From NCBI GenBank assembly GCA_029891345.1, contig CM057003.1, positions 14,052,709-14,116,708 of the forward strand: DNA of 64,000 nt. The letters run 5' to 3'. The first letter of the stretch is position 1. Each line of letters begins with the position of its first letter. Origin of the DNA: Dryococelus australis (Eukaryota; Arthropoda; Insecta; Phasmatodea; Phasmatidae). Of this stretch, positions 1 through 64,000 are shown in pieces. The notes under the pieces are model-generated. The model saw only the letters and a program-made list of their open reading frames with translations. It made no database searches and was not told the origin of the DNA. The position numbers and the translations under genes were made by a program.

Positions 1-567
1 GCTTAGTTATAAATTATACTATATGAAAAAAATAATTTAAAAGGGAAAATTCGAAAATCACAGATAGACACTTCTATTTTATTTAGTAGTATAGATTTAT
101 TACATACGCCTATGCAATTAACTCTGTATTCTTCGTCCTCCCCCCCCCCCCAGTCATTCCTTTTTCTATATCTCCATAGATAATGTACCTGTGACTTTGA
201 TTAAGAACACTGTGATTCACTGTTATTCAGTAGTAATCCACTTTTATTAAGTAGAAATAATCGTAAGAGTGAACCGCAGTAAGCAATCTCCGTGTCTCAA
301 CCCTCAAATACTTTTCTCCCTATAGAAATGTGAAAATTGCGTGATTTCGACCAAGGATACTACAACGTTTACTTAAATAAGTGCTTTGAAATGCTAGTAC
401 ACGACTTTGGCGAAGTTGGATCGCAAATGCGATGTAATAAAGTTACCGCCCCCCCCCCCCCCACCCAGCCCGTAAAGACACGGGTATGTTTTACAACCAA
501 ATGCAAACAACCGGAGCACTATTGTCCGAGCACGTGATTGGACAGTTCCCCGACGGCCATACCGTAT
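1..567. other. AT-rich flank with two C tracts
   Basis: No gene is recognised. Runs of C occur near 139-152 and 450-463. The short open frame crossing the second C tract has no recognisable domain and is probably chance. The 61-bp minisatellite begins at the right edge. Confidence 0.6.
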
Positions 568-996
568 TTGGTTACCGTGGTAGTCTTCAGATCACCGTGG
601 TTCTGCCGTGGTATTGCGGGAACAGTACTTGGTTACCGTGGTAGTCTTCAGATCACCGTGGTTCTGCCGTGGTATTGCGGGAACAGTACTTGGTTACCGT
701 GGTAGTCTTCAGCTCACCGTGGTTCTGCCGTGGTATTGCGGGAACAGTACTTGGTTACCGTGGTAGTCTTCAGATCACCGTGGTTCTGCCGTGGTATTGC
801 GGGAACAGTACTTGGTTACCGTGGTAGTCTTCAGATCACCGTGGTTCTGCGTGGTATTGCGGGAACAGTACTTGGTTACCGTGGTAGTCTTCAGATCACC
901 GTGGTTCTGCCGTGGTATTGCGGGAACAGTACTTGGTTACCGTGGTAGTCTTCAGATCACCGTGGCTCTGCGTGGTATTGCGGGAACAGTACTTGA
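568..996 (+). repeat. Minisatellite, 61-bp unit, about 7 copies
   Basis: Units begin TTGGTTACCGTGGTAGTC at 568, 629, 690, 751, 812, 872 and 933, so the period is 61 bp with one 60-bp unit. Copies differ by only one or a few bases, which points to recent expansion or homogenisation. Short open frames inside repeat the same peptide because of the array and are not genes. Confidence 0.97.
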
Positions 997-1080
997 ATGG
1001 GTTATCGTCCGATGAACGATCCCGTAGCTGAAGGTGCACATCAAACAGTAGGCCGGGGTGCCCTCGCAACTAAGAAATAC

Positions 1081-1690
1081 ATACACTAGAACCACACAAG
1101 CTAGAAAATTCTAACGAGAACCAGTTCTATGTTATGTGATTCTAATGTACGGCATTTCTAATATGTGTGTTTCTAGCGTATGATAGTTCTAAGTTGTGGA
1201 TTTCGGTTGTACGACGTTTCTAACGTATGTGGTTCTGTAATATGTGGTTCTAAATCGTGTGTTTCTGCAGTACGATAGTTCTAACATCTGTGTTTATTTT
1301 GTACGACTGTTCTAACACCTGTGTTCTGCAGTACGATAGTTCTAACACCTGTGTTTCTTTTATACGACTTTTCTAACACCTGTGTTTCTGCAGTACAATA
1401 GTTCTGACATCTGTGTTTCTTTTGTATGACTGTTCTAACACCTGTGTTTCTTTTGTATGAGTGTTATAACATCTGTGTTTCTTTTATATGACTGTTCTAG
1501 CATCTGTGTTTCTTTTATACGACTTTCTAACACCTGTGTTTCGCTGGCGTGACTGTTTGGTTTTCTGTGTTTCTAACGATCAGTTGTGTCTTTCTGTTGC
1601 ATGGTTGTTCTAAGATGTGAAATTTCTAAATTGTGGCCTCGTTTGATTATTCTGTTATCTGAATGTTCTAGACTGTGTGTCTACAATGTA
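1081..1690 (+). repeat. Degenerate satellite, about 31-bp unit
   Basis: The motif GTTCTAACACCTGTGTTTCT followed by a variable TTTGTATGACT or GCAGTACGATA recurs about every 30-31 bp, most clearly from 1270 to 1550. Edges decay into looser GTTCTAA and TGTGTTTCT pieces. Two unit types seem to alternate near 1260-1440. It is much older or less homogenised than the neighbouring 61-bp array. Confidence 0.85.
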
Positions 1691-1936
1691 TGTGTGGTCC
1701 CAGGTAGGCCCACTAGGGTCATCACAAGGTTAAGCATGGAGCTGAGGTCGTGTTAAGCAGGTACACCATCCAACCTGTCCCAGACTGAGACACCATGCAC
1801 AGAAGTGTGCCACTGAGGTCATCCGAAGACTTTCACTGTCTTTAGAAGCTGAGCTGCCTCCGACATGGTTCGGGCTTCACTGATCCGGTTTCATTTCTTG
1901 TGATTTGAAACTGGATTATATGTGTAAACTCTCTTA

Positions 1937-2172
1937 AAGGCTGTTCACGGTAAAGTGGGCATTTTTTTAAGCCCGTGTTTAAAAGTATCTTCCAGCTTAT
2001 ATATCCTTTCCCAAATTGTTAATATAAAAATTGTTATGTGACTAATATACCCTGTGTATTCATTTTATAGCTACCAAAAGTTAACGTCTGAGGCAATAAT
2101 AAAATATTATTTTTCGGATTTTATGCCTGCTGGGAGAACCTTAAAAAGTGCTTACTTACCGTGAATAGTCTA
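1937..2172 (+). mobile_element. TAGG-B MITE, copy B1
   Basis: The left end AAGGCTGTTCACGGTAAAGT and the right end GTGAATAGTCTA are inverted repeats. The interior matches four other copies here, including a block around TTAACGTCTGAGG. There is no coding capacity. The ends are shared with family A, so both were probably moved by one transposase acting in trans. Confidence 0.85.
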
Positions 2173-4628
2173 TAGTCGGGTTGTCTCGGGAAAGACATTT
2201 TGTTTGTGCATTTCCGCATTTCATCTTTTCTCCTTTACGCATTGATATTTTGGCCTGGTATACATGTTTCAAATAAGGGCGTACGTGCTAATTTCCTGAA
2301 GCGCGACAGGGGTAAATAAATTTGCTGTTCGTCCACATAGCAATGTGGCCCCGGTGTGTAAAAAAAAAAATATGAAAGAAAATGGTTGGAGGAGTGGCGA
2401 CTCTGGAAAGATAAGAGCCGCATCACCAAGAACCGAGACAAAGGAAGAGTTTCCCCGAAGGCATTCAGTCCTCTTTCCTGAAAATATCTAGTAATTTCCC
2501 AGCCTGCCGTCGAAACCCACCAGGTAAGAAAAAACTCTAGGGCGGACATCCAAACTATCCGGCCCAGTTGCCACAAATCCACGCCAAGAAGGCTAGGCCA
2601 GAGCGTATATGAGGGTCGTGATTCTGAACTAAAAACAGGTTCACGGGTAATTACGCTCGTTTCGTTGATAACATTTACATACCCGATAACTTCCTTTTTT
2701 TAATGTTTTTCTGACACACTGAGTGAGTAAGGTAGGATTCCACATTGGTTCACAAAGCATTTTACACAAAATTTAATATCACGATTACCCTGTTATAAAC
2801 CCAGGTAAATTTCCGGGTGAAAATACGAGTCAAATCTTAGTAGTAATATCTGAAAAAATTCTATACTGGGATAAACAAATAATAGCAGTTTTTTCAGTCG
2901 ATCTCCTGCCGACTAAAGCACCTCTACAGATGTAAAAATGTATCTATGTGATGAGCCAGTTCCATCAGTTTTTAACTACTGTGCAGGCTTGTTCGCAAAT
3001 CTCAGCGAAAGGCAACAATATAGCGTACAGAAATTTCAGAACGCGTGCTGAATATACTGCTTGAAAGCGAAATCACATAACGGAAGTGGCCAAATATGGA
3101 AAATAAAATTTGTATAATTTTACCACCCAATAAAAAAGTTGATTTTATAAATAATTTTTTGCATAAAAATTCAAGCTAAATTTTCTCAGGAAAAAAAAAA
3201 ACTTACAGTGTGATACATTTTGAAACACGTTCGAGATTATTTGATAAGATTTTTTTTTAATGGAAAAATTTGGTGTTTCTATTTCGTATTCGAATGTTTT
3301 TGTAAAATGCATTTGAAGGCGAAAATTTGACAGTGTGAAAGAGCCTTTGGAAGTGTTTGAATTGGGATTCTTTTGGAGTAACGTAGAATGAAAACAACAA
3401 AGGTCTGAGAACTGATTATTGTGATACTCCGTTTTATTCATTGGCTTTCAGTCAAAACAAATAATTCCATTGCTAGTGTTTACGTCTACGTGCTGTGTAC
3501 ATTTTCCCAGGTAGCTTCCGAACCACTGACTGGGCTAATATGACAACCGAGCAGCGTCGAATTTCACTAACTATTTCTCTGTGATGTGTTGTGTCGAAAA
3601 TCTTGGTGGCGTCAAGAAATGTACCACAAGTTACTTTTTCTTCTTCCTTTGCTTTGAAAATGAATTACACAATATACTAAGAAAGCTGCATGTATGCTAT
3701 TAAACGATCGGAATCCTGACTGCCTAATGTAGAGCAAACTTTTTTTCACCTGGGTAGGTATATAACTGCGCGTGGACAATTTTTTCTAATAATTTGGTAC
3801 GTCTGTAGGTTTACTATTTTTACCTACATAAATTATTTTACACAGCTTACAATCTGCGGGGAAAGCAGAAGATGGGAAAGAGTAATTTATTTATTAGTTA
3901 TCACATATATACAATGTGGTTACGGCGTATAATCATTTGTATAGGATGGTTATATAACCCGTAGATGACGTTCTTATGAAACTAGTGCACTCGTAAACTC
4001 CGGTAGCGTGCGCGTTCTCAAAGTTAAATCCGGTGGACACCCTCTTCTTGCCTTTGTGTGCGGAATACATACCGTTCTCTATTTTCCTCTCCCAGCAGTT
4101 TTCCTTCGTTGCTGGATGTCGTGCACTATCACCTTTCAGTTGGCCAACGAGCATTTATTTATTTATTTATTTCGACTTTATTTATACTGGCGAAGTTAAG
4201 GCTTCAATGCCTTCTCTTCAACTTAACCAGGTATAACTCAGCGTAAACATAAAGCACAAGAAAAATACTCTAGAGCTCACTCTCACACTCTAAAGCAGAA
4301 CGTTTGTGATAGGACGGCAAAGAATTTAGCCGAGTCAAAAACTTGATAATCCCGTTACAAAAGGATAAACTATGAACATTGTTAGCGAAATATATTAGCT
4401 GAAAAAATTTTTCGCTGTTTTCCAGAGTTTCTATGTATGATACTCAATAGTATCTATAACTTTTTTGGGTGACAAATTATATTTACCAGTCAATCAATAA
4501 ATGTCCTAAAAACACTACGATTGTGATTTTGGCGTGACATTGTGCAAAAAACATTCGGTATAATTTATTTTTTAATCTAGGAAGTAGTGCAGTATTTGCA
4601 AAGAATGTCTAAAAATTTGTGAATTATA
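2173..4628. other. AT-rich stretch without recognised genes
   Basis: About 2.4 kb of mostly AT-rich sequence with homopolymer runs and a (TTTA)n-like patch near 4155-4171. The 115- and 98-residue open frames on the minus strand near 2.2-2.6 and 3.1-3.4 kb have low-complexity or unremarkable translations with no recognised motif. No tandem array or terminal inverted repeat was found. Confidence 0.5.
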
Positions 4629-4862
4629 GAGATATTTCCGAGGCTCTTAACATCGAGGTCTCCAGAGCCGATGAGGGTGAAGTGAAGTGAGTATCGGAGA
4701 AGCGCCTGAATGAAAGGACGGGGGAAACGGGAGATCCCCGAGAAAAAAAACCCGCCGAACAGCGGTATCGTCCGGCACGGTTCCCACATAAGAAAATCCG
4801 GGAGCGACCTCGCCGGGAATCGAACCCGGTTCGCCTAGATGGGAGGCGAGTAGTCTAACCAC
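4629..4862 (-). mobile_element. tRNA-derived SINE, copy S1 (5' truncated)
   Basis: Read on the minus strand it starts TGGTTAGACTACTCGCCTCC. It contains the B-box region GGGTTCGATTCCCGG, then the family body TTCTTATGTGGGAACCGTG and the 3' part GGCTCTGGAGACC. Both flanks carry AATTATA (4622-4628 and 4863-4869), a 7-bp target duplication. The first bases of the tRNA head are missing. An A8 run at 4743-4750 lies at the variable homopolymer site of this family. Confidence 0.9.
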
Positions 4863-4877
4863 AATTATAAAACAGTG

Positions 4878-5266
4878 TAGGCTGTTCGCGGTGAAACGAG
4901 CACTTTTGAAAGAGCTGCTCAAGATCTACTTGTATGCACTTTGTGTCTTCTTCCGCCTTATGTAGAATTAACATTGCCACGTGCCTCAGCACTTTATTCC
5001 TGCGTTGGTCAAATGGATCTGTAAAATTGTTAGGAAAGTAAATGTTAAATATCTGCTCATTTTAACACTTCTATGTATTAAAAAAGATGAAAGGGAAAGA
5101 GATCATTTTAGTTATCACAGATGGGTTACCTAACACTTTTTTATTCGACGTTAAGTTCCATTCATCGTTACCAGTTTTACTGGGCGCATGTCACTCCGTG
5201 CGGTGGGGCAATTACTTTTTCCCCGAGGTTGATTTCAATAGTGCTCACGTTATCGTGAAAAGGCTA
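4878..5266 (-). mobile_element. TAGG-A MITE, copy A1
   Basis: Ends are TAGGCTGTTCGCGGTGAAAC and GTGCTCACGTTATCGTG. The interior shares landmarks with every other A copy, such as TTCTTCCGCCTTATGTA, TGGTTACCTAACACTTTT and CTGGGCGCATGTCACTC in that order. Non-coding. It begins 15 bp beyond the SINE S1. Confidence 0.92.
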
Positions 5267-6350
5267 TAGATTCTTTCGTGACCCGCGCCATACGTCGTGA
5301 CTGCTTCTCGAATGATGTAGTTTGTAGTTCTGAAGTCGGCGAGTGGTGGCGACAGTATACAGTGGCAGCGGAGGAAAATGGAAAAGACACGTCGGGCGGA
5401 GACATCCGGGCACGAGCGTTTAGGGTCAGCGTCTCGAGGTAGCAGCATGTAGGGACTAGGGCTGTTCGATATCATAAAAATTCAATATCGATAATTTTCC
5501 AAACAGTTACTCGGTATTTTCGGTGTACCGCAATCATCGATAATCCCAAAATTATCGATAGTAGACTACCGAAATTATCGATAATGCCGAAATTATCGAT
5601 AATACCGAAATAATAGAAAATTTCGAAATAATCAATAATACAGAAATAAATGATAATACCGACTACTTCTATAATATCAAAATATCGATATACCGATATT
5701 TTCAAAATTAAATGTTGTTCGATAAGTTATTCTTCATATCGATGATTATTGATATGTCGATATTTGGAACAGCCCTAGAAGGGACTTGTCCGCCGCACCG
5801 CGTATCCTTTGTGCCTCGAAACAGGCCAAACAAAGGCGGGCAAGCTTGGGCGTCGTCTTCTTGGCCGTCGGAAACAAAGGCCCGGCCAGGGTGTGACGCA
5901 TGCGCGGTAGGGTCTACCGCCTCCGACGATGGGCCCCGTTCCTGGAAGCGGCCGGAAGGCTAGCCCTGGCTGGAGGAATGCCCTGCCCCGGCTGGAGAAC
6001 TTCCCCTTCCACCACCTCCTGTTACTTCTCCAGGGACCACTTGCCCGTTCCTGGAAGGAGGATACTGCGCCGAGCGCTCGCTATAATTTATAATGATCGC
6101 CGCCGCGGGGTGCATCACGCACCGCGTAGATAAGGCGTCTTACCGCTCTTTCAAGTGGTGGCGGGGTGGTTATGTGGGGGAGGGGGGGAGTCCGGCCGCG
6201 GGCGTCCCTCACCAGGATGCAACCTCTGGAGGCAACCCCCCTACCACCCCCCTCAACCACTCCAACACACCGCATTTCGTGACGGACTATTCAATAGCGA
6301 TCATCTGTCCTCTTCGCCCCCGCGGCAACGCGCCGAAGACGTGATGTATG
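5267..6350. other. GC-rich, CpG-bearing block (interrupted by a hAT MITE)
   Basis: With the hAT insertion at 5457-5777 removed, this is about 760 bp of GC-rich, CpG-containing sequence, unlike the surroundings. It could be a former promoter or first-exon region, or a GC-rich mobile element. Open frames up to 104 residues exist in several frames, as expected by chance at high GC. A strong start is seen at 5376 (GGAAAATGGAAAAG), but its frame stops after about 24 codons. No domain is recognised. Confidence 0.4.
5457..5777. mobile_element. hAT-like MITE with ATCGATA-rich core
   Basis: Ends TAGGGCTGTTCGATAT and GGAACAGCCCTA are inverted repeats. The flanking 8-mers GTAGGGAC (5449-5456) and GAAGGGAC (5778-5785) match at 7 of 8 positions, as expected for hAT insertion. 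The core is an AT-rich quasi-tandem array of about 19 bp built on CCGAAATTATCGATAAT. Non-coding. Confidence 0.85.
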
Positions 6351-8331
6351 GTTCGGGACTCCTCTGTCAAGCTCATCCAGGTCTTGTTTCAACTCGTTTT
6401 AACTTGTTTCAACTCGCCTTAACACTCTTGAGTGCGGGACAGGTTTACAGACATTCAAGACGAGCCTAGAAGTGAGTCCCCATTCAGCTACTGCGTGAAC
6501 CCTACTTCTGATGGTCTCTTGTATTCCCACTTACCCAAGTCCTCAATCGTTCATTACACGGACAGTTTCCAGGGGATAGGGTTTGACCCGCTCAAGAATA
6601 CACTCGCGGCCGGACCTCGCTCATGCACCCAAGAGACAGGTCTCCACGGGAGGGATGAACGAGCAGGGACAATCGCTCCGCATGGGTCGCGAGTTGTCCC
6701 ACCAGGCAGAGCCTTACACCCATAACAGGTTGGTTGCCCAATTCACCCATCTGGCTCCACCCCGGCCCCCACGGCCAGTCTTGGAATGGATAGAGTATAA
6801 AGTCGGCAAAGCCAGCAAATTCGGAAACATGGTGTTTGTCAGGTTTTTTTTTAATGCAAACACTGACGACGGCCGCCATTGACGGCCACGAGTGTGAAAA
6901 GATCCCAACTTACTTTTCACAGTCACCTGAGAGCTCAAAAAGGTTTTAAAGTATTTATTCGTCGACAGCTGGCTCAAAGCAAAAATTCACACGTTCGCAG
7001 ATCACACCAAAAAAAAAAAAAAAAAAAACACAGCAAACTGATGATTTTAGTAACAGCGATTCCAAGATTTGTTTGTTTTGTCCAAAAGTTTCCAGGAAGC
7101 GAATCTTCGTTCCTTTTCAGATTAGCTGAGCTAAGAGAATGTTAAAAATTCCCAGTATTTATTTTTAATTTCCCTTAGTATTTTTTTTTTCAATGCATGA
7201 CTTTCCCTCGTTTGTTTTATAAACCGTAATGCGGCTGCCTGGTGAGGGTATGTTTGTGTGAGTGAGTAAAAATCGACGAAGTGCTGCGCACACACACAAG
7301 CCTAATGTTGTGCCGGCAGTATTGATGTTACAAGTACAGTTGGTGTTTATGTTGCGGCAAAATAAATTGATGTTAACACTTGTGTTGAAAATTTTCTTGT
7401 ATTTCCTTTGCTTTAAAACGGCAGTCAAACCTAATACAAACTAAGCACAACTATTTTTGTCACTAAACGAAATGTTACTTAAGGAAAAAATCCAAGGCAG
7501 GTGAGAGAATAGATCTCGCACTTTGTGTGAAATCGTAACAACTACTCCATTTTAACACTTTTTTTTCGTTTCGGATTGTGAGTATTCTACAACTTATAGA
7601 TGCTTAACTTCAGTACTATGTCATTTGTGGGAGTACTTTATAAGCTCTATGAATATGTGGACATTTGGCACACGTAATCTGTTTTACAGGGTTTGAAAGC
7701 TGATCTGAGTTGCATTTAGTTTTATTGTATGCTTTAAAATATAAATAAAGTGTAATAATTTTACGGGTTATCGCTGTTCGCTAGTATCTACCATTTTACA
7801 ATGTCAAGTCATTTTAAACTGGTGATTCAAGTCTCCACATGAAAATTTATTACAGACTTTTTAGTGTAACCAGTTTTAAGAAATACCAAAATTAATTAAT
7901 TTTTTTTTTTTTTAAGTTTATGTCACTCATGCACGACACGAACATAATTCCTTAAAACCCAACTAATAATCATTTTGCTTTACACTTCCAATAATAAGAA
8001 AATATGCGGCCTTATTTTGCAAAAACATTACATTTGCGCACATAACTCTGTTATTGCCATGTTACTTCTATAAGTACTGTCGGAAAAACTGTGGCAAAGC
8101 GATTGAAATTTTGCATTAAAGAAAATTTAGAACATGTTCTAAAAGAAAATCTTGAACACAATGAGACACTAAATAAATTGAAAGCGAAAATGACCGCTAT
8201 TATGACGCTTCTATGAGGTAATATAGCAATCAATTAACTGAATTAAATAAAGATTCAGGGTAATTTGAAGAACTATTTGATCGTGTGAAAGGGTTTTCAC
8301 TTCACTTCGAACACGTGTACCTATGTGACAG
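6351..8331. other. Stretch without recognised genes
   Basis: Moderately GC from 6350 to 6880, then AT-rich. A 97-100-residue open frame near 6430-6880 lacks recognisable motifs. There is an A run at about 7010-7028 and a short CA run near 7290. I see no inverted ends, arrays or RNA genes. Confidence 0.45.
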
Positions 8332-8552
8332 TGGGGCCGCGGTGGCAGAGAGGCAAGTCAAACCGGATTCAATTCCCGGCTGGGTCACTCCCGTATTTCC
8401 GCAAGTGGTAATCATGCCGGACGATGCCACTGGTAACGGATTTTCTCAGGGAACTCCCATACCCCCCGTCGCAGTATATCGGCGCGCTGCTCAATTCTCA
8501 CCTATCACGCCCTCATCGGCTCTCAAGACCTTGTTGTTAAGAGCCTTTTAAT
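8332..8552 (+). mobile_element. tRNA-derived SINE, copy S2 (near full length)
   Basis: The head GGGGCCGCGGTGGCAGAGAG carries an A-box-like TGGCAGAGAGGC. CCGGATTCAATTCCCGG is the B-box region. The body continues with GTCACTCCCGTATTTCCGC, GCCGGACGATGCCAC and the 3' landmark CCCTCATCGGCTCTCAAGAC. This is one of the best views of the 5' end of the family. Confidence 0.9.
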
Positions 8553-8578
8553 TCTCTCAGCTCAACTCTGTGCAATGT

Positions 8579-9098
8579 TAAACCGCTGCAAATGCGCAAT
8601 GTAAAGCCTCTGTTAGACCAAAGCGAACCCCCAAACTCCTCGAGGTACCGCTGGATATGCGCAACGTATAGCTTCTGTTAGCCCAAGGGAAATCCCACCT
8701 CCTCGTGGTACCGCTGGATATGCGCAATGTATAGCCTCTCTTAGCCCAATGGAACCCCCACCTCCTCGTGGTACCGCTTGATATGCGCGATGTATAGCCT
8801 CTCTTAGCCCAATGGAACCCCCACCTCCTCGTGGTACCGCTTGATATGCGCGATGTATAGCCTCTCTTAGCCCAATGGAACCCCCACCTCCTCGTGGTAC
8901 CGCTTGATATGCGCGATGTATAGCCTCTGCTAGCCCATGGGAACCCCCCACCTCTTCGTGGTACTGCTGGATATGCGCAATGTATAACCTCTGCTAGCCC
9001 ATGGGAACCCCCTACCTCTTCGTGGTACTGCTGAATATGCGCAATGTATGACCTCTGCTAACTCAAAGGTACCCCCACCTTCTCGTGGTACCGCTTGG
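8579..9098 (+). repeat. Minisatellite, 63-64-bp unit, about 8 copies
   Basis: The landmark CGTGGTACCGCTTGATATGC recurs with its G at 8642, 8705, 8768, 8831, 8894, 8958, 9022 and 9085, giving spacings of 63, 63, 63, 63, 64, 64 and 63. The array starts just past SINE S2. Because 63 is a multiple of three, a repetitive open frame of 112 residues appears on the minus strand; it is a by-product. Confidence 0.96.
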
Positions 9099-9230
9099 TG
9101 ACCTCATAGGCCTAGGGGTCAGCAAATCGTGGGATACTACCGGGCCTTCCCAATGCCAGTGGCTCGGAAGTGGATGAAAACCTCTAAGGGTGCAGGGGCA
9201 ATATTATGAGGGATACTAACCTTGTATCCA

Positions 9231-9502
9231 GTAGGGCTTGTAGCCGTAGAAGGCCATCCTGAAGGGCTTGTAGCCGTAGAAGGCCATCCTGAAGGGCTTG
9301 CAGCCGTAGAAGGCCATCCTGAAGGGCTTGTAGCCGTAGAAGGCCATCCTGAAGGGCTTGTAGCCGTAGAAGGCCATTCTGAAGGGCTTGCAGCCGTAGA
9401 AGGCCATCCTGAAGGGCTTGTAGCCGTAGAAGGCCATCCTGAAGGGCTTGTAGCCGTAGAAGGCCATCCTGAAGGGCTTGCAGCCGTAGAAGGCCATCCT
9501 GA
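9231..9502 (+). repeat. Minisatellite, 30-bp unit in a 90-bp higher-order pattern
   Basis: Nine units of 30 bp carry TAGCCGTAGAAGGCCATCCT or its CAGCC variant, starting at 9241, 9271 and so on to 9481. The first base follows T,T,C,T,T,C,T,T,C, so the true period is 90 bp and a triplet was amplified. Long repetitive open frames in four frames (up to 162 residues) are artefacts of a 30-bp period without stops. Confidence 0.97.
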
Positions 9503-9966
9503 ACTACAAATAGTCCATATATATATCTCAAAGCTGCACTGTATTCGACATAATAATGATCCCAAAGTATATTCTTACTGTACATCACAGCGTACTGTCT
9601 TAATTCCAGTGATGGCTTTACAGCCGGGGACTGGAGCAATAAACAACCCTTGTTCATTTTGTTGATGTACAAGGTTAATTCGTCGCCGAATTTTTACCGA
9701 TTGCAGTCATTTGTTGTTCAAATAGAACAGGTTTAGTAAATAGATCAAACGACATTCTTCTATGTTTCGCTCCGTTCCGAGTTGCTGATATGTAGTGAAC
9801 AGGCAGCGTGATTAAGGTAAGTGAAATTGGCGGCATTTTCTTCATTCATATAAATATATTTAAGTTCAAGACAGAACCAATATTAATTATACATGCTAGG
9901 CCTACTACAGTCAAAAGAAGGTAAGTTGTTGCCAAGTGTAAAAAATACTCAACATTTATGAAACAG
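9503..9966. other. Unique-looking spacer
   Basis: AT-rich sequence between the 30-bp array and SINE S3. Nothing recognisable. Confidence 0.5.
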
Positions 9967-10187
9967 TGTTTTGAGAGCTGACGAAATGTGTATGGAGCAG
10001 CGTGGGAAATTTAAGTGCGGAGGAAACGGGAGATCCCCTTAAAAAAAAAAAAAAAAAGTTGTCAACAATCGGCATCGTCCAGTATGATTCCCACCAGAGA
10101 AAGTTTCGGAATGGCCCCATTGGGGACCGAACACGTTTCGCCTTAGGTGGGAGGCGAGCACTCTATCCGTTACGCCACCACGGCCTC
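9967..10187 (-). mobile_element. tRNA-derived SINE, copy S3
   Basis: On the minus strand it reads GGCCGTGGTGGCGTAACGGA, CTCGCCTCCCACCTAAGGCG, then a diverged B box and the family body. It is notable for an A17 run at 10041-10057 (T17 in SINE orientation), just before AAGGGGATCTCCCG, the same site where other copies have T8 or G14. Diverged relative to S1 and S6, so older. Confidence 0.88.
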
Positions 10188-10320
10188 ACTTCATGGTTAG
10201 GTTTTCCTTTTGCTTGCATTCATGTATAGATGTGTCGCGACTGAAACTATTTCTGTTCGCGAATGTGATCAGGCGAGGCTGCGAAATGAACGAATAATTA
10301 ACACAAAAAAAAAGTTTATA

Positions 10321-10938
10321 TAGGCTATTCATGGGAAAATGAACACTTTTGAAAGAGCTGCTTAAAATATACTTATATGCACATTGTATATTCTTCCACC
10401 ATATGCACCCTTAATATTTCCGTGGGCCTGATCGCTTTGTGAAATTAATAGAAAAAAGTAATTATATTACAGATTTGCTAATTATTACACTTATAGGTTA
10501 GGAAGACAGAAAAAAAAATTCCTGTTTTCACAAATGTTTACCTAAAACTTTTATTTAGGCTAACTATTAAACGTGGAACTACTTTCTCTCCACTCCCACC
10601 CAGGCGATCCGGGTTCAATCCCCGGCCGGGTCACTCCGGATTTTCGCATGTGGGACTAGTGCCGGACGATGCCGTTGGTCGACGGGTTTCCTCGGGGATC
10701 TCCCGTTTCCCCGCCCTTTCATTCCGGCGCTGCTCCATGCTCATCTCAATCCCCCTCATCGGGTCTCGAGACCTCGATGTTACGAGCTGCCCAATTCTCT
10801 TCACTCGTTACTTTCTCTCCGCGTCGTTATCAACTTTACTGGGCGCTTGCCAGTTTAAATATATATATATGCCTGTAGTATCAGTGACATTTTCCAAAGG
10901 TTGACTCCAAAAGTGCTCACTTTGCCGTGGAGAGCCTT
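10321..10938 (-). mobile_element. TAGG-A MITE, copy A2, split by a SINE
   Basis: The left half (10321-10591) and right half (10809-10938) together match the A family in order, for example TATCAACTTTACTGGGCGC in the right half. SINE S4 sits between them with a 12-bp target duplication. Other A copies, such as A8, show the uninterrupted site. Confidence 0.92.
10592..10808 (+). mobile_element. tRNA-derived SINE, copy S4, nested in A2
   Basis: It starts inside the tRNA-like head (ACTCCCACCCAGGCGATCCG), continues GGGTTCAATCCCCGGCCGGG and ends near CCCAATTCTCTTCACTCGT. TACTTTCTCTCC is duplicated at 10580-10591 and 10809-10820, so the insertion is a clean 5'-truncated retroposition event into an existing MITE. 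This dates the SINE as younger than A2. Confidence 0.95.
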
Positions 10939-11458
10939 TACTGCTCGCGCGAACGCGAACAAAACCCTGCGAGGAACTGACTCCCTAGCGGACGAATACT
11001 GTTTGCGAGTGTACATATTTGGCGGAAAGATATCTTTAACGGGGAATGAGACACGAGTCACCGCTTCCAAGGAGCTGGTCTCGACGAAGAGAGCTAGCGG
11101 AGGTGATAACCGTGAATCAGACGTGCAAAATGACTAGCAGGGGGCTCCTCGCCGTTAGCGAAGTCACAGTGACTTAGCAGCTCTCGGAAGTGCACTCGAC
11201 CTTTACGGAGGGAAAGTCTGAGTCACTTGGGCTGTGAAGGACGCCGGTGGACCCAGTGATTCCCGTTCAAGTGCCCCAGATGTTCCGTGTTCGTTTCGCG
11301 TTTCCCTGGAGTACGAAGGGAACGCTAGAAGTGTTTGCACGTGACTACGCTCTAGAAGGTGGGATTTCTTAATTAAACTGAACACCTAAATTCAATTTCC
11401 TGATTTGTTTACAGTACTTCCAAATAAACTATACAGCTCTGGCTCTTGCATTGTTCAC
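10939..11458. other. Moderately GC spacer, no recognised gene
   Basis: The stretch holds several short open frames (60-78 residues) with no recognisable motif. Composition is richer in G and C than the AT-rich block to the right. No repeats shared with the rest of the window were noticed. Confidence 0.45.
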
Positions 11459-11687
11459 GGTAAAATGAGCAATTTATAGGGTCTTTCTAAATTTTTCCTT
11501 TCCGTCCTTTTTCCATCTTCCTGCTGCTTTTTAATATAAACATTGCAATGTGATGAATAAACACAGTGTATACATTTCATCACCTTCAAAATTTAATGCC
11601 TGAGGTTGCAATAAGTTATATTTCTTAGTGGTTAAAGTCTGTTGGGAGGGCCTTAAAAAGTGTTCACTTTACCGTGAACAGCCTATA
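11459..11687 (+). mobile_element. TAGG-B MITE, copy B2
   Basis: Left end TTGTTCACGGTAAAATGAGC; right end GTTCACTTTACCGTGAACAG followed by CCTATA. The interior contains AATTTAATGCCTGAGG and the CTGTTGGGAGGGCCTTAAAA block, as in B1 and B5. Non-coding. Confidence 0.9.
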
Positions 11688-13190
11688 CCTTCAGGTATCT
11701 ATATAAAAAATAAACCATTACTCAGTATTATTATGTCAATCAGTTACATAATTAAATTAATCCTCTTGACAAAAACTATCCAGTGTAAAACTCTACATCA
11801 GTCAGAGTATACAAATTGCATAAGTATCTCATAAATAATAATATAAATAAATAATAATAAATTAAATCAATTTTTTTTTTACAATTTACGCTCCCTTATT
11901 ACAATTTACAAAATTCAGTAGTATGTACATACACCTTGATAATCACTACAGAAAAATTAATAATCCTTGCTAAATATTTAACACAACAGGCAATAAATAC
12001 AAAACCAGAAACATGCTCATACGTGTGTAAGTACTGAAAACACTTGTAAGCTGAGAAGTGATTATGTGGAATAAGCAAGACCAGCCTACGCTGATGAACA
12101 AGCAGGAATCATTCACAATATTCACGTATATAAATATAAAGCTATTATATGTGCAAGAAAATAAATGTACTTAAACGCATACACTTGCCGCCCACTTTGC
12201 ATACGTAAAAACAAGTTCCTGTAAATTAAATGACAAAATAGAACACTAGTCGACTACAAAAACAAAACTGCAATTACGTAGGTCCTTATCTTTCAAATGC
12301 CTAATAAGGGCAGACTCTCGCAATCATAATAACTAGTACCCAAACACTTTAATCTAGTAAAACTTTTAAATCATTTACACTTATTAGAGTAGGAAACAAT
12401 TAAAGATTACAAAGAAAAATAATCTCAGTCACAGAAGCATTTATTTACCTATACGTTCAAAATGTTCGACTTCACGGATCACGGTGCTGTGAGAGTAAGC
12501 GATGTGGCTACTTTAGTTGTAGCAGATGGCAAATGCATTCATCAAATATGACTTTTTCCCGAGCCGCCCGAGTTCCGAGTTGCGGAAACATTGAACGAAT
12601 TTGTAAAAAAAAAATTTGTCCGGTGGAACGGCAGTCAAAGTTTACAGTCCGATTTTAAACGAGTAGGTAGATTATGAGCGCGGGAGAGGTAACTATAGTC
12701 CGTTCAAGGTTACTTCCAACTTTCCTAAAGCCCTGCTGAAGTTCTGCTTACAGGATATTCCGCCGTCTCTTGCAAACAAAGCTTAACTAAGTTTAGAAAT
12801 TCACACCTAAGGGAGAACGCTTCGCATTTGTGCACACTCAGTTTCATATCATCTTGTATAAGAACTATTTCTTATTAGGCATTACCAACACATATATTTT
12901 CTATCTGGTTTTATTTCTATAATTTATTAATGGAATATTATAATTTATGGATGAAATAAAAGTTAAAGTACAATTTAACCAAAAACCAGATACCGTTAAA
13001 GTTTCTCTCCCGCGAAATTCAATTGGCTAAACGAAGTTCGTCAAAGGAGACCACAACATAAAAGTCATTGTTTTATTAATAATAACAATGACAATTGGAC
13101 GAATTCAAGGGCGTATTTACATTTTCTGCGCGCCGCTTTGTACAGCTGCTACGCGAGGAACAGTGACGTCACTGCTCAATTCCTCTCCGC
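11688..13190. other. AT-rich block with a dispersed-repeat patch
   Basis: About 11.7-12.45 kb is very AT-rich and featureless. The patch at 12.70-12.79 kb (GTTACTTCCAACTTTCCTAA, then an AAGTTCTGCTTACAGG-like run) resembles 26.90-26.98 kb, between the two LTR-like sequences. A GGCTAAACGAAGTTCGTCAA stretch at about 13.02 kb resembles the outer end of the 26-kb LTR-like sequence. It may be a worn fossil of that LTR clade. Confidence 0.4.
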
Positions 13191-13923
13191 GTGTCGTCTG
13201 TCTGCCGCGCCAGGCGCGTGTTATTTCAGTCTGCCAGTTGTTTCGCGATTCGCGAAGGCTGGAAAGTACCTGCGTGGAGTGCCTACTGTAATAATACGAC
13301 CAATAAGAGTGGGCTCTGTAAGCAGCAAGGGGTGCATTTCCACAGGTTTCCAAACCGCAGCAAATCACCGGAAATATTCGCCAGATGGGGTTGAATTTTG
13401 CAAGCGGAAGAATTTTTCTCCGGGTAAGAGTGCTCCATTGTGTTCAGCGCATTTTCAAAATTACAGACTATGGAGAAACTCAGATGTTAAAAATGAAGTT
13501 GCTGCCCGAAGAAAAACTGCAAGGAGCTGAACTCGAACCTGGCGCCATTCCTACAGTTACAACAATTGAAAAGTCGCTTTGGAGAACCCAGTTCAATAGC
13601 GAGCGGGGGCGAATACTTTAGAATATAACGATAGAGCTAAAAGATACGCTATCAAGAAACGTGAAGAGGTCGCGGGTGCATTAATCGATGATGATGATCC
13701 AGCATTGGATCACGATGAGAACTGTAATGTACGCCGTGAAAATAAAACTGTTGTTACAAATACGCATCTACGTTCCATCGAAACACGGTACGAACCAGGC
13801 TGTGAAGTTGCTAGGAAATATTTAGTCATAGAATCTACAGCATGTGAATCAGCCTGTGAAAGCGGTGATTTGAATGACAGTTTTAATGAACCAGATGACA
13901 CGTCGGATGCAGTTATAGTCTAA
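13191..13923 (+). pseudogene. Broken THAP-domain gene (host or transposon derived)
   Basis: THAP domains are C2CH zinc-binding DNA-binding domains found in P-element-type transposases and in domesticated proteins. The N-terminal part shows SAYCNNTTNKSGL and VHFHRFP, matching the usual C-x-x-Y-x-C...FHRFP layout. The next part, in another frame, shows KRKNFSPGKSAPLCSAHF, the conserved C-x2-H end of the domain. A third frame gives LEPGAIPT, the short motif often found after THAP. Then comes an acidic C-terminal stretch ending in a stop at 13921-13923. At least three frame changes and replacement of the expected first Cys by Trp make it non-functional as one protein. No catalytic domain was seen downstream. 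Confidence 0.75.
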
Positions 13924-14473
13924 TCCATATAAGTGGTCTCAAATTTGACAGACGATGTGACCAAACCTACCCAATATGCAAACAGTAGATGCTCCCGCTC
14001 CTACAGTATTGGGTCTGCTGATGAACTGCTGCGGGATCCGTGTCGTTAGGTTGGCTATTTTGATGACGGTTTTGGAAGAAAATAGTACTCGGAAGTAAAA
14101 GACGTAATTTAAAACTTTAATTATACTTACACCATTTATGGTTTAAATTAGGTTTCTTGGGCTATTAGTAACGGGACTTAAAACACACGTTAGGAATTTA
14201 TGGCAGAGTATGTCGACACATAAGATCAGTAAACGTTTCCAGCCAGTGGCTAGCCATGTTTATGTTTCCAGTTTCCAGCCCAGTGAAGGCAGTTGTGCGT
14301 GAGCTTTTTTTCTCATCGTGTTTATTATACGAATATCTTATTGGTGTTGTCGGAATATTTAATCAGTAGTTAATAATTTTTTATTTGTTTTTTCCAAACA
14401 CAGTTGGTTTTAGGTACCGTTGTAGCGCGTTTTGTTGAGTGAAATGTAATATTAATCGGCACGTCGTTAAAAC
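13914..14473 (+). repeat. Dispersed repeat following the THAP remnant (copy 1)
   Basis: From TATAGTCTAATCCATATAAG onward this matches the minus strand of 37150-36580 in collinear fashion. Shared landmarks include AACTGCTGCGGGATCC, GTCGGAATATTTAATCAGTA and AATATTAATCGGCACG. Homology begins at the stop codon of the THAP frame. This fits one mobile family in which only this copy retains the THAP part. Confidence 0.85.
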
Positions 14474-14494
14474 TGCTCGATCCGCCATGCTCAC

Positions 14495-14805
14495 AGTAAA
14501 GTTGGTAACGATGGATGGGAAGTAGTTCCTTATCTTAACGTCGGAAAAAAAGCGTTAGGTAACCATTTCTGATCATTTAAATTATTTGTTTCGCTCTCGT
14601 ATTATGCATCGAAGTGTAAAAATGAACAGATTTGTAAAATATCTACTTTTATGATGATTCCACATTTTCACTTGACCGACGCATGAATAAAGTGACGAGG
14701 CCCATGACAATGTTAATCTTACATAAGGCGGAAGAATACACAACGTTCATACAAGTAGATCTTAAGCAGGGCTTTCAAAAGTGCTCATTTTACCGTGAAT
14801 GGTCT
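14495..14805 (+). mobile_element. TAGG-A MITE, copy A3 (left end missing)
   Basis: It starts inside the element at AGTAAAGTTGGTAACGATGG and continues collinearly to GTGCTCATTTTACCGTGAAT. The left terminal repeat and about 100 bp are missing, and the break abuts the THAP-associated repeat. Confidence 0.85.
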
Positions 14806-14874
14806 ACACATAACAATATTCAATTATGGAGAGTTCAGGTCTGTGTACCAGCAGTATTTTGATTCGCTCCGGTA

Positions 14875-15108
14875 TAGGATGTTCACAGTAAAGTGAGCAC
14901 TTTGAGGCCCTTGTTACGTTTTCCTTTCAGCCATTTTTTTATCCTTTAACCACCTTTTAAAATACATATTGCCATGTGTGTAAACAAGCATAGAGTGTAT
15001 ATTCCACCGCACTTGGAAGTTAACGTCAAAGCTAAAATAAAATATTCTTATCGACTATAATTAAAAATGAGGGGGCTTTCAAAAGTGCTCACTTTACCGT
15101 GAAGCATA
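14875..15108 (+). mobile_element. TAGG-B MITE, copy B3
   Basis: Ends TAGGATGTTCACAGTAAAGT and GTGCTCACTTTACCGTGAAG. The interior has CCACCTTTTAAAATACATATTG-like B-family sequence and GTTAACGTCAAAGC. Non-coding; only about 70 bp separate it from A3. Confidence 0.88.
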
Positions 15109-15876
15109 TATAAGGTTTTTAAAGCTCTTTGTGGAATGGAGTGTTTTATAAACTATTCGCAATTATATGTTGTGTAAGCAGTGGGCTGCGTCTTTGCCTA
15201 AGAGTTTAATTAATGGGATGGTTATTAATTTCTCTAATATTGTTAGCAGCAGTAAAGAAAGCTGCTGAGCTTACCTACTGCTAGAATTGCGCTCTAGTGT
15301 GTTTGGGATCTGCGTTTTTCTACGAGTCCACAACATGAGTTCCTGTTATACCAGTGTATGGAAAGGGAACACAGTTCAGACGATCTAGGTAAGAGACAGC
15401 AGATATTACGCACATTAGAAACACTATTCCCGAGCCATCCAACATACATTGAAACGGCTTTCCCACGCTACTGCATTTCATCGTGTACTGGTTGGAAAGA
15501 AGCGAAACTATTATTGTAGGAACCTGAACTGAAACTTTCCGCATACTTTCCACCAATAAAATTATAGGTTCACCGCTTAAAGTCCCATAGGTACACGAAG
15601 AACGACGAGAACACAGCCGTAAATTGAGGGAAATTGGTGCCAATCAATTAATTGTATATATTTCTCTAACTACGTATTTTTGTAACGACACAATTTTATT
15701 GTGAACCCTAAATTGCATACATTTTGTAAATCTATTTGGTTTTGAGAATTGTGTTAATTAAAACAAAAAGAGGATTAGTGCCCGGTAATTAAAATTAAAT
15801 AAGGAAATTCATATTTTCCTACAGTTACCCTCTCAAACTGAATGTCATGAGGTTGCTACAGATCCACGTTTTGCTA
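15109..15876. other. Spacer without recognised genes
   Basis: A 107-residue minus-strand frame at 15320-15643 has no recognised motif. Remaining sequence is AT-rich. No arrays or paired ends found. Confidence 0.45.
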
Positions 15877-16104
15877 TAGGCTATTCACGTTAAAGTGAGC
15901 ACTTTTGAAAGGCCTCTCATTTGGAATAATAGTCAATAAATATTTTTTTTACTTTAGCCTTAGACGTTAACTTCCGAGTGCGGTGGAATACACATACTGT
16001 GTTTATTACTTTCATGGCTATATTAATTTTAAAAATTGTTTGAATGATAAAATATAGCTATATGATAATGCCTCAAAAGTGCTCACTTTACCGTGAACAG
16101 TCTC
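15877..16104 (-). mobile_element. TAGG-B MITE, copy B4
   Basis: Ends TAGGCTATTCACGTTAAAGT and GTGCTCACTTTACCGTGAAC. Internal order is inverted relative to B1 (GACGTTAACTTCCGAGTGCG reads as the complement of the B interior). Non-coding. Confidence 0.88.
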
Positions 16105-17046
16105 CGATGTATGTTATAATGGATGATATGGTCGTGGAGTTAGGGGCGAGTTTTATACATGTGAGAGTGGTCTGATGGTCACTAAGAACGCTCTGTCGCT
16201 GAGTTTGGATGTATCCTAGGTCATTGACTCAAAGGTGTCTCGAGGTGAGGAATAGGGACTTTACCGTCTACGAGGTTGGTACTCTCTTTCCAGGAAACAC
16301 GTGCCATTAGCAGGCTCAGGTGGATGTCTGTTGCTGTAGTGCCTGCTTATCTTGACGTGTCATCTTAGCAAACAGAGGACAAGAAGTTCCCAGTAGAGCG
16401 GTCAGGTACGGGAGAAGCGAAGCAAAGTGGCCGCTATATAGTTGCGCATTTTCCAACCTGCTTAAACCGCCTGGGTTTCGTCTTTTACGCGCACAGCAAA
16501 AGGACAAATTTTAGCTGAATAATAAACAGGACTGTATACTTTCTGATTCAGTGTTATTCGTGTTTAAATATAAGTGAAATTCTCATTCTTTGATACTTTC
16601 TAGCTTAGTTGTTACCCGTGTTTCAATATAAATGAAATTATTTGTAGTAACTGGGTTATTCTCCCAGAAATCCTGTTGCTATACGAGACACCTAAAAAAA
16701 TCATGAAGTTCGCTTAAAATACCTCTTAAATACAAAATATTTGGAAAACCGAGAATGATTTGTGTGGTGAAATTATATTTTTTGTATAATAGATTTGCGT
16801 CATTTAGTCGCTTCTTTGATTCAATTTGCAGGAAATCTGTATTTTCATTACGCACTTGTAATTTTTTCAGTTAGCATATAGGTTTTATAAAAGGCCGACT
16901 TTGCTTCATGCCCGTTCTAATCAATTCTGTAGTATAGAAAAATAATCGTTTTCTAAAATGATATTTTTGTGATCATTATTGACACAATCACTTGCGACAT
17001 GATCTTCAACTCAATGGTGCGAACACACGCAATGATTACGTTTGAT
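16105..17046. other. AT-rich spacer
   Basis: Nothing recognisable apart from short open frames without motifs. It leads into the 34-bp array. Confidence 0.45.
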
Positions 17047-17322
17047 ACAGTTATAGCCGTATTTAAACCACAAGTAAAATACAGTTATAGCCGTATTTAA
17101 ACCACAAGTAAAATACAGTTATAGCCGTATTTAAACCACAAGTAAAATACAGTTATAGGCGTATTTAAACCACAAGTAAAATACAGTTATAGCCGTATTT
17201 AAACCACAAGTAAAATACAGTTATAGCCGTATTTAAACAACAAGTAAAATACAGTTATAGCCATATTTAAACCACAAGTAAAATACAGTTATAGCCGTAT
17301 TTAAACCACAAGTAAAATACAG
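17047..17322 (+). repeat. Minisatellite, 34-bp unit, 8 copies
   Basis: ACAGTTATAGCCGTATTTAA plus CCACAAGTAAAAT repeats exactly every 34 bp from 17047 (17081, 17115, 17149, 17183, 17217, 17251, 17285). Only single-base variants mark units 4, 6 and 7, so the array is young or well homogenised. Confidence 0.98.
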
Positions 17323-17527
17323 CTAATTTTACAACACTTTACTCTGACGTGTGCAAAACATGAACGGAAATCTTACTAGTAAGTCTTCGAGTTTATCACA
17401 ACCGTCGGGATACATAAGCAATTTCGTGTGTTTCATATAAGAATATGCTGCTGCGTGTGAAATAATTAACGAAGTGCGACAAGAAATAATTCGACAACTA
17501 GTTTCAAAAGAACTATTGGTAACGCAG

Positions 17528-17710
17528 ACCTCCCGTGGCGCAGTCGGTCGCTGCGTTGCCTGTCTGGGGTGCGGGAGGCTCTGGATTCGAATCAAAAGCA
17601 AGGTGTTAGTTTAAGTTAGGTCCCAAGTTAGTTTGTAAGCTGTCCTCTGATAAGTCATCATGTGTAACAGCGGCGGGGGAAGTTAATAAGCCTTATACAA
17701 TACAATGCAA
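17528..17710 (+). mobile_element. Second type of tRNA-derived SINE or tRNA pseudogene
   Basis: CCTCCCGTGGCGCAGTCGGT resembles a tRNA 5' end with an A box, and CTCTGGATTCGAATC resembles a B box about 50 bp on. The sequence continues about 110 bp past the tRNA-like part and ends near TTATACAATACAATGC, which suits a SINE tail better than a plain tRNA. It is unrelated to the S family. The head cannot fold with a perfect acceptor stem by eye. Target duplications not seen. Confidence 0.6.
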
Positions 17711-17934
17711 CTGTTTGTAGAAAGTACAACTTTTTTTTTGTCCTGTGCGCACACCACAACTTCAGTCTTCTAGATAAAACAGGAGGGAGTGGAAGTACTG
17801 AGAGGCTTTGGTCAGGTACAACTAGTCAGACCAATTAGGATAATGAATTTCGTCGGTTGGTGTTTGTCCCCGAGGCACAAGATTCTGGGAGCAGCAAAGG
17901 CCAAAGGCAGGTCCGGTCAAGTTCGCCTCTCTAA

Positions 17935-19838
17935 GGGCCTGTATTACCACCATCTGATAAAGTCCTGATTAAAAGTTAACAGTTAGATAACCCAAAAATG
18001 CGTATTACGACTCGCTGATACTGCCTATTCGGCAGGCTATCTATCAGCTGATAAATATATCAGGTACTTCGTCCACCTGATAGCTCTCTACCAGTATGTC
18101 AAATTGTGTGCTTGAGCAATATGGCGGCTAGTGGTAGGAGACGAATTGTATTTGACAGCGATTCCGATTATCAGGTTTTGGATTAAATGTTTCGCTGCCC
18201 TAGAAATGCAATGGCGACACATATTTCGAATAACTTACCTTTTTCGTCCATGTATTTGCATCCATTTTTTTCTACAATTGTCTTTTCTGACTGAATTAAG
18301 TTTACTAGTCCGGTGAAATACCATTGCAATTGAGTTCTCTCCCGTCAAAATGTATGTATATGCGAGAATTTGTTGTTAGTTTTATAGAAATATTATATAT
18401 GCAGTGCATTATTTTTGTATTTCATTAATGTAGATCATCGTAGGTGCCTTTTTGGAACAGTCGCCCCAGTGAAATGAATTTACACCTGTGCGCCACTTCG
18501 TAAAAGTGTTGTGTGCTGACTTATTCAATTAACATGACACTTGAGCTATTTCTTGAAACCAAGAAATTTAAAATTCACACTCTAAATACTACTTCGGGTT
18601 CTGTTTATTTTATCGGTGGGGTGGGGAACTAAAGTTTTACGTCTTTCGAGAGACGTGGTTGTTTTGTGGTTCTTCTTATGAGAAAGTAGCGATTGGAACT
18701 CACATTGTTTTGATGAAACAGTGGAAAAGTTTATTCGCACGGAAATATAATTCAATTTACTATTACTAGAGAAGATGGAAAACCGCGAAAATTATTTGAG
18801 CCAACATATCTTCTATAACCCTCTAGCTAGTTTATTCTTTCTTGATTAGATAAACAAGGCTGTGACTCGCCTAAGTTGTTTGCAGACCAATCACGAACGT
18901 TCTGCCGTATAGTGTCCCAATCCTCATTGGCCCAGTGAAATGGGGTAGTAACTCCATACACGCATGACATACATTAAGGAAAGAGAACTGTCGGGCATGC
19001 GTACAGTACCTCGGATCCTAGCAAACAGTCAACTTTTCCCGCGATAAACTATCATCTCTAACTATGACTCAAAAGTTTTAACTTGATCGAAAGGACTGTA
19101 TGCGATTAATGTGTCGCTCGCTGTCTGTGCCTATGCGAGAAATATTCAACACATGAATAACTTTGCATTTTTAATGCAATGAACTACACTAGAAGGGCGC
19201 ACATTTAGGTCACGCACATTTGAAAACATCCCGCGAAAACAAAACGCAATAAATACGTCACTGCTAAACCAATGTACGAAAAGCACAATGTAAACATGTT
19301 CAACAAATTTAACTTTCCACGTACAAATCGTTAGAAATTCAATTCAATAACTTTGGGTAAAACAAGGTTACTTTAACACCCCAAATACATTTCGAATATT
19401 CTAACAACAATTTATAAAAACATTATTTATAAAACACGAAAACCTTCTTCAGTGCTGTAATTCAGACGTCACTCCTTTTTTTATGGGAATCGGTCTTTCC
19501 CATCGTGTCTTGTCCAGCAACCTCTTAAAACGTTTTTAACAGAAAAAGCACATGTAAATCGTAAACATTACTTTTGTCCATAGAAGACTAAAACAGAGTT
19601 AATGTAGCCAACGCAACTAACCCAACTGTTACTATATTTCGAGTCCTAATGGATATTTCTATTGCCAACGAACAGAAAAAAAAAACCAGGTATCGTCCGA
19701 ACTTCCTGATAACTTGCTGATATATATTCGCGTGTTATCAGGTGGTCGTTATACACAAGAGCTGGTAAAACACTACTGATAGCCTTGTAAGCTGATAGTT
19801 ATTCAGCACTTATTTCAGAAGGTGGTAATACAAGCCCC
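17935..19838. mobile_element. 1.9-kb Harbinger-like DNA transposon remnant
   Basis: Terminal inverted repeats are GGGCCTGTATTACCACCATC on the left and, read inward from the right, GGGGCTTGTATTACCACCTT. TAA and CAA next to the ends could be a worn 3-bp target duplication. Both subterminal 150-bp zones are crowded with CTGATA or TATCAG. A translation start ATGGCGGCTAGTGG at 18121 gives MAASGRRRIVFDSDSDYQ before a stop soon after, reminiscent of the acidic N termini of transposon proteins. No transposase domain is recognisable. The superfamily call rests on ends and size only. Confidence 0.6.
18610..19065 (+). repeat. Dispersed repeat M, copy 1, inside the 1.9-kb element
   Basis: It matches the minus strand of 23160-23472 in order: CGTTCGTGATTGGTCTGC on that strand, the GTTATAGAAGATATGTTGGC block and CGGGAAAAGTTGACTGT. 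Its left part (CGTCTTTCGAGAGACG to the GTTTTGATGAAACAGT region) also resembles 35935-36065. Either M is internal sequence of a transposon family with several relics here, or it was inserted into this element. Confidence 0.75.
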
Positions 19839-20945
19839 AAGGGTCGTCGACCAACAAACCCTTTGTCTGTAAGAGCAGAAATATAATGTACTTCTTTCTA
19901 GGGTGAAAAATTTCAGATGGTTCTAGGTGAAGTTGAGCACCGCGAGATAGCAGCACCGACCCGTGGCCGAATCTGTCACTTTGTAGTTACGTTAAAGCGA
20001 GAGTTGTGCAGAAATATAACAGAATTTAATATTTCTAATGCTTGGGAAATTTTAAAACTTGTTCTTTTCTGTGGGACGTGTTTCCTAGAATTAACCTCAA
20101 AGACATCGGTCATTTTCTTTCCATTTTTGTTCATAGACACTTTGTTTACCGGTTTTTATATAAAAACAGCCATGAGGCATTCGAAAGACCGTTATCGGGG
20201 CGTACTTAGTTACAGAACACCATTTCGCCTCGTAAAGATAGTTAAGCGGTAGATGTCTTTATATAACTACTGTAAAATGTTACAGAATAGGGTCCCTGTT
20301 CCGTCGAACCAAACAATTAATATTATTTATCTATTTTCGGCTATAGCATGCAGTTAAGACACGATCGCATTTTATTTTTTTAACTAAACTCTTAACAATT
20401 GAATTTTCGTTTAATTAAAACTTCACTCATATAAATGCATAAAACGAACACAAAACGTAGAACTTGCAAATACGAAGTCATTCACTATAATAGAAAATTT
20501 TGTTTAAATAAGAGTTTAAAACAGGTTATCGAAAACAAAAAGCACGGTAGTTCACAAACACGTATTTTATTTATGTATGCCTTAAGGCCCCCGCCTACCT
20601 GCAGCTATTTTCCACTTTTGAGACTGAGGAGCGCAGGAGCGATAAGTACTACACTGTCACGCAAATCAAGTGCGCCATCGCCACTGAGCGCAAGGCTCTG
20701 AACTAGCGTGCAGTGTTCCCGTCGCGCAGCATGTATCTGTGGGACTTAAAGCGATGATTCTTATTATTATGGTATTATTATGGTTCAATGCCGGCCCTTG
20801 AGTAGTTATGTGTGTAATTGAAGCGTATATTTCGAGGTAGAGAGCTTTGAAAAGTCGAGTCCTAATATGCTCTACGACTTGACAGTAGTTAACAGGCCTC
20901 GTATGAAGTGTGTGTTCAACATCTCCTTAGGGCGTGAACCTCCTC
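19839..20945. other. Spacer with one isolated TTAA-flanked terminus
   Basis: A 111-residue frame at 19917-20252 has no recognisable domain. At 20582 the sequence TTAAGGCCCCCGCCTACCTG matches, in inverted orientation, the terminus at about 37240-37260. It looks like one end of an element of the same family whose other end is lost. The following 150 bp are GC-rich. Confidence 0.45.
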
Positions 20946-21369
20946 AAAGGATGTTCACGGTAGAGTGAGCACTTGCGAAATCAACCATAGGAAAAAGTCA
21001 CTGCTCCTACCTCTGCATATATTTTAACGGGCGCCGTGAGTGACATGCGCCCAGTTAAGTTGGTACCGATGGATGGGAAAGTAGTTCCGTAATTTAATGT
21101 CGAATAAAAAGTATTAGCTAATCATTTCTGTGAATTTAAATTATTTCTTTCTGTTTCTGTTGTTTTTTTTTTTAATGCGTCGAAGTGTAAAAATGAGTAG
21201 ATTTGTAAAATATTTACTTTTCTAATAGTTCCACTTGACTGACGCATGAATAAAGTGATGAGGCCCATGACAATGTTAATCTTACATAAGGTGGGAGAAT
21301 ACGCAACGTGCATACAAGTAGAGCTTAAGCAAGGCTTTCGAAAGTGCTCATTTTATCGTGAATAGCCTA
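20946..21369 (+). mobile_element. TAGG-A MITE, copy A4
   Basis: Complete from AAGGATGTTCACGGTAGAGT to CATTTTATCGTGAATAGCCT. Collinear with A10, A11 and A13 through TTTTAACGGGCGCC, AAGTAGTTCCGTAATTTAAT and GACGCATGAATAAAGTGATG. Non-coding; the 63-residue minus frame is a by-product seen in several copies. Confidence 0.93.
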
Positions 21370-21599
21370 TACGTATTTTTATTTCGTGTTATGATTTTTC
21401 GTTTGAATATTGTCCTGTCTTCGCCTTCGATCGTTGGGCAACACTAAAAATAGCAATAATAATATTAAAAGCACGTTAAAAAAAAAAAAAAAAAAAAAAC
21501 TTTGTTATAATGGTGGACATAACAAAAGTTAAGTAATAACATAGTTACTCAAATAATATATTTTTGTATAATACATCTTTTTCAACACGGAGACAATAT

Positions 21600-21934
21600 G
21601 GAATTCTTATTTTCAGTATACACTGAAACAGCGTTCAGCGGCGCGCAGAGATGTACAGCAAAATTTACTCCGCGGACTTGTATCATGTGACCAGGGCCAC
21701 GCCCCCACTACAGAGTACTTAGGAATATACAGGTGGAACAAACAATCAGTTGTAGCACGAACTCCAACCGCACACGCCAGCAAAATGGCGTCACTAGCCG
21801 CCTGCGACATGCCGGGACGCCGTTCGCCAATCAGGAGCTGGGAACTTACTTGCCGGCCGGGAACTCAGTCAATAGGGAAACTTACGTAGCATGAAGAAGC
21901 CAATCAGATACAAGGCCCGTTTGTGGCGTTGCGT
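21600..21934. promoter_or_regulatory. GC-box and CCAAT-rich block (possible old promoter)
   Basis: The stretch holds CCACGCCCCC (GC-box like), three CCAAT motifs (GCCAATCAGG, AGCCAATCAG and a reversed one) and raised CpG. An ATG in good context (CAAAATGGCG at 21785) opens a 34-codon frame. The combination resembles a vertebrate-style or transposon-carried promoter, but no gene follows. The neighbouring satellite argues against a live gene. Confidence 0.25.
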
Positions 21935-22465
21935 TTACCCTAATTTCGTTTACCCTAAAGTTAGGCCAAACGAAATTAGGATAAACACAGTTAGGCTATT
22001 CTCAATTAGGCCAAACGAAATCAGGATAAATACAGTTAGGCTGTTCGCTATTAGGCCAAACGTAATTAGGATAAACACAGTTAGACTATTCTTAATTAGG
22101 CTAAACGAAATTAGGATAACACAGTTAGGCTGTTCGCAATTAGGCCAAACGAAATTAGGATAAACACAGTTAGGCTATTCGCAATTAGGCCATACGAAGT
22201 TAGGACAAACTCAGTTAGGCAAAATGCAAGTTTCAGATTTTAGGATAAACGCAGTTAGGCTAATCGAAGTTAGGCGAAACGAAATTAGGACAACGCAGAT
22301 TCTGTCGAGAATATTCAAAAATGGACATTTTACGGTAAACGCGAAACGAGGTGAAAGGCAGTTAGGACAAACGCAGTTAGGCCAAATGTAACTAGGATAA
22401 ACGAAGTTAGGCTAAATGCATTTAGGGTAAACGCAGTAGGACAAACGGTACTAGGCCATTCGCTT
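21935..22465 (+). repeat. Satellite, 15-bp monomers in 45-bp units, each monomer starting TTAGG
   Basis: The 45-bp unit is three related 15-mers: TTAGGCCAAACGAAA, TTAGGATAAACACAG, TTAGGCTATTCGCAA. Unit starts (AGGCCAAACG) lie at 21963, 22008, 22053, 22098, 22142 and 22187. Beyond 22230 the order breaks up while the TTAGG-led 15-mer theme persists to about 22465. TTAGG is the usual insect telomeric repeat, so the resemblance is recorded, but a 15-bp monomer is not a telomere array. Confidence 0.93.
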
Positions 22466-23159
22466 AGGGAAAACGATGTGTACTCGGCCCGTTCCCAGAA
22501 TCTCGTGCAGCCAATCAGAGAATGGGCACGCCCGCATCAAATGAACCTCCACTCCGTTTATCATCTGTGACTTGAGCTACTCTGCGCCCTCGCTAATGTT
22601 TCCGAGAATATTTACGAGAATTCTCGGAGTAGAAACTAAAGTGAGTTTCGGCAGTATTTGAGGTTACACGGTACAAGTCCGCGCGCGGCGGCAAACATCA
22701 CAGTTCAAATAATGTTCGACGGCAATTGCAAATATTGATTTTACGGAGTATCAAAACACGTGCGTGCTGATATTTCCACCATCGCGCAGAGCAGCAAAAC
22801 GTTGCTACTGGTCTCGCCCAGGAATGCGTGACGTCAGCCACCTCATTTTGTTCGTTTTTCTCGCGCATATACTGTTTAATAAAACTCACCCCCGCAGCCA
22901 AGCGTGGTTAGCTCAGAGTCAGAAATATTGAAATAAAGCATGAAAAGCCGAACGAATAGAAGTTTCTGCGTATTCCTGAATACTTTTCGTAAGCACGTGG
23001 CATAATAGTGGTCTGCACTATTTTTTTGTATAATTGTTGTTTGCGCGTTTACGCGTATCTGCGCAAACAAATATACTGGCTATAGGATATAGGCTATAGG
23101 CCTACTACTTTTTTTTCCCCATAAAAGATAAAAATCAATTACCTAATCACTTACAGGTT
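22466..23159. other. Spacer without recognised genes
   Basis: Mixed composition, GC-richer at 22500-22700. A small palindromic patch TTTGCGCGTTTACGCGTA followed by TCTGCGCAAA lies near 23040-23066. No gene seen. Confidence 0.45.
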
Positions 23160-23472
23160 TGTCATTAGAGATAGCGGTTTATCACTGGAAAAGTTGACTG
23201 TGTGCTAGGATTCAACATGCTGTACACACGTCCCACAGTTTTCTTTCCTTGTTGGCTGTCATGCTCGTATGAAGATACTGCCCATTTTCACTGGACCAAG
23301 GAGGATTCTGATGTTATAAGGCATAGCGTTCGTGATTGGTCTGCAGACAACTTAGCCAAGTCAAAACCTTGTTCGTCCAATGATGAAAGAATATACGAGT
23401 TAAGAGTGTTATAGAAGATATGTTGGCCTAAAAAATGTTTGGGATTTTCCACCATCTCTAGTCATCATATTA
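23160..23472 (-). repeat. Dispersed repeat M, copy 2
   Basis: The inverse complement of 18.74-19.06 kb at roughly 75-80 percent by eye, including CGTTCGTGATTGGTCTGC and GTTATAGAAGATATGTTGGC. The short open frame across it has no recognised domain. Confidence 0.75.
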
Positions 23473-23564
23473 TATAAATAAAATTGGAAGGAAAATAAAA
23501 TCTAATTTTAGATGTTGCCTGCACAGTTGCTTTAATAACAATTGAGATTAAGAGTATAACAGAG

Positions 23565-23750
23565 CAGTCGTAGTTACATCTGTGGGCTTTCATCGCGTGC
23601 TGTAAATCGCTACTGTTGCAAATATAATTTGCACAGGAAAGTGTGGCGACGGAAGCACTGCAACACGATTCTGCGCCTTGCGCGTAGGGGCGATGGAACA
23701 TTCGGCGAGCGAGTTATTGTCGCCCGTATCGCTGCGTCTCGGCACGCAAG
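23565..23750 (+). repeat. Dispersed repeat D, copy 1
   Basis: It shares ATCTGTGGGCTTTCATCGCG, GCGCGTAGGGGCGATG and TGTCGCCCGTATCGC with copies at 53.8-54.1 (inverted) and 55.4-55.6 kb. The last part can fold, GCGAT pairing with ATCGC. No matching ends were identified, so the class is unknown. Confidence 0.75.
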
Positions 23751-23920
23751 GAAAAAAATCTTGGAACCCATGTACTCTTTAAGGTGATAGGGAATGATTT
23801 TCGTCAACTTGGCAATTTTCCCGGGCACTAGCTCACGAATCGCCAGGAAAAAATATCTGTGAAAATGCGTCGAAACAGTGAATTTGACATTTTATTTCGT
23901 TTAGTTTTACAGCAGTCGAC

Positions 23921-24140
23921 GAGGGCGTGGTGGTAAAGTAGTCTCATTATTCGCCTCCCACCCAGACGAACCGGGGTCGGATCCCGGTTAAGTCATCCGG
24001 ATTTTCGCACGTGGGGAAACGCGGCGGACGCTGCCGTTGGATGGCGGGTTTTCTCGGGGCTCTGCCGTTTCCTCCATCCTTGCGTTCCGTTACAGCTTCA
24101 TCTTCGCCTTTTCTAATCCCCACCGGTGCTCAAGGCCAGT
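23921..24140 (+). mobile_element. tRNA-derived SINE, copy S5
   Basis: The head is GAGGGCGTGGTGGTAAAGTA, then TCGCCTCCCACCCAGACGAA, B box GGGGTCGGATCCCGG, the body ATTTTCGCACGTGGGGAAAC and the 3' landmark CCACCGGTGCTCAAGGCC. It is a diverged, near full-length copy. Confidence 0.9.
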
Positions 24141-25963
24141 ATTTTACATGGATGTTGTTTGTTTGCATGGGAACTCAGGTAGTGTAACAAAATTTCCGCA
24201 CACATATGTATGTAAACGTGATGTGTCAGTAATTTATAGTTGACTAATCACCTAGTCAAATTTCGTATAAACATATTGTTCTTATTGAAAGAAGGAATAA
24301 AGCTTACTCCAACAGTGGTTTCCGCGATTCTAGCTCATTCCAATCGAAATACATTTCTCTCAGGAGCTCTGGTACAAAACTTGCCAATACACGAATATCC
24401 AGTAATAGAGATGCTATGTTTTAGTGTCCTAATTCCACATCTGCAGTAGTCATTCCGTTATTGCGAAAGTGGATCTCAGTTAAAGTATTTTTTTTTTTAA
24501 ATTACAACTTGGCAGGAATTACTTTCGTAAATATCGGGCATCCCTACGTATAACATAATATTATAGTTCTAAATGCATCCACACCAAAAATGATAAGAAC
24601 AGAACAATTATCACAGTAGTTTATAAAAGGATTTAATTAGTCTTGTCAGCAAATATAATTTTTTTTTTTTTTTTTCAAAAGTTTTACGTCTAAAGAAAGA
24701 CTGGAATAAACATGCATTTCCTAATTTCTTATAGGGGCCATGTGAGAACTCCGCAAATTGGCGGGGAGCGAACATTTTCACCGCCCCTAGAGCTCGGCGC
24801 CTTCGTAGCAGCCAGCACTCATGATGTCCTCTGTACACATGGCCACAGCTCACACAATAACAAAGTTCTCGGCTAACTTCTAACTTTGAAGCTTCAATTT
24901 TTTTTTCCAACTGAGTAATGAATCCTGTCCAGGTTATTCTGAGCAACAGTTGCTCAATCTGTTTGCAATTCGTTTTCATACAGATATAAAATCAGATGGC
25001 ATTTTCAGACTCAGCTCTTAAGTCAAATATTATATAATATTACATACAAAAACAATGCAAATTAATTAATTAAAATTTGGTGTGAAAATGAAACATTACT
25101 ACAATTTCCGTTTATATAATAAGCAGCGTTATAATAAGCCTATATGACATATGATATATGTAAATTAAAGCAGTACTAGAAGGCCTTTATTTCACATGCT
25201 AAAAGGTTTTTTTGTGGCAAAATATAAAATATTTTATTTGGTTAATAAAATAAACGCACGTAAAACAAATTTAATTGTGGTCTTCGCAGGGAATTTTTGA
25301 CTGGAACTCCTTTTCCCGCTCCAGCTGAAATTTGCTTACTTTCCACGCGCGGCTGATCTTCACAGCCAGGTTCAATTTTATCAGTTCGGAGGTGAAACAA
25401 ATAATATAAACACCTGAGCCTCGATAACGTCACGCTTTGTCTGCGAAGTTGACACGAACCTCAACACAACACAAAAGTTTCGAAGAGAAACGACTTTTAT
25501 CTCAACGGCATTGTCGGAAACAATAAACAGTTCTGGCGAGAGCATGAGGAATAATAGTGAACTGGCGTAAATCCCGGACCTTGTTTCCCGCATGTGTACC
25601 TTATATGTGTGGCTGCATACATGCGATCGCTGCATGAGCTTTTAAGGTTCATTGACACCATGCAGACACACACACACACACATAAAAAGGCCCGTGTACA
25701 GGATTTGAAAATTGAAGGTATTGTTCTCGTAGGGGACAGTGTTAAAATTTTCATTAATTAAAACAATTTTCTGGTAAAGCACAGGTATAAAACATTTATG
25801 GGAGAATCAGAAAGCATCGACTATCAGATAATAATAATAAAAAAAAACTGAGATTGACACACCTCGTTTATACTTTTTTTTTTAAATGCTGTTTAGTTTT
25901 ATTTCTTACTACTTCAACAACCCCTATAATAACCTCTACCATGTGCGCGGCCTTGAAACATGT
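24141..25963. other. AT-rich stretch without recognised genes
   Basis: Contains T runs near 24490 and 24660 and a CA microsatellite at about 25667-25682. Open frames of 122, 84 and 85 residues on the minus strand show no known motif. No paired ends found. Confidence 0.45.
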
Positions 25964-26833
25964 TGTTACAATTTCTCTCTCTTAAGTCAGTGGCAGTGGG
26001 CTAAACCAAGTTCGTTAAAGGATGGAGGTCTTAGTTAAATTATATAGTTAATTAAAATTTCCTAATTTGAATTACAATATCTACAGACAATATTTCCTCA
26101 ACTCAACATCACACAATAAAATTATATTACTTACTATTTACAATTAATGACTCAATTAAAACTATTTATAATTACCTCAAAGAAATCAATGAATTAAATA
26201 ATTAAAAATCTGTCCCGAAAGATAGTGTATCAAAACCTATTCAATTAATTTATAAATAATGTGCCCATATTTGACAGCTCCAGTACATATAACAAAATCC
26301 TTATTACATGTCCATTCAGTCCGACCTCAGTTTAGTCCTTGTCCCGTCAGTGCGCAATGTTCTAGAGTTCTCCGAGCGCCCTCACGCACAGTAGGCTTCA
26401 CTCGTCAGGTTTCACGCCCTCTCGTCTATTCACACCACGAACACCTCGCCCGCCGTCGCCCGCACTCAGCTATATAGCCTTCGCCAAAAACTGCTGGCCG
26501 CTGGACCACTCCGGTATTCGTAGGGTCGTAGGCCATCACCCAAAAATTGCTCTAACTCGTGCATTGTGTCGAATGTCCTAATACCCAGAATATTCTTCCG
26601 CCTCCTGTATGTTTGTCGGCTTCTCATCACGGCGAGAAGCAGGGGTTGTGACGTCAACCAGGTCTCACCGCTGTCAATAACTCCCCCCTTCCCCAACTGG
26701 GCTTCCACCGGAGGGGGAGGCGGCAGCGAGATGGCGAGCGCCTCTGTCTGGAGGGTAGGAGAGAGGGGCGAAGTGGGTCACCCCGGCCGCGCATAACGGA
26801 GATGGCGGCCGGCGCCAGTTGCAGCCCGTAACA
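25964..26833 (-). mobile_element. Solo LTR-like fossil, retrotransposon clade unknown
   Basis: Read on the minus strand it starts TGTTACGGGCTG and ends TTGTAACA, the classical TG...CA frame. It has a TATA-like GGCTATATAGC near 26470, AATAAA-type signals further on, and the stretch AAGACCTCCATCC near its 3' end. That stretch is shared with the two other LTR-like sequences here. About 870 bp. No internal coding region, primer site or target duplication was found, so it is an old, worn solo copy, assigned mainly by structure. Confidence 0.55.
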
Positions 26834-27095
26834 ATATCAACGACATTGTTAACTCATTCTCGTCATAACGTAGAAATAGTGAGTTCGTTGTTACTTCCAA
26901 ATTTTCTGAAGGCCTGCAGAAGTTCTACTTTCAGGTTGTTCCTGCGCCTCGTGCAGACAAAGCCTTTTACCACGACAGAAATGAAAGTCGATATTTTGTC
27001 TCCCATACGCAAATCTGATTATAAACAAAAACTTGGTCGATGATAAGTGTCGAAGTCAGCGGAAATCTCTGTACGTGGCTTCCGGTTTGCGATGC

Positions 27096-27806
27096 TGTTA
27101 CGTGTCGCTGTCCCGCCCCGCGCGAGCGAGCGAAGAGGACAGAGAGTCGTTATACGATAGCTGCGGCAGCGCGCACGATAGGTCCGCGACCGCGTATCAG
27201 TTTCAAAAAGCGAGCCGACGCGATAGTGATTACTTACGTTATTTGAAGAATGCTCGGGATTACTGACATCGTTCTGTCAGTGCGACTCGGAGTGCGTGGA
27301 ACCTTCGAGATGATCAGGACGAATCATATAAATATTGCGACAGGCCTCCGGGCCGCGAGTTGAGATGGAATTGTAGTTGATGAGTGAGTGAGTGGTTGAG
27401 TTCCGAGCGATAGAAGAACGTGCGGTGAGAGTAGTGACCAGCGCTAGGGAAGTCTACGACTGCGGGTATCAAGCAGTGAAGAGTGCGGCTGGCAGGCTGG
27501 ACTATTGGACTAGATGCGTGAGTGAAATACATCATAAATTACAGCACCAGATATACTGAACACGTGTTAATAATAAGTATGAGTTAATCGATTGTATACA
27601 ACAGATATAATTAAGAAGGACGTTAGTTAGAGTTGAAATAGACGTTAAACATTGCGCTCATTGTTAAATAAAATGAGTTAAAGTGCAGGCAGATAATTTA
27701 ATGCTGTAAATAAAGCGTAGGGAATCAAATTTAGTTTCTTTTATTTTTTATTAAGACCTCCATCCCTCACGGACTCAGATGCGCCCCTCAGGCGTCACAT
27801 GTAACA
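27096..27806 (+). mobile_element. Solo LTR-like fossil, same clade, opposite orientation
   Basis: Starts TGTTACGTGTCG and ends CATGTAACA. A TATA-like CATATAAATA sits near 27327 and AATAAAG near 27709, with AAGACCTCCATCCCTCAC close to the end. About 711 bp. Apart from these anchors it differs from the neighbour at 26 kb, so the two are separate members. The 262 bp between them contain a patch also found at 12.7 kb. No target duplication; likely old. Confidence 0.55.
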
Positions 27807-27941
27807 ATATTTATTCATCTGTCAAAACAGGGTTTATAACTATAACGATACTGCTATTTTTTTTTTAAACGATTGCCGTATTAAAACCCTATAGTGGCCG
27901 CTTAAAATTCTGAATAAGCTGAACACAAGCGAAGCTTGTTT

Positions 27942-28354
27942 AAAGGCTGTTCACGATAAAGTGAGCACTTTAGAAACGAATCTTAGGAAAAGTCACTGTC
28001 CCTGACTGTAGTATATATTTTAACGGGCACACTGAGTGACATGTGCCCAATAAAGTTGGTAACGATCGATCGAAAGTGGTTACATATATTAACGTCAAAT
28101 AAAAAGTGTTAGGTAGCCATTTGTTATAACTTAAAATTAATTCTTTTACTTTCCCGGTTTTTTTTAATGCATCGACGTGTAAAAAAGAGCATATTTGTAG
28201 AGTATTTTCTTTCTTAATAATTTCACAGTTCCATTTGACCGACTCATGAATAAAGTGATGGGGGCCCATCACAATGTTAATTTTACATAAGGCGGAGAAA
28301 TACAGAATGTGAAGCAGGACATTCAAAAGTGCTCATTTTACCGTGAACAGCCTA
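27942..28354 (+). mobile_element. TAGG-A MITE, copy A5
   Basis: Complete from AAAGGCTGTTCACGATAAAG to TTTACCGTGAACAGCCTA, with the TTTTAACGGGCACACTGAG and CATGAATAAAGTGATGGGGG landmarks. Non-coding. Confidence 0.93.
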
Positions 28355-29282
28355 TATGCTGTTTTCCATCGCCACCGCAATGCTTCGTTACAGCTGGACG
28401 TGACATCAAGGCGTTTCCAATCTTTTAAGAGGGATGCCTCTTAATTGGCTTTTATTGACATAGTGTTTCATCGACTGATACTGATTCAGGCATGTACATC
28501 TTCCAATGAAAATACTTGTACGACGAGTCACTCTCGAGACAAACGTCTTTTAGAGTGAACAAGTTTGTAATAAAGTGCCGCGCGACAAAAAAAAAATCGC
28601 GAGTGATTATAATATTATTTTTAAGCTCGTTATTTTCCATCTGAAAATATTTCTCGTTCCGTGAACTGTTTAATCAAATTTTCCTTGGCTTATTTTAAAT
28701 TCTTAACATTCTGACGAGTACAAGATGAAGTTTCGTATTTAATAGCACAAAAGTTTGCAAATGAAGTTGGTTCTTTAGAAGGAAACGTCCCGGGGGTAAT
28801 TGGACTAGTCAGTCTTTTTTAATAGCTTCTTGTCTTTTTTTTTTTTTTTTGCGTGGTTGTACAGCCTGTGCGGTTCCGGCAAAAGAGCTTCGTCTTGCAG
28901 TTGTCTTAAAGTACAAGACAAACGCGTCTTAAACGTGCATAATTGACGTGACACGAAAGCATGCCCGCCTTTAAAAAGGGTCTAGAAAAATTAGCGACCA
29001 TTTTACACCGACCTGATCTAATGCAAATGCTGTCATATATTTCACCAGCCAAGCTGTCACACAGTCACTATTCTGCGCATATTCCTACTTTTAATTTTTA
29101 CGGGCAATATTAACTTTTAAAAAGGCGATGGCTACCTGTTATAGCGAGATTTTGCCATGATGAATGAAGGGCAAGGGGAGGAAAGCAATATATCTTGTAC
29201 GATGTTTTGAAGTGAAACAGGAACAAGTACACTCCGGATAAACAATGTGTGAACAAACGTAACAGGTTGAGTATGGACGTTT
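28355..29282. other. Spacer without recognised genes
   Basis: AT-rich with a T run near 28836-28850. Short minus-strand frames lack motifs. Nothing further. Confidence 0.45.
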
Positions 29283-29886
29283 GGCTGTGTCCGAATTCGC
29301 TTGAAGTACATGCTTGTGCGTACCTGTCCACGGAAGTGACGTCGTGAGTGCTGTCCGAATTGCAAGTGAAGTACGCAAGAACACAAGTTGTATACTTCTC
29401 GCATACTTGCGAAATATGTGCCGCCGTTTTGAGAAGCGATTTGTAGGTTACGATTGATTTCCGACATAATTATTTTATTTAAAGTTCAATAGTGCAACAT
29501 TACTAGTTCGTAGACATAGAAGTTTGAACTGAGTAAATAATTATCGCAAGTTTCACCTTAAAAAAACGTCTAAGCAATAGATTCGTATCAGGACTACAGA
29601 AGCTAAGATAACAAAAGCAATCCAAACTGCACTTACATACAATACTGCAAGACAGTCAATGTTAATGTAAATCAAATTGAAATATTAATTAATACTTTTT
29701 ACAGCCCCTAAAACCTTCGGCAATTATCAAATTATTAGTCGGAATAAGTGGTTGGCTGGCTAATAACTGTTATCGAAGCCAACAAGACGGCATGTCCGAA
29801 CTCATCAAGTTTGGTGCCTGCCAAGGGTAAGTGAAGTATGCAAGGATGCAAGTAAGCAAGTATATAACCTGAATTCGGATACGGCC
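29283..29886. mobile_element. MITE with GGCCGTGTCCGAATTC ends (family P, copy 1)
   Basis: The left end GGCTGTGTCCGAATTCGCTT and, read inward from the right, GGCCGTATCCGAATTCAGGT form terminal repeats. TGTCCGAA recurs just inside both ends with runs of GCAAGTATA- and GTACGCAAG-like sequence. TTT and TTA flank it, compatible with a worn Harbinger-type 3-bp target. The 111-residue frame inside has no domain. 604 bp. Confidence 0.75.
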
Positions 29887-30453
29887 TTAGTTTCACGGGC
29901 TGACATCTGCACTGAATTTCTCTTCAAAGGCGAAAAGTGGTATTTACAGAATCATCGCGCCATGTTTACTTCTGAAACTACTTCAATTCGGAGTAGGCCT
30001 ATGCTTCTCCCCCCCCCCCCACACCCCCCCAACATCCCGGTTCATTGTGTTTTTGTTGGTCGGTCGTTGTCAACGGTTCTGTTGAGTTTTATTCCCGGTA
30101 TTTCGAGGGTAAGTGCGGGGTAGTATCCACTCCATCTTCCAATTCTCTTACAAATCTTCGTAATAAAAATGTATGATCAGAAATTAAAAAATCAAAGCTA
30201 AGCATATATACCTGTGTTTTCCCATGTGGGACTGAAATTATTAAATAATTAGATAATGTTTGATTACGGTTACAGACGCGACACTAATCATGTAAGAAAA
30301 ATAAGCGGGATTTAGAAATAACTGTTAAAATGTTCCCTATGTCATTACTAGCATGTTTTTTTAAATACTGACTCCCAAAATTAATTTAATGAGGAAAATA
30401 CGTAAATCCAAGATAGCAAGGATACGTCCCCCTTAAGTTGAGCGTGTAATAAC
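29887..30453. other. Spacer with C tract
   Basis: C runs near 30009-30027; otherwise AT-rich and featureless. Confidence 0.5.
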
Positions 30454-30732
30454 TAGGGACATATGTTTTTCACAAACATTTTTATTGTCATGCTAGACTT
30501 CAATATCCTAAGTCCACCACCACAACTTCCTTTGGTTATTGGCCACGTGTCTACGTGAGAGGACGCGTTATTATTTGACTGAGCCAATCGTATTAAACAT
30601 ACTCCGATACTGAACGCCCGTGATTCGCGGACAGACACTTGAGGCACGTGACATTGAAAATCATCCAACCACGGATGTGCATGTGAATTAAAGTGTTTTG
30701 GAGTATATCTGGTCCTGAAATCGCCTATCTCT
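30454..30732 (+). mobile_element. hAT-like MITE, G family, copy I1
   Basis: Starts TAGGGACATATGTTTTTC and ends CGCCTATCTCTA. The flanking 8-mers GTAATAAC and GTAATGGC match at 6 of 8. Inside are the G-family landmarks TTGGTTATTGGCCACGTGTC, GAGCCAATCGTATTAAAC and ACTGAACGCCCGTGATTCGC. Three CCAAT or ATTGG motifs are present. Non-coding. Confidence 0.82.
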
Positions 30733-31083
30733 AGTAATGGCCTCTCTTCCCCGACTCACAAGTATCAACCTATCGATCGGGAGAGCCAAAAGTTCCCTGT
30801 GGAACCGGCGTTGGCCTCAGCAAACCTCCCCTCCAGGTGACCTTTTAAAAGGTTATATCTGGAGCACCTTCTAACTTACGTTAACTATCCAAGTGCAAAC
30901 AAGGTCTAAATAGGCTCTTTTTATTTCTCAGTTACCACCGGGAACTTTGCAATTTTGACTCGCTATGCTGTGTCCGAAATGAAGTTAAAATCACGAAAGC
31001 TACATTTTACACGCATGGCCACAGCGTCCCGTGCATTTCCTTCTTTCACGTTTAAAATACTACTCGTGGTGGTATTCTCATTA
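30733..31083. other. Short spacer
   Basis: No gene. GCTGTGTCCGAAATGAAG near 30968 resembles a P-family terminus, without a partner nearby. Confidence 0.4.
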
Positions 31084-31497
31084 TAGGCTATTCACGGTAA
31101 AATGAGCACTTCGGAAACCCCTGCTTAAGATCTTGTAGTCTTCCGCATTATGTAAATCAACATTCTCATAGGCCTCATCGCTTTATTCACGCGTTGGTCA
31201 AGTGAAACTGTGAAATTATTATAAAAGTGAATATTTTACAAATCTATTCATTTTTTACACTCCGTTGCATTAAAAAAAAAAATTAAACGGAAAGAAATAA
31301 TTTAAGTCGTCACGAATGGTTACCTAACACTTTTTATTCGACGTTTAGATTTGGAACTAAGTTACTTCCCAACCATCGCTACCAACTTAACTGGACGCAT
31401 GTCACCCAGAGAGCCCGTTAAAATATATGCAGGTAGGAGCAGTGACTTTTTTCAAAGGTTGATTTCAAAAGTGCTCACTTTATCGTGAACAGACTTT
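31084..31497 (-). mobile_element. TAGG-A MITE, copy A6
   Basis: TAGGCTATTCACGGTAAAAT to CACTTTATCGTGAACAGAC, collinear with A8 and A12 (CTGCTTAAGATCTTGTAG, TGGTTACCTAACACTTTTTA). Complete, non-coding. Confidence 0.93.
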
Positions 31498-31544
31498 ATC
31501 AGATTCACGTGGCCCAGTGCGCTCGAGAGTGGTAAGGGATTGAT

Positions 31545-32105
31545 GCCCGGTTGCACCATCGTGGTTCGAAACCCGATCCGAGATCGGATCTAAGATCGAC
31601 ACAGAAAACTATTGCACCATTCGAGTTCAGACCTGGACTGGAGATCGAGATGAGGTTCATTTCGAACCGTCAAAATTGGTGGTTCGAAATCTCGATCTGA
31701 GATCAGCAACTATCGTCGCCAAATGTAGTTTGAAAATACGCCAACAGATTGTTCGATTGTTTCTTGGGAAATTAAAACATCTTTATATGCACTTGAATAC
31801 TATGCAGTAAACTTCGTACAGCAATAATTCACTTAAAACGCACAAAACATCGCACATCTAGTTCTGTTTATAGTGAAAAATACGCCTACTTCCATGACGT
31901 CATATATTACGAACCAATAGCAAAATATGTCTCATACTTAATCTCGATCTCTCACGTTGCAACCATGATCGATTAATCGGAGATCCAGAATCATGAGGTT
32001 TCGTTGGTGCAACACTTTTACATTGGAACCAAGATCAAACTGGATCCTGGTTCGGAACTAGGATCCTTCGATCTCGGCTCGGGGAAGATGTTGGTGCAAC
32101 CGGGC
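31545..32105. mobile_element. MITE with GCCCGGTTGCACCA ends
   Basis: GCCCGGTTGCACCATCGTGG at the left and, read inward from the right, GCCCGGTTGCACCAACATCT form inverted ends. The motif GTTGCACCA/TGGTGCAAC recurs about 70 bp inside each end. The interior is rich in GAGATCGAGAT- and CGGATC-like pieces. No target duplication was clear, so the superfamily is left open. 561 bp. Confidence 0.75.
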
Positions 32106-32415
32106 GGGCATAAGACTGAGGGGACGGTCGTAACATGTATCGTTCCCCCACTCCTCAACCAATGGGCGCAAAGGGCAGAAATCTACCTCACGCTGGAACC
32201 AACCGTCCCCGTCACATTCGAATATGTCGGTAGGAAAAAGTCACGGCAGGGATCCAGACGGGCGAGAAGAGTTTCCCACGGTTGCACAAAAATAAATAAC
32301 TCGCCTATATTCAACCAACACCTAAACTGGATCACAGACATATCCGGTGAGTTTATGTATTCAGGAGACTTCTGTCAACTAGCGGCTGAAAAACTTACCC
32401 AGGCAATTAGTCTGT
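32106..32415. other. Spacer with part of a 137-residue open frame
   Basis: The frame 32004-32417 begins inside the preceding MITE and has no recognised domain. It is probably accidental. Confidence 0.4.
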
Positions 32416-33070
32416 AAAGACTGTTCAAGATATAATGAGCACTTTTGAATTAAACCTCAGAAAAAAGTCACTGTCACTATAGGCTGTTCACGATAAAGTG
32501 AGCACTTTTTAGGCCAATCCAACAGGCATTAGCCGTTAATAAATATATCTTATTGCTGCCTCAGACATTAAATTTTGATGGTGGTGAAATATATGCACTG
32601 TGTTTATTGGTCACATTGCAATGTTTATATTAAAAAGCAGCAGGAAGATGGAAATTTGATGCAAGGAAAAATTAATAAGGGCCTTAAAAAGTGCTCACTT
32701 TACCGTGAACAGCCTATACCTGCAAACATTTTAACGGGCGCACTCAGTGACATGCGCCCAGTATAGTTGGTAACGATGGAGGGAAAGTAGTTCCATGTCT
32801 TAACGTAGAATAAAAAGTGTTAGGTAAACATTTGTGATCAGTTAAATTATTTCTTTGGCTTTCTGTGTAAGCATCGAAGTGTGAAATTTTGCAGATTTGT
32901 AAAATATTAACTTTTCTAATAATTTCGCAGTTACACTTGACCGACGCATGAACAAAGTGTCGAGGCCCATGGCAATGTTAATTTTACGTAAGGCGGAAGA
33001 ATACACAATGTGCATACAAGTAGATCTTATACAGGGCTTTCAAAAGTGCTAACTTTACCGTGAACAACCT
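32416..33070 (+). mobile_element. TAGG-A MITE, copy A7, host of a B element
   Basis: The parts 32416-32479 and 32717-33070 join into one collinear A copy. The uninterrupted site is visible in A10 as CTCCTACCTGCA, which shows that the inserted B5 duplicated only TA. Ends are diverged (AAAGACTGTTCAAGATATAA). Confidence 0.93.
32480..32716 (-). mobile_element. TAGG-B MITE, copy B5, nested in A7
   Basis: TAGGCTGTTCACGATAAAGT to ACTTTACCGTGAACAGCCTA, 237 bp with near-perfect inverted ends of about 28 bp. TA lies on both sides (32478-32479, 32717-32718). This is the clearest evidence in the window that the TAGG families insert at TA, as Tc1/mariner-type elements do. Confidence 0.95.
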
Positions 33071-33100
33071 ATACCTTTGTGAAGAGTGATAAGATTAACA

Positions 33101-33306
33101 ACGAGGTCTTAAGAGCCGATGAGGGTAATTCAGGTGAGTATGGAGCAGTGTTGTAATGAAAGGGCGGGGGAAACGGAGATCCTCGAGAAAACGCTATCGC
33201 CCGGCACGATTCCCACATGCGAAAATCCGGGAGTGAACCGGCCGGGGATTGAACCCTGTTCGCCTTGGTGGGAGGCGAGCATGCTAACCGCTCAGCTACT
33301 GCGGCG
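33101..33306 (-). mobile_element. tRNA-derived SINE, copy S6
   Basis: On the minus strand: GCCGCAGTAGCTGAGCGGTT, a good A-box region, then AGCATGCTCGCCTCCCACC, GGGTTCAATCCCCGG and the family body to GGCTCTTAAGACCTCG. About 30 bp downstream of A7. Confidence 0.92.
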
Positions 33307-35934
33307 AATACGACGAGAGTGTTTTCTGCAACACATTTTACTTATATTTGGCGAGTGCATTCAACTGAAAAATTATATTACATCTATTTAAGATAAGCTC
33401 TCAGTCTGATACGTATTTTAACTATATAAACAATATCAAAATCATACATTTCCTTTCAATATATAAGATGCCAAATTGGTACCAGCAGTTTGTGTTCAGC
33501 TTAAGAAATTTCTGTTTGCCAAAGTTGTCAGATCCAGTCTGCGAAACACTTTATTGAAATATCACATACAAGACCCGTATAATACGACATTGTTAGTTCA
33601 TGAGGTATTATAATATGAATAAAGAAAGTGTATAAACTGTATTTAAATCATAAGCAAACCCGTGAAAAATGAGTAATAAATCTAAAAATGTGAGACTGTC
33701 AAAAACGTCGGCAACCATTAAAAATACTGTGATTCCCCAAAATTTAAAGGCAGGAGAGGACAGGAAAAATTATAATATTTGATTACTTGATTTTTTCTGT
33801 TTTTACATGAGATAGCACTGAGTAAGTCATTCTTATATTCTTAATGAGTTGGTTTTAATAATATGGTAAAATAAATTTTTGTGAAGAGTGTAATAGTAAG
33901 ATTTAATTCAATGCATTACAACCTTACGTACATAAAAATAAATCGTAATCTAGGTGGTCCAGTTAAAGAAACTATTTACTTGAATTAACTAAATGTATTT
34001 AAGGATTTTGAGCATATTTTTTCTTGCAAAATGTAAACGTTGTTTTGTTATTCTGAAGTCACCTGCTTTACAAATATACGCTAAAATATGACCCTACACG
34101 CATTTAAATGTGGATCATCAGAATCCATCTTCAACATCTGCTCCAGTTTTTCTTTTTTTGTTTTAAGTTAGAAGCAAGTGGAAATTTTCGTTGTAGACGT
34201 GACGTTGTCTTTTGACATACCGATTACCGCTGACGAATTTAAATGAACTTGGACTCTCATTGTAGAAGAGATGGAAAATTTAGGCAAGGCCACCGAGGCG
34301 TGGTATTCTGACGATTTGACGAACTGGGCAAGAAACCTGCCGTTTAATTTTTCGGCCTCGTTGTTTCGCTTCGTTTCTACTTGCCCATGGGTTGAGTACA
34401 TCCTAAATAAGCATCAGTGCCTGTCACGGATTGATGAAGTTAAAATAAGTTAAAAATTTACACAACATTTGAGTTCTTTACCTTGAACTACTAGTGGATT
34501 TGTAGTGCGCATCCATCCTTTTCAATAAAACAACAGTGCTCCGCAAAAAATAATTTGTTTGGCAATGGAGTAGCTTTAAGAATTTTGTAGGTTTTTTACA
34601 CTAATGTGAAATGTTTTATAACGTCACAAACATTATTTTTATATCACGTGATGAAACCATCGTGGCGACTCTTGTTTCATATTAATTCTGTTATTCCATT
34701 TTTATGTCTTTAGGCTAATCGGAGGGGAAAAAACTACCATATAAAAAACTCATACTTTTTCTTATCTGGGACTCGAACCAGGGACATCACGAAGGATGTG
34801 GCCTAGCAATCTCGGGAGCGGAGATCGCCTTATTATCTGATTAAATTAAATGTCTTCTTAAATGAGTCGATGGGTTCTGGTTTAGAATCTCGGGTAATGT
34901 ACGGGGGACCGTCGTTCCATTTTTAATTTTTGTTCTGAATTACTCAGAGTAGCTTGATGTATGCGCTGATTCCCGGTTTGCGGAACAAGTACATTGAGCG
35001 AATGTGTGTATGTAGACATTTATTCATGGGTGTATGAGTGTATGAACCTTATGTAAGAACAAACAATCCTACTCCTTGAACTTGACACGAATAAAGCAAA
35101 CGTTGGCGCAAAACTCTCCAAAATGTCGTCTGTCTAATGTTCTCTACTGATGCCATTCTTCACGTACCATTGCCAGCATTTCTTTCGGCATGATAAAAAA
35201 AAATCCGCTCTTCGAGATTAACATTTACACACTTTCTCTAATTTTCAATCTGTCTATTGCCAACATTCCAAATGCATGTCACTCACACATCCACTCTTCA
35301 CTGTACTGATGCTCGCAGTCCGCAGACGTCACTGTCGTCATCACTCGTCGCTTCACTGGTTCCACACGCCTAGCGTGTGCAGCCCGATCCAGAAGGTTCC
35401 CCGCACCCCGAGTCGCGGAGAGGGAGGCGAGGGTGATGATCAGAGCATTCCCGCAGCGATAACCCCACACGTTCAATTCTCAAGGACGGGAAGAGGCGAG
35501 AGTCCCGATAGACTTATCGCGGCACGCGCTTTCCTCGGGTTACCAGTGATTGCCTTGAACACTGTGCTTCGCATCCTCGAAAAGGACAGGGTTGTAGTCT
35601 ATTTCATGCAAGTGGGGTAAATTTTGACAGTTCTAGAAAAGTAGTATCGCCACAATTTATCCTTCCACTACACCTATTTTGTCACCGAAGGAAAAGACGT
35701 TTGTAAACAAATGTTTGAGTCCAATGCACACTTGCATTTTCCTCTTTCCTCGTGTTTCCTGTCGTGACAAGCACTGAAAGGCTAACGTTAACTAACTTCC
35801 TTCCAGTATTTCATGTAAGATATTATAGTTAGGTTGGTATTCCAAACTGTTTAATTTTTGTAATTATCGAATTAAATTCCGTGGGTTCTGTTTAACATAA
35901 TTCGAGGGAAAAAAGGAAACAGTGAGGGGGGTGG
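33307..35934. other. Long AT-rich stretch; tRNA-like patch at 34765-34840
   Basis: No gene is recognised. On the minus strand CCCTGGTTCGAGTCCCAG near 34767-34784 looks like a tRNA T-arm/B box, but no convincing A box or cloverleaf precedes it. It is at most a tRNA pseudogene or SINE scrap. The 114-residue frame at 35276-35620 lies in a GC-richer patch and shows no domain. Confidence 0.4.
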
Positions 35935-36065
35935 GGGCGGGGGCTTTAGTTTAACGTCTTTCGTGAGACTGCATTATTCTGATGTGCTTACGAGTGCGCG
36001 GTATTTTGAGTTGCATATTGTTTTGATGGAGCAGTAAAAAATTTTGCTCGTATGGAAATAACATT
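35935..36065 (+). repeat. Dispersed repeat M, partial copy 3
   Basis: TTTAACGTCTTTCGTGAGAC, followed by the CATATTGTTTTGATGGAGCA and TTCAATTATTTAACTTCG regions, resembles 18.63-18.77 kb in the same orientation. An A run of about 18 follows at 36103-36120. Confidence 0.6.
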
Positions 36066-36579
36066 TCAATTATTTAACTTCGAAAATGTTAACTTAAATA
36101 CAAAAAAAAAAAAAAAAAAACGCCATACATACGTCGCTGTTCGTATTCGTACAGATGCAGCAATATATACACGCACACACTTTGACCGAAGTTAACCTTA
36201 CACTCGTTGAATCTAAGATATAGAAAAATAAACAAATAATCACTCATTACAAAAATGTGGAAAGTGCGGCTTTTTCAGGCCACGTGCATTTCAATAATTA
36301 TATTTACGGTTTACAAATACATTTACAAAGCACGCTAACTTACTGTTTGTAAAATTCGTACCCTCTTGAACAAGTGTTTTCCTATGGCAATCCATTCAAG
36401 TTTACTTCACTAAAATCACATTTGTTCGTCACTAGTATTAAATAATTTATTTTCATAATCATTCAGTAAAATCGACACTGCCCACGTTTCATGAAACCAA
36501 CAAACTTAAACTTAGATGCGTGAATTATATTCGTGTCAGTTCATTGCGGAATGCGGTAAGGAAAATAACGGAACGAGCA

Positions 36580-37260
36580 GATTTACGAAGCGGTTAAACA
36601 CGTGCCGCTTAATATTACTTATCACTCAAGAAAACGCTGTACAGCGTTAGCTACAACCGACTATGCTTGAAGAAAGCAAATAAAAAAAAATATTAACTAC
36701 TGATTAAATATTCCGACAATACCAACAAGATGTTCGTATAACAAACCCGATGAGAAGAAGGCACATTCACAACTGCCTCCGCCGGTTCACCGGGCTGGAA
36801 ACTTGAAACATAAACATGGCTAGTTGGAAACGTTTACTGTTCATACGTGTCGACATGCTCTGTCATCATTGCTAAACATGTCATTGAAGTCCAGTCACTA
36901 ATAGCCACGGAAGTTTAATATTGCTGTAAAAACATCATTCAAACCATAAACGCCGTAAGTATAATTAAGATTTACAACTTTCAGTTTTCTTCCAAAGCCA
37001 TCATCAAAATCGCCAACTTAACAACATGGATCCCGCAGCAATTCATCAGCTGATACAATACTTTACAAACTAGAGCGTTTACTGTTTACATAGTGTGTAA
37101 GTTGGTCACATTGTCTGTCGGATTTTACCCCACTTATGTGAAATAGACTATAGGAAAGACACGCAGAGCGGCGACACGTAACAATAGTTTAGTTGAAACA
37201 AAAAACGCGTGTTTCAAAAACTCTGCTGCGCAGGTAGGCGGGCGCCTTAATTTATTGTTT
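36580..37260 (-). repeat. THAP-associated dispersed repeat, copy 2, with element terminus
   Basis: The inverse complement of 13914-14473 up to about 37150. It then continues to a GC-rich terminus that reads outward GCAGGTAGGCGGGCGCCTTAA-like at 37240-37260, ending in TTAA. No THAP coding sequence lies between repeat and terminus. It may be an internally deleted relative of the element that carried the THAP gene. Confidence 0.75.
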
Positions 37261-37500
37261 TATATTTTCGTGTAAACAAAGCGAAGAACATTCCACTTCA
37301 CATTTTTGAAATCAGTAATGGCTTGACTACTCTTGTGGATATCATTTGCATAATCACCGCGAGACTAAGTCGTTTATTTCTTCTCTGCTGTCACCAGTTA
37401 AAAATTAATAAAGCAGTGTAGGTGTGAAAAATTTGCTAAAGTTCGTGAAGCTCCTATTTATTATCCGCGTGCAAAAAAAAATTTCATTAATCCTTTTGTA

Positions 37501-37915
37501 TAGGCTGTTCACGATAAAATGAGCCCTGCTTAAGATCTATTTGTATACACGTTGTGTATTCTTCCGCCTTACGTAAAATCAACATTACCATAGACCTCAT
37601 CTCTTTATTCATGCGTCGGTCAAATGGAACTGCGATATAATTAAGAAAGTAAATACTTTACAAATTTGCTCATTTTTACACTTCGATGCATTAAAAAAAA
37701 AATAAAAAATGAAAGAAATAATTTTCAGTTAACACAAATGGTTACCTCTCTTTTTATTCGACGTTAAGATATGGAACTATTTTCCCTCCATCGTTATCAA
37801 CTTTACTGGGCGCATGTTACTCAGTGTGTTTCAGTTAAAGTATATGCAAGCAGGGGCAGTCACTTTTTCCTACTGTTGGTTTTCAAAGTGCTCACTTTAT
37901 CGTGAACAGCCTTTA
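37501..37915 (-). mobile_element. TAGG-A MITE, copy A8
   Basis: TAGGCTGTTCACGATAAAAT to CACTTTATCGTGAACAGCCT, complete. It supplies an uninterrupted reference for the SINE insertion site in A2 (TTTTCCCTCCATCGTTATCA). Non-coding. Confidence 0.93.
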
Positions 37916-38238
37916 ATATAACTTACGCATCTTAACTCGGAAACAAGGTCAAATAGGCCACATGTTGTCCAGTGGTGAAGTGGGTCTCAGATGTTACAAC
38001 ACATGCTGTATAAACGCAACAGATTTTTTTCAATAAACGCGTGGATTTGTCGAAGAACTGATTTGAAGCACACGGCGCTTCAGATTACATAATTTTGTCA
38101 GTACTGCTGCCAAACAGCGAGCCTTGAACAGCACTACTGAACTACGAACTCCTATTTGTGTCACAACATTGATATTACAAATTCTGGCATAAGTAAAGTT
38201 GTGACGTATTTATGAGTTCCTAGTTCCCTACTGCAGTG
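37916..38238. other. Short spacer
   Basis: AT-rich, nothing recognisable. Confidence 0.5.
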
Positions 38239-38786
38239 TAGGCTGTTCACGGTTTATTCACGCTTTTTAAATCAAACCTTGAAAAATCACCCCATGCACG
38301 AGGCGCTTCGTTATTTGTTAAATATGCCATGTGGCATAACCGTTTCACACCTCGGTTAATATAAAAATATCTTATGTTTCGACAAATAGCAAGTTTTGGC
38401 TGTATTTTATTTATAAATTACAATATTTAATTTACAATAAATATGAATGAAAATAGCAGTGAGAAAACATGTGTGTTGGTAGCGCAATAACCATGTCCGA
38501 AATGGCTACGAGACCATTATTTAGGTTACTTAATCGACCACGTGACCAAGTTTAGGCCCTAAATATTTGGGGACTTAGGGATGAAATTTGCTGTGGTGAA
38601 GTAGCACACTAAATCCCCAAATAGGTCCGTAAAATCGTCTGCTGATGTTTATGTACGTTTTATACTTCCAGCGTTGTGGTGGAAACGTCGGTATGTATTA
38701 TTCTCGAAACGCTGCACCATACATGCACGTGAAAAATGTAAAATCAGGGAATTTACATGAAGTTATTTTAAAATAAAGTTTGAACG

Positions 38787-38838
<52 letters not shown>

Positions 38839-39300
38839 AATCGGTTGTTATTTGAAATGAATGTAAATTGCAAGGAGCGAAGAAACAACGAGAAGATTGA
38901 TATCGACTAGAAAGAAAATGATAATTTATTCACAAGACGACAGGGTTACATGAAAAATCCTTGGGAGTAAGTTATTTATCGATAGGGTGACAAACAATAT
39001 AACACCGAAATTCCACAAGCGTGTGGTTTCCAACTTTGTCGCGTGTAGCGCTCTTACAAGCCGTTCGAAACCCCCCCCCCCCCCCCCCCAAATTCCCAAA
39101 CCCTTAATTCCCCAACTTGGCCGTTTCGGACACGGCCAAAATATTATTACAACTCTGAGTGCGCACGAATTCGGTGCGCTGTCTTCCGGTGTAATATTAT
39201 ACACTTAGTTAAGATGTGTTTGCACGAGACGAAGGAATATACTGGGAGTGAAACTTTAGCAGGCCTTCAGAAAAGTTTGAAGTAACCGTGAATAGATTAT
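38239..39300 (+). mobile_element. TAGG-C MITE, copy C1, interrupted
   Basis: The left part (TAGGCTGTTCACGGTTTATT, then AAACCTTGAAAAATCACCCC) and right part (TGAGTGCGCACGAATTCGG to AAGTAACCGTGAATAGATTA) match C2 in order. A P-family element sits between them. Its left end is closest to the A/B ends, which links family C to the same transposase. Confidence 0.88.
38490..39137. mobile_element. Family P element, copy 2, nested in C1, with A47 tract
   Basis: CCATGTCCGAAATGGC at the left and, read inward from the right, GGCCGTGTCCGAAACGGCC match the P1 ends. Inside, AATAAA at 38772 is followed about 15 bp later by an A tract of about 47 bases, as at the 3' end of a retroposed transcript. A C20 tract lies at about 39070-39089. 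About 22 bp of C1 are missing at the junction. Confidence 0.72.
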
Positions 39301-39401
39301 AACTGCGTATAATGGTACTTTCGAGATTTTCTTTCCTCATTTATAAACAAGCTGGAAAAACCAAGAATCTCAAATGGCAGGTGAAGAAGGTTACCTTTTA
39401 A

Positions 39402-40072
39402 GGCCATATCTCACGATAATTTTTAATTTCATTTTCTTACAGACGTTTGCAGTATATCAGGACCACATAAATGTAAATATTTTTAGTCAAATGATCATAG
39501 TTTCAAAAATATACTTATCATCGAAAAGTAGAAAATTTCAGAATATGGGAGACCAAGTTTCTATGCTCCTAATTATCTTTGCCAAATAAATAACATGTCA
39601 TGTGATCTATATCATATACTCAACGTGTTAATTAAGTATCAAGGATACTTATCAATGGGTACTCGGGTACAAGTTTCTTGAATATATTTTAAAATAGGTA
39701 TTGATGTTTTTGCCAACACATTTTTATTCGTCCAAGATAAACTAACAAATGTAAATATTATTTTCTCTCGGACGAATAAAACTGTGTTGACAGAAAACAT
39801 CAGTACCTATTTTAAAATATATTCAGGATGCCAGTACCCGAGTACTGATAATTAATGTGTTGTGTATATGAAATAGATCACATGCCATGCGATTTATCTG
39901 GCAAAGTTAATTAGGAGCATAGAAACTTGGTTTCCCATATTCTGAAGTTTTCGACTTTTCGGTGATATATTTCGAAAACTATAATCATTTGACTACAATT
40001 ATTTACATTTATGTGGTCATTATATGAATCTCTTTCAGATAACGAAGTAGAAAATTATCATGAGATACGGCC
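39402..40072. mobile_element. Foldback element with arms of over 300 bp, TTAA-flanked
   Basis: The left arm (39402-39733) and right arm (39770-40072) are inverse complements along almost their whole length at about 85 percent by eye, with a loop of about 36 bp. Outer ends read GGCCATATCTCACGATAAT and, inward from the right, GGCCGTATCTCATGATAAT. TTAA lies on both sides (39398-39401, 40073-40076). Non-coding. Transcripts would form a long hairpin. Confidence 0.95.
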
Positions 40073-40905
40073 TTAATGAAATGACACGTGGGAGGGGAAA
40101 ATTCAGTTTAGTCATCTCTGTTCCACGGACCAGGCGCGGAGCCGTTAGCCAAAGTCAACAACTAGTTTACAGAAGTAGAAGAAAATTCTCTTATATCGGC
40201 GTTGAACCGCTGCGGGGGATAGAAGGGAGGGAGACGGGGGATAGAAGGGAGGGAGACGTCACCCGATCTGTCGACAGACACGAGCGCGTCGCTGTTTGTC
40301 GTCGACAGTTCTCGAAGCCTGTCCGTCTCCCGCGCGCGGGTCAATATTTGCCCGCGACCCGGCTACAACGACGGCGCGGGCCTGCGTGGGAAACCCCCCC
40401 CCCCCCCCCTTCCCCCAACAAACTCGCGTTTGCCACGGCCGCTCAGGTTATTTATTCCTCTAGTACGTACTACACCGTCAAAAATTTTCTTTCGTGAAAT
40501 TACCGGGAAAACTACACCGAGAGAAAGATATAGGTAGGGATCATAGACATGCGTCTTCTGCGCATGTACCCAACATTGACCTACCCCAATCCCACACAAC
40601 TGTCAAAGTCACATTGTCAACAGTGACGGACGCGTTTGTTTACATCTTGATTTTTAAATGACAAGCACTGTTATATTAATAAAATACTTTCACCTAATTG
40701 AATGTAATCAGAAGCCATTACAAATTGATTAGAGGAAGTATTAAAACATTTCTAAAGCCCTTGTTTACTAAAGAGTGTTCTAACTTCTAACCTAATCCAC
40801 GCCATTTTTGCTAGACGTGTAGGCAAATAGTCAGTTCAATGTTGGGACACAAATATTGGTTGTGCGCAGCCAGCAAGATCGGTCTACCTCATCTTTAGTC
40901 TATAG
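40073..40905. other. GC-rich then AT-rich spacer
   Basis: 40.1-40.45 kb is GC-rich with a perfect 22-bp direct duplication at 40214-40257 and a C run of about 15 near 40396. The 145-residue frame across it has no recognised motif. The rest is AT-rich. Confidence 0.45.
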
Positions 40906-41203
40906 CAGTGACAGGAATATTTCGCGAGTTCATTTCAGGACAAGACAGAAGGGAAACACGTGTGCACTGAAGTTGATTTTGCAATTGGATCGCAGTTTAT
41001 TAAACACGCCCTGGACTACTCTGAGCCAATAGCAGACTTGTAAGGAAACAAGTAGCGAGTGCCATACTGCCATGTGTGTGTGAAGTAACACTGGCTACGA
41101 TATGAATCAGCAGCCAATGAACAAACATCTCAGGCTCGAATATACACATGGCTGTGGAGTCTAGCCTGCAGGTCATTGAACTCGCGATTTTTTCCTATCC
41201 CTA
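40906..41203 (-). mobile_element. hAT-like MITE, E family, copy E1
   Basis: On the minus strand it begins TAGGGATAGGAAAAAATCGC and ends with a diverged CCTGTCACTG. Shared interior: TGTTTGTTCATTGGCTGCTG, GCTATTGGCTCAGAGTAG and CCAGGGCGTGTTTAATAAAC. Non-coding; four CCAAT-type motifs. Confidence 0.9.
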
Positions 41204-41233
41204 GATATAGGCCGTGTTCCAATTAATCATGTG

Positions 41234-41493
41234 CAGGGATAGGTGTTTTACGCGAAAATATCTGTGGCCATGATAGACTTCAATCTCCTACGTCCGCGTT
41301 CACAACCTTCCTTTGGTAATTGGACGCGTGTCTACGTGAGAAGACATGTTCTTATTTGACTGGGCCAATCGAAAGAAAGTAATCCGATACTGAACGTCCA
41401 TGATTCGCTGACAGACACTTGATGCACGTAACATTTACGATCATCCGACCACGAAAGTACATATGATCTAAAGTGTATTGGAGTACAACATGT
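41234..41493 (+). mobile_element. hAT-like MITE, G family, copy I2 (right end missing)
   Basis: Starts CAGGGATAGGTGTTTTACGC and runs collinearly with I1 to GTATTGGAGTACAACATG, then the terminal 35 bp are lacking and a GC-rich block begins. It starts about 30 bp from E1. Confidence 0.8.
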
Positions 41494-42277
41494 GGCGGAT
41501 AGGGGATCCCTAGGGTCTTTGGGTGGCTGGGGATATTCTACTACCAGCCCGTGGACCAACTGGCCAGTGCGAGAGCGCAGTCGTCGTGGACGCCGGGAGG
41601 CTGAGCAGCTCAGTACGAGATGGCGAAGCGCATCTGCTGGAGGTGGCCCAACAATCAAGGCGGGGAGGGAGATCTCGAGGCGCATGAAACATGCGGACAC
41701 GTGAAGAATGGAATGGAATGCATCGGATGATTGAAGTATCGCCAATGCCAGTCTTCACTCCTGGGCCAGCGGATTCGCCTGCACGACTAGTAGTTCCTGG
41801 AAGTCCCGCCGAGCTCTTCTTTGAGCTCACCAAGACCGAGGGAATATTTTGGTGGATGGGGAGGGGGTGGTTCCCCTTTTGCAGCTCCCCGCCTTTACCC
41901 ACGGCGTGGAGACTCTGACGTCGGCGCGGAAGAGCGAAGATGGAGCAGGTGCCGTGACTGAGCTGCCCAGTTTTCCAATTTCTCTCTACGAGAAGAAGGT
42001 GAGCCCCCGCCCATTCTGCATTCAAATACTGCTGTCATGTGCTGGTTCGCCTGCACAGAAATATTGAAAGCAGTTCAAACTCAAGGGCGCCTGCACCCAC
42101 AAGCCAAGCCCCCTCTCTTCCAGATTTCCAACCTCGTATTAGAAAGCATGTCTTCCACACCAGCTGTTTCCCGCAGTATTTTCAGTCACGCACGCAAGAA
42201 GTTTTGAACTTTTTTCCTGTCGGGAGGGATTTTTACGGTGCCTAAGCCGGTTTTTATCCTCCCCCTTTTTAGCTATA
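41494..42277. other. GC-rich block at the broken end of I2
   Basis: It carries 60-170-residue open frames on both strands, the longest at 41510-42025 on the minus strand. None shows a domain I recognise. A donor-like AGAAGGTGAGCC lies at about 41993. It could be an exon of an unrecognised gene, or sequence picked up between hAT ends as in the 59.5-60.4 kb element. No function assigned. Confidence 0.3.
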
Positions 42278-42678
42278 TAGTCCATTCACGGTTTCTTCGG
42301 CCTTTTTGAATCAAACCTTTGAAAAATCTCCCCATGTATGACGTGTTTAGTTATTTCCTGAATACGCCCTGTATCACAAGCGTTTTATACTTGTGTTCAT
42401 AAAAGTTACTTTTTTTTTATTCCTGTTAAATTGAAATGTTATTAATACCTTATCTATAAATCATAATACTTCATTGATAAGTAATTTGAATAAAAACAGG
42501 GAGAAAATAGGTGTGTTGGTAACGCCTAGTGAGAGACAGTTCTTATACAAAATATTACAACTGAGTGCTCACGAATGTGGTGCGTTTCCTTCTGGTATAG
42601 TTCTCCAGACTTGTTAAGTCTGGAAGTAGAACTTTAGCAGGGCTTCATAAAAGGCTGAAGCAACCGTGAACGGATTAT
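42278..42678 (+). mobile_element. TAGG-C MITE, copy C2 (intact reference)
   Basis: TAGTCCATTCACGGTTTCTT to GCAACCGTGAACGGATTA. The interior runs AAACCTTTGAAAAATCTCCC, GGTGTGTTGGTAACGCCTAG, GAGTGCTCACGAATGTGGTG. About 400 bp, non-coding. It is the only uninterrupted C copy here. Confidence 0.9.
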
Positions 42679-42797
42679 AGTCTCAGCTATAGGTACACTC
42701 TAGTGAGCTGGTCGTGGCTCCAATCGCTGGTGATGGCTGCCCAATCCCTCTCTGCCGCGATGCCCGTCTCCTTTGAATGCAATTCCCTCTCCTTTAA

Positions 42798-43310
42798 GGC
42801 CCTTACACAATTGAAAACTTTAACATTTGACTTTACCATTGGACTTTACGTTTACTTTCCGACAAGTTGTTTCTTATGGAGTCTTGACACAATGGAACTG
42901 TCAGAGGCAACGTCAAGCACTCTTGACTTTACGATTTCGAAAAGTTGGAATTTAAAGTCAAAGACAAGCAGCCATTTTGCCGAGTATTTAACATAGGTTA
43001 TGTGGAAAGTGTGAAATTTTATTGTAGGGTGATTGTAATCTCGGTATACTAAACAAAGTTTGTCTTAAATTAAATAAATGGCATTCAAATATAATGTTAA
43101 GAGAAAATAAATGAATTGGAGTATTTTAATAAAGTAAACAAATAAGTTTTGTTTTGAAATAAACTTTTAATATAAATTTTAAGTCTATTATAAAAAGGAA
43201 CTTGAAATGTATTCCTGAATAATAGCATTATTTACATAACAAGATACACATTTTTACAAAGCTCGCAGAACCGATGTCAAATGCTAAAGTTTTATATTGC
43301 GTAAAGGCCC
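42798..43310. mobile_element. TTAA-group MITE, family J, copy 1
   Basis: GGCCCTTACACAATTGAAAA at the left and, inward from the right, GGGCCTTTACGCAATATAAA are inverted ends of about 34 bp. The flanks are TTAA and TTAG, a near match to a TTAA target. The interior has TCTTGACTTTACGATTTC, shared with 57.4 kb. Non-coding. Confidence 0.8.
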
Positions 43311-43329
43311 TTAGGCGTAAAGGGTTCGC

Positions 43330-44064
43330 TCTGAGACGCAATTAGCACCCGCCCCTACCTCGGACGCACACTTAATAGTTAGCAATAGGGTAGGTTAGGA
43401 AAACAAATGGTGTCGAGGGAACTTGTAGTCGTGGACGTCCACTGGTGCCAGGTGCTTAGTAACGTCTGAGTGACGACAGGGTCCAGCGAGTGTAATCTGC
43501 GAGCATCGGCCGTAGAGAGGCAGAGAGGCTGGCCGGCTCAAGCTGTGAGGAAGTGGTTCTTGATGCGTCAATGGTAGACATTAGGACTGGTTTTAATGTA
43601 TGACAGTGAACATTTTAGGTGCACATGGGTAAATAATACCCATGAGAAAATTAATTTAGTGGAGAGATCATCCTTACATATTATTTTGTAGCTACTACAA
43701 AATAACTTATTACTGGTGACGAAAGTTTAGTGGTGACAAGTAAATTATTTAGTGTTCACCAACAGATTTACTTGGCAATTTATTTTGACACGAAATATAT
43801 ATTTTTTTCAGTGTGAGTTTTAAGTGACTACGGCTAGTACATAGACAGTGATAACGACTTTAATTGGAATTGAGATGGACTTTAAATATTACGTTCACTG
43901 ATGGGTTAAATGAAATAGTAGAGATAGGCAGTTTAATGCTGTGTACAAGGGCTGCGTATTTTTATAACACTGTAAAGAAATTAATGAACTAAATTTAACT
44001 CTTATATTTTTATCGAGACCTCCATCCCTCACCAACTCGGATACACCCCAGGTGACTTTTAACA
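43330..44064 (+). mobile_element. LTR-like fossil, same clade as at 26-27.8 kb
   Basis: The right part carries GAGACCTCCATCCCTCACC and ends CTTTTAACA. The preceding AT-rich stretch parallels the 27.7-kb copy (TTTAATGCTGTGTACAAGG against its TTTAATGCTGTAAATAAAG). The left boundary is approximate; no start was identified. No internal genes. Old and diverged. Confidence 0.45.
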
Positions 44065-44938
44065 GCAGCCATGCTTACTGTTGGAAACAGCTCGTAATAT
44101 CTTTTGTTGTTTGAAATGTTAAAATGATGCGTTTTAATGGCGTTGATATCCTTACTGTCATAAGAACTGTCAATTACTGGTTACAGAGGCAACGATAGCT
44201 TCACTTGACCTCGGCATTTTTTTTTCTTCCCCTGTGCAGTTCTGTAACAATTCTCGTGCGTACTTTCTTTTAACAGTGTACTCCCCTCCTGCGGCCACAT
44301 CTTTCACAATACCCTTTGTCAAAGAAAAACGAATCTACAGCGCCAGCCAGGAGGTAAGGCAAGCGCAGAACGACACCGTTATTTACAAAACTGCAAAGAG
44401 GGGAGCCTGTTCTGTAGTGTTTGCTCGTCATACGTTATTTGGATTGGTAGTCAGTTTTGTCTTCCACGGGCAAGCTATTTATCTGCAAGCCTGAATGGTG
44501 TTTGCGTAGATGATTGAAACCCAAAAACCAGCAGCGAACAAACGAAAGAAAGTAATCTTCACCAACTTCTCTCTTCTGGGTTTACGTGGCCATTTTAATA
44601 AAGACGTTCCTACTCCTCCTTTGTTCATAATGTAATTTTGTTTCCTACGTCATAAATTCCACGCAGTATTGCAATTATTTCCTCCCTCCTTCAACCATTT
44701 TCAGCCTTAGGATATCTAGATATTATGACAGGTAATCGCGGTCCCAGTCGCTGTAGTGCTTACCCAATCACGAAATTGGCTATGGACGATGAGAAAATCT
44801 GAGAGTACAAGGGCAGAATGCTTTAATAATTGACTGTCCTGAAAATTCTGACCCCTTCAATAAGTTCAGAACTCTGAAGGCGAATTAGGTACCGAAGTTC
44901 AACGTTCTTTTTGTGAGCGAGTGCGCATTGCGGCTGCA
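44065..44938. other. Spacer without recognised genes
   Basis: An 86-residue frame at 44234-44494 lacks motifs. Composition is average. It ends where the inverted duplication arm starts. Confidence 0.45.
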
Positions 44939-45429
44939 GTTATAATATTTAATTTATAGTTTCTACGAATGAAAACAAAGAGAAAAAAAGGTGTATTGAT
45001 ATTGCCTAGTAAGAAATAGTTCTCATGAAAAATATTATTTACCTGAGTGTGCAAGATTGAGGTGCGTTGTACATTTGATGTAATTTTCTAGACTTTGGTT
45101 GAATTTTTTTTTTTTTTTAACACTACGTTGTATTTGTAGATAGGAAAATTTCGTGAGTTCACTGACCCGTTGGCTAGACTCCACAGTCCTATGTACACTA
45201 GAGCCTCAGATGTTTGTTCATTGGCTGCTGTCCCAGAGAGTAGCCAGTGTTACCCCACACATGACAGTATGGGATTCGCTACTTGTTTCCTTGCCAATCT
45301 GCTGTTGATCCAGATTCGTCTGAAGGCGTGTCTAAGAAACTGTGATACAATGGCAAAGGTGATTTCAGTGTACATGTGTTTGAAGTCTATCCTGTCCTGA
45401 AACGAAATCGCGAAATTTTGGTATCTCTA
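44939..45429 (+). repeat. Inverted duplication, arm 1 (C fragment plus E2)
   Basis: It matches the inverse complement of 49228-49721 throughout. 44939-45128 is part of a C-family element; the rest is the E element at 45137-45429. Conceptual translations across the E part are nearly identical in the two arms, so divergence is low compared with other E copies. Confidence 0.93.
45137..45429 (+). mobile_element. hAT-like MITE, E family, copy E2
   Basis: Starts TAGATAGGAAAATTTCG and ends TTTTGGTATCTCTA. TGTATTTG is duplicated perfectly on both sides (45129-45136, 45430-45437), establishing an 8-bp target duplication for family E. It is inserted in the C fragment. Non-coding. Confidence 0.95.
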
Positions 45430-45763
45430 TGTATTTGACATGGGTATTCAATCAATAAACACTTTTAATTTGAAGCATTTTCATTAAATACGCTGTAAAT
45501 TAATCCTGTAACTGGAAAACTGGTGAAATACACGAACGCATACCACTTGGAAGATTCTTATTCACTTTCACGGAGTAAACATCACTGGGAATTGTGTCAA
45601 AATAGTTCACTTGTAATCCGCAGCTTTCGCTAACCAAAGTAGTACGTTGTCCATTGATTTCATTTGATTTCCAAAGATTCGGGATTTGAGTGTAATAATA
45701 TTTAGTCCTAATTCGCTCAGGTAGGATAACCTGGAGCTGTAATCTAAGAGTGTACACGTGATA

Positions 45764-46125
45764 AAGCCTTTTCACGGTAAAATGGCCACTATTGAAAGCC
45801 CTACTTACGATCTAGATGTATACACGTCGTGTATTCCTTCGCTTTATGTAAAATTAACATTGCCATGGGCTTCATCACTTTATCCGTACGTCGGTCAAGC
45901 GAAACTGCGAAATTATTAGGACAGTAAAAATTTTATTAATCTGATAATTTTTACATTTCGATGCATTTTATTCGACGTTAAGATATGGAACTAATTTCTA
46001 TCCATTGTTACCAACTTTATTGGGCGAATGTCATTCGGTGCGTCCGTTAAAATATATTCTAGCAGGGGTAGCAACTTTTTTCTAAGGTTAATTTCAAAAG
46101 TGCTCACTTTATCGTGAACAGCCTA
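45764..46125 (-). mobile_element. TAGG-A MITE, copy A9
   Basis: AAAGCCTTTTCACGGTAAAA to CACTTTATCGTGAACAGCCT. Shorter than usual: the T-rich centre and TGGTTACCTAACAC block are deleted. Non-coding. Confidence 0.9.
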
Positions 46126-46669
46126 TATAACTTTTTAATCAACTGAAATGGAGTTTTCCTGGCACAGATATGGAATGCGATGCGATAAAAGCAATCCTTT
46201 CATACTCCACCCCGTAGAGCAGACGAATCAATACAGAAGTAAACTTGTACCAAATGTGAGAAAGGAAACAAAATAATATGACCACATTAAATTCCCATGA
46301 TTACATGCTGCAAACAAGCGCAAGCAACGTAAAAAAAAAAAAAAAACTAGTTGTTCGAAGCTATAGTTCTTGATCCTGCCTACAAATATAAAGTGTTGAA
46401 ACATTAGCCTGAAAAGAAGAATTTTTAAACTTATTTGCCCAGCCAGCAGTTTGAAGATATTTGGTGAATTTTCAAAAATGTTGGCATGTTCCTCTTTCAC
46501 CAGATCAACGCCGGGAAGAAAAAAAAAAGAAAGAAAGAAAGAAAGAAAAAAACCGTGTTTCCCGTTTGACTCGCATCTGCATTAGCAGATTAATACGTCT
46601 GCAAACAAACTTTGGTGCTCATCTTTATCCAAGCCTGTCGGCACATCGCTATAATCAACGTGTTATTTG
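46126..46669. other. Spacer with GAAA microsatellite
   Basis: A (GAAA)n run lies near 46516-46550 and A runs at 46331. No gene. Confidence 0.5.
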
Positions 46670-46760
46670 TAGGGACACCCGAATTTTGCGAAAAAAATTT
46701 CCGCACATGTTATGTTTAAATTCCTTACGGGCGTACTAGCATTTTCATTTTGCTTATTGG

Positions 46761-47025
46761 TAGAGACATGCAAAATTTGCGTTATCATTTGGGGACATGT
46801 CAAACTTGAAACACATAACTTATGTGACACGCCCTGGGTTACTCTGAACCGATAAAGGAACACTATACTATCGTCTGCCCAATCACTTGTAGCTCAGTCA
46901 GAGAGGGAGTGTCTTCGCATCTATGCTTCAGCCAATGGAGAAACGACGCTGGCTGGCTCTTGTGCCTACAGTACTGTGAAGTTCAGCCTGACGCCAAACA
47001 ATGACGCGAAATTTGCATGTCCCTA
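46761..47025 (-). mobile_element. hAT-like MITE, F family, copy F1, nested in G1
   Basis: TAGAGACATGCAAAATTTGC to AATTTGCATGTCCCTA. Flanks CTTATTGG (46753-46760) and CTTACTGG (47026-47033), 7 of 8. Interior AGCCAATGGAGAAACGACGC in inverse orientation to F2. The target is itself an ATTGG motif of the host G element. Confidence 0.93.
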
Positions 47026-47161
47026 CTTACTGGCGGCGTGTCTTTGTGAGAAGACATTTTCCTACTCGGTTGGTCGATCGGAATTAGGTAACTCCAGTAC
47101 TGCAAGCTTGTGATTCGTGCGAAGACACCTGGGACGCGCAACACTGAAAACATCCAATCAC

Positions 47162-47461
47162 TAGGGCCACCTGATTTTCGCGAAAAGATTCACGCGAAGA
47201 AGGCTAGACTCCAACGTCCCGTGGCATACGTGCAGTTTACCTTCGGTTATTGGCCACGTGTCTTTGTCGCGGGACACAGTTCCTTCCTTGACTGGACCAA
47301 TCAGAATCAGGTAACTCCAACACTGGGTGTCCGTGATTCACGGGCAAACACCTTGCAATACGTGACAGTTAAACTCACCCAATCACGAGAGTGGATATAA
47401 GTTCTTGTGTTTTGGAGTACAATTGGTCCTGAAATCTTTTCGCGAAAAACAGGTGGCCCTA
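47162..47461 (+). mobile_element. hAT-like MITE, G family, copy G2, nested in G1
   Basis: TAGGGCCACCTGATTTTCGC to AAAAACAGGTGGCCCTA with perfect 8-bp duplications CCAATCAC (47154-47161, 47462-47469). 300 bp. Interior TCGGTTATTGGCCACGTGTC and GGACCAATCAGAATCAGG. Here too the target is a CCAAT box of the host element. Confidence 0.96.
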
Positions 47462-47501
47462 CCAATCACGCAAGTGGATGTCCCTAGTTATTTTTTTTAT
47501 C

Positions 47502-47765
47502 TTGACACCCGGAAACTTCACGGATTCGTCTGTCAACAAGCTAAACTCTACAACCCTTCGTGTACTCGAGTTGTTCATTGGCTTATATTCCAGTTTATAC
47601 TTCAAACCAGGTAACACGGGATTAGGTTCTTTGTTTCCATACAGGTCAGTTACTGGCTCAAAATCGTCCTGGATGTGTCTTACGAACTGCGATCCAATAG
47701 TAACAGTAAGTCAAATGTTCGCGTGTTTGCCCTCGCATGAAATTCGCGAAATTTCCGTGTGTCTA
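47502..47765 (+). mobile_element. hAT-like MITE, diverged E family copy
   Basis: TTGACACCCGGAAACTTCAC to AAATTTCCGTGTGTCTA. Flanks TTTTTATC (47494-47501) and TTTATATC (47766-47773), 7 of 8. The interior matches E (ACTGGCTCAAAATCGTCCTG, GTGTCTTACGAACTGCGATC). It begins 15 bp after G1, whose right target duplication it nearly touches. Confidence 0.85.
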
Positions 47766-47979
47766 TTTATATCCCTTTCCTAGCCTGTTAGTTCACGACG
47801 CTCACATAATTTTCCTCACAGTACACGGAATGTCACCAACAAAGTAAAATCTCGGAGTGGATATTTTTTACTGCTCTTCAATTACTGCGATCCTGGGCGA
47901 TGTCGCAGGAAGACTGCAGTGTCATTGACGATTCACCGAATCCATTCTAGAAATTCCCCAAATAAGTTGTTACCCGGGT

Positions 47980-48412
47980 AAAGGCTGTTCACGATAAAGT
48001 GAGCACTTTTGAAATCAACCTTAGAAAAAAGCCACTGCTCCTACCTGCATAATATTTTAACGGGCGCTCTGAGTGTCACGTGCCTTGTAAAGTTGGCAAC
48101 GATGGATGCAAAGTAGTTCAATATGTTTAAGTCGAATAAAAAGTGTTAGGTAGCCATTTGTGAATACTTAAATTATTTATTTCGCTTTCTGTTTTTTTTT
48201 TTTTTTTAATGCACCGGAGTGTAAAAATGAGCAAATTTGTAAAATATTTACTTTTATAATCATTTCAGAGTTTCACTTAACCAACGCATGAATAAAGCAG
48301 TGAGGCCTATGTCAAATGTTAATTTTACATAAGACGGAAGACTACATAACGTGCATATAAGTAGATCTTAAGCAGGGGTTTCAAAAGTGCTCATTTTACC
48401 GCGAACAGCCTA
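47980..48412 (+). mobile_element. TAGG-A MITE, copy A10
   Basis: TAAAGGCTGTTCACGATAAA to TTTTACCGCGAACAGCCTA, complete, with a T14 run. It gives the empty site for B5 in A7. Non-coding. Confidence 0.94.
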
Positions 48413-48516
48413 TACCATTTCAAGGCGACAGTCTTTGGCTCCACACTTCTGTGTATCTAATTCAATTCTGTTTGTCGTAATTTGTTAAATGGCTGCCATC
48501 ACATGCTTTTGCAGCT

Positions 48517-48937
48517 AAATGTTGTTCACGATAGAATGAGCACTTTCGAATTCAACCTCAAAAAAAAGTCACTGTCCCTGCTTGCTATATTCTAACGGGC
48601 GCACTGAGTGAGATGCGCCCAGTGAAGTTGATAGCAATGGATGGATGGAAGTTCCATTTTTAATGTCGAATAAAAAATTTTAGGTAGCCATTTGTGTTAA
48701 TTTAAATTATTTCTTTCACTTACTGATTTTTTCTAATGTATCTGAATGTAGAATTGAGCAGACATTTAATATATTTACTTATAATAATTTCACAGTTTCA
48801 CTTAACCGACGTATGAATAAAGTGGGGAGGCTCATGCCAATGTAGATTTAAAAATAAGGCGGAAGAATACACAACGTGAATACAAGTAGATCTCAAACTG
48901 GGTTTTCAAAAGTGCTCACTTTTCCGTGAACAGCCTA
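48517..48937 (+). mobile_element. TAGG-A MITE, copy A11
   Basis: AAATGTTGTTCACGATAGAA to CACTTTTCCGTGAACAGCCT, complete. Only about 100 bp separate it from A10 in the same orientation, but the two differ throughout, so they are separate insertions and not a tandem duplication. Confidence 0.93.
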
Positions 48938-49227
48938 TAGTACACTTTCTGGCTGAAATGAACGTGATTTATGAATTGTTTCCATTACCTCGGACGTCAA
49001 AGGCGTGTAAAATATTCCGTTGTCTATTGGTGCAAATTAGTAAAAATATTGTTACATGTTTAAAGTATTATATATCGCCAAATTATAAAGCGTATTTTGC
49101 AGGTTTCTTACTTACAATATTACGTTACAGAATGTGTGATCGAACTATGTCAAAAATTGCAAATGAAGTAGAGTTAAGTGTAATGTGGGAAACCGTGCAA
49201 CAGATTTTCTTTACCGCAAACTATGAC
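48938..49227. other. Short spacer
   Basis: A 90-residue frame lies at 48958-49230 without a recognised motif. Confidence 0.4.
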
Positions 49228-49522
49228 TAGGGATAGGAAAATTTCGCGATTTCGTTTCAGGACAAGATAGACTTCAAACACGTGTACACTGAAATTACCT
49301 TTCCCATTGGCTCACAGTTTCTTAGACACGCCTTCGGACGAATCTGAATCAACAGCAGATTGGCAAGGAAACAAGTAGCGAATCCCATACTGTCATGTGT
49401 GGAGTAACACTGGCTACTCTCTGGGACAGTAGCCAATGAGCAAACATCTGAGGCTCTCGAGTACATAGGACTGTGGAGTCTAGCCAACAGGTCAGTGAAC
49501 TCGCGAAATTTTCCTATATCTA
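49228..49522 (-). mobile_element. hAT-like MITE, E family, copy E3 (in inverted duplication arm 2)
   Basis: TAGGGATAGGAAAATTTCGC at the left, ending TTCCTATATCTA. CAAATACA (49523-49530) equals the inner target copy of E2 read in reverse, but the outer side has ACTATGAC in place of a second copy. So the duplicated arm stops exactly at the outer tip of E3. It is part of arm 2, 49228-49721. Confidence 0.93.
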
Positions 49523-49721
49523 CAAATACAACGTAGCAGTTAAAAAAAAAAAATATTTCAACCAAAGTCTAGAAAATTACATCAAATGTACAACGCACCT
49601 CAATCTTGCACACTCAGTTAAATAATATTTTTCGCAAGAAGTATTTCTTACTAGGCAATATCAATACACCTTTTTTTCTCTTTGTTTTCATTCGTAGAAA
49701 TTATAAATTAAATATTATAAC

Positions 49722-50015
49722 TAGGGACCTGCAAAACTCGCGTTATTATTTGGCATCAGGCTAAACTTCATAGTACTGTGCAGACTCGAGCCGGCGTCGT
49801 TTCTCCATTGGTTGCCGCCTAGATGTGAAGTCACTCCCTTTCTGACTGAACTGCACGTGATTGGAGCACGCAATTGTGAAGTGTTCATTTATTGGCGCAG
49901 TGTTATTTGGGGCGTGTCAAATAAAGTACGGTCCAATCACAAACGTATTCCAAATGTATGTGTGTTTTAAGTTTAACGTGTCGTCAAATAATAACGCGAA
50001 TTTTGCAGGTCTGTA
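49722..50015 (+). mobile_element. hAT-like MITE, F family, copy F2
   Basis: TAGGGACCTGCAAAACTCGC to CGAATTTTGCAGGTCTGTA, 294 bp. ATTATAAC is present at 49714-49721 and 50016-50023. Interior CGGCGTCGTTTCTCCATTGG and GTCCAATCACAAACG. It is immediately followed by G4 across one shared target copy. Confidence 0.95.
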
Positions 50016-50023
50016 ATTATAAC

Positions 50024-50317
50024 TAGGGACACCTTAATTTTGCGAAAATATTTCCTCACGTGATAGATTTCAATACTATACGGACGTACCAGCAGTTGTC
50101 TTTTGCTTATTGGTGGTGTGTATTTGTGATAAGCCACTTTCTTGTTTGACTGGCCAATCAGAATCAGCTAACTTCAGGACTGTACGTCTGTGATTCGGGC
50201 GCAGATACTTCTAGACGCGTAACACACAAACCATCCAACCAGGAAACTGGATCTGAGCTATGGTGCTATGAAATACAACTGGTCGTGAAAGCTTTTCGCA
50301 AAATTCGGGTGTCCCTA
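50024..50317 (+). mobile_element. hAT-like MITE, G family, copy G4
   Basis: TAGGGACACCTTAATTTTGC to AAATTCGGGTGTCCCTA, 294 bp. ATTATAAC flanks it at 50016-50023 and 50318-50325, so the order is target-F2-target-G4-target. Interior TGGCCAATCAGAATCAGC and GTCTGTGATTCGGGCG. Confidence 0.95.
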
Positions 50318-50504
50318 ATTATAACTTATAAATAGAATATAAACTATTGTTCTGTTTAAACAAAAAAATATATGCTTTTATGTTAACGGGAGTATGAAAG
50401 ATTGTGTTAGATGTCATGTTTGTGAAACAACCAAACACGTCATACGTGAGGTGATTTTTCAAAGGTTTTGTTTAAAAAGTGTAAAGTGATTGCGAACAGG
50501 CTAC

Positions 50505-51503
50505 AAATAAAAATTTCCTGAGTCGTGTCGTCGGCTACAGTTTTCCTGAAGCAACACAGAGAAAAAGTGTTTCTGCAGTTTTCATGTATCTTGCAATATT
50601 TTTGGAATGTAGGTCATACAGATATATAGACGATTAGCTGGAATAAGTTAACTGAAAGAATTCTAAAAGGAGACGATAGTACAAAAAAAATATAAACTGG
50701 TTTGAAAATTTTATTACAAGCAGAATTTCAGCAGATTCAATCCTCATACTATAGCCTTCGTTTCAGTATAAAAGGTACGGACAGCAAACAAAAAATTCCA
50801 GCCAGTTTTTCGCACACATAAAGCCTGCAAAAATTAGGTGTGTGATATCATTCAGGTGTCAAGGCTAAACCCGCTGATCCGTGCTGAAACCCAGGCTTCA
50901 ATTTGCAATCTAAGACTGGCTTTCTACTTTTTACTATGTTCCTCAGTATGACAATTTGTTTTGAACTAAGAAAATCACTACACTGTCTGATACTTTATGT
51001 AGCACTGCACTCCTCGAGTGTTATTTTCCGTGAATTTTGTGAGTTTTTTTCCAGCTGTTTATTTCGTATTAGTTCGAAATTTTGAACATCGTTCTGAAAC
51101 GGCTTGACTAACTTGTGAGCGGTTTAGGGGGAGAGGTGTTGATGGGTTATTCATTCCATCTTCAGGTTTAAATTTGTGAGTGAAATAATATGAAATATGT
51201 ATTTAGCCTTCGGGTAGGTACGGAGCTTTTAGCAGCCTCGAAAAGTCACCTCTTTATCGCCGCTGGACTGCAATTTATAAGACCAAGAAATAGTTTCCAT
51301 CCTAAGAAAATCGTCGATGTAATTTTTTGTTGTTGTTAGAACCTATTAAAAAAGTGATTTTCAAAAAAAATTTTATCGAGAGTCAGATAATATCATAGGG
51401 ACTACTTTATAATACTGTGAAGTGGTCAGGCACAACCCTTGAATTTTAATACGAGATATACCCTCATTAGTGAAGCGTCGAGTGTTAATCCGTAGGTTAT
51501 AAG
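50505..51503. other. AT-rich spacer
   Basis: No gene or repeat recognised; a 60-residue frame near 50.9 kb lacks motifs. Confidence 0.45.
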
Positions 51504-51779
51504 TAATGATAGGAAAAATTCGTGAGTTCAATGACCTGTAGGCTAGACTCCACAGTCATGTGTATACTCGAACCAGAGATGTTTGTTTATTGGCTGCTAC
51601 CTCATACAGTAGCTAGTGTTACTTCACAACTACTTGTTTCCTTGCAAGTCTGCTATTGGCTCAGAGTCGTCCAGGGCGTGTCTAATAAACTGCTATCCAA
51701 TTGCAAAGTCAACTTCAGTGTACACGTGTTTGAAGTCTATCTTGTCCTGAAATGAACTCGCGAAATGTTCCTATCCCTA
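51504..51779 (+). mobile_element. hAT-like MITE, E family, copy E4
   Basis: TAATGATAGGAAAAATTCGT to AATGTTCCTATCCCTA. Flanks GTTATAAG and GCTATTAG match at 6 of 8. Interior close to the family norm (GCTATTGGCTCAGAGTCGTC). Non-coding. Confidence 0.9.
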
Positions 51780-53817
51780 GCTATTAGTATTTCAGTAGAT
51801 GTTTTCTTATTTTTACAAAATGCCATTGCGATTGTTATTGATACTACAACATCCTGCATTTTTTTTTAAATTACATGTAATAAGAAAATTCCTCGCTCAC
51901 ATAAAAGCAGTAGAAGTTATACAAATTTTCTATAACCCTTTCAGACCCGCTTTAATTTACGAGCTTAGGTGTATAAAAATTTTGATGCGTGCTGTACTCG
52001 AGTCACAATTCTTTTTTCGTTCTAACAGCCAATGAACTGTAGGCTATATGTATACGTCTACAGTTATATGAACCAATAATGTCCTAGATCGATAGGATGG
52101 TTTGCGAATCATTTAGCCACAGGTAAGATCATTGGTGATTGGCTTTGCTATGTATAGCACAGACCAAAAATTACCTACACGTGCGTAATGTACACAGTTG
52201 GTACACTGGGTCTGAATGGGTTAATATAAACGTGAAAGTACTTTATATAAAATTTGTTCTGTTATTTAAGGATGGTTCGAGGATGTCTAATAGATTTCTC
52301 TTGTGTAAAATATGGATCCAATATACAACAAAAAAAATGACAAAAGTTTTATAAAGATCTGTGATTAGCAGAGTTCTGATTGTAAAATAAGTTAAGAATA
52401 ACTGTAAATTAATTTTAAAAATCCACCATTATCGTAGTATTTTTCTCGTGCAAGCAACGTAGAACATGGGGTTTTGAATAATTTCTGTTATCCAGATTAT
52501 ATACTGAATGTACGCTGCAGGGAAAGCTGGAGGGTCGATAAACATTGTTTTAGTACTTCATTATACACTCTACGCTTTCTTTTTCGCAGACCGCTTCTTC
52601 AGTAATGAACTTCGCTTCAATTATAACTGGTAGGGGTTGGTTTCTGTGCAAATATATTTCGCAAGTAATAATAAAAAGCCTTTATTTTGGTTCCGTTTTG
52701 GAACTGAATGATAGTGAAATAATTTTACATATGTCTTAGTCGTTTAAGCGAATCACAGCTTTTTAGGAACAGGAATTTAAAAAGTCGTAGAAAAAAAATT
52801 AACCCATGAATTCCGCTTCTCATGCATACAGCAACCAAAAAAAAAAAAAAAAAAAAGCAATTCAAGAGAAGGAATTCGTGCAATCAGTTCGCATTATTTC
52901 GCTCCCTTCCCGCACCCGGTCCCCAAAAAAAAAAAACTTAATTGTGCATATATGGCATATTCGCGGTTTCGTCCCACTTTTTTAAATCAAACCTTCGAAA
53001 AATCATCCTGTCTATGACAAGTTTGGTTGGTACCTTGCTGCGCACGCAGATGGCTCAACACCAACCCGCTATTCAAAACAATAACATCAAAAACCACGGC
53101 CAGTGAACATAACAAAAAAAACACATGATTTATTCTCCGATATGCCTTCATTTAATTGTTTCGAAACATGAGTCACTCATTACATATACACTGAACTAAG
53201 CAAATCAATCAACAATATATATATTATATAATACCCTAAAGAGGAATGTATGCTAAGACAGCTGGTAAACTCTTACTTGCATTTAAAACTAGTATAAAAG
53301 ATAATACTGATGCTTACAGTTGGCTGTTGCCATAAAATACACTATGCCATAAAATATACTTTTATGCAAATTCACATTTAACGTATTTGGCAACATTATA
53401 AAATTTCATTACAATAATACTTGAATTTTCTAGTTTCCAGTATCAGCACCTTTCTGGAATAATTGTGCATTAAATTTTACACAACTTAAAAAAAAAAAGT
53501 ATCTTTAATTCTATCATTATAAATGACCACAGTCTTAAACATTGTATTTCAATTAAAATCTGGTCTTTGTCATAACTGATATTAATGACTTTGCCTGGTA
53601 AAACAATATTTTTACCCACATGGTTTGTTCACAGAATACACAAAATTATAAGCCATTTTTCTACATTTTTTTTTCATAAAGACTTTTAAGAATCTTTTAA
53701 GATAAAAAGTCATATTGCCAGGATATTTATTTTCTGGTATACGCGCATACTCGCAAACCAAAGAATGTACATAAATTATATATCCTGACTATTTAGGGTA
53801 TTATGTATTTGCTCGTC
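51780..53817. other. AT-rich stretch with a C-family scrap
   Basis: No gene. At about 52955-53035, CGCGGTTTCGTCCCACTTTT and AAACCTTCGAAAAATCATCC are the left 80 bp of a TAGG-C element, then homology stops. A runs near 52838 and 52925. Confidence 0.5.
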
Positions 53818-54065
53818 CAAGGTCAAGAAGCAAGGGAGCGATACGGGCGACACTAACACGCACGCCTAGCGCCTCATCGCTCCTATGGATAAGGCGTGCA
53901 GTGTTTCTGCCCTGACGCTCTACTGTGTAAACTAGGTATGTAACTGTGGGGTTTTATTACACGCGATGAAAGCACACAGATCAAACTACCTGCGTATAAT
54001 CGTACTTTTCTCTTGCCGCTTAAGGAAACTTCATAGGCAAGCTTTAAAAATGGGATTTTGAGCAC
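53818..54065 (-). repeat. Dispersed repeat D, copy 2
   Basis: On the minus strand it matches D3 from AAAGCTTGCCTATG through GCGGCAAGAGAAAAGTAC, GCTTTCATCGCGTGTAATAA and TGTTAGTGTCGCCCGTATCG to GCTTCTTGACC. It is the closest pair in the family. Confidence 0.85.
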
Positions 54066-54251
54066 GTTCGAGATTTTTTTTCCTTCATTAATACACTTAA
54101 TATGATAAAAGAAAAAATATAGCGATATAGACAATAGTTTTTTATCCTTTCTGGCAAAACTTCCTATTTCCAGAATTTGTATTTACCGAGACACGCGTTT
54201 AGGCGCAAACAACGATTTCAAAGAAAACGTTTCAGTACATAGGACCCTTAA

Positions 54252-54604
54252 GGGCGCGTGGGACATAAATTAACACCAAATACGTAAATTTATATTTACT
54301 GGTTTTTTAAAAGCCAACATAAAAGAAAGTAAAAATGGCAATCCTAGATAATAGGTTTTGCCAACTTAACGACCAAGCATTTTGCAGTATTAATGTATCA
54401 ATTTCGCATGATGCCTTGCGCCACGAAAAAACACAAAAATTGACTGCGTCAGAAATATCTCGGCAGAATAACGTCACTCAGGTAAAAGCTATGTAGTTAA
54501 AACTATTCTGTATGGTTGCCGTTTATTTGTTTTCTCTATCGGTTTCCATAAAATTGGTAAATTACAATAAACCTCAGTCGCATTAATTTATGTCCCGTGT
54601 CCTC
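54252..54604. mobile_element. TTAA-flanked MITE
   Basis: GGGCGCGTGGGACATAAATT at the left and, inward from the right, GAGGACACGGGACATAAATT. TTAA lies on both sides (54248-54251, 54605-54608). 353 bp, AT-rich interior, non-coding. Confidence 0.8.
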
Positions 54605-54608
54605 TTAA

Positions 54609-55171
54609 CTATGTAAGTTCTCTATGATGGTGCAGCGGTGCGTGTGGACGAGGCCAGCCGAACTGAGCGAAGCGAGGGGAAGCACGATGGGCTGAGATTC
54701 GCGGGAACGGGCGGGTGGCCTGCTTGCTTTCACCAGTTAGCCAGAAAACATCGCAAGGCGCCGCTCGGAGAAGTCACGTAGACCGGCGACGTTCCTGGAT
54801 CCCGATATCGCAACAGGAAGAGCGAGCGGCATCCCGCAGAGCCTTTCGTCCTGGCAACAAAGGAACCGGGACGGTACGCTGTCAATAAGACGCTTCTAGC
54901 AACGATAAGGAAGCCGAAGAAACTGACTAAGCGCGTTATGAAAGGCTTGGTGCGTCTAGTGCTTTCGCTGCAGCACACAGCCGTTTGTCTCAACGATAGA
55001 GGTCTAATAACAGGGCAAGAGGCTGCAGATAAAGATAATTAATGGGAAGAGGCATGCCGCAATGTTCGTTATTGTGTATGCCTGGCACGTATTATCAATT
55101 ATCCACCACTCAATTCCAAGCGTGTTGATTACTTCAGCTGCAATTGAGTTTTGAACACGGTATTCTGAGCA
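54609..55171. other. GC-rich block without recognised gene
   Basis: 54.63-55.0 kb is clearly GC- and CpG-richer than the surroundings. The 87-residue minus frame shows no domain. It may be an old promoter, exon or mobile GC-rich piece. Confidence 0.35.
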
Positions 55172-55384
55172 TAGTTTATTCGCATTTTCGTCACACTTTT
55201 TGAACCAAACCTTTGAAAAATCACCCCATGTATTACGTGTTTGGTCATTTACTAAATGAGTTGAGTGAAGAGATTTGGGCGGCTCTTAAGAGTGGAATGG
55301 ACCCCCGCATTTTTTTTTGTGAAATAGTTCTTTGCGCGAATACGCGTATTTCTGAAATTTAAAGCTTGCCTATGCAGTTTGCTT

Positions 55385-55580
55385 AAGCGGCAAGAGAAAA
55401 GTACAAACAAACGGGCGTAGTTTAATCTGTGGGCTTTCATGGCGTGTAATAAAGTCCCACTGTTACAGATCTAATTTTTCACGGTAGAGCGCCACGACGG
55501 AAACACTGCACGCCCTGCGCGTAGGGGCGATGAGGCACTAGGCGTGCGTGTTAGTGTCGCCCGTATCGCACCCCCGCTTC
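55385..55580 (+). repeat. Dispersed repeat D, copy 3
   Basis: It shares GCGGCAAGAGAAAAGTAC, ATCTGTGGGCTTTCATGGCG and GTTAGTGTCGCCCGTATCGC with D2. It lies directly beside the 3' end of SINE S7. Confidence 0.82.
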
Positions 55581-55591
55581 TTGACTTCGGA

Positions 55592-55797
55592 CGCCGACGA
55601 GGGTGATTGAGGTGAGCATGGGAAACCGCCGGAATGAAAGGGCGGGGGAAACGGGAGATCCCCGAACCCCCCCCCCCCCCGGCCGATCAGAGGCATCGTC
55701 TGGCAAGAATCTCACACGCAGTGACCCGGCCCGGGAATTGAATCCGGTTCGTCGTGTGTGGGAGGCGAGCAGGCTAACCGCTCAGCCCCCGCGGCAC
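55592..55797 (-). mobile_element. tRNA-derived SINE, copy S7
   Basis: On the minus strand: GCCGCGGGGGCTGAGCGGTT (A-box region), GCCTGCTCGCCTCCCACAC, GGATTCAATTCCCGGGCCGG, then the body. It has a C14 run at 55667-55680 (G14 in SINE orientation) at the variable homopolymer site. Confidence 0.92.
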
Positions 55798-56145
55798 CAT
55801 ATTTCTTAAATATGCCATATTTCAAAAGCGTTTTATAGTTATGTTAACGTAAAATTACCTTATTTTTAATTCAATTGAACTTTTGTTTGTATTTTAAGCA
55901 TAAATTATAATATTTCCTTTATAATTAATACGAAATAAATTCAGTGAGAAAACTACGCCTATTGAGAAATAGTTCTAATGCAAATCATAATTACACTATG
56001 TGCACACAAAAGCGGCGCACTATTCCTTTCGTGTAATTTTAGAGACTTGGTTATGTTTGGTTTGCATCAGGCGGAGAAGAATCCTGGAAGAAGAACTTAA
56101 GCAGGGCTTCAGAAAAGTCGGAAGTAACTGTGAATGGACTATAGC

Positions 56146-56417
56146 TAGGGATAGGATAATTTCACGAGTTCAATTACCTTTATGCTAGACTCCACAATCC
56201 TTTGTATAGTCGAACCTCACATGTTTGTTCATTCGCTGTTGCATTTGACAGTGCGGGATTCGCTTCTTCTTCCCTTGCAAGTCGGCTATTGGTGCGGAGC
56301 CCTCCAGGGCGTGTCTAATAAACTCTGATCTAATTGCAAAGGTGACGGCCGTGTACACGCGTTTGAAATCTATCTTGTCCTGAAATGAATCCGTAATTTT
56401 TTTTTTTCCTTTTCCTG
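56146..56417 (+). mobile_element. hAT-like MITE, E family, copy E5, at the tip of C4
   Basis: TAGGGATAGGATAATTTCAC to a degraded CTTTTCCTG end. ACTATAGC (56138-56145) and ACTATAAC (56418-56425) match at 7 of 8, and this target is the last bases of C4. Interior shared with other E copies. Non-coding. Confidence 0.9.
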
Positions 56418-56852
56418 ACTATAACGTCCTTTAGTAGCTGACTTTACGTTTTCGTTCCTTTAATGCGGGAATCGTCTAGCCTCGGCTAGTACGACACGAC
56501 AGCCTTGACAGGACATTTAAAACTGAACGACCGATCAAATACAAGATTGACCTGACGTAAGCCCGAGACATTCTACTGTTCGATCAACGTTTCTGGATTA
56601 GGAATTGTTTATATTTTCGTCTTGTCGCGTGGCACGATGCACCGACTGTACAACGTTGAAAAACGAAATTGTATGACAAGCTTTAGCTGCAGTGGCAAAT
56701 ACTCGGCTTAAAAGAAAAAAAAAAATCTGCAACTTACTGTATTGGGTTTTAACTCGCAACGATAACTATTTTATCCTTGCATGCCTTAGCTATAACAGTT
56801 TGGTCGTGATTTACTTCAAAATTTCATGTCTGCCCATCGCCTTTGAAACTAG

Positions 56853-57451
56853 ATTGGTTAATCAGAGCTTTCTAAATGGTTCCGAAAATTGAAAACTTTA
56901 GCATTTAACTTTACGATTGGTTAATCAGAGATTTCTAAATGGTTCCGAAAATTGAAAACTTTAGCATTTAACTTTACGTTTTTGATTGAACGTTTCCTCA
57001 TCAACATGTTGTTTCCTCATCGACATGTTGTTTCCTCGTCAACATGTTTCCGACGGAGCATGGCACAAAATAAATGTCAAATTCGTCCCGTTCAGACCCG
57101 TGAGCACTCTACTGTGTACATAACTCATGTGTAGGTAATTTTTGGTCAGTACTGCACGCTGCGAAGCTCATTGATAAATTATCTGACCCGTGGGTAAATG
57201 ATTCGCGAACCGTTTTACTGGTCTAGGTCATGGTTCGTATAAAGATAGTCGAACTTATAGCCTACAGCTCATTGCCTGCGACAACGAAAAACAAAGCGTC
57301 GTGTCGACTTAAGTACATCGCGTATCATAAAACGTTTTGTTTGCAACTCCCGACACAGTGAATTAAAGTGGATCTGAAATGGTTGAAAAGTCAAGCACTC
57401 TTGACTTTACGATTTCTAGAAACTGAAAGACAAGCAGTCAATTTCCGGACA
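56853..57451 (+). repeat. Family J fragment with a 63-bp duplication and a 19-bp x3 array
   Basis: ATTGAAAACTTTAGCATTTA and AGCACTCTTGACTTTACGAT are shared with J1. ATTGGTTAATCAGAG to ACTTTACG is duplicated in tandem at 56853 and 56916 (63 bp). TTTCCTCATCAACATGTTG repeats three times at 56993-57049 (19 bp). No element ends remain. Confidence 0.75.
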
Positions 57452-58559
57452 GTCAGGCGATCGTAGTAACAATCACACCATCCCATAATAATAATATTTG
57501 ACTACACTAATTTAAATATCATGCATTCAATTTTGAACTTGAAAATTAGTTAGTAGGCCAGCTTTAAGATTGTTGCCAAACTGCACAGCTTTTACCTTCC
57601 TATAAGTTTTTTTCCTAATTTCTATTGAACTGCCGCTTTTATTTATTTTTGTCGGCAGCGCAGTACCTACTATGGTCGTGTCAGTATTCCCGTTTTAAAA
57701 AATGCGCAAATAGATCGTTTGTCATGTATCGCGTAGTCTCGACAAGTTGAACAGTAACAGGAAGGGCATCCAGCATATTACATTTCTGTTCTATATCTTA
57801 TTTTACCCATCGCAAATTTTCAAAAATTTGTATGAAGCACGCACGCACCAACGTACAACGTAACATACTCGTATTACCAGTTATGCCACCAAAACCAAAT
57901 TAAAACTCACTATTATAAGCGAAAATAGTCAATAAAGCGAAAATTCAAATGCTATTCCTACACAGATTGTTAAAATATGGACAATTATTAAGATTTACAT
58001 TATTTAGATTAAGCAATTTACTTCATATGACAAATTAAAACCTTTGGTTGAATTTTGTTGACGTTGGTATATAACAATTTGTTTTTTTTTTTTTTTGTAA
58101 TTTTTTTATTTAATTATTAAGTTTGCAAATATTTCCAGGAAACATTATATACATTAATGTTACAAAAAGGCTTTCCATATCAAAGAAGCACGTATTTTTA
58201 TGCTCAAAAATGTACCTGGTGGTATATATCCATCTTTAAGAGGAATGCCAAAAAATTTAATTTCACTAACATGTATTTCCCTATGCCAAATTCTCAACCA
58301 GGCAGCATTCCTAGGTATGGCATTAAATAGAACATCACTCACACGTTGACAAATTAAATATAAAAAAAACCTTTCAAACATCCTACCTGTCTGGCACAGA
58401 AATTTGGCGCTCCGATGTATCCTTCACGTTTCCTTCCAGGCTTGTAGCCAAAAAGCATAAATTGAGCAGGGACATTATAAAAGTTGAAAATCACCACGAA
58501 TGTATACGCCATAAATTTTTTGTGAGGTCTTACTACAAGAAGATTTATGGGTGGTGATA
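57452..58559. other. AT-rich spacer
   Basis: No gene recognised. T run near 58081-58095. Minus-strand frames of 73 and 87 residues lack motifs. Confidence 0.45.
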
Positions 58560-58979
58560 TAGCGTATTCACGGTAAACTGAGCACTTTTGAAAGCCGCGC
58601 TTATGATCTAACTGCATTCACGTTGTATATTCTTCCGCCTTACGTAAAGTTAAGACTGCCAAGATCTCATCACTTTATTCGTGCGTCGGTCAAGAAAAAC
58701 TGTGTGATTATTATAAAAGTAAATAATTTGCATATCTAAATTATTTCACTTAAATACTTTATAAAAACAAAATGAAAAAGAGATCATTTAAGTTTTCGCA
58801 AATGTCCACCTAACAATCTTTAATTCGGTGTTAAGACATGGCACTACTTTCGATCCAACGTTACCAACTTAACTGGGCGCGTGCGACTCAGTCCGCCTGT
58901 TGAATTATACGCAGGTAGGAACAGTGACTTTTTTCTAAGTTTGGTTTCAAAAGTGCTCACTTTATAGTGAACAGCCTTA
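58560..58979 (-). mobile_element. TAGG-A MITE, copy A12
   Basis: TAGCGTATTCACGGTAAACT to TCACTTTATAGTGAACAGCC, complete and collinear with A6 and A8. Non-coding. Confidence 0.92.
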
Positions 58980-59453
58980 ATCACTACACTTGCACTTTTG
59001 AGGTCCCTACGTCGATTCAATTCCTCAACTGCAACAAGACCAACTCTCGCCAACATACTCGCCCATTTCGGAGGGGGGAGGGAGTAGTATGCACATGTTA
59101 GTGACACAGAGTAGATAAGTACACGGAGGCGAAATGTCATTCCGGTTCTTTTGATGTGGGCGTACCCGTTCGCCCATTGGCTGCGCGGGGCTCTGGGAAC
59201 GGGACTTTTGTGTGATTGGCTACTCCTTGCTGCGGAAGGTTCCCTATAGGTTCGGCTGCCGACTGGCAAATAAGTTATCGGCTGCTGATTGGCGAGCTGC
59301 GTTCCGAAATTTTGCTCGCTAGTGACCGCACTTTTAATGGCGTGTGCGGATGGAGATCGCAGAGTTCCCGACTTTTCATCCCTGTGTTGTTATTTTCTCT
59401 GTATTGGTAATGTAATAGGAAGCGAGCAGAAAATTTCTCGAATTGATATTAGG
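58980..59453. other. Spacer with CCAAT motifs
   Basis: Several ATTGG motifs (GCCCATTGGCTGCG, GTGATTGGCTACTC, CTGATTGGCGAGCT) lie in 59170-59310 in a GC-richer patch, similar in style to the 21.8-kb block. No gene follows. Confidence 0.4.
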
Positions 59454-60447
59454 TGGGGACAGGTGATTTTCCGCGAAAATTTTTTCAAGACCTGTTGTAC
59501 TCCAAACCACTTTAGTTTATATGCACTCAGTCGCGCGCTAGACATTACACACCTATGCAGAGCTCAGTCTTCTTTCAGACAGCAACCAGAGCGGACGTGT
59601 ATTGGTGTTCCCGACACCCTCCTCCTACCCCTCATCAACCCACCGAGCTCATTCAGTCCTCGCACTTCGGAGACGACGGAGCTCTGCCGTTGCCGACACC
59701 CCCTCCTATCAATCACCCCCCATCCCAGCCCAGTCTCTCCATATCCGCCAACCGAGAAGGCCCTCCTCTGCTGCTCTCTCCCCCTTCCCTCCCATCACTA
59801 GGGATAGGAAAATTTCGCGAGTTCAATGACATGTAGGCTAGACTCCACATTACTGTGTATACTCCAGCCTCAATTGTTTGTCCATTGGTTGCTATCCCAG
59901 AAAGTGGCCTGTGTTACTCCGCACCTGGCAGTATGGGATTCGCTACTTGTTTCCTTGCAAGGCTGCTATTGGCTCAGAGTCATCCAGGGCGTGCCTTATA
60001 AACTGCGAACCAATTGCAAAGTCAACTCCAATGTGTACATGATGACGTCTAGCTTGTCCTAAAATGAACTCGCGAAAAGTTCTTATCCCTACCCATCACC
60101 CACCATCCCAGCTGAGTCCATCTTCCAGATACCGACCTAGACAGATGTGCCCTGCTCCCGCTCCCCCCCCCCCCCCTTCACAACAAACCCCCACAGTTCA
60201 TTCCAACCTCAAACACCAAACAGTCAACATTTAAATGACGATTTTAAATGTCACGTGTCTCCAGTGTCGATCCACGAATCATGGACGTTCAGTACCAGAG
60301 TACATTATTTCGATGGCCCAGTTAAATATGAACATGTCTTCTCACGTAGACACGTGGCCAATAACCAGAGGAAGTTGAGAATGTGGACGCAGGCTATTGG
60401 AGTCTAGCATAGCCATAAATATTCTCGCGAGAAACACCTGGCCCTTA
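59454..60447 (+). mobile_element. Expanded hAT G-family element with foreign pyrimidine-rich filler
   Basis: The left end TGGGGACAGGTGATTTTCCG and right end GAGAAACACCTGGCCCTTA are G-family, as are about 80 bp inside the left end and 230 bp inside the right end. Between them lie about 350 bp of C-rich sequence (59.57-59.79 and 60.10-60.22 kb) absent from all other G copies, plus the inserted E6. A C14-16 run is at about 60160-60174. Frames across the filler are proline-rich (PPPINHPPSQPS) but without a known domain. Confidence 0.8.
59799..60091 (+). mobile_element. hAT-like MITE, E family, copy E6
   Basis: TAGGGATAGGAAAATTTCGC to AAAAGTTCTTATCCCTA, 293 bp, with perfect duplication of CCCATCAC (59791-59798, 60092-60099). 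Best-preserved E copy with ends; inserted in the filler of the G element. Confidence 0.97.
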
Positions 60448-60451
60448 TTTT

Positions 60452-60657
60452 TAGGACAAGCGAGAACTTCAAACACACCTACATTGTTACGCTTTCAACT
60501 GGATCCCAGTTGGTTAGACACGCCCAGGTGCACTCATTAGCCAATAACAGACCTGTAAGAAAACAAGCATCGAATGGCGTCCAACCTGGTCTGAGGTAAA
60601 ACTGGGGCAGCAGCCAATGAACATAAAGCTGGGGCTCAACATTTTCCTGTCCCTAGT
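60452..60657 (-). mobile_element. hAT-like MITE, E family, copy E8 (both ends eroded)
   Basis: It matches E on the minus strand through AGCCAATAACAGACCTGTAA and the AGCAGCCAATGAACATAAAG region to TTTTCCTGTCCCTA. The first 30 bp and an inner 40 bp are missing. It abuts the right end of the 59.5-60.4 kb element. Confidence 0.8.
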
Positions 60658-60799
60658 AATGGGATCCACCAGACGGAAATAAAAGAATCTATGGCATTTT
60701 AGCTGGATAGTTAAAATACCCACAAACTATCCATGACTATTCCTGTGTTCGCATTAAATGTAACTGTTCTCCTTCACAGGTTGAAAAATAAACTGATTA

Positions 60800-61222
60800 A
60801 AGGCTGTTCGCGATAAAGTGAGCACTTTTGAAATCAACGTTATAAAATTCACTGCTCCTACTTACATATTTTTTAACTGGCGCACTGAGTGGCATGCGCT
60901 TAGTAAAGTTGGTCACAATGCTATGGAGGGAAAGTAGTTCCATATGACTACATCAAATAAAAAGTGTTAGGTAACCATTTGTGACGACTTAAATGATTTA
61001 TTTTGCTTTATATTTCTTTAATGTATCAATGTGTAAAAATGAGCAGCTTTGAAAAATATTTACTTTTTTAATAATTTCACAAATTTTGCTGGACCGAAGC
61101 ATGAATAAAATGATGAGGCCCATGAAAATGTTAATTCTACATCAAGTGTAAGACTATACAACGCATACAAGTAGATCTTAAGCAGATATTTCAAAAGTGC
61201 TCATTTTACCGTGAACAGTATA
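60800..61222 (+). mobile_element. TAGG-A MITE, copy A13
   Basis: AAAGGCTGTTCGCGATAAAG to TTTTACCGTGAACAGTATA, complete, collinear with A4 and A10. Non-coding. Confidence 0.93.
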
Positions 61223-61289
61223 TAGTAAAGAAAGTTGGTAGAAAATCGTCTTATTTGCGAAGGAAGTGATGTTCAAAAACAACCACAGC

Positions 61290-61579
61290 TAGAGACCTGC
61301 AAATTTCGCGTTATTGTTTGATGACAGAATAGATTTTGAAGGGTGATACATTTCTATTGGTTTTATTATTGCGCCACAGTTTGCCTGACACATCCCGGAC
61401 CTATTTGAACCAATTAGAAAAAAATTATCGACAGCATGGGCCAATTGCGTCCAACCAAGTCGAAAGGGAAAATGGAACGTGACTTCTATGGAAGCCAATA
61501 AACAAATGACGGCGACTGTACATATGACTGTGAAGTTCATGGTGCAGTCACAAAAAGACGCGAATTTTGCAGGTCCCTA
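61290..61579 (-). mobile_element. hAT-like MITE, F family, copy F3
   Basis: TAGAGACCTGCAAATTTCGC to CGAATTTTGCAGGTCCCTA, 290 bp with good ends. Flanking 8-mers ACCACAGC and GTCATGGC differ only by transitions, so a worn target duplication is possible. Diverged interior with three CCAAT motifs. Confidence 0.85.
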
Positions 61580-61624
61580 GTCATGGCTGAAGAAGCCTCT
61601 CGGCGTGTGTTTCTTTTCTGTTAG

Positions 61625-61882
61625 AGCGCGGAGGTGACGTGGTTAGACCACTGGCCTTCCACCTCGGCGAACCGCGTCTGATTACCGGCGGGGTCACTCC
61701 CGGATTTTCGCATGTGGGAATCGTGCCGGACGATGCCACTCATTCGCATGTGGGAATCGTGCCGGACGATGCCACTGGTATGGGGGGGGGGGGGGTTCCT
61801 CGGGATATCCCGTTTCCCCCGTCCTTGCATTCTGGTGCTGCTTAATACTCAGCTAGCTACACCCTCATCGGCTCTCAAGACC
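61625..61882 (+). mobile_element. tRNA-derived SINE, copy S8, with internal duplication
   Basis: The head GAGCGCGGAGGTGACGTGGT and CCACTGGCCTTCCACCTCGG are diverged. The body is duplicated: TTCGCATGTGGGAATCGTGC to GCCACT occurs at 61707 and 61743 (36-bp step). G14 at 61782-61795 lies at the variable homopolymer site. It ends CCCTCATCGGCTCTCAAGAC. Confidence 0.92.
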
Positions 61883-62029
61883 GTCCAAACCACTCCACTA
61901 TTTTCTGTTCGCGAGTCAATTACAATGCGCGAAACTTAGTACGATTACATTTTTCCCTGCAAATGCTTGAGTTTTTGGCTGTCAACGAACCAGAGCATTT
62001 GATTGTGCAAGTCTCCCTATAGAAATGAG

Positions 62030-62327
62030 TTGAGACATGCAAAATACACGTTATTTTTCGGCATCAGGCTAAACTTCACAGTACTGTATGTACTGGAGCC
62101 GGCGTCGTTTCTCTATTGGTTGTTGCATAGATGTGAAGCCACGCCCTCTCTGTCTGACTGACCTGCATGTGATTGAGGCACACAATTGTGAAGTGATCAT
62201 TTATAGGCGTAGAGTTACCCACGGCGTATCAGAAAAAGTATGGTCCAATATCAAATATATTGCAGAGGTACAAGTGTTTAAAGATTAACGTGTCCTCAAA
62301 TAATAACGCAAATTCTTCACGTCTCCA
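62030..62327 (+). mobile_element. hAT-like MITE, F family, copy F4
   Basis: TTGAGACATGCAAAATACAC to TTCTTCACGTCTCCA. Left target GAAATGAG (62022-62029); right GTAATGAC (62328-62335), 6 of 8. Interior CCGGCGTCGTTTCTCTATTG as in F2. It is followed directly by G3. Confidence 0.92.
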
Positions 62328-62335
62328 GTAATGAC

Positions 62336-62622
62336 TAGGGATACCCGAATTTCGAGAAAAGATTTCACGGTCAGTTGTATTTTAGAACTTTTTAGCTCAG
62401 ATCACCTCTCTTGATTGGCTGATGTAGGTGTTACACGCCTAAGGCGTGTGCTCGCGAATCACAAACGTACAGGATCGGAGTTAACTAATTCTGATTGGCC
62501 CCTCAAGGAAGAACATGTCTTCTCTTAAAGGCTCATGGCCAATAAGCATATGAAAACTGACGGTACGCCGGTAGGCTATTGAAATCTAGCAGAAATCTTT
62601 TCGCGAAATTCGGGTGTCCCTG
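62336..62622 (-). mobile_element. hAT-like MITE, G family, copy G3
   Basis: TAGGGATACCCGAATTTCGA to AAATTCGGGTGTCCCTG. Right target GAAATGAG (62623-62630) equals the left target of F4, so F4 and G3 occupy one original site in the order target-F-target-G-target, as at 49.7-50.3 kb. Interior inverse to G4. Confidence 0.93.
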
Positions 62623-62637
62623 GAAATGAGTTATTAT

Positions 62638-62883
62638 TAGAAACCTGAAGAATTCGTGTATTCATTTCGGGACAAGCTAAAATTCAAAACACGTGTATCT
62701 GTATAAGCTTAGCTATTGGTCCACATGGTGTGTGTTTGACACCTCTTGGGGAACAGAGGCCCAATCGTATCATTCCATTGTGACAGCAGACAACCAATGT
62801 GCAGTTAATATCGGCATATTAGTACATAAGATTGTAGAGTCTAGCCTGCAGGTCATTGAACTCGAGAATTTTCCAGTTCTCTA
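62638..62883 (-). mobile_element. hAT-like MITE, E family, copy E7
   Basis: TAGAAACCTGAAGAATTCGT to TTTTCCAGTTCTCTA; flanks GTTATTAT (62630-62637) and ATTATTAT (62884-62891), 7 of 8. Its left target overlaps the right target of G3 by one base. Diverged interior. Confidence 0.88.
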
Positions 62884-63799
62884 ATTATTATAGGCTGTTC
62901 ACTTTTGGACCATACCTCCGAAAATAAAACACTGCTACTATGGGTGTGTTCGATTTCAGTGCAATTTGCCCTTGATCTCTTTATATGAAAAAATCAATTA
63001 GTAAATGTGTCTTTGTTACGTTTGCAAGTGTTTTCGTCCAACCGTGGAGAGTTGTAAACACAATGAAACTCAAACAAATGAAATATATTTCAAACAGTTG
63101 CGCATTGGAAAACTATCTAGGGCTCGAGAAGGGCGAGTCGCCCGCCCCGTCGGCTGAAGGGGACATTCTAGGGCGCGAAATGCGCCCTTGCTGTGAATTC
63201 GGACGGCGACAATGCGACGTCACATCCGGGATGCAGTTTTCAAGTGCACGCAGCCAGGTTAGGACCCCTTGGTTGGTGATTTCGATCACGGCCTGTATAC
63301 AGTTGTTTTAGCTCATCCGACGTTAACCTCTTTCCCTCCTCATTATTCATGCTCAACATTAGAATAATCTCTTGTGTGCTAATGTTAGGTTGTTATTAAT
63401 TCTCTTTTCCTCCTTATTGTGTGACTTCCTTTGCCTGATGCCCTTCAAAATCGTTATATCTTAAATGTCTCTTTTGCAGTAAACTGTTATGTTGTCTGTC
63501 ATAATTTATTAGCTACTGGTCATGTTTTTATATTTTTTTCTAAAGATCCCCAAACGAGCACTATATATATACTACGCTTGAAATGTGTACAAACTAATTT
63601 TTAAGTGCGTGTATAAACGAAATAAAAAATTAAAATATATTCACAACTACATACATAGATTGACACTTAGTGTTCTAGGTAAGTTGGCATCGCACTGATA
63701 AAAGTAGTCTAGTGTAATGTGTAACTTTATAGCCACTTGCGTTTGTATTTATTGTTTTATACGCATTCTAGTAATGAATCTGCATATTAGTAATAAATT
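62884..63799. other. Spacer with a TAGG end fragment
   Basis: TAGGCTGTTCACTTTTGGAC at about 62892 is an isolated TAGG terminus. 63.1-63.3 kb is GC-richer. The 108-residue frame at 62985-63311 has no recognised motif. The rest is AT-rich. Confidence 0.45.
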
Positions 63800-63962
63800 T
63801 GCATTAGTAACAACTCCGTGCTTTTACTTCGATGGCGTAATAATAAAGCGATAAGACCAACAGCAAAGTGAATTTTTCTATATAGCAGGATACAAAATGG
63901 CACGTAAAAGCAGATTCTAAACAGGGCTTTCAAACGTACTCATTTAAATGTGAACAACCTAT
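63800..63962 (+). mobile_element. TAGG-A MITE, copy A14 (worn right third)
   Basis: AATAAAGCGATAAGACCAAC, CAGATTCTAAACAGGGCTTT and AACGTACTCATTTAAATGTG followed by AACAACCTATA follow the A family order, but with many changes. The left two thirds are missing. Oldest-looking A copy here. Confidence 0.6.
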
Positions 63963-64000
63963 ACCTAACATCAGTCCGACAGCAATTTAATTAGTTTTTG

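Follow-up and report, generated by a model that had tools for sequence, protein, structure and literature searches.

How two small transposable elements of different families, F4 and G3, came to share one 8-bp target, with a third element, E7, starting 7 bp further on, was the question raised by one locus in a 64,000-nt stretch of the Dryococelus australis genome (the window, meaning the whole stretch of DNA that was analysed). Reading of the window sequence confirmed the layout and coordinates that had been described for F4, G3 and E7, namely GAAATGAG-F4-GTAATGAC-G3-GAAATGAG, followed by TTATTAT and then by E7 and ATTATTAT. All features of this stack were on the forward strand. By sequence reading and TSD comparison, the left target copy GAAATGAG was located at 62022–62029, followed by F4 (family F MITE, 298 bp, 62030–62327), the middle target copy GTAATGAC (62328–62335), G3 (family G MITE, 287 bp, 62336–62622) and the right target copy GAAATGAG (62623–62630). 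The final base of G3 was G, while most other G copies had A. The claim that F4 and G3 lay in one target was borne out by the outer copies, which were identical (8/8), and less well by the middle copy, which differed from them at two positions (6/8). The left target copy of E7, GTTATTAT (62630–62637), took its first base from the last base of the right GAAATGAG; the two targets thus overlapped by 1 bp, as had been proposed, and the distance between G3 and E7 was 15 bp (spacer GAAATGAGTTATTAT). E7 (family E MITE, TAGAGACCTGAA-type ends, 246 bp, 62638–62883) was followed by its right target copy ATTATTAT (62884–62891), which matched the left copy GTTATTAT at 7/8.

A sequence resembling the right end of an element, GCAAGTCTCCCTA (62007–62019), was present 2 bp to the left of the left GAAATGAG and is possibly an older further member of the stack. 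Window positions 61290–61579 had F-like ends at both borders, and the flanking 8-mers matched each other poorly.

A second pair in the window, at 49.7 kb, had the same arrangement with a different 8-mer, ATTATAAC, all three copies of which were identical (49714–49721, 50016–50023 and 50318–50325, forward strand). Its F occupied 49722–50015 on the forward strand and its G, the reverse of G3, 50024–50317 on the reverse strand. Alignment showed that F4 and the 49-kb F shared 80% identity in the same orientation, and that G3 and the 49-kb G shared 73% identity and were inverted relative to each other, as the earlier note had stated. No ORF of at least 100 aa was listed within the 62-kb or the 49.7-kb stack, and an Rfam search at gathering thresholds gave no match.

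Several other arrangements were observed in the window. An inverted duplicate (44938–45429 and 49228–49722, 94% identity) had one border at the exact outer end of an E-type element and the other at ATTATAAC (plus T), the latter marking the left edge of the F at 49.7 kb. The E-type element had matching target copies, CAAATACA, at 45 kb only; its left neighbour at 49 kb was ACTATGAC. This suggests a rearrangement made by transposase. The 44.94-kb duplicate was rejected as an empty site of the 49.7-kb pair: it matched through ATTATAAC and carried neither F nor G, but its other side was unrelated, which made the match one-sided. At 46670–47486, a nested hAT-like cluster had one G as host to two elements, an F (46761–47025) at CTTATTGG/CTTACTGG and, at CCAATCAC, a G-like element with TAGGGCCACCTG ends (about 47162–47461); the host G was flanked by GTTATTTG/GTTATTTT. 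Tandem arrays were found at 546–971, 1125–1541, 8618–9139, 9196–9563 and 16977–17384, with units of about 61, 31, 63, 30 and 34 bp. An exon of a sodium-channel family gene, compared with the cockroach channel PaFPC1, gave no more than a loose alignment.

The genome (3.4 Gb in 646 contigs, with the window in contig C11) was searched for similar pairs. Since a query with the whole stack favoured one order, patterns of the ends alone were adopted after it; these determined what kind of end sequence stood on either side of the spacer but left free which of the element's two ends supplied it. An F/E-type end and a G end faced each other with exactly 8 bp between them at 405 places with up to three mismatches (179 forward, 226 reverse), and the reversed-pattern control for this layout gave no place in the whole genome at the same threshold, so the 8-bp layout is more than chance. 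With exact F/E-type and G ends and spacers of 0–30 bp, 75 places were found genome-wide (reversed control, 1 per strand): 43 of them at 8 bp, 6 at 15 bp, and 1–4 at every other length that occurred. Exact ends 100–130 bp apart and 400–430 bp apart gave 11 places each, in 31 positions each (reversed controls 1 and 0), and the regional background was accordingly 22 matches in 62 positions, or 0.35 per position. F/E-type ends faced one another at 82 places (control 5); among the 50 listed, 22 were at 8 bp and 5 at 15 bp, and the 8-bp spacers had central AT in 16 of the 22 and lacked it in 6. Facing G ends were found at 7 places (2 at 8 bp, 1 at 9 bp and 4 at 3 bp). A looser first pattern matched 313 places against 222 in its reversed control, and with so high a control it is a weak test taken alone; the 50 places listed included 10 at 8 bp, 4 at 15 bp and 21 at 3 bp. 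The 3-bp spacers, mostly AAA/TTT between facing TAGGGAC ends (21 of those 50 and 4 of the 7 G–G places), look like a separate short palindromic repeat.

Analysis of the spacers revealed that they were local. The 43 exact 8-bp spacers comprised 42 distinct 8-mers, all 43 with AT at the centre, and the 65 best-matching of the 405 places (at most one mismatch) had 60 distinct spacers. Five spacers were seen twice in these 65; for one of them, ACCATAGG, the two places lay 112 kb apart on contig C10 with the same end mismatch and are probably a single duplicated locus. For comparison with the flanks, 24 of the 43 exact loci, the two window pairs and four further junctions (two at L002, one each at L007 and L008) were used, giving 30 junctions. 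The outer 8-mer was obtained at 27 of them (L065, L069 and L071 were without a usable flank), giving 41 comparisons, with one at L002 counted from both sides. The spacer matched its own outer 8-mer at 8/8 in 17 comparisons, 7/8 in 8, 6/8 in 10, 5/8 in 4 and 3/8 in 2 (mean 6.78/8), whereas outer 8-mers compared with the spacers of other loci gave a mean of 3.87/8 (1189 comparisons), about 12% of them reaching 6/8 or more. The two 3/8 scores came from the left sides of L066 and L077, where the element end was probably misplaced. Since the spacers match their own flanking 8-mers and vary between loci, the spacer is a copy of the local target. Within each locus, inner and outer 8-mers were thus mutual copies, in the pattern X-A-X-B-X of serial insertion.

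The stack query had fetched seven loci besides the window, and only L002, L007 and L008 had F and G 8 bp apart. At L008, all three 8-mers bordering F and G were TTGATAAC; L007 had the 8-mers CTTATAAC, CTCTTGAC and CTCATGAG, and L002 was a longer stack, CCTATAAC-F-CCAATGAG-G-CGAATAAG-E-CGAATAAG. L004 was also an F-G-E stack, with its F-G joint deleted; its E was preceded by CCTATAAC and followed by CCATTTCC (about 4/8), and stood outside the 41 comparisons. A third F-G-E stack was L059, the first element of which was F-like by its ends only. At L003, L005 and L006, F and G were about 18–23 bp apart.

Order and orientation were mixed. At the 24 loci fetched, the spacer was preceded by a forward F in 8, a reverse F in 6, a reverse E in 5, a forward E in 1 and an unassigned element in 4; it was followed by a G, forward in 11, reverse in 12 and unassigned in 1. 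The constant order F then G, to which the earlier note had given weight as evidence, is therefore uninformative: it had been suggested by the stack query, which selected for it, and was gone in the end-pattern sample. An apparent asymmetry between the two ends of F (13 versus 30 at a single diagnostic base, counted over the 65 best matches) was likewise set aside: F subfamilies differ at this position, and the 24-locus alignment gave 6 versus 8. Of 68 full-length F, G and E copies chosen by similarity alone, 4 (L039, L081, L086 and L105) were flagged for a TIR-like start lying outside them at a distance of exactly 8 bp; three were convincing by eye and L039 was doubtful. Among 29 F loci, leaving out that of the query itself, no clear case of a stacked neighbour was found.

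Comparison of target duplications in the 68 full-length copies showed TSDs matching at 5/8 or better in 58, perfect in 25 and below 5/8 in 10. The 58 gave the consensus nnnATnnn for families F, G and E, with the central A and T each at 94–96% and weaker preferences around them. A second register was also present. At least 11 spacers of 15 bp were counted in the 75 exact pairs and the 50 listed F/E pairs; in the range of 9–30 bp, 19 other lengths together held 26. The second 8-mer had central AT in 12 of 15 listed 15-bp cases, those of the looser pattern included. In 26% of 90 outward flanks (45 solo sites), AT occupied outside positions 3–4, which lie seven bases from the central AT; shuffles (n = 500) gave a mean of 9% and a maximum of 20%. 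This fits the 15-bp peak. Thus 15 bp ranks as a second favoured spacing, in which two targets overlap by one base; G3-GAAATGAGTTATTAT-E7 belongs to this class, and the overlapping target of E7 is not incidental.

The reading that best accounts for these observations, and to which we give a probability of almost nine in ten, is that the stacks were built up where they stand, by insertions that used the same 8-mer again and again, each stack on its own target; the 62-kb pair appears to be one of many examples. F, G and E would be non-autonomous hAT-like MITEs with similar ends (TAGGGAC or TAGAGAC), which insert by cut and paste into 8-bp nnnATnnn targets and duplicate them. After a first insertion, the element would be bordered on both sides by an intact copy of a preferred target; a later arrival, whatever its family or orientation, could enter one copy and give X-A-X-B-X, and further rounds would give X-A-X-B-X-C-X. 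The weaker register 7 bp away, where AT recurs, would produce the 15-bp spacing with one-base target overlap seen between G3 and E7. The acting enzyme would be a hAT transposase, presumably a single one shared by the three families, and the insertions would have followed one another in time in this manner.

An addition to serial reuse, which we consider possible but distinctly doubtful, is that a resident element end, through bound transposase or the shape of the end, attracts insertions beyond the preference for the 8-mer. Self-enhancement calculated from the target matrix was 29 for F, about 64.5 for G and 33 for E, and 22.7 when flanks were included with the element end as one flank. From the background of 0.35 per position multiplied by 22.7–64.5, about 8–23 pairs at 8 bp were predicted by the target matrix, whereas 43 were observed (about 120 times background); moreover, the solo-site matrix rated the element end poorly as a flank (weight 0.29), and that end was used nonetheless. 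However, the background came from 22 matches only, the target matrices were built from 45 to 58 mutated sites and so understate the preference, and spacings of 9–30 bp outside 14–16 bp were themselves mildly raised (12 exact pairs in 19 positions, 0.63 versus 0.35). On a log scale, target reuse made up most of the effect and a 2- to 5-fold surplus at 8 bp remained, which may reflect end preference or an underestimated target preference. The repeated targeting of ends that the earlier note had proposed is better described as reuse of a preferred 8-mer, and preference for ends is at most this uncertain 2- to 5-fold residue. A fuller version, slightly less probable again, would combine real end preference with a phased, self-renewing target code (AT 7 bp apart, restored at each insertion) in an nnnATnnn group that is neither Ac nor Buster; if this is true, stacks would grow through reuse of one 8-mer or of its 7-bp neighbour.

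That F-spacer-G moves as one composite (a macrotransposon) by its outer F and G ends is very improbable. The 62-kb stack, with identical outer 8-mers and an inner one differing at two positions, has the form expected of a composite, L057 shows a weaker form of the same pattern, and several top matches had the same F-G or F-G-E order and orientation, but the query selected for that. Against it, spacers varied by locus and copied the local flanks, F and G each occurred in both orientations at the junction, and the 49-kb G ran opposite to G3. Across the whole class, neither a constant inner spacer nor a fixed order and orientation was found, and composite movement is refuted for the class by the locus-specific spacers and mixed orientation, in agreement with what had been argued from the two G copies. 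The 62-kb locus taken alone could be a composite insertion, because its middle copy matches at 6/8 and about 12% of control comparisons reach that score.

Segmental duplication of a single F-G block, in favour of which the same two families recur 12.3 kb apart within one window, can be dismissed for the two window pairs: their 400-bp flanks on both sides shared only matches of 11 and 13 bp (E 0.11 and 0.38), which are only chance, G was inverted between them and their target 8-mers were unlike. With flank homology sought for both pairs and absent beyond these matches, the proposal that they are not one duplicated block was upheld.

Serial reuse of a target is a kind of event already known; the target itself is unlike that of Ac or Buster hATs. 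F, G and E have the 8-bp target duplication of hAT-superfamily MITEs, together with short TIRs (ends such as TAGGGACCTGCA...TGCAGGTCTCTA), small size and lack of coding capacity; window and reference copies were 242–298 bp long. Their sites did not follow the Ac-group target nTnnnnAn, as T occupied position 2 in only 33–48%, or the Buster-group target nnnTAnnn, the central dinucleotide being AT and not TA. Hermes belongs to the Ac group of hATs. Its insertion is described as a cut-and-paste event at 8-bp targets with the pattern nTnnnnAn (PMC10368747); 8-bp targets and cut-and-paste insertion are thus common to Hermes and F/G/E, whereas the target of the latter is dominated by the central AT. 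Mar, a hAT MITE of Drosophila reported with an 8-bp TSD, short TIRs, a length of about 610 bp and the Buster target nnnTAnnn (PMC3517528), resembles F/G/E in the first two features, but F/G/E use nnnATnnn and are shorter than 300 bp. The target preference of the Tip group was described in one report as not having been investigated (PMC3942097). The nnnATnnn target with its echo 7 bp away may help to assign a hAT group.

Multimers produced by nested insertion or self-insertion, the reported self-insertion lying within the marker gene of the element (PMC4744444), also involve a strike on an existing insertion, whereas in the stacks the second element lies exactly in the flanking target copy. Macrotransposition as in P elements, proposed for an Anopheles MITE (PMC1562414), likewise treats two neighbouring elements as a unit, but the carried-along spacers that it predicts were absent here. 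No 8-bp target sharing between hAT MITEs was found in the titles and abstract openings searched, to which subscription literature mostly did not belong.

The locus-specific target copies in stacks are a natural record of repeated targeting, through which the site choice of a transposase, and any attraction to existing ends, can be measured from a genome alone. For repeat annotation they carry a warning, as adjoining MITEs 8 bp apart are not necessarily one composite. A close parallel in arrangement is the singed-weak P pair of Drosophila, whose two elements share an 8-bp target and are separated by a copy of it. Those elements belong to the P superfamily and their insertions are laboratory-era events, whereas the F/G/E stacks bring together hAT-like MITEs from different families and occupy many old loci.
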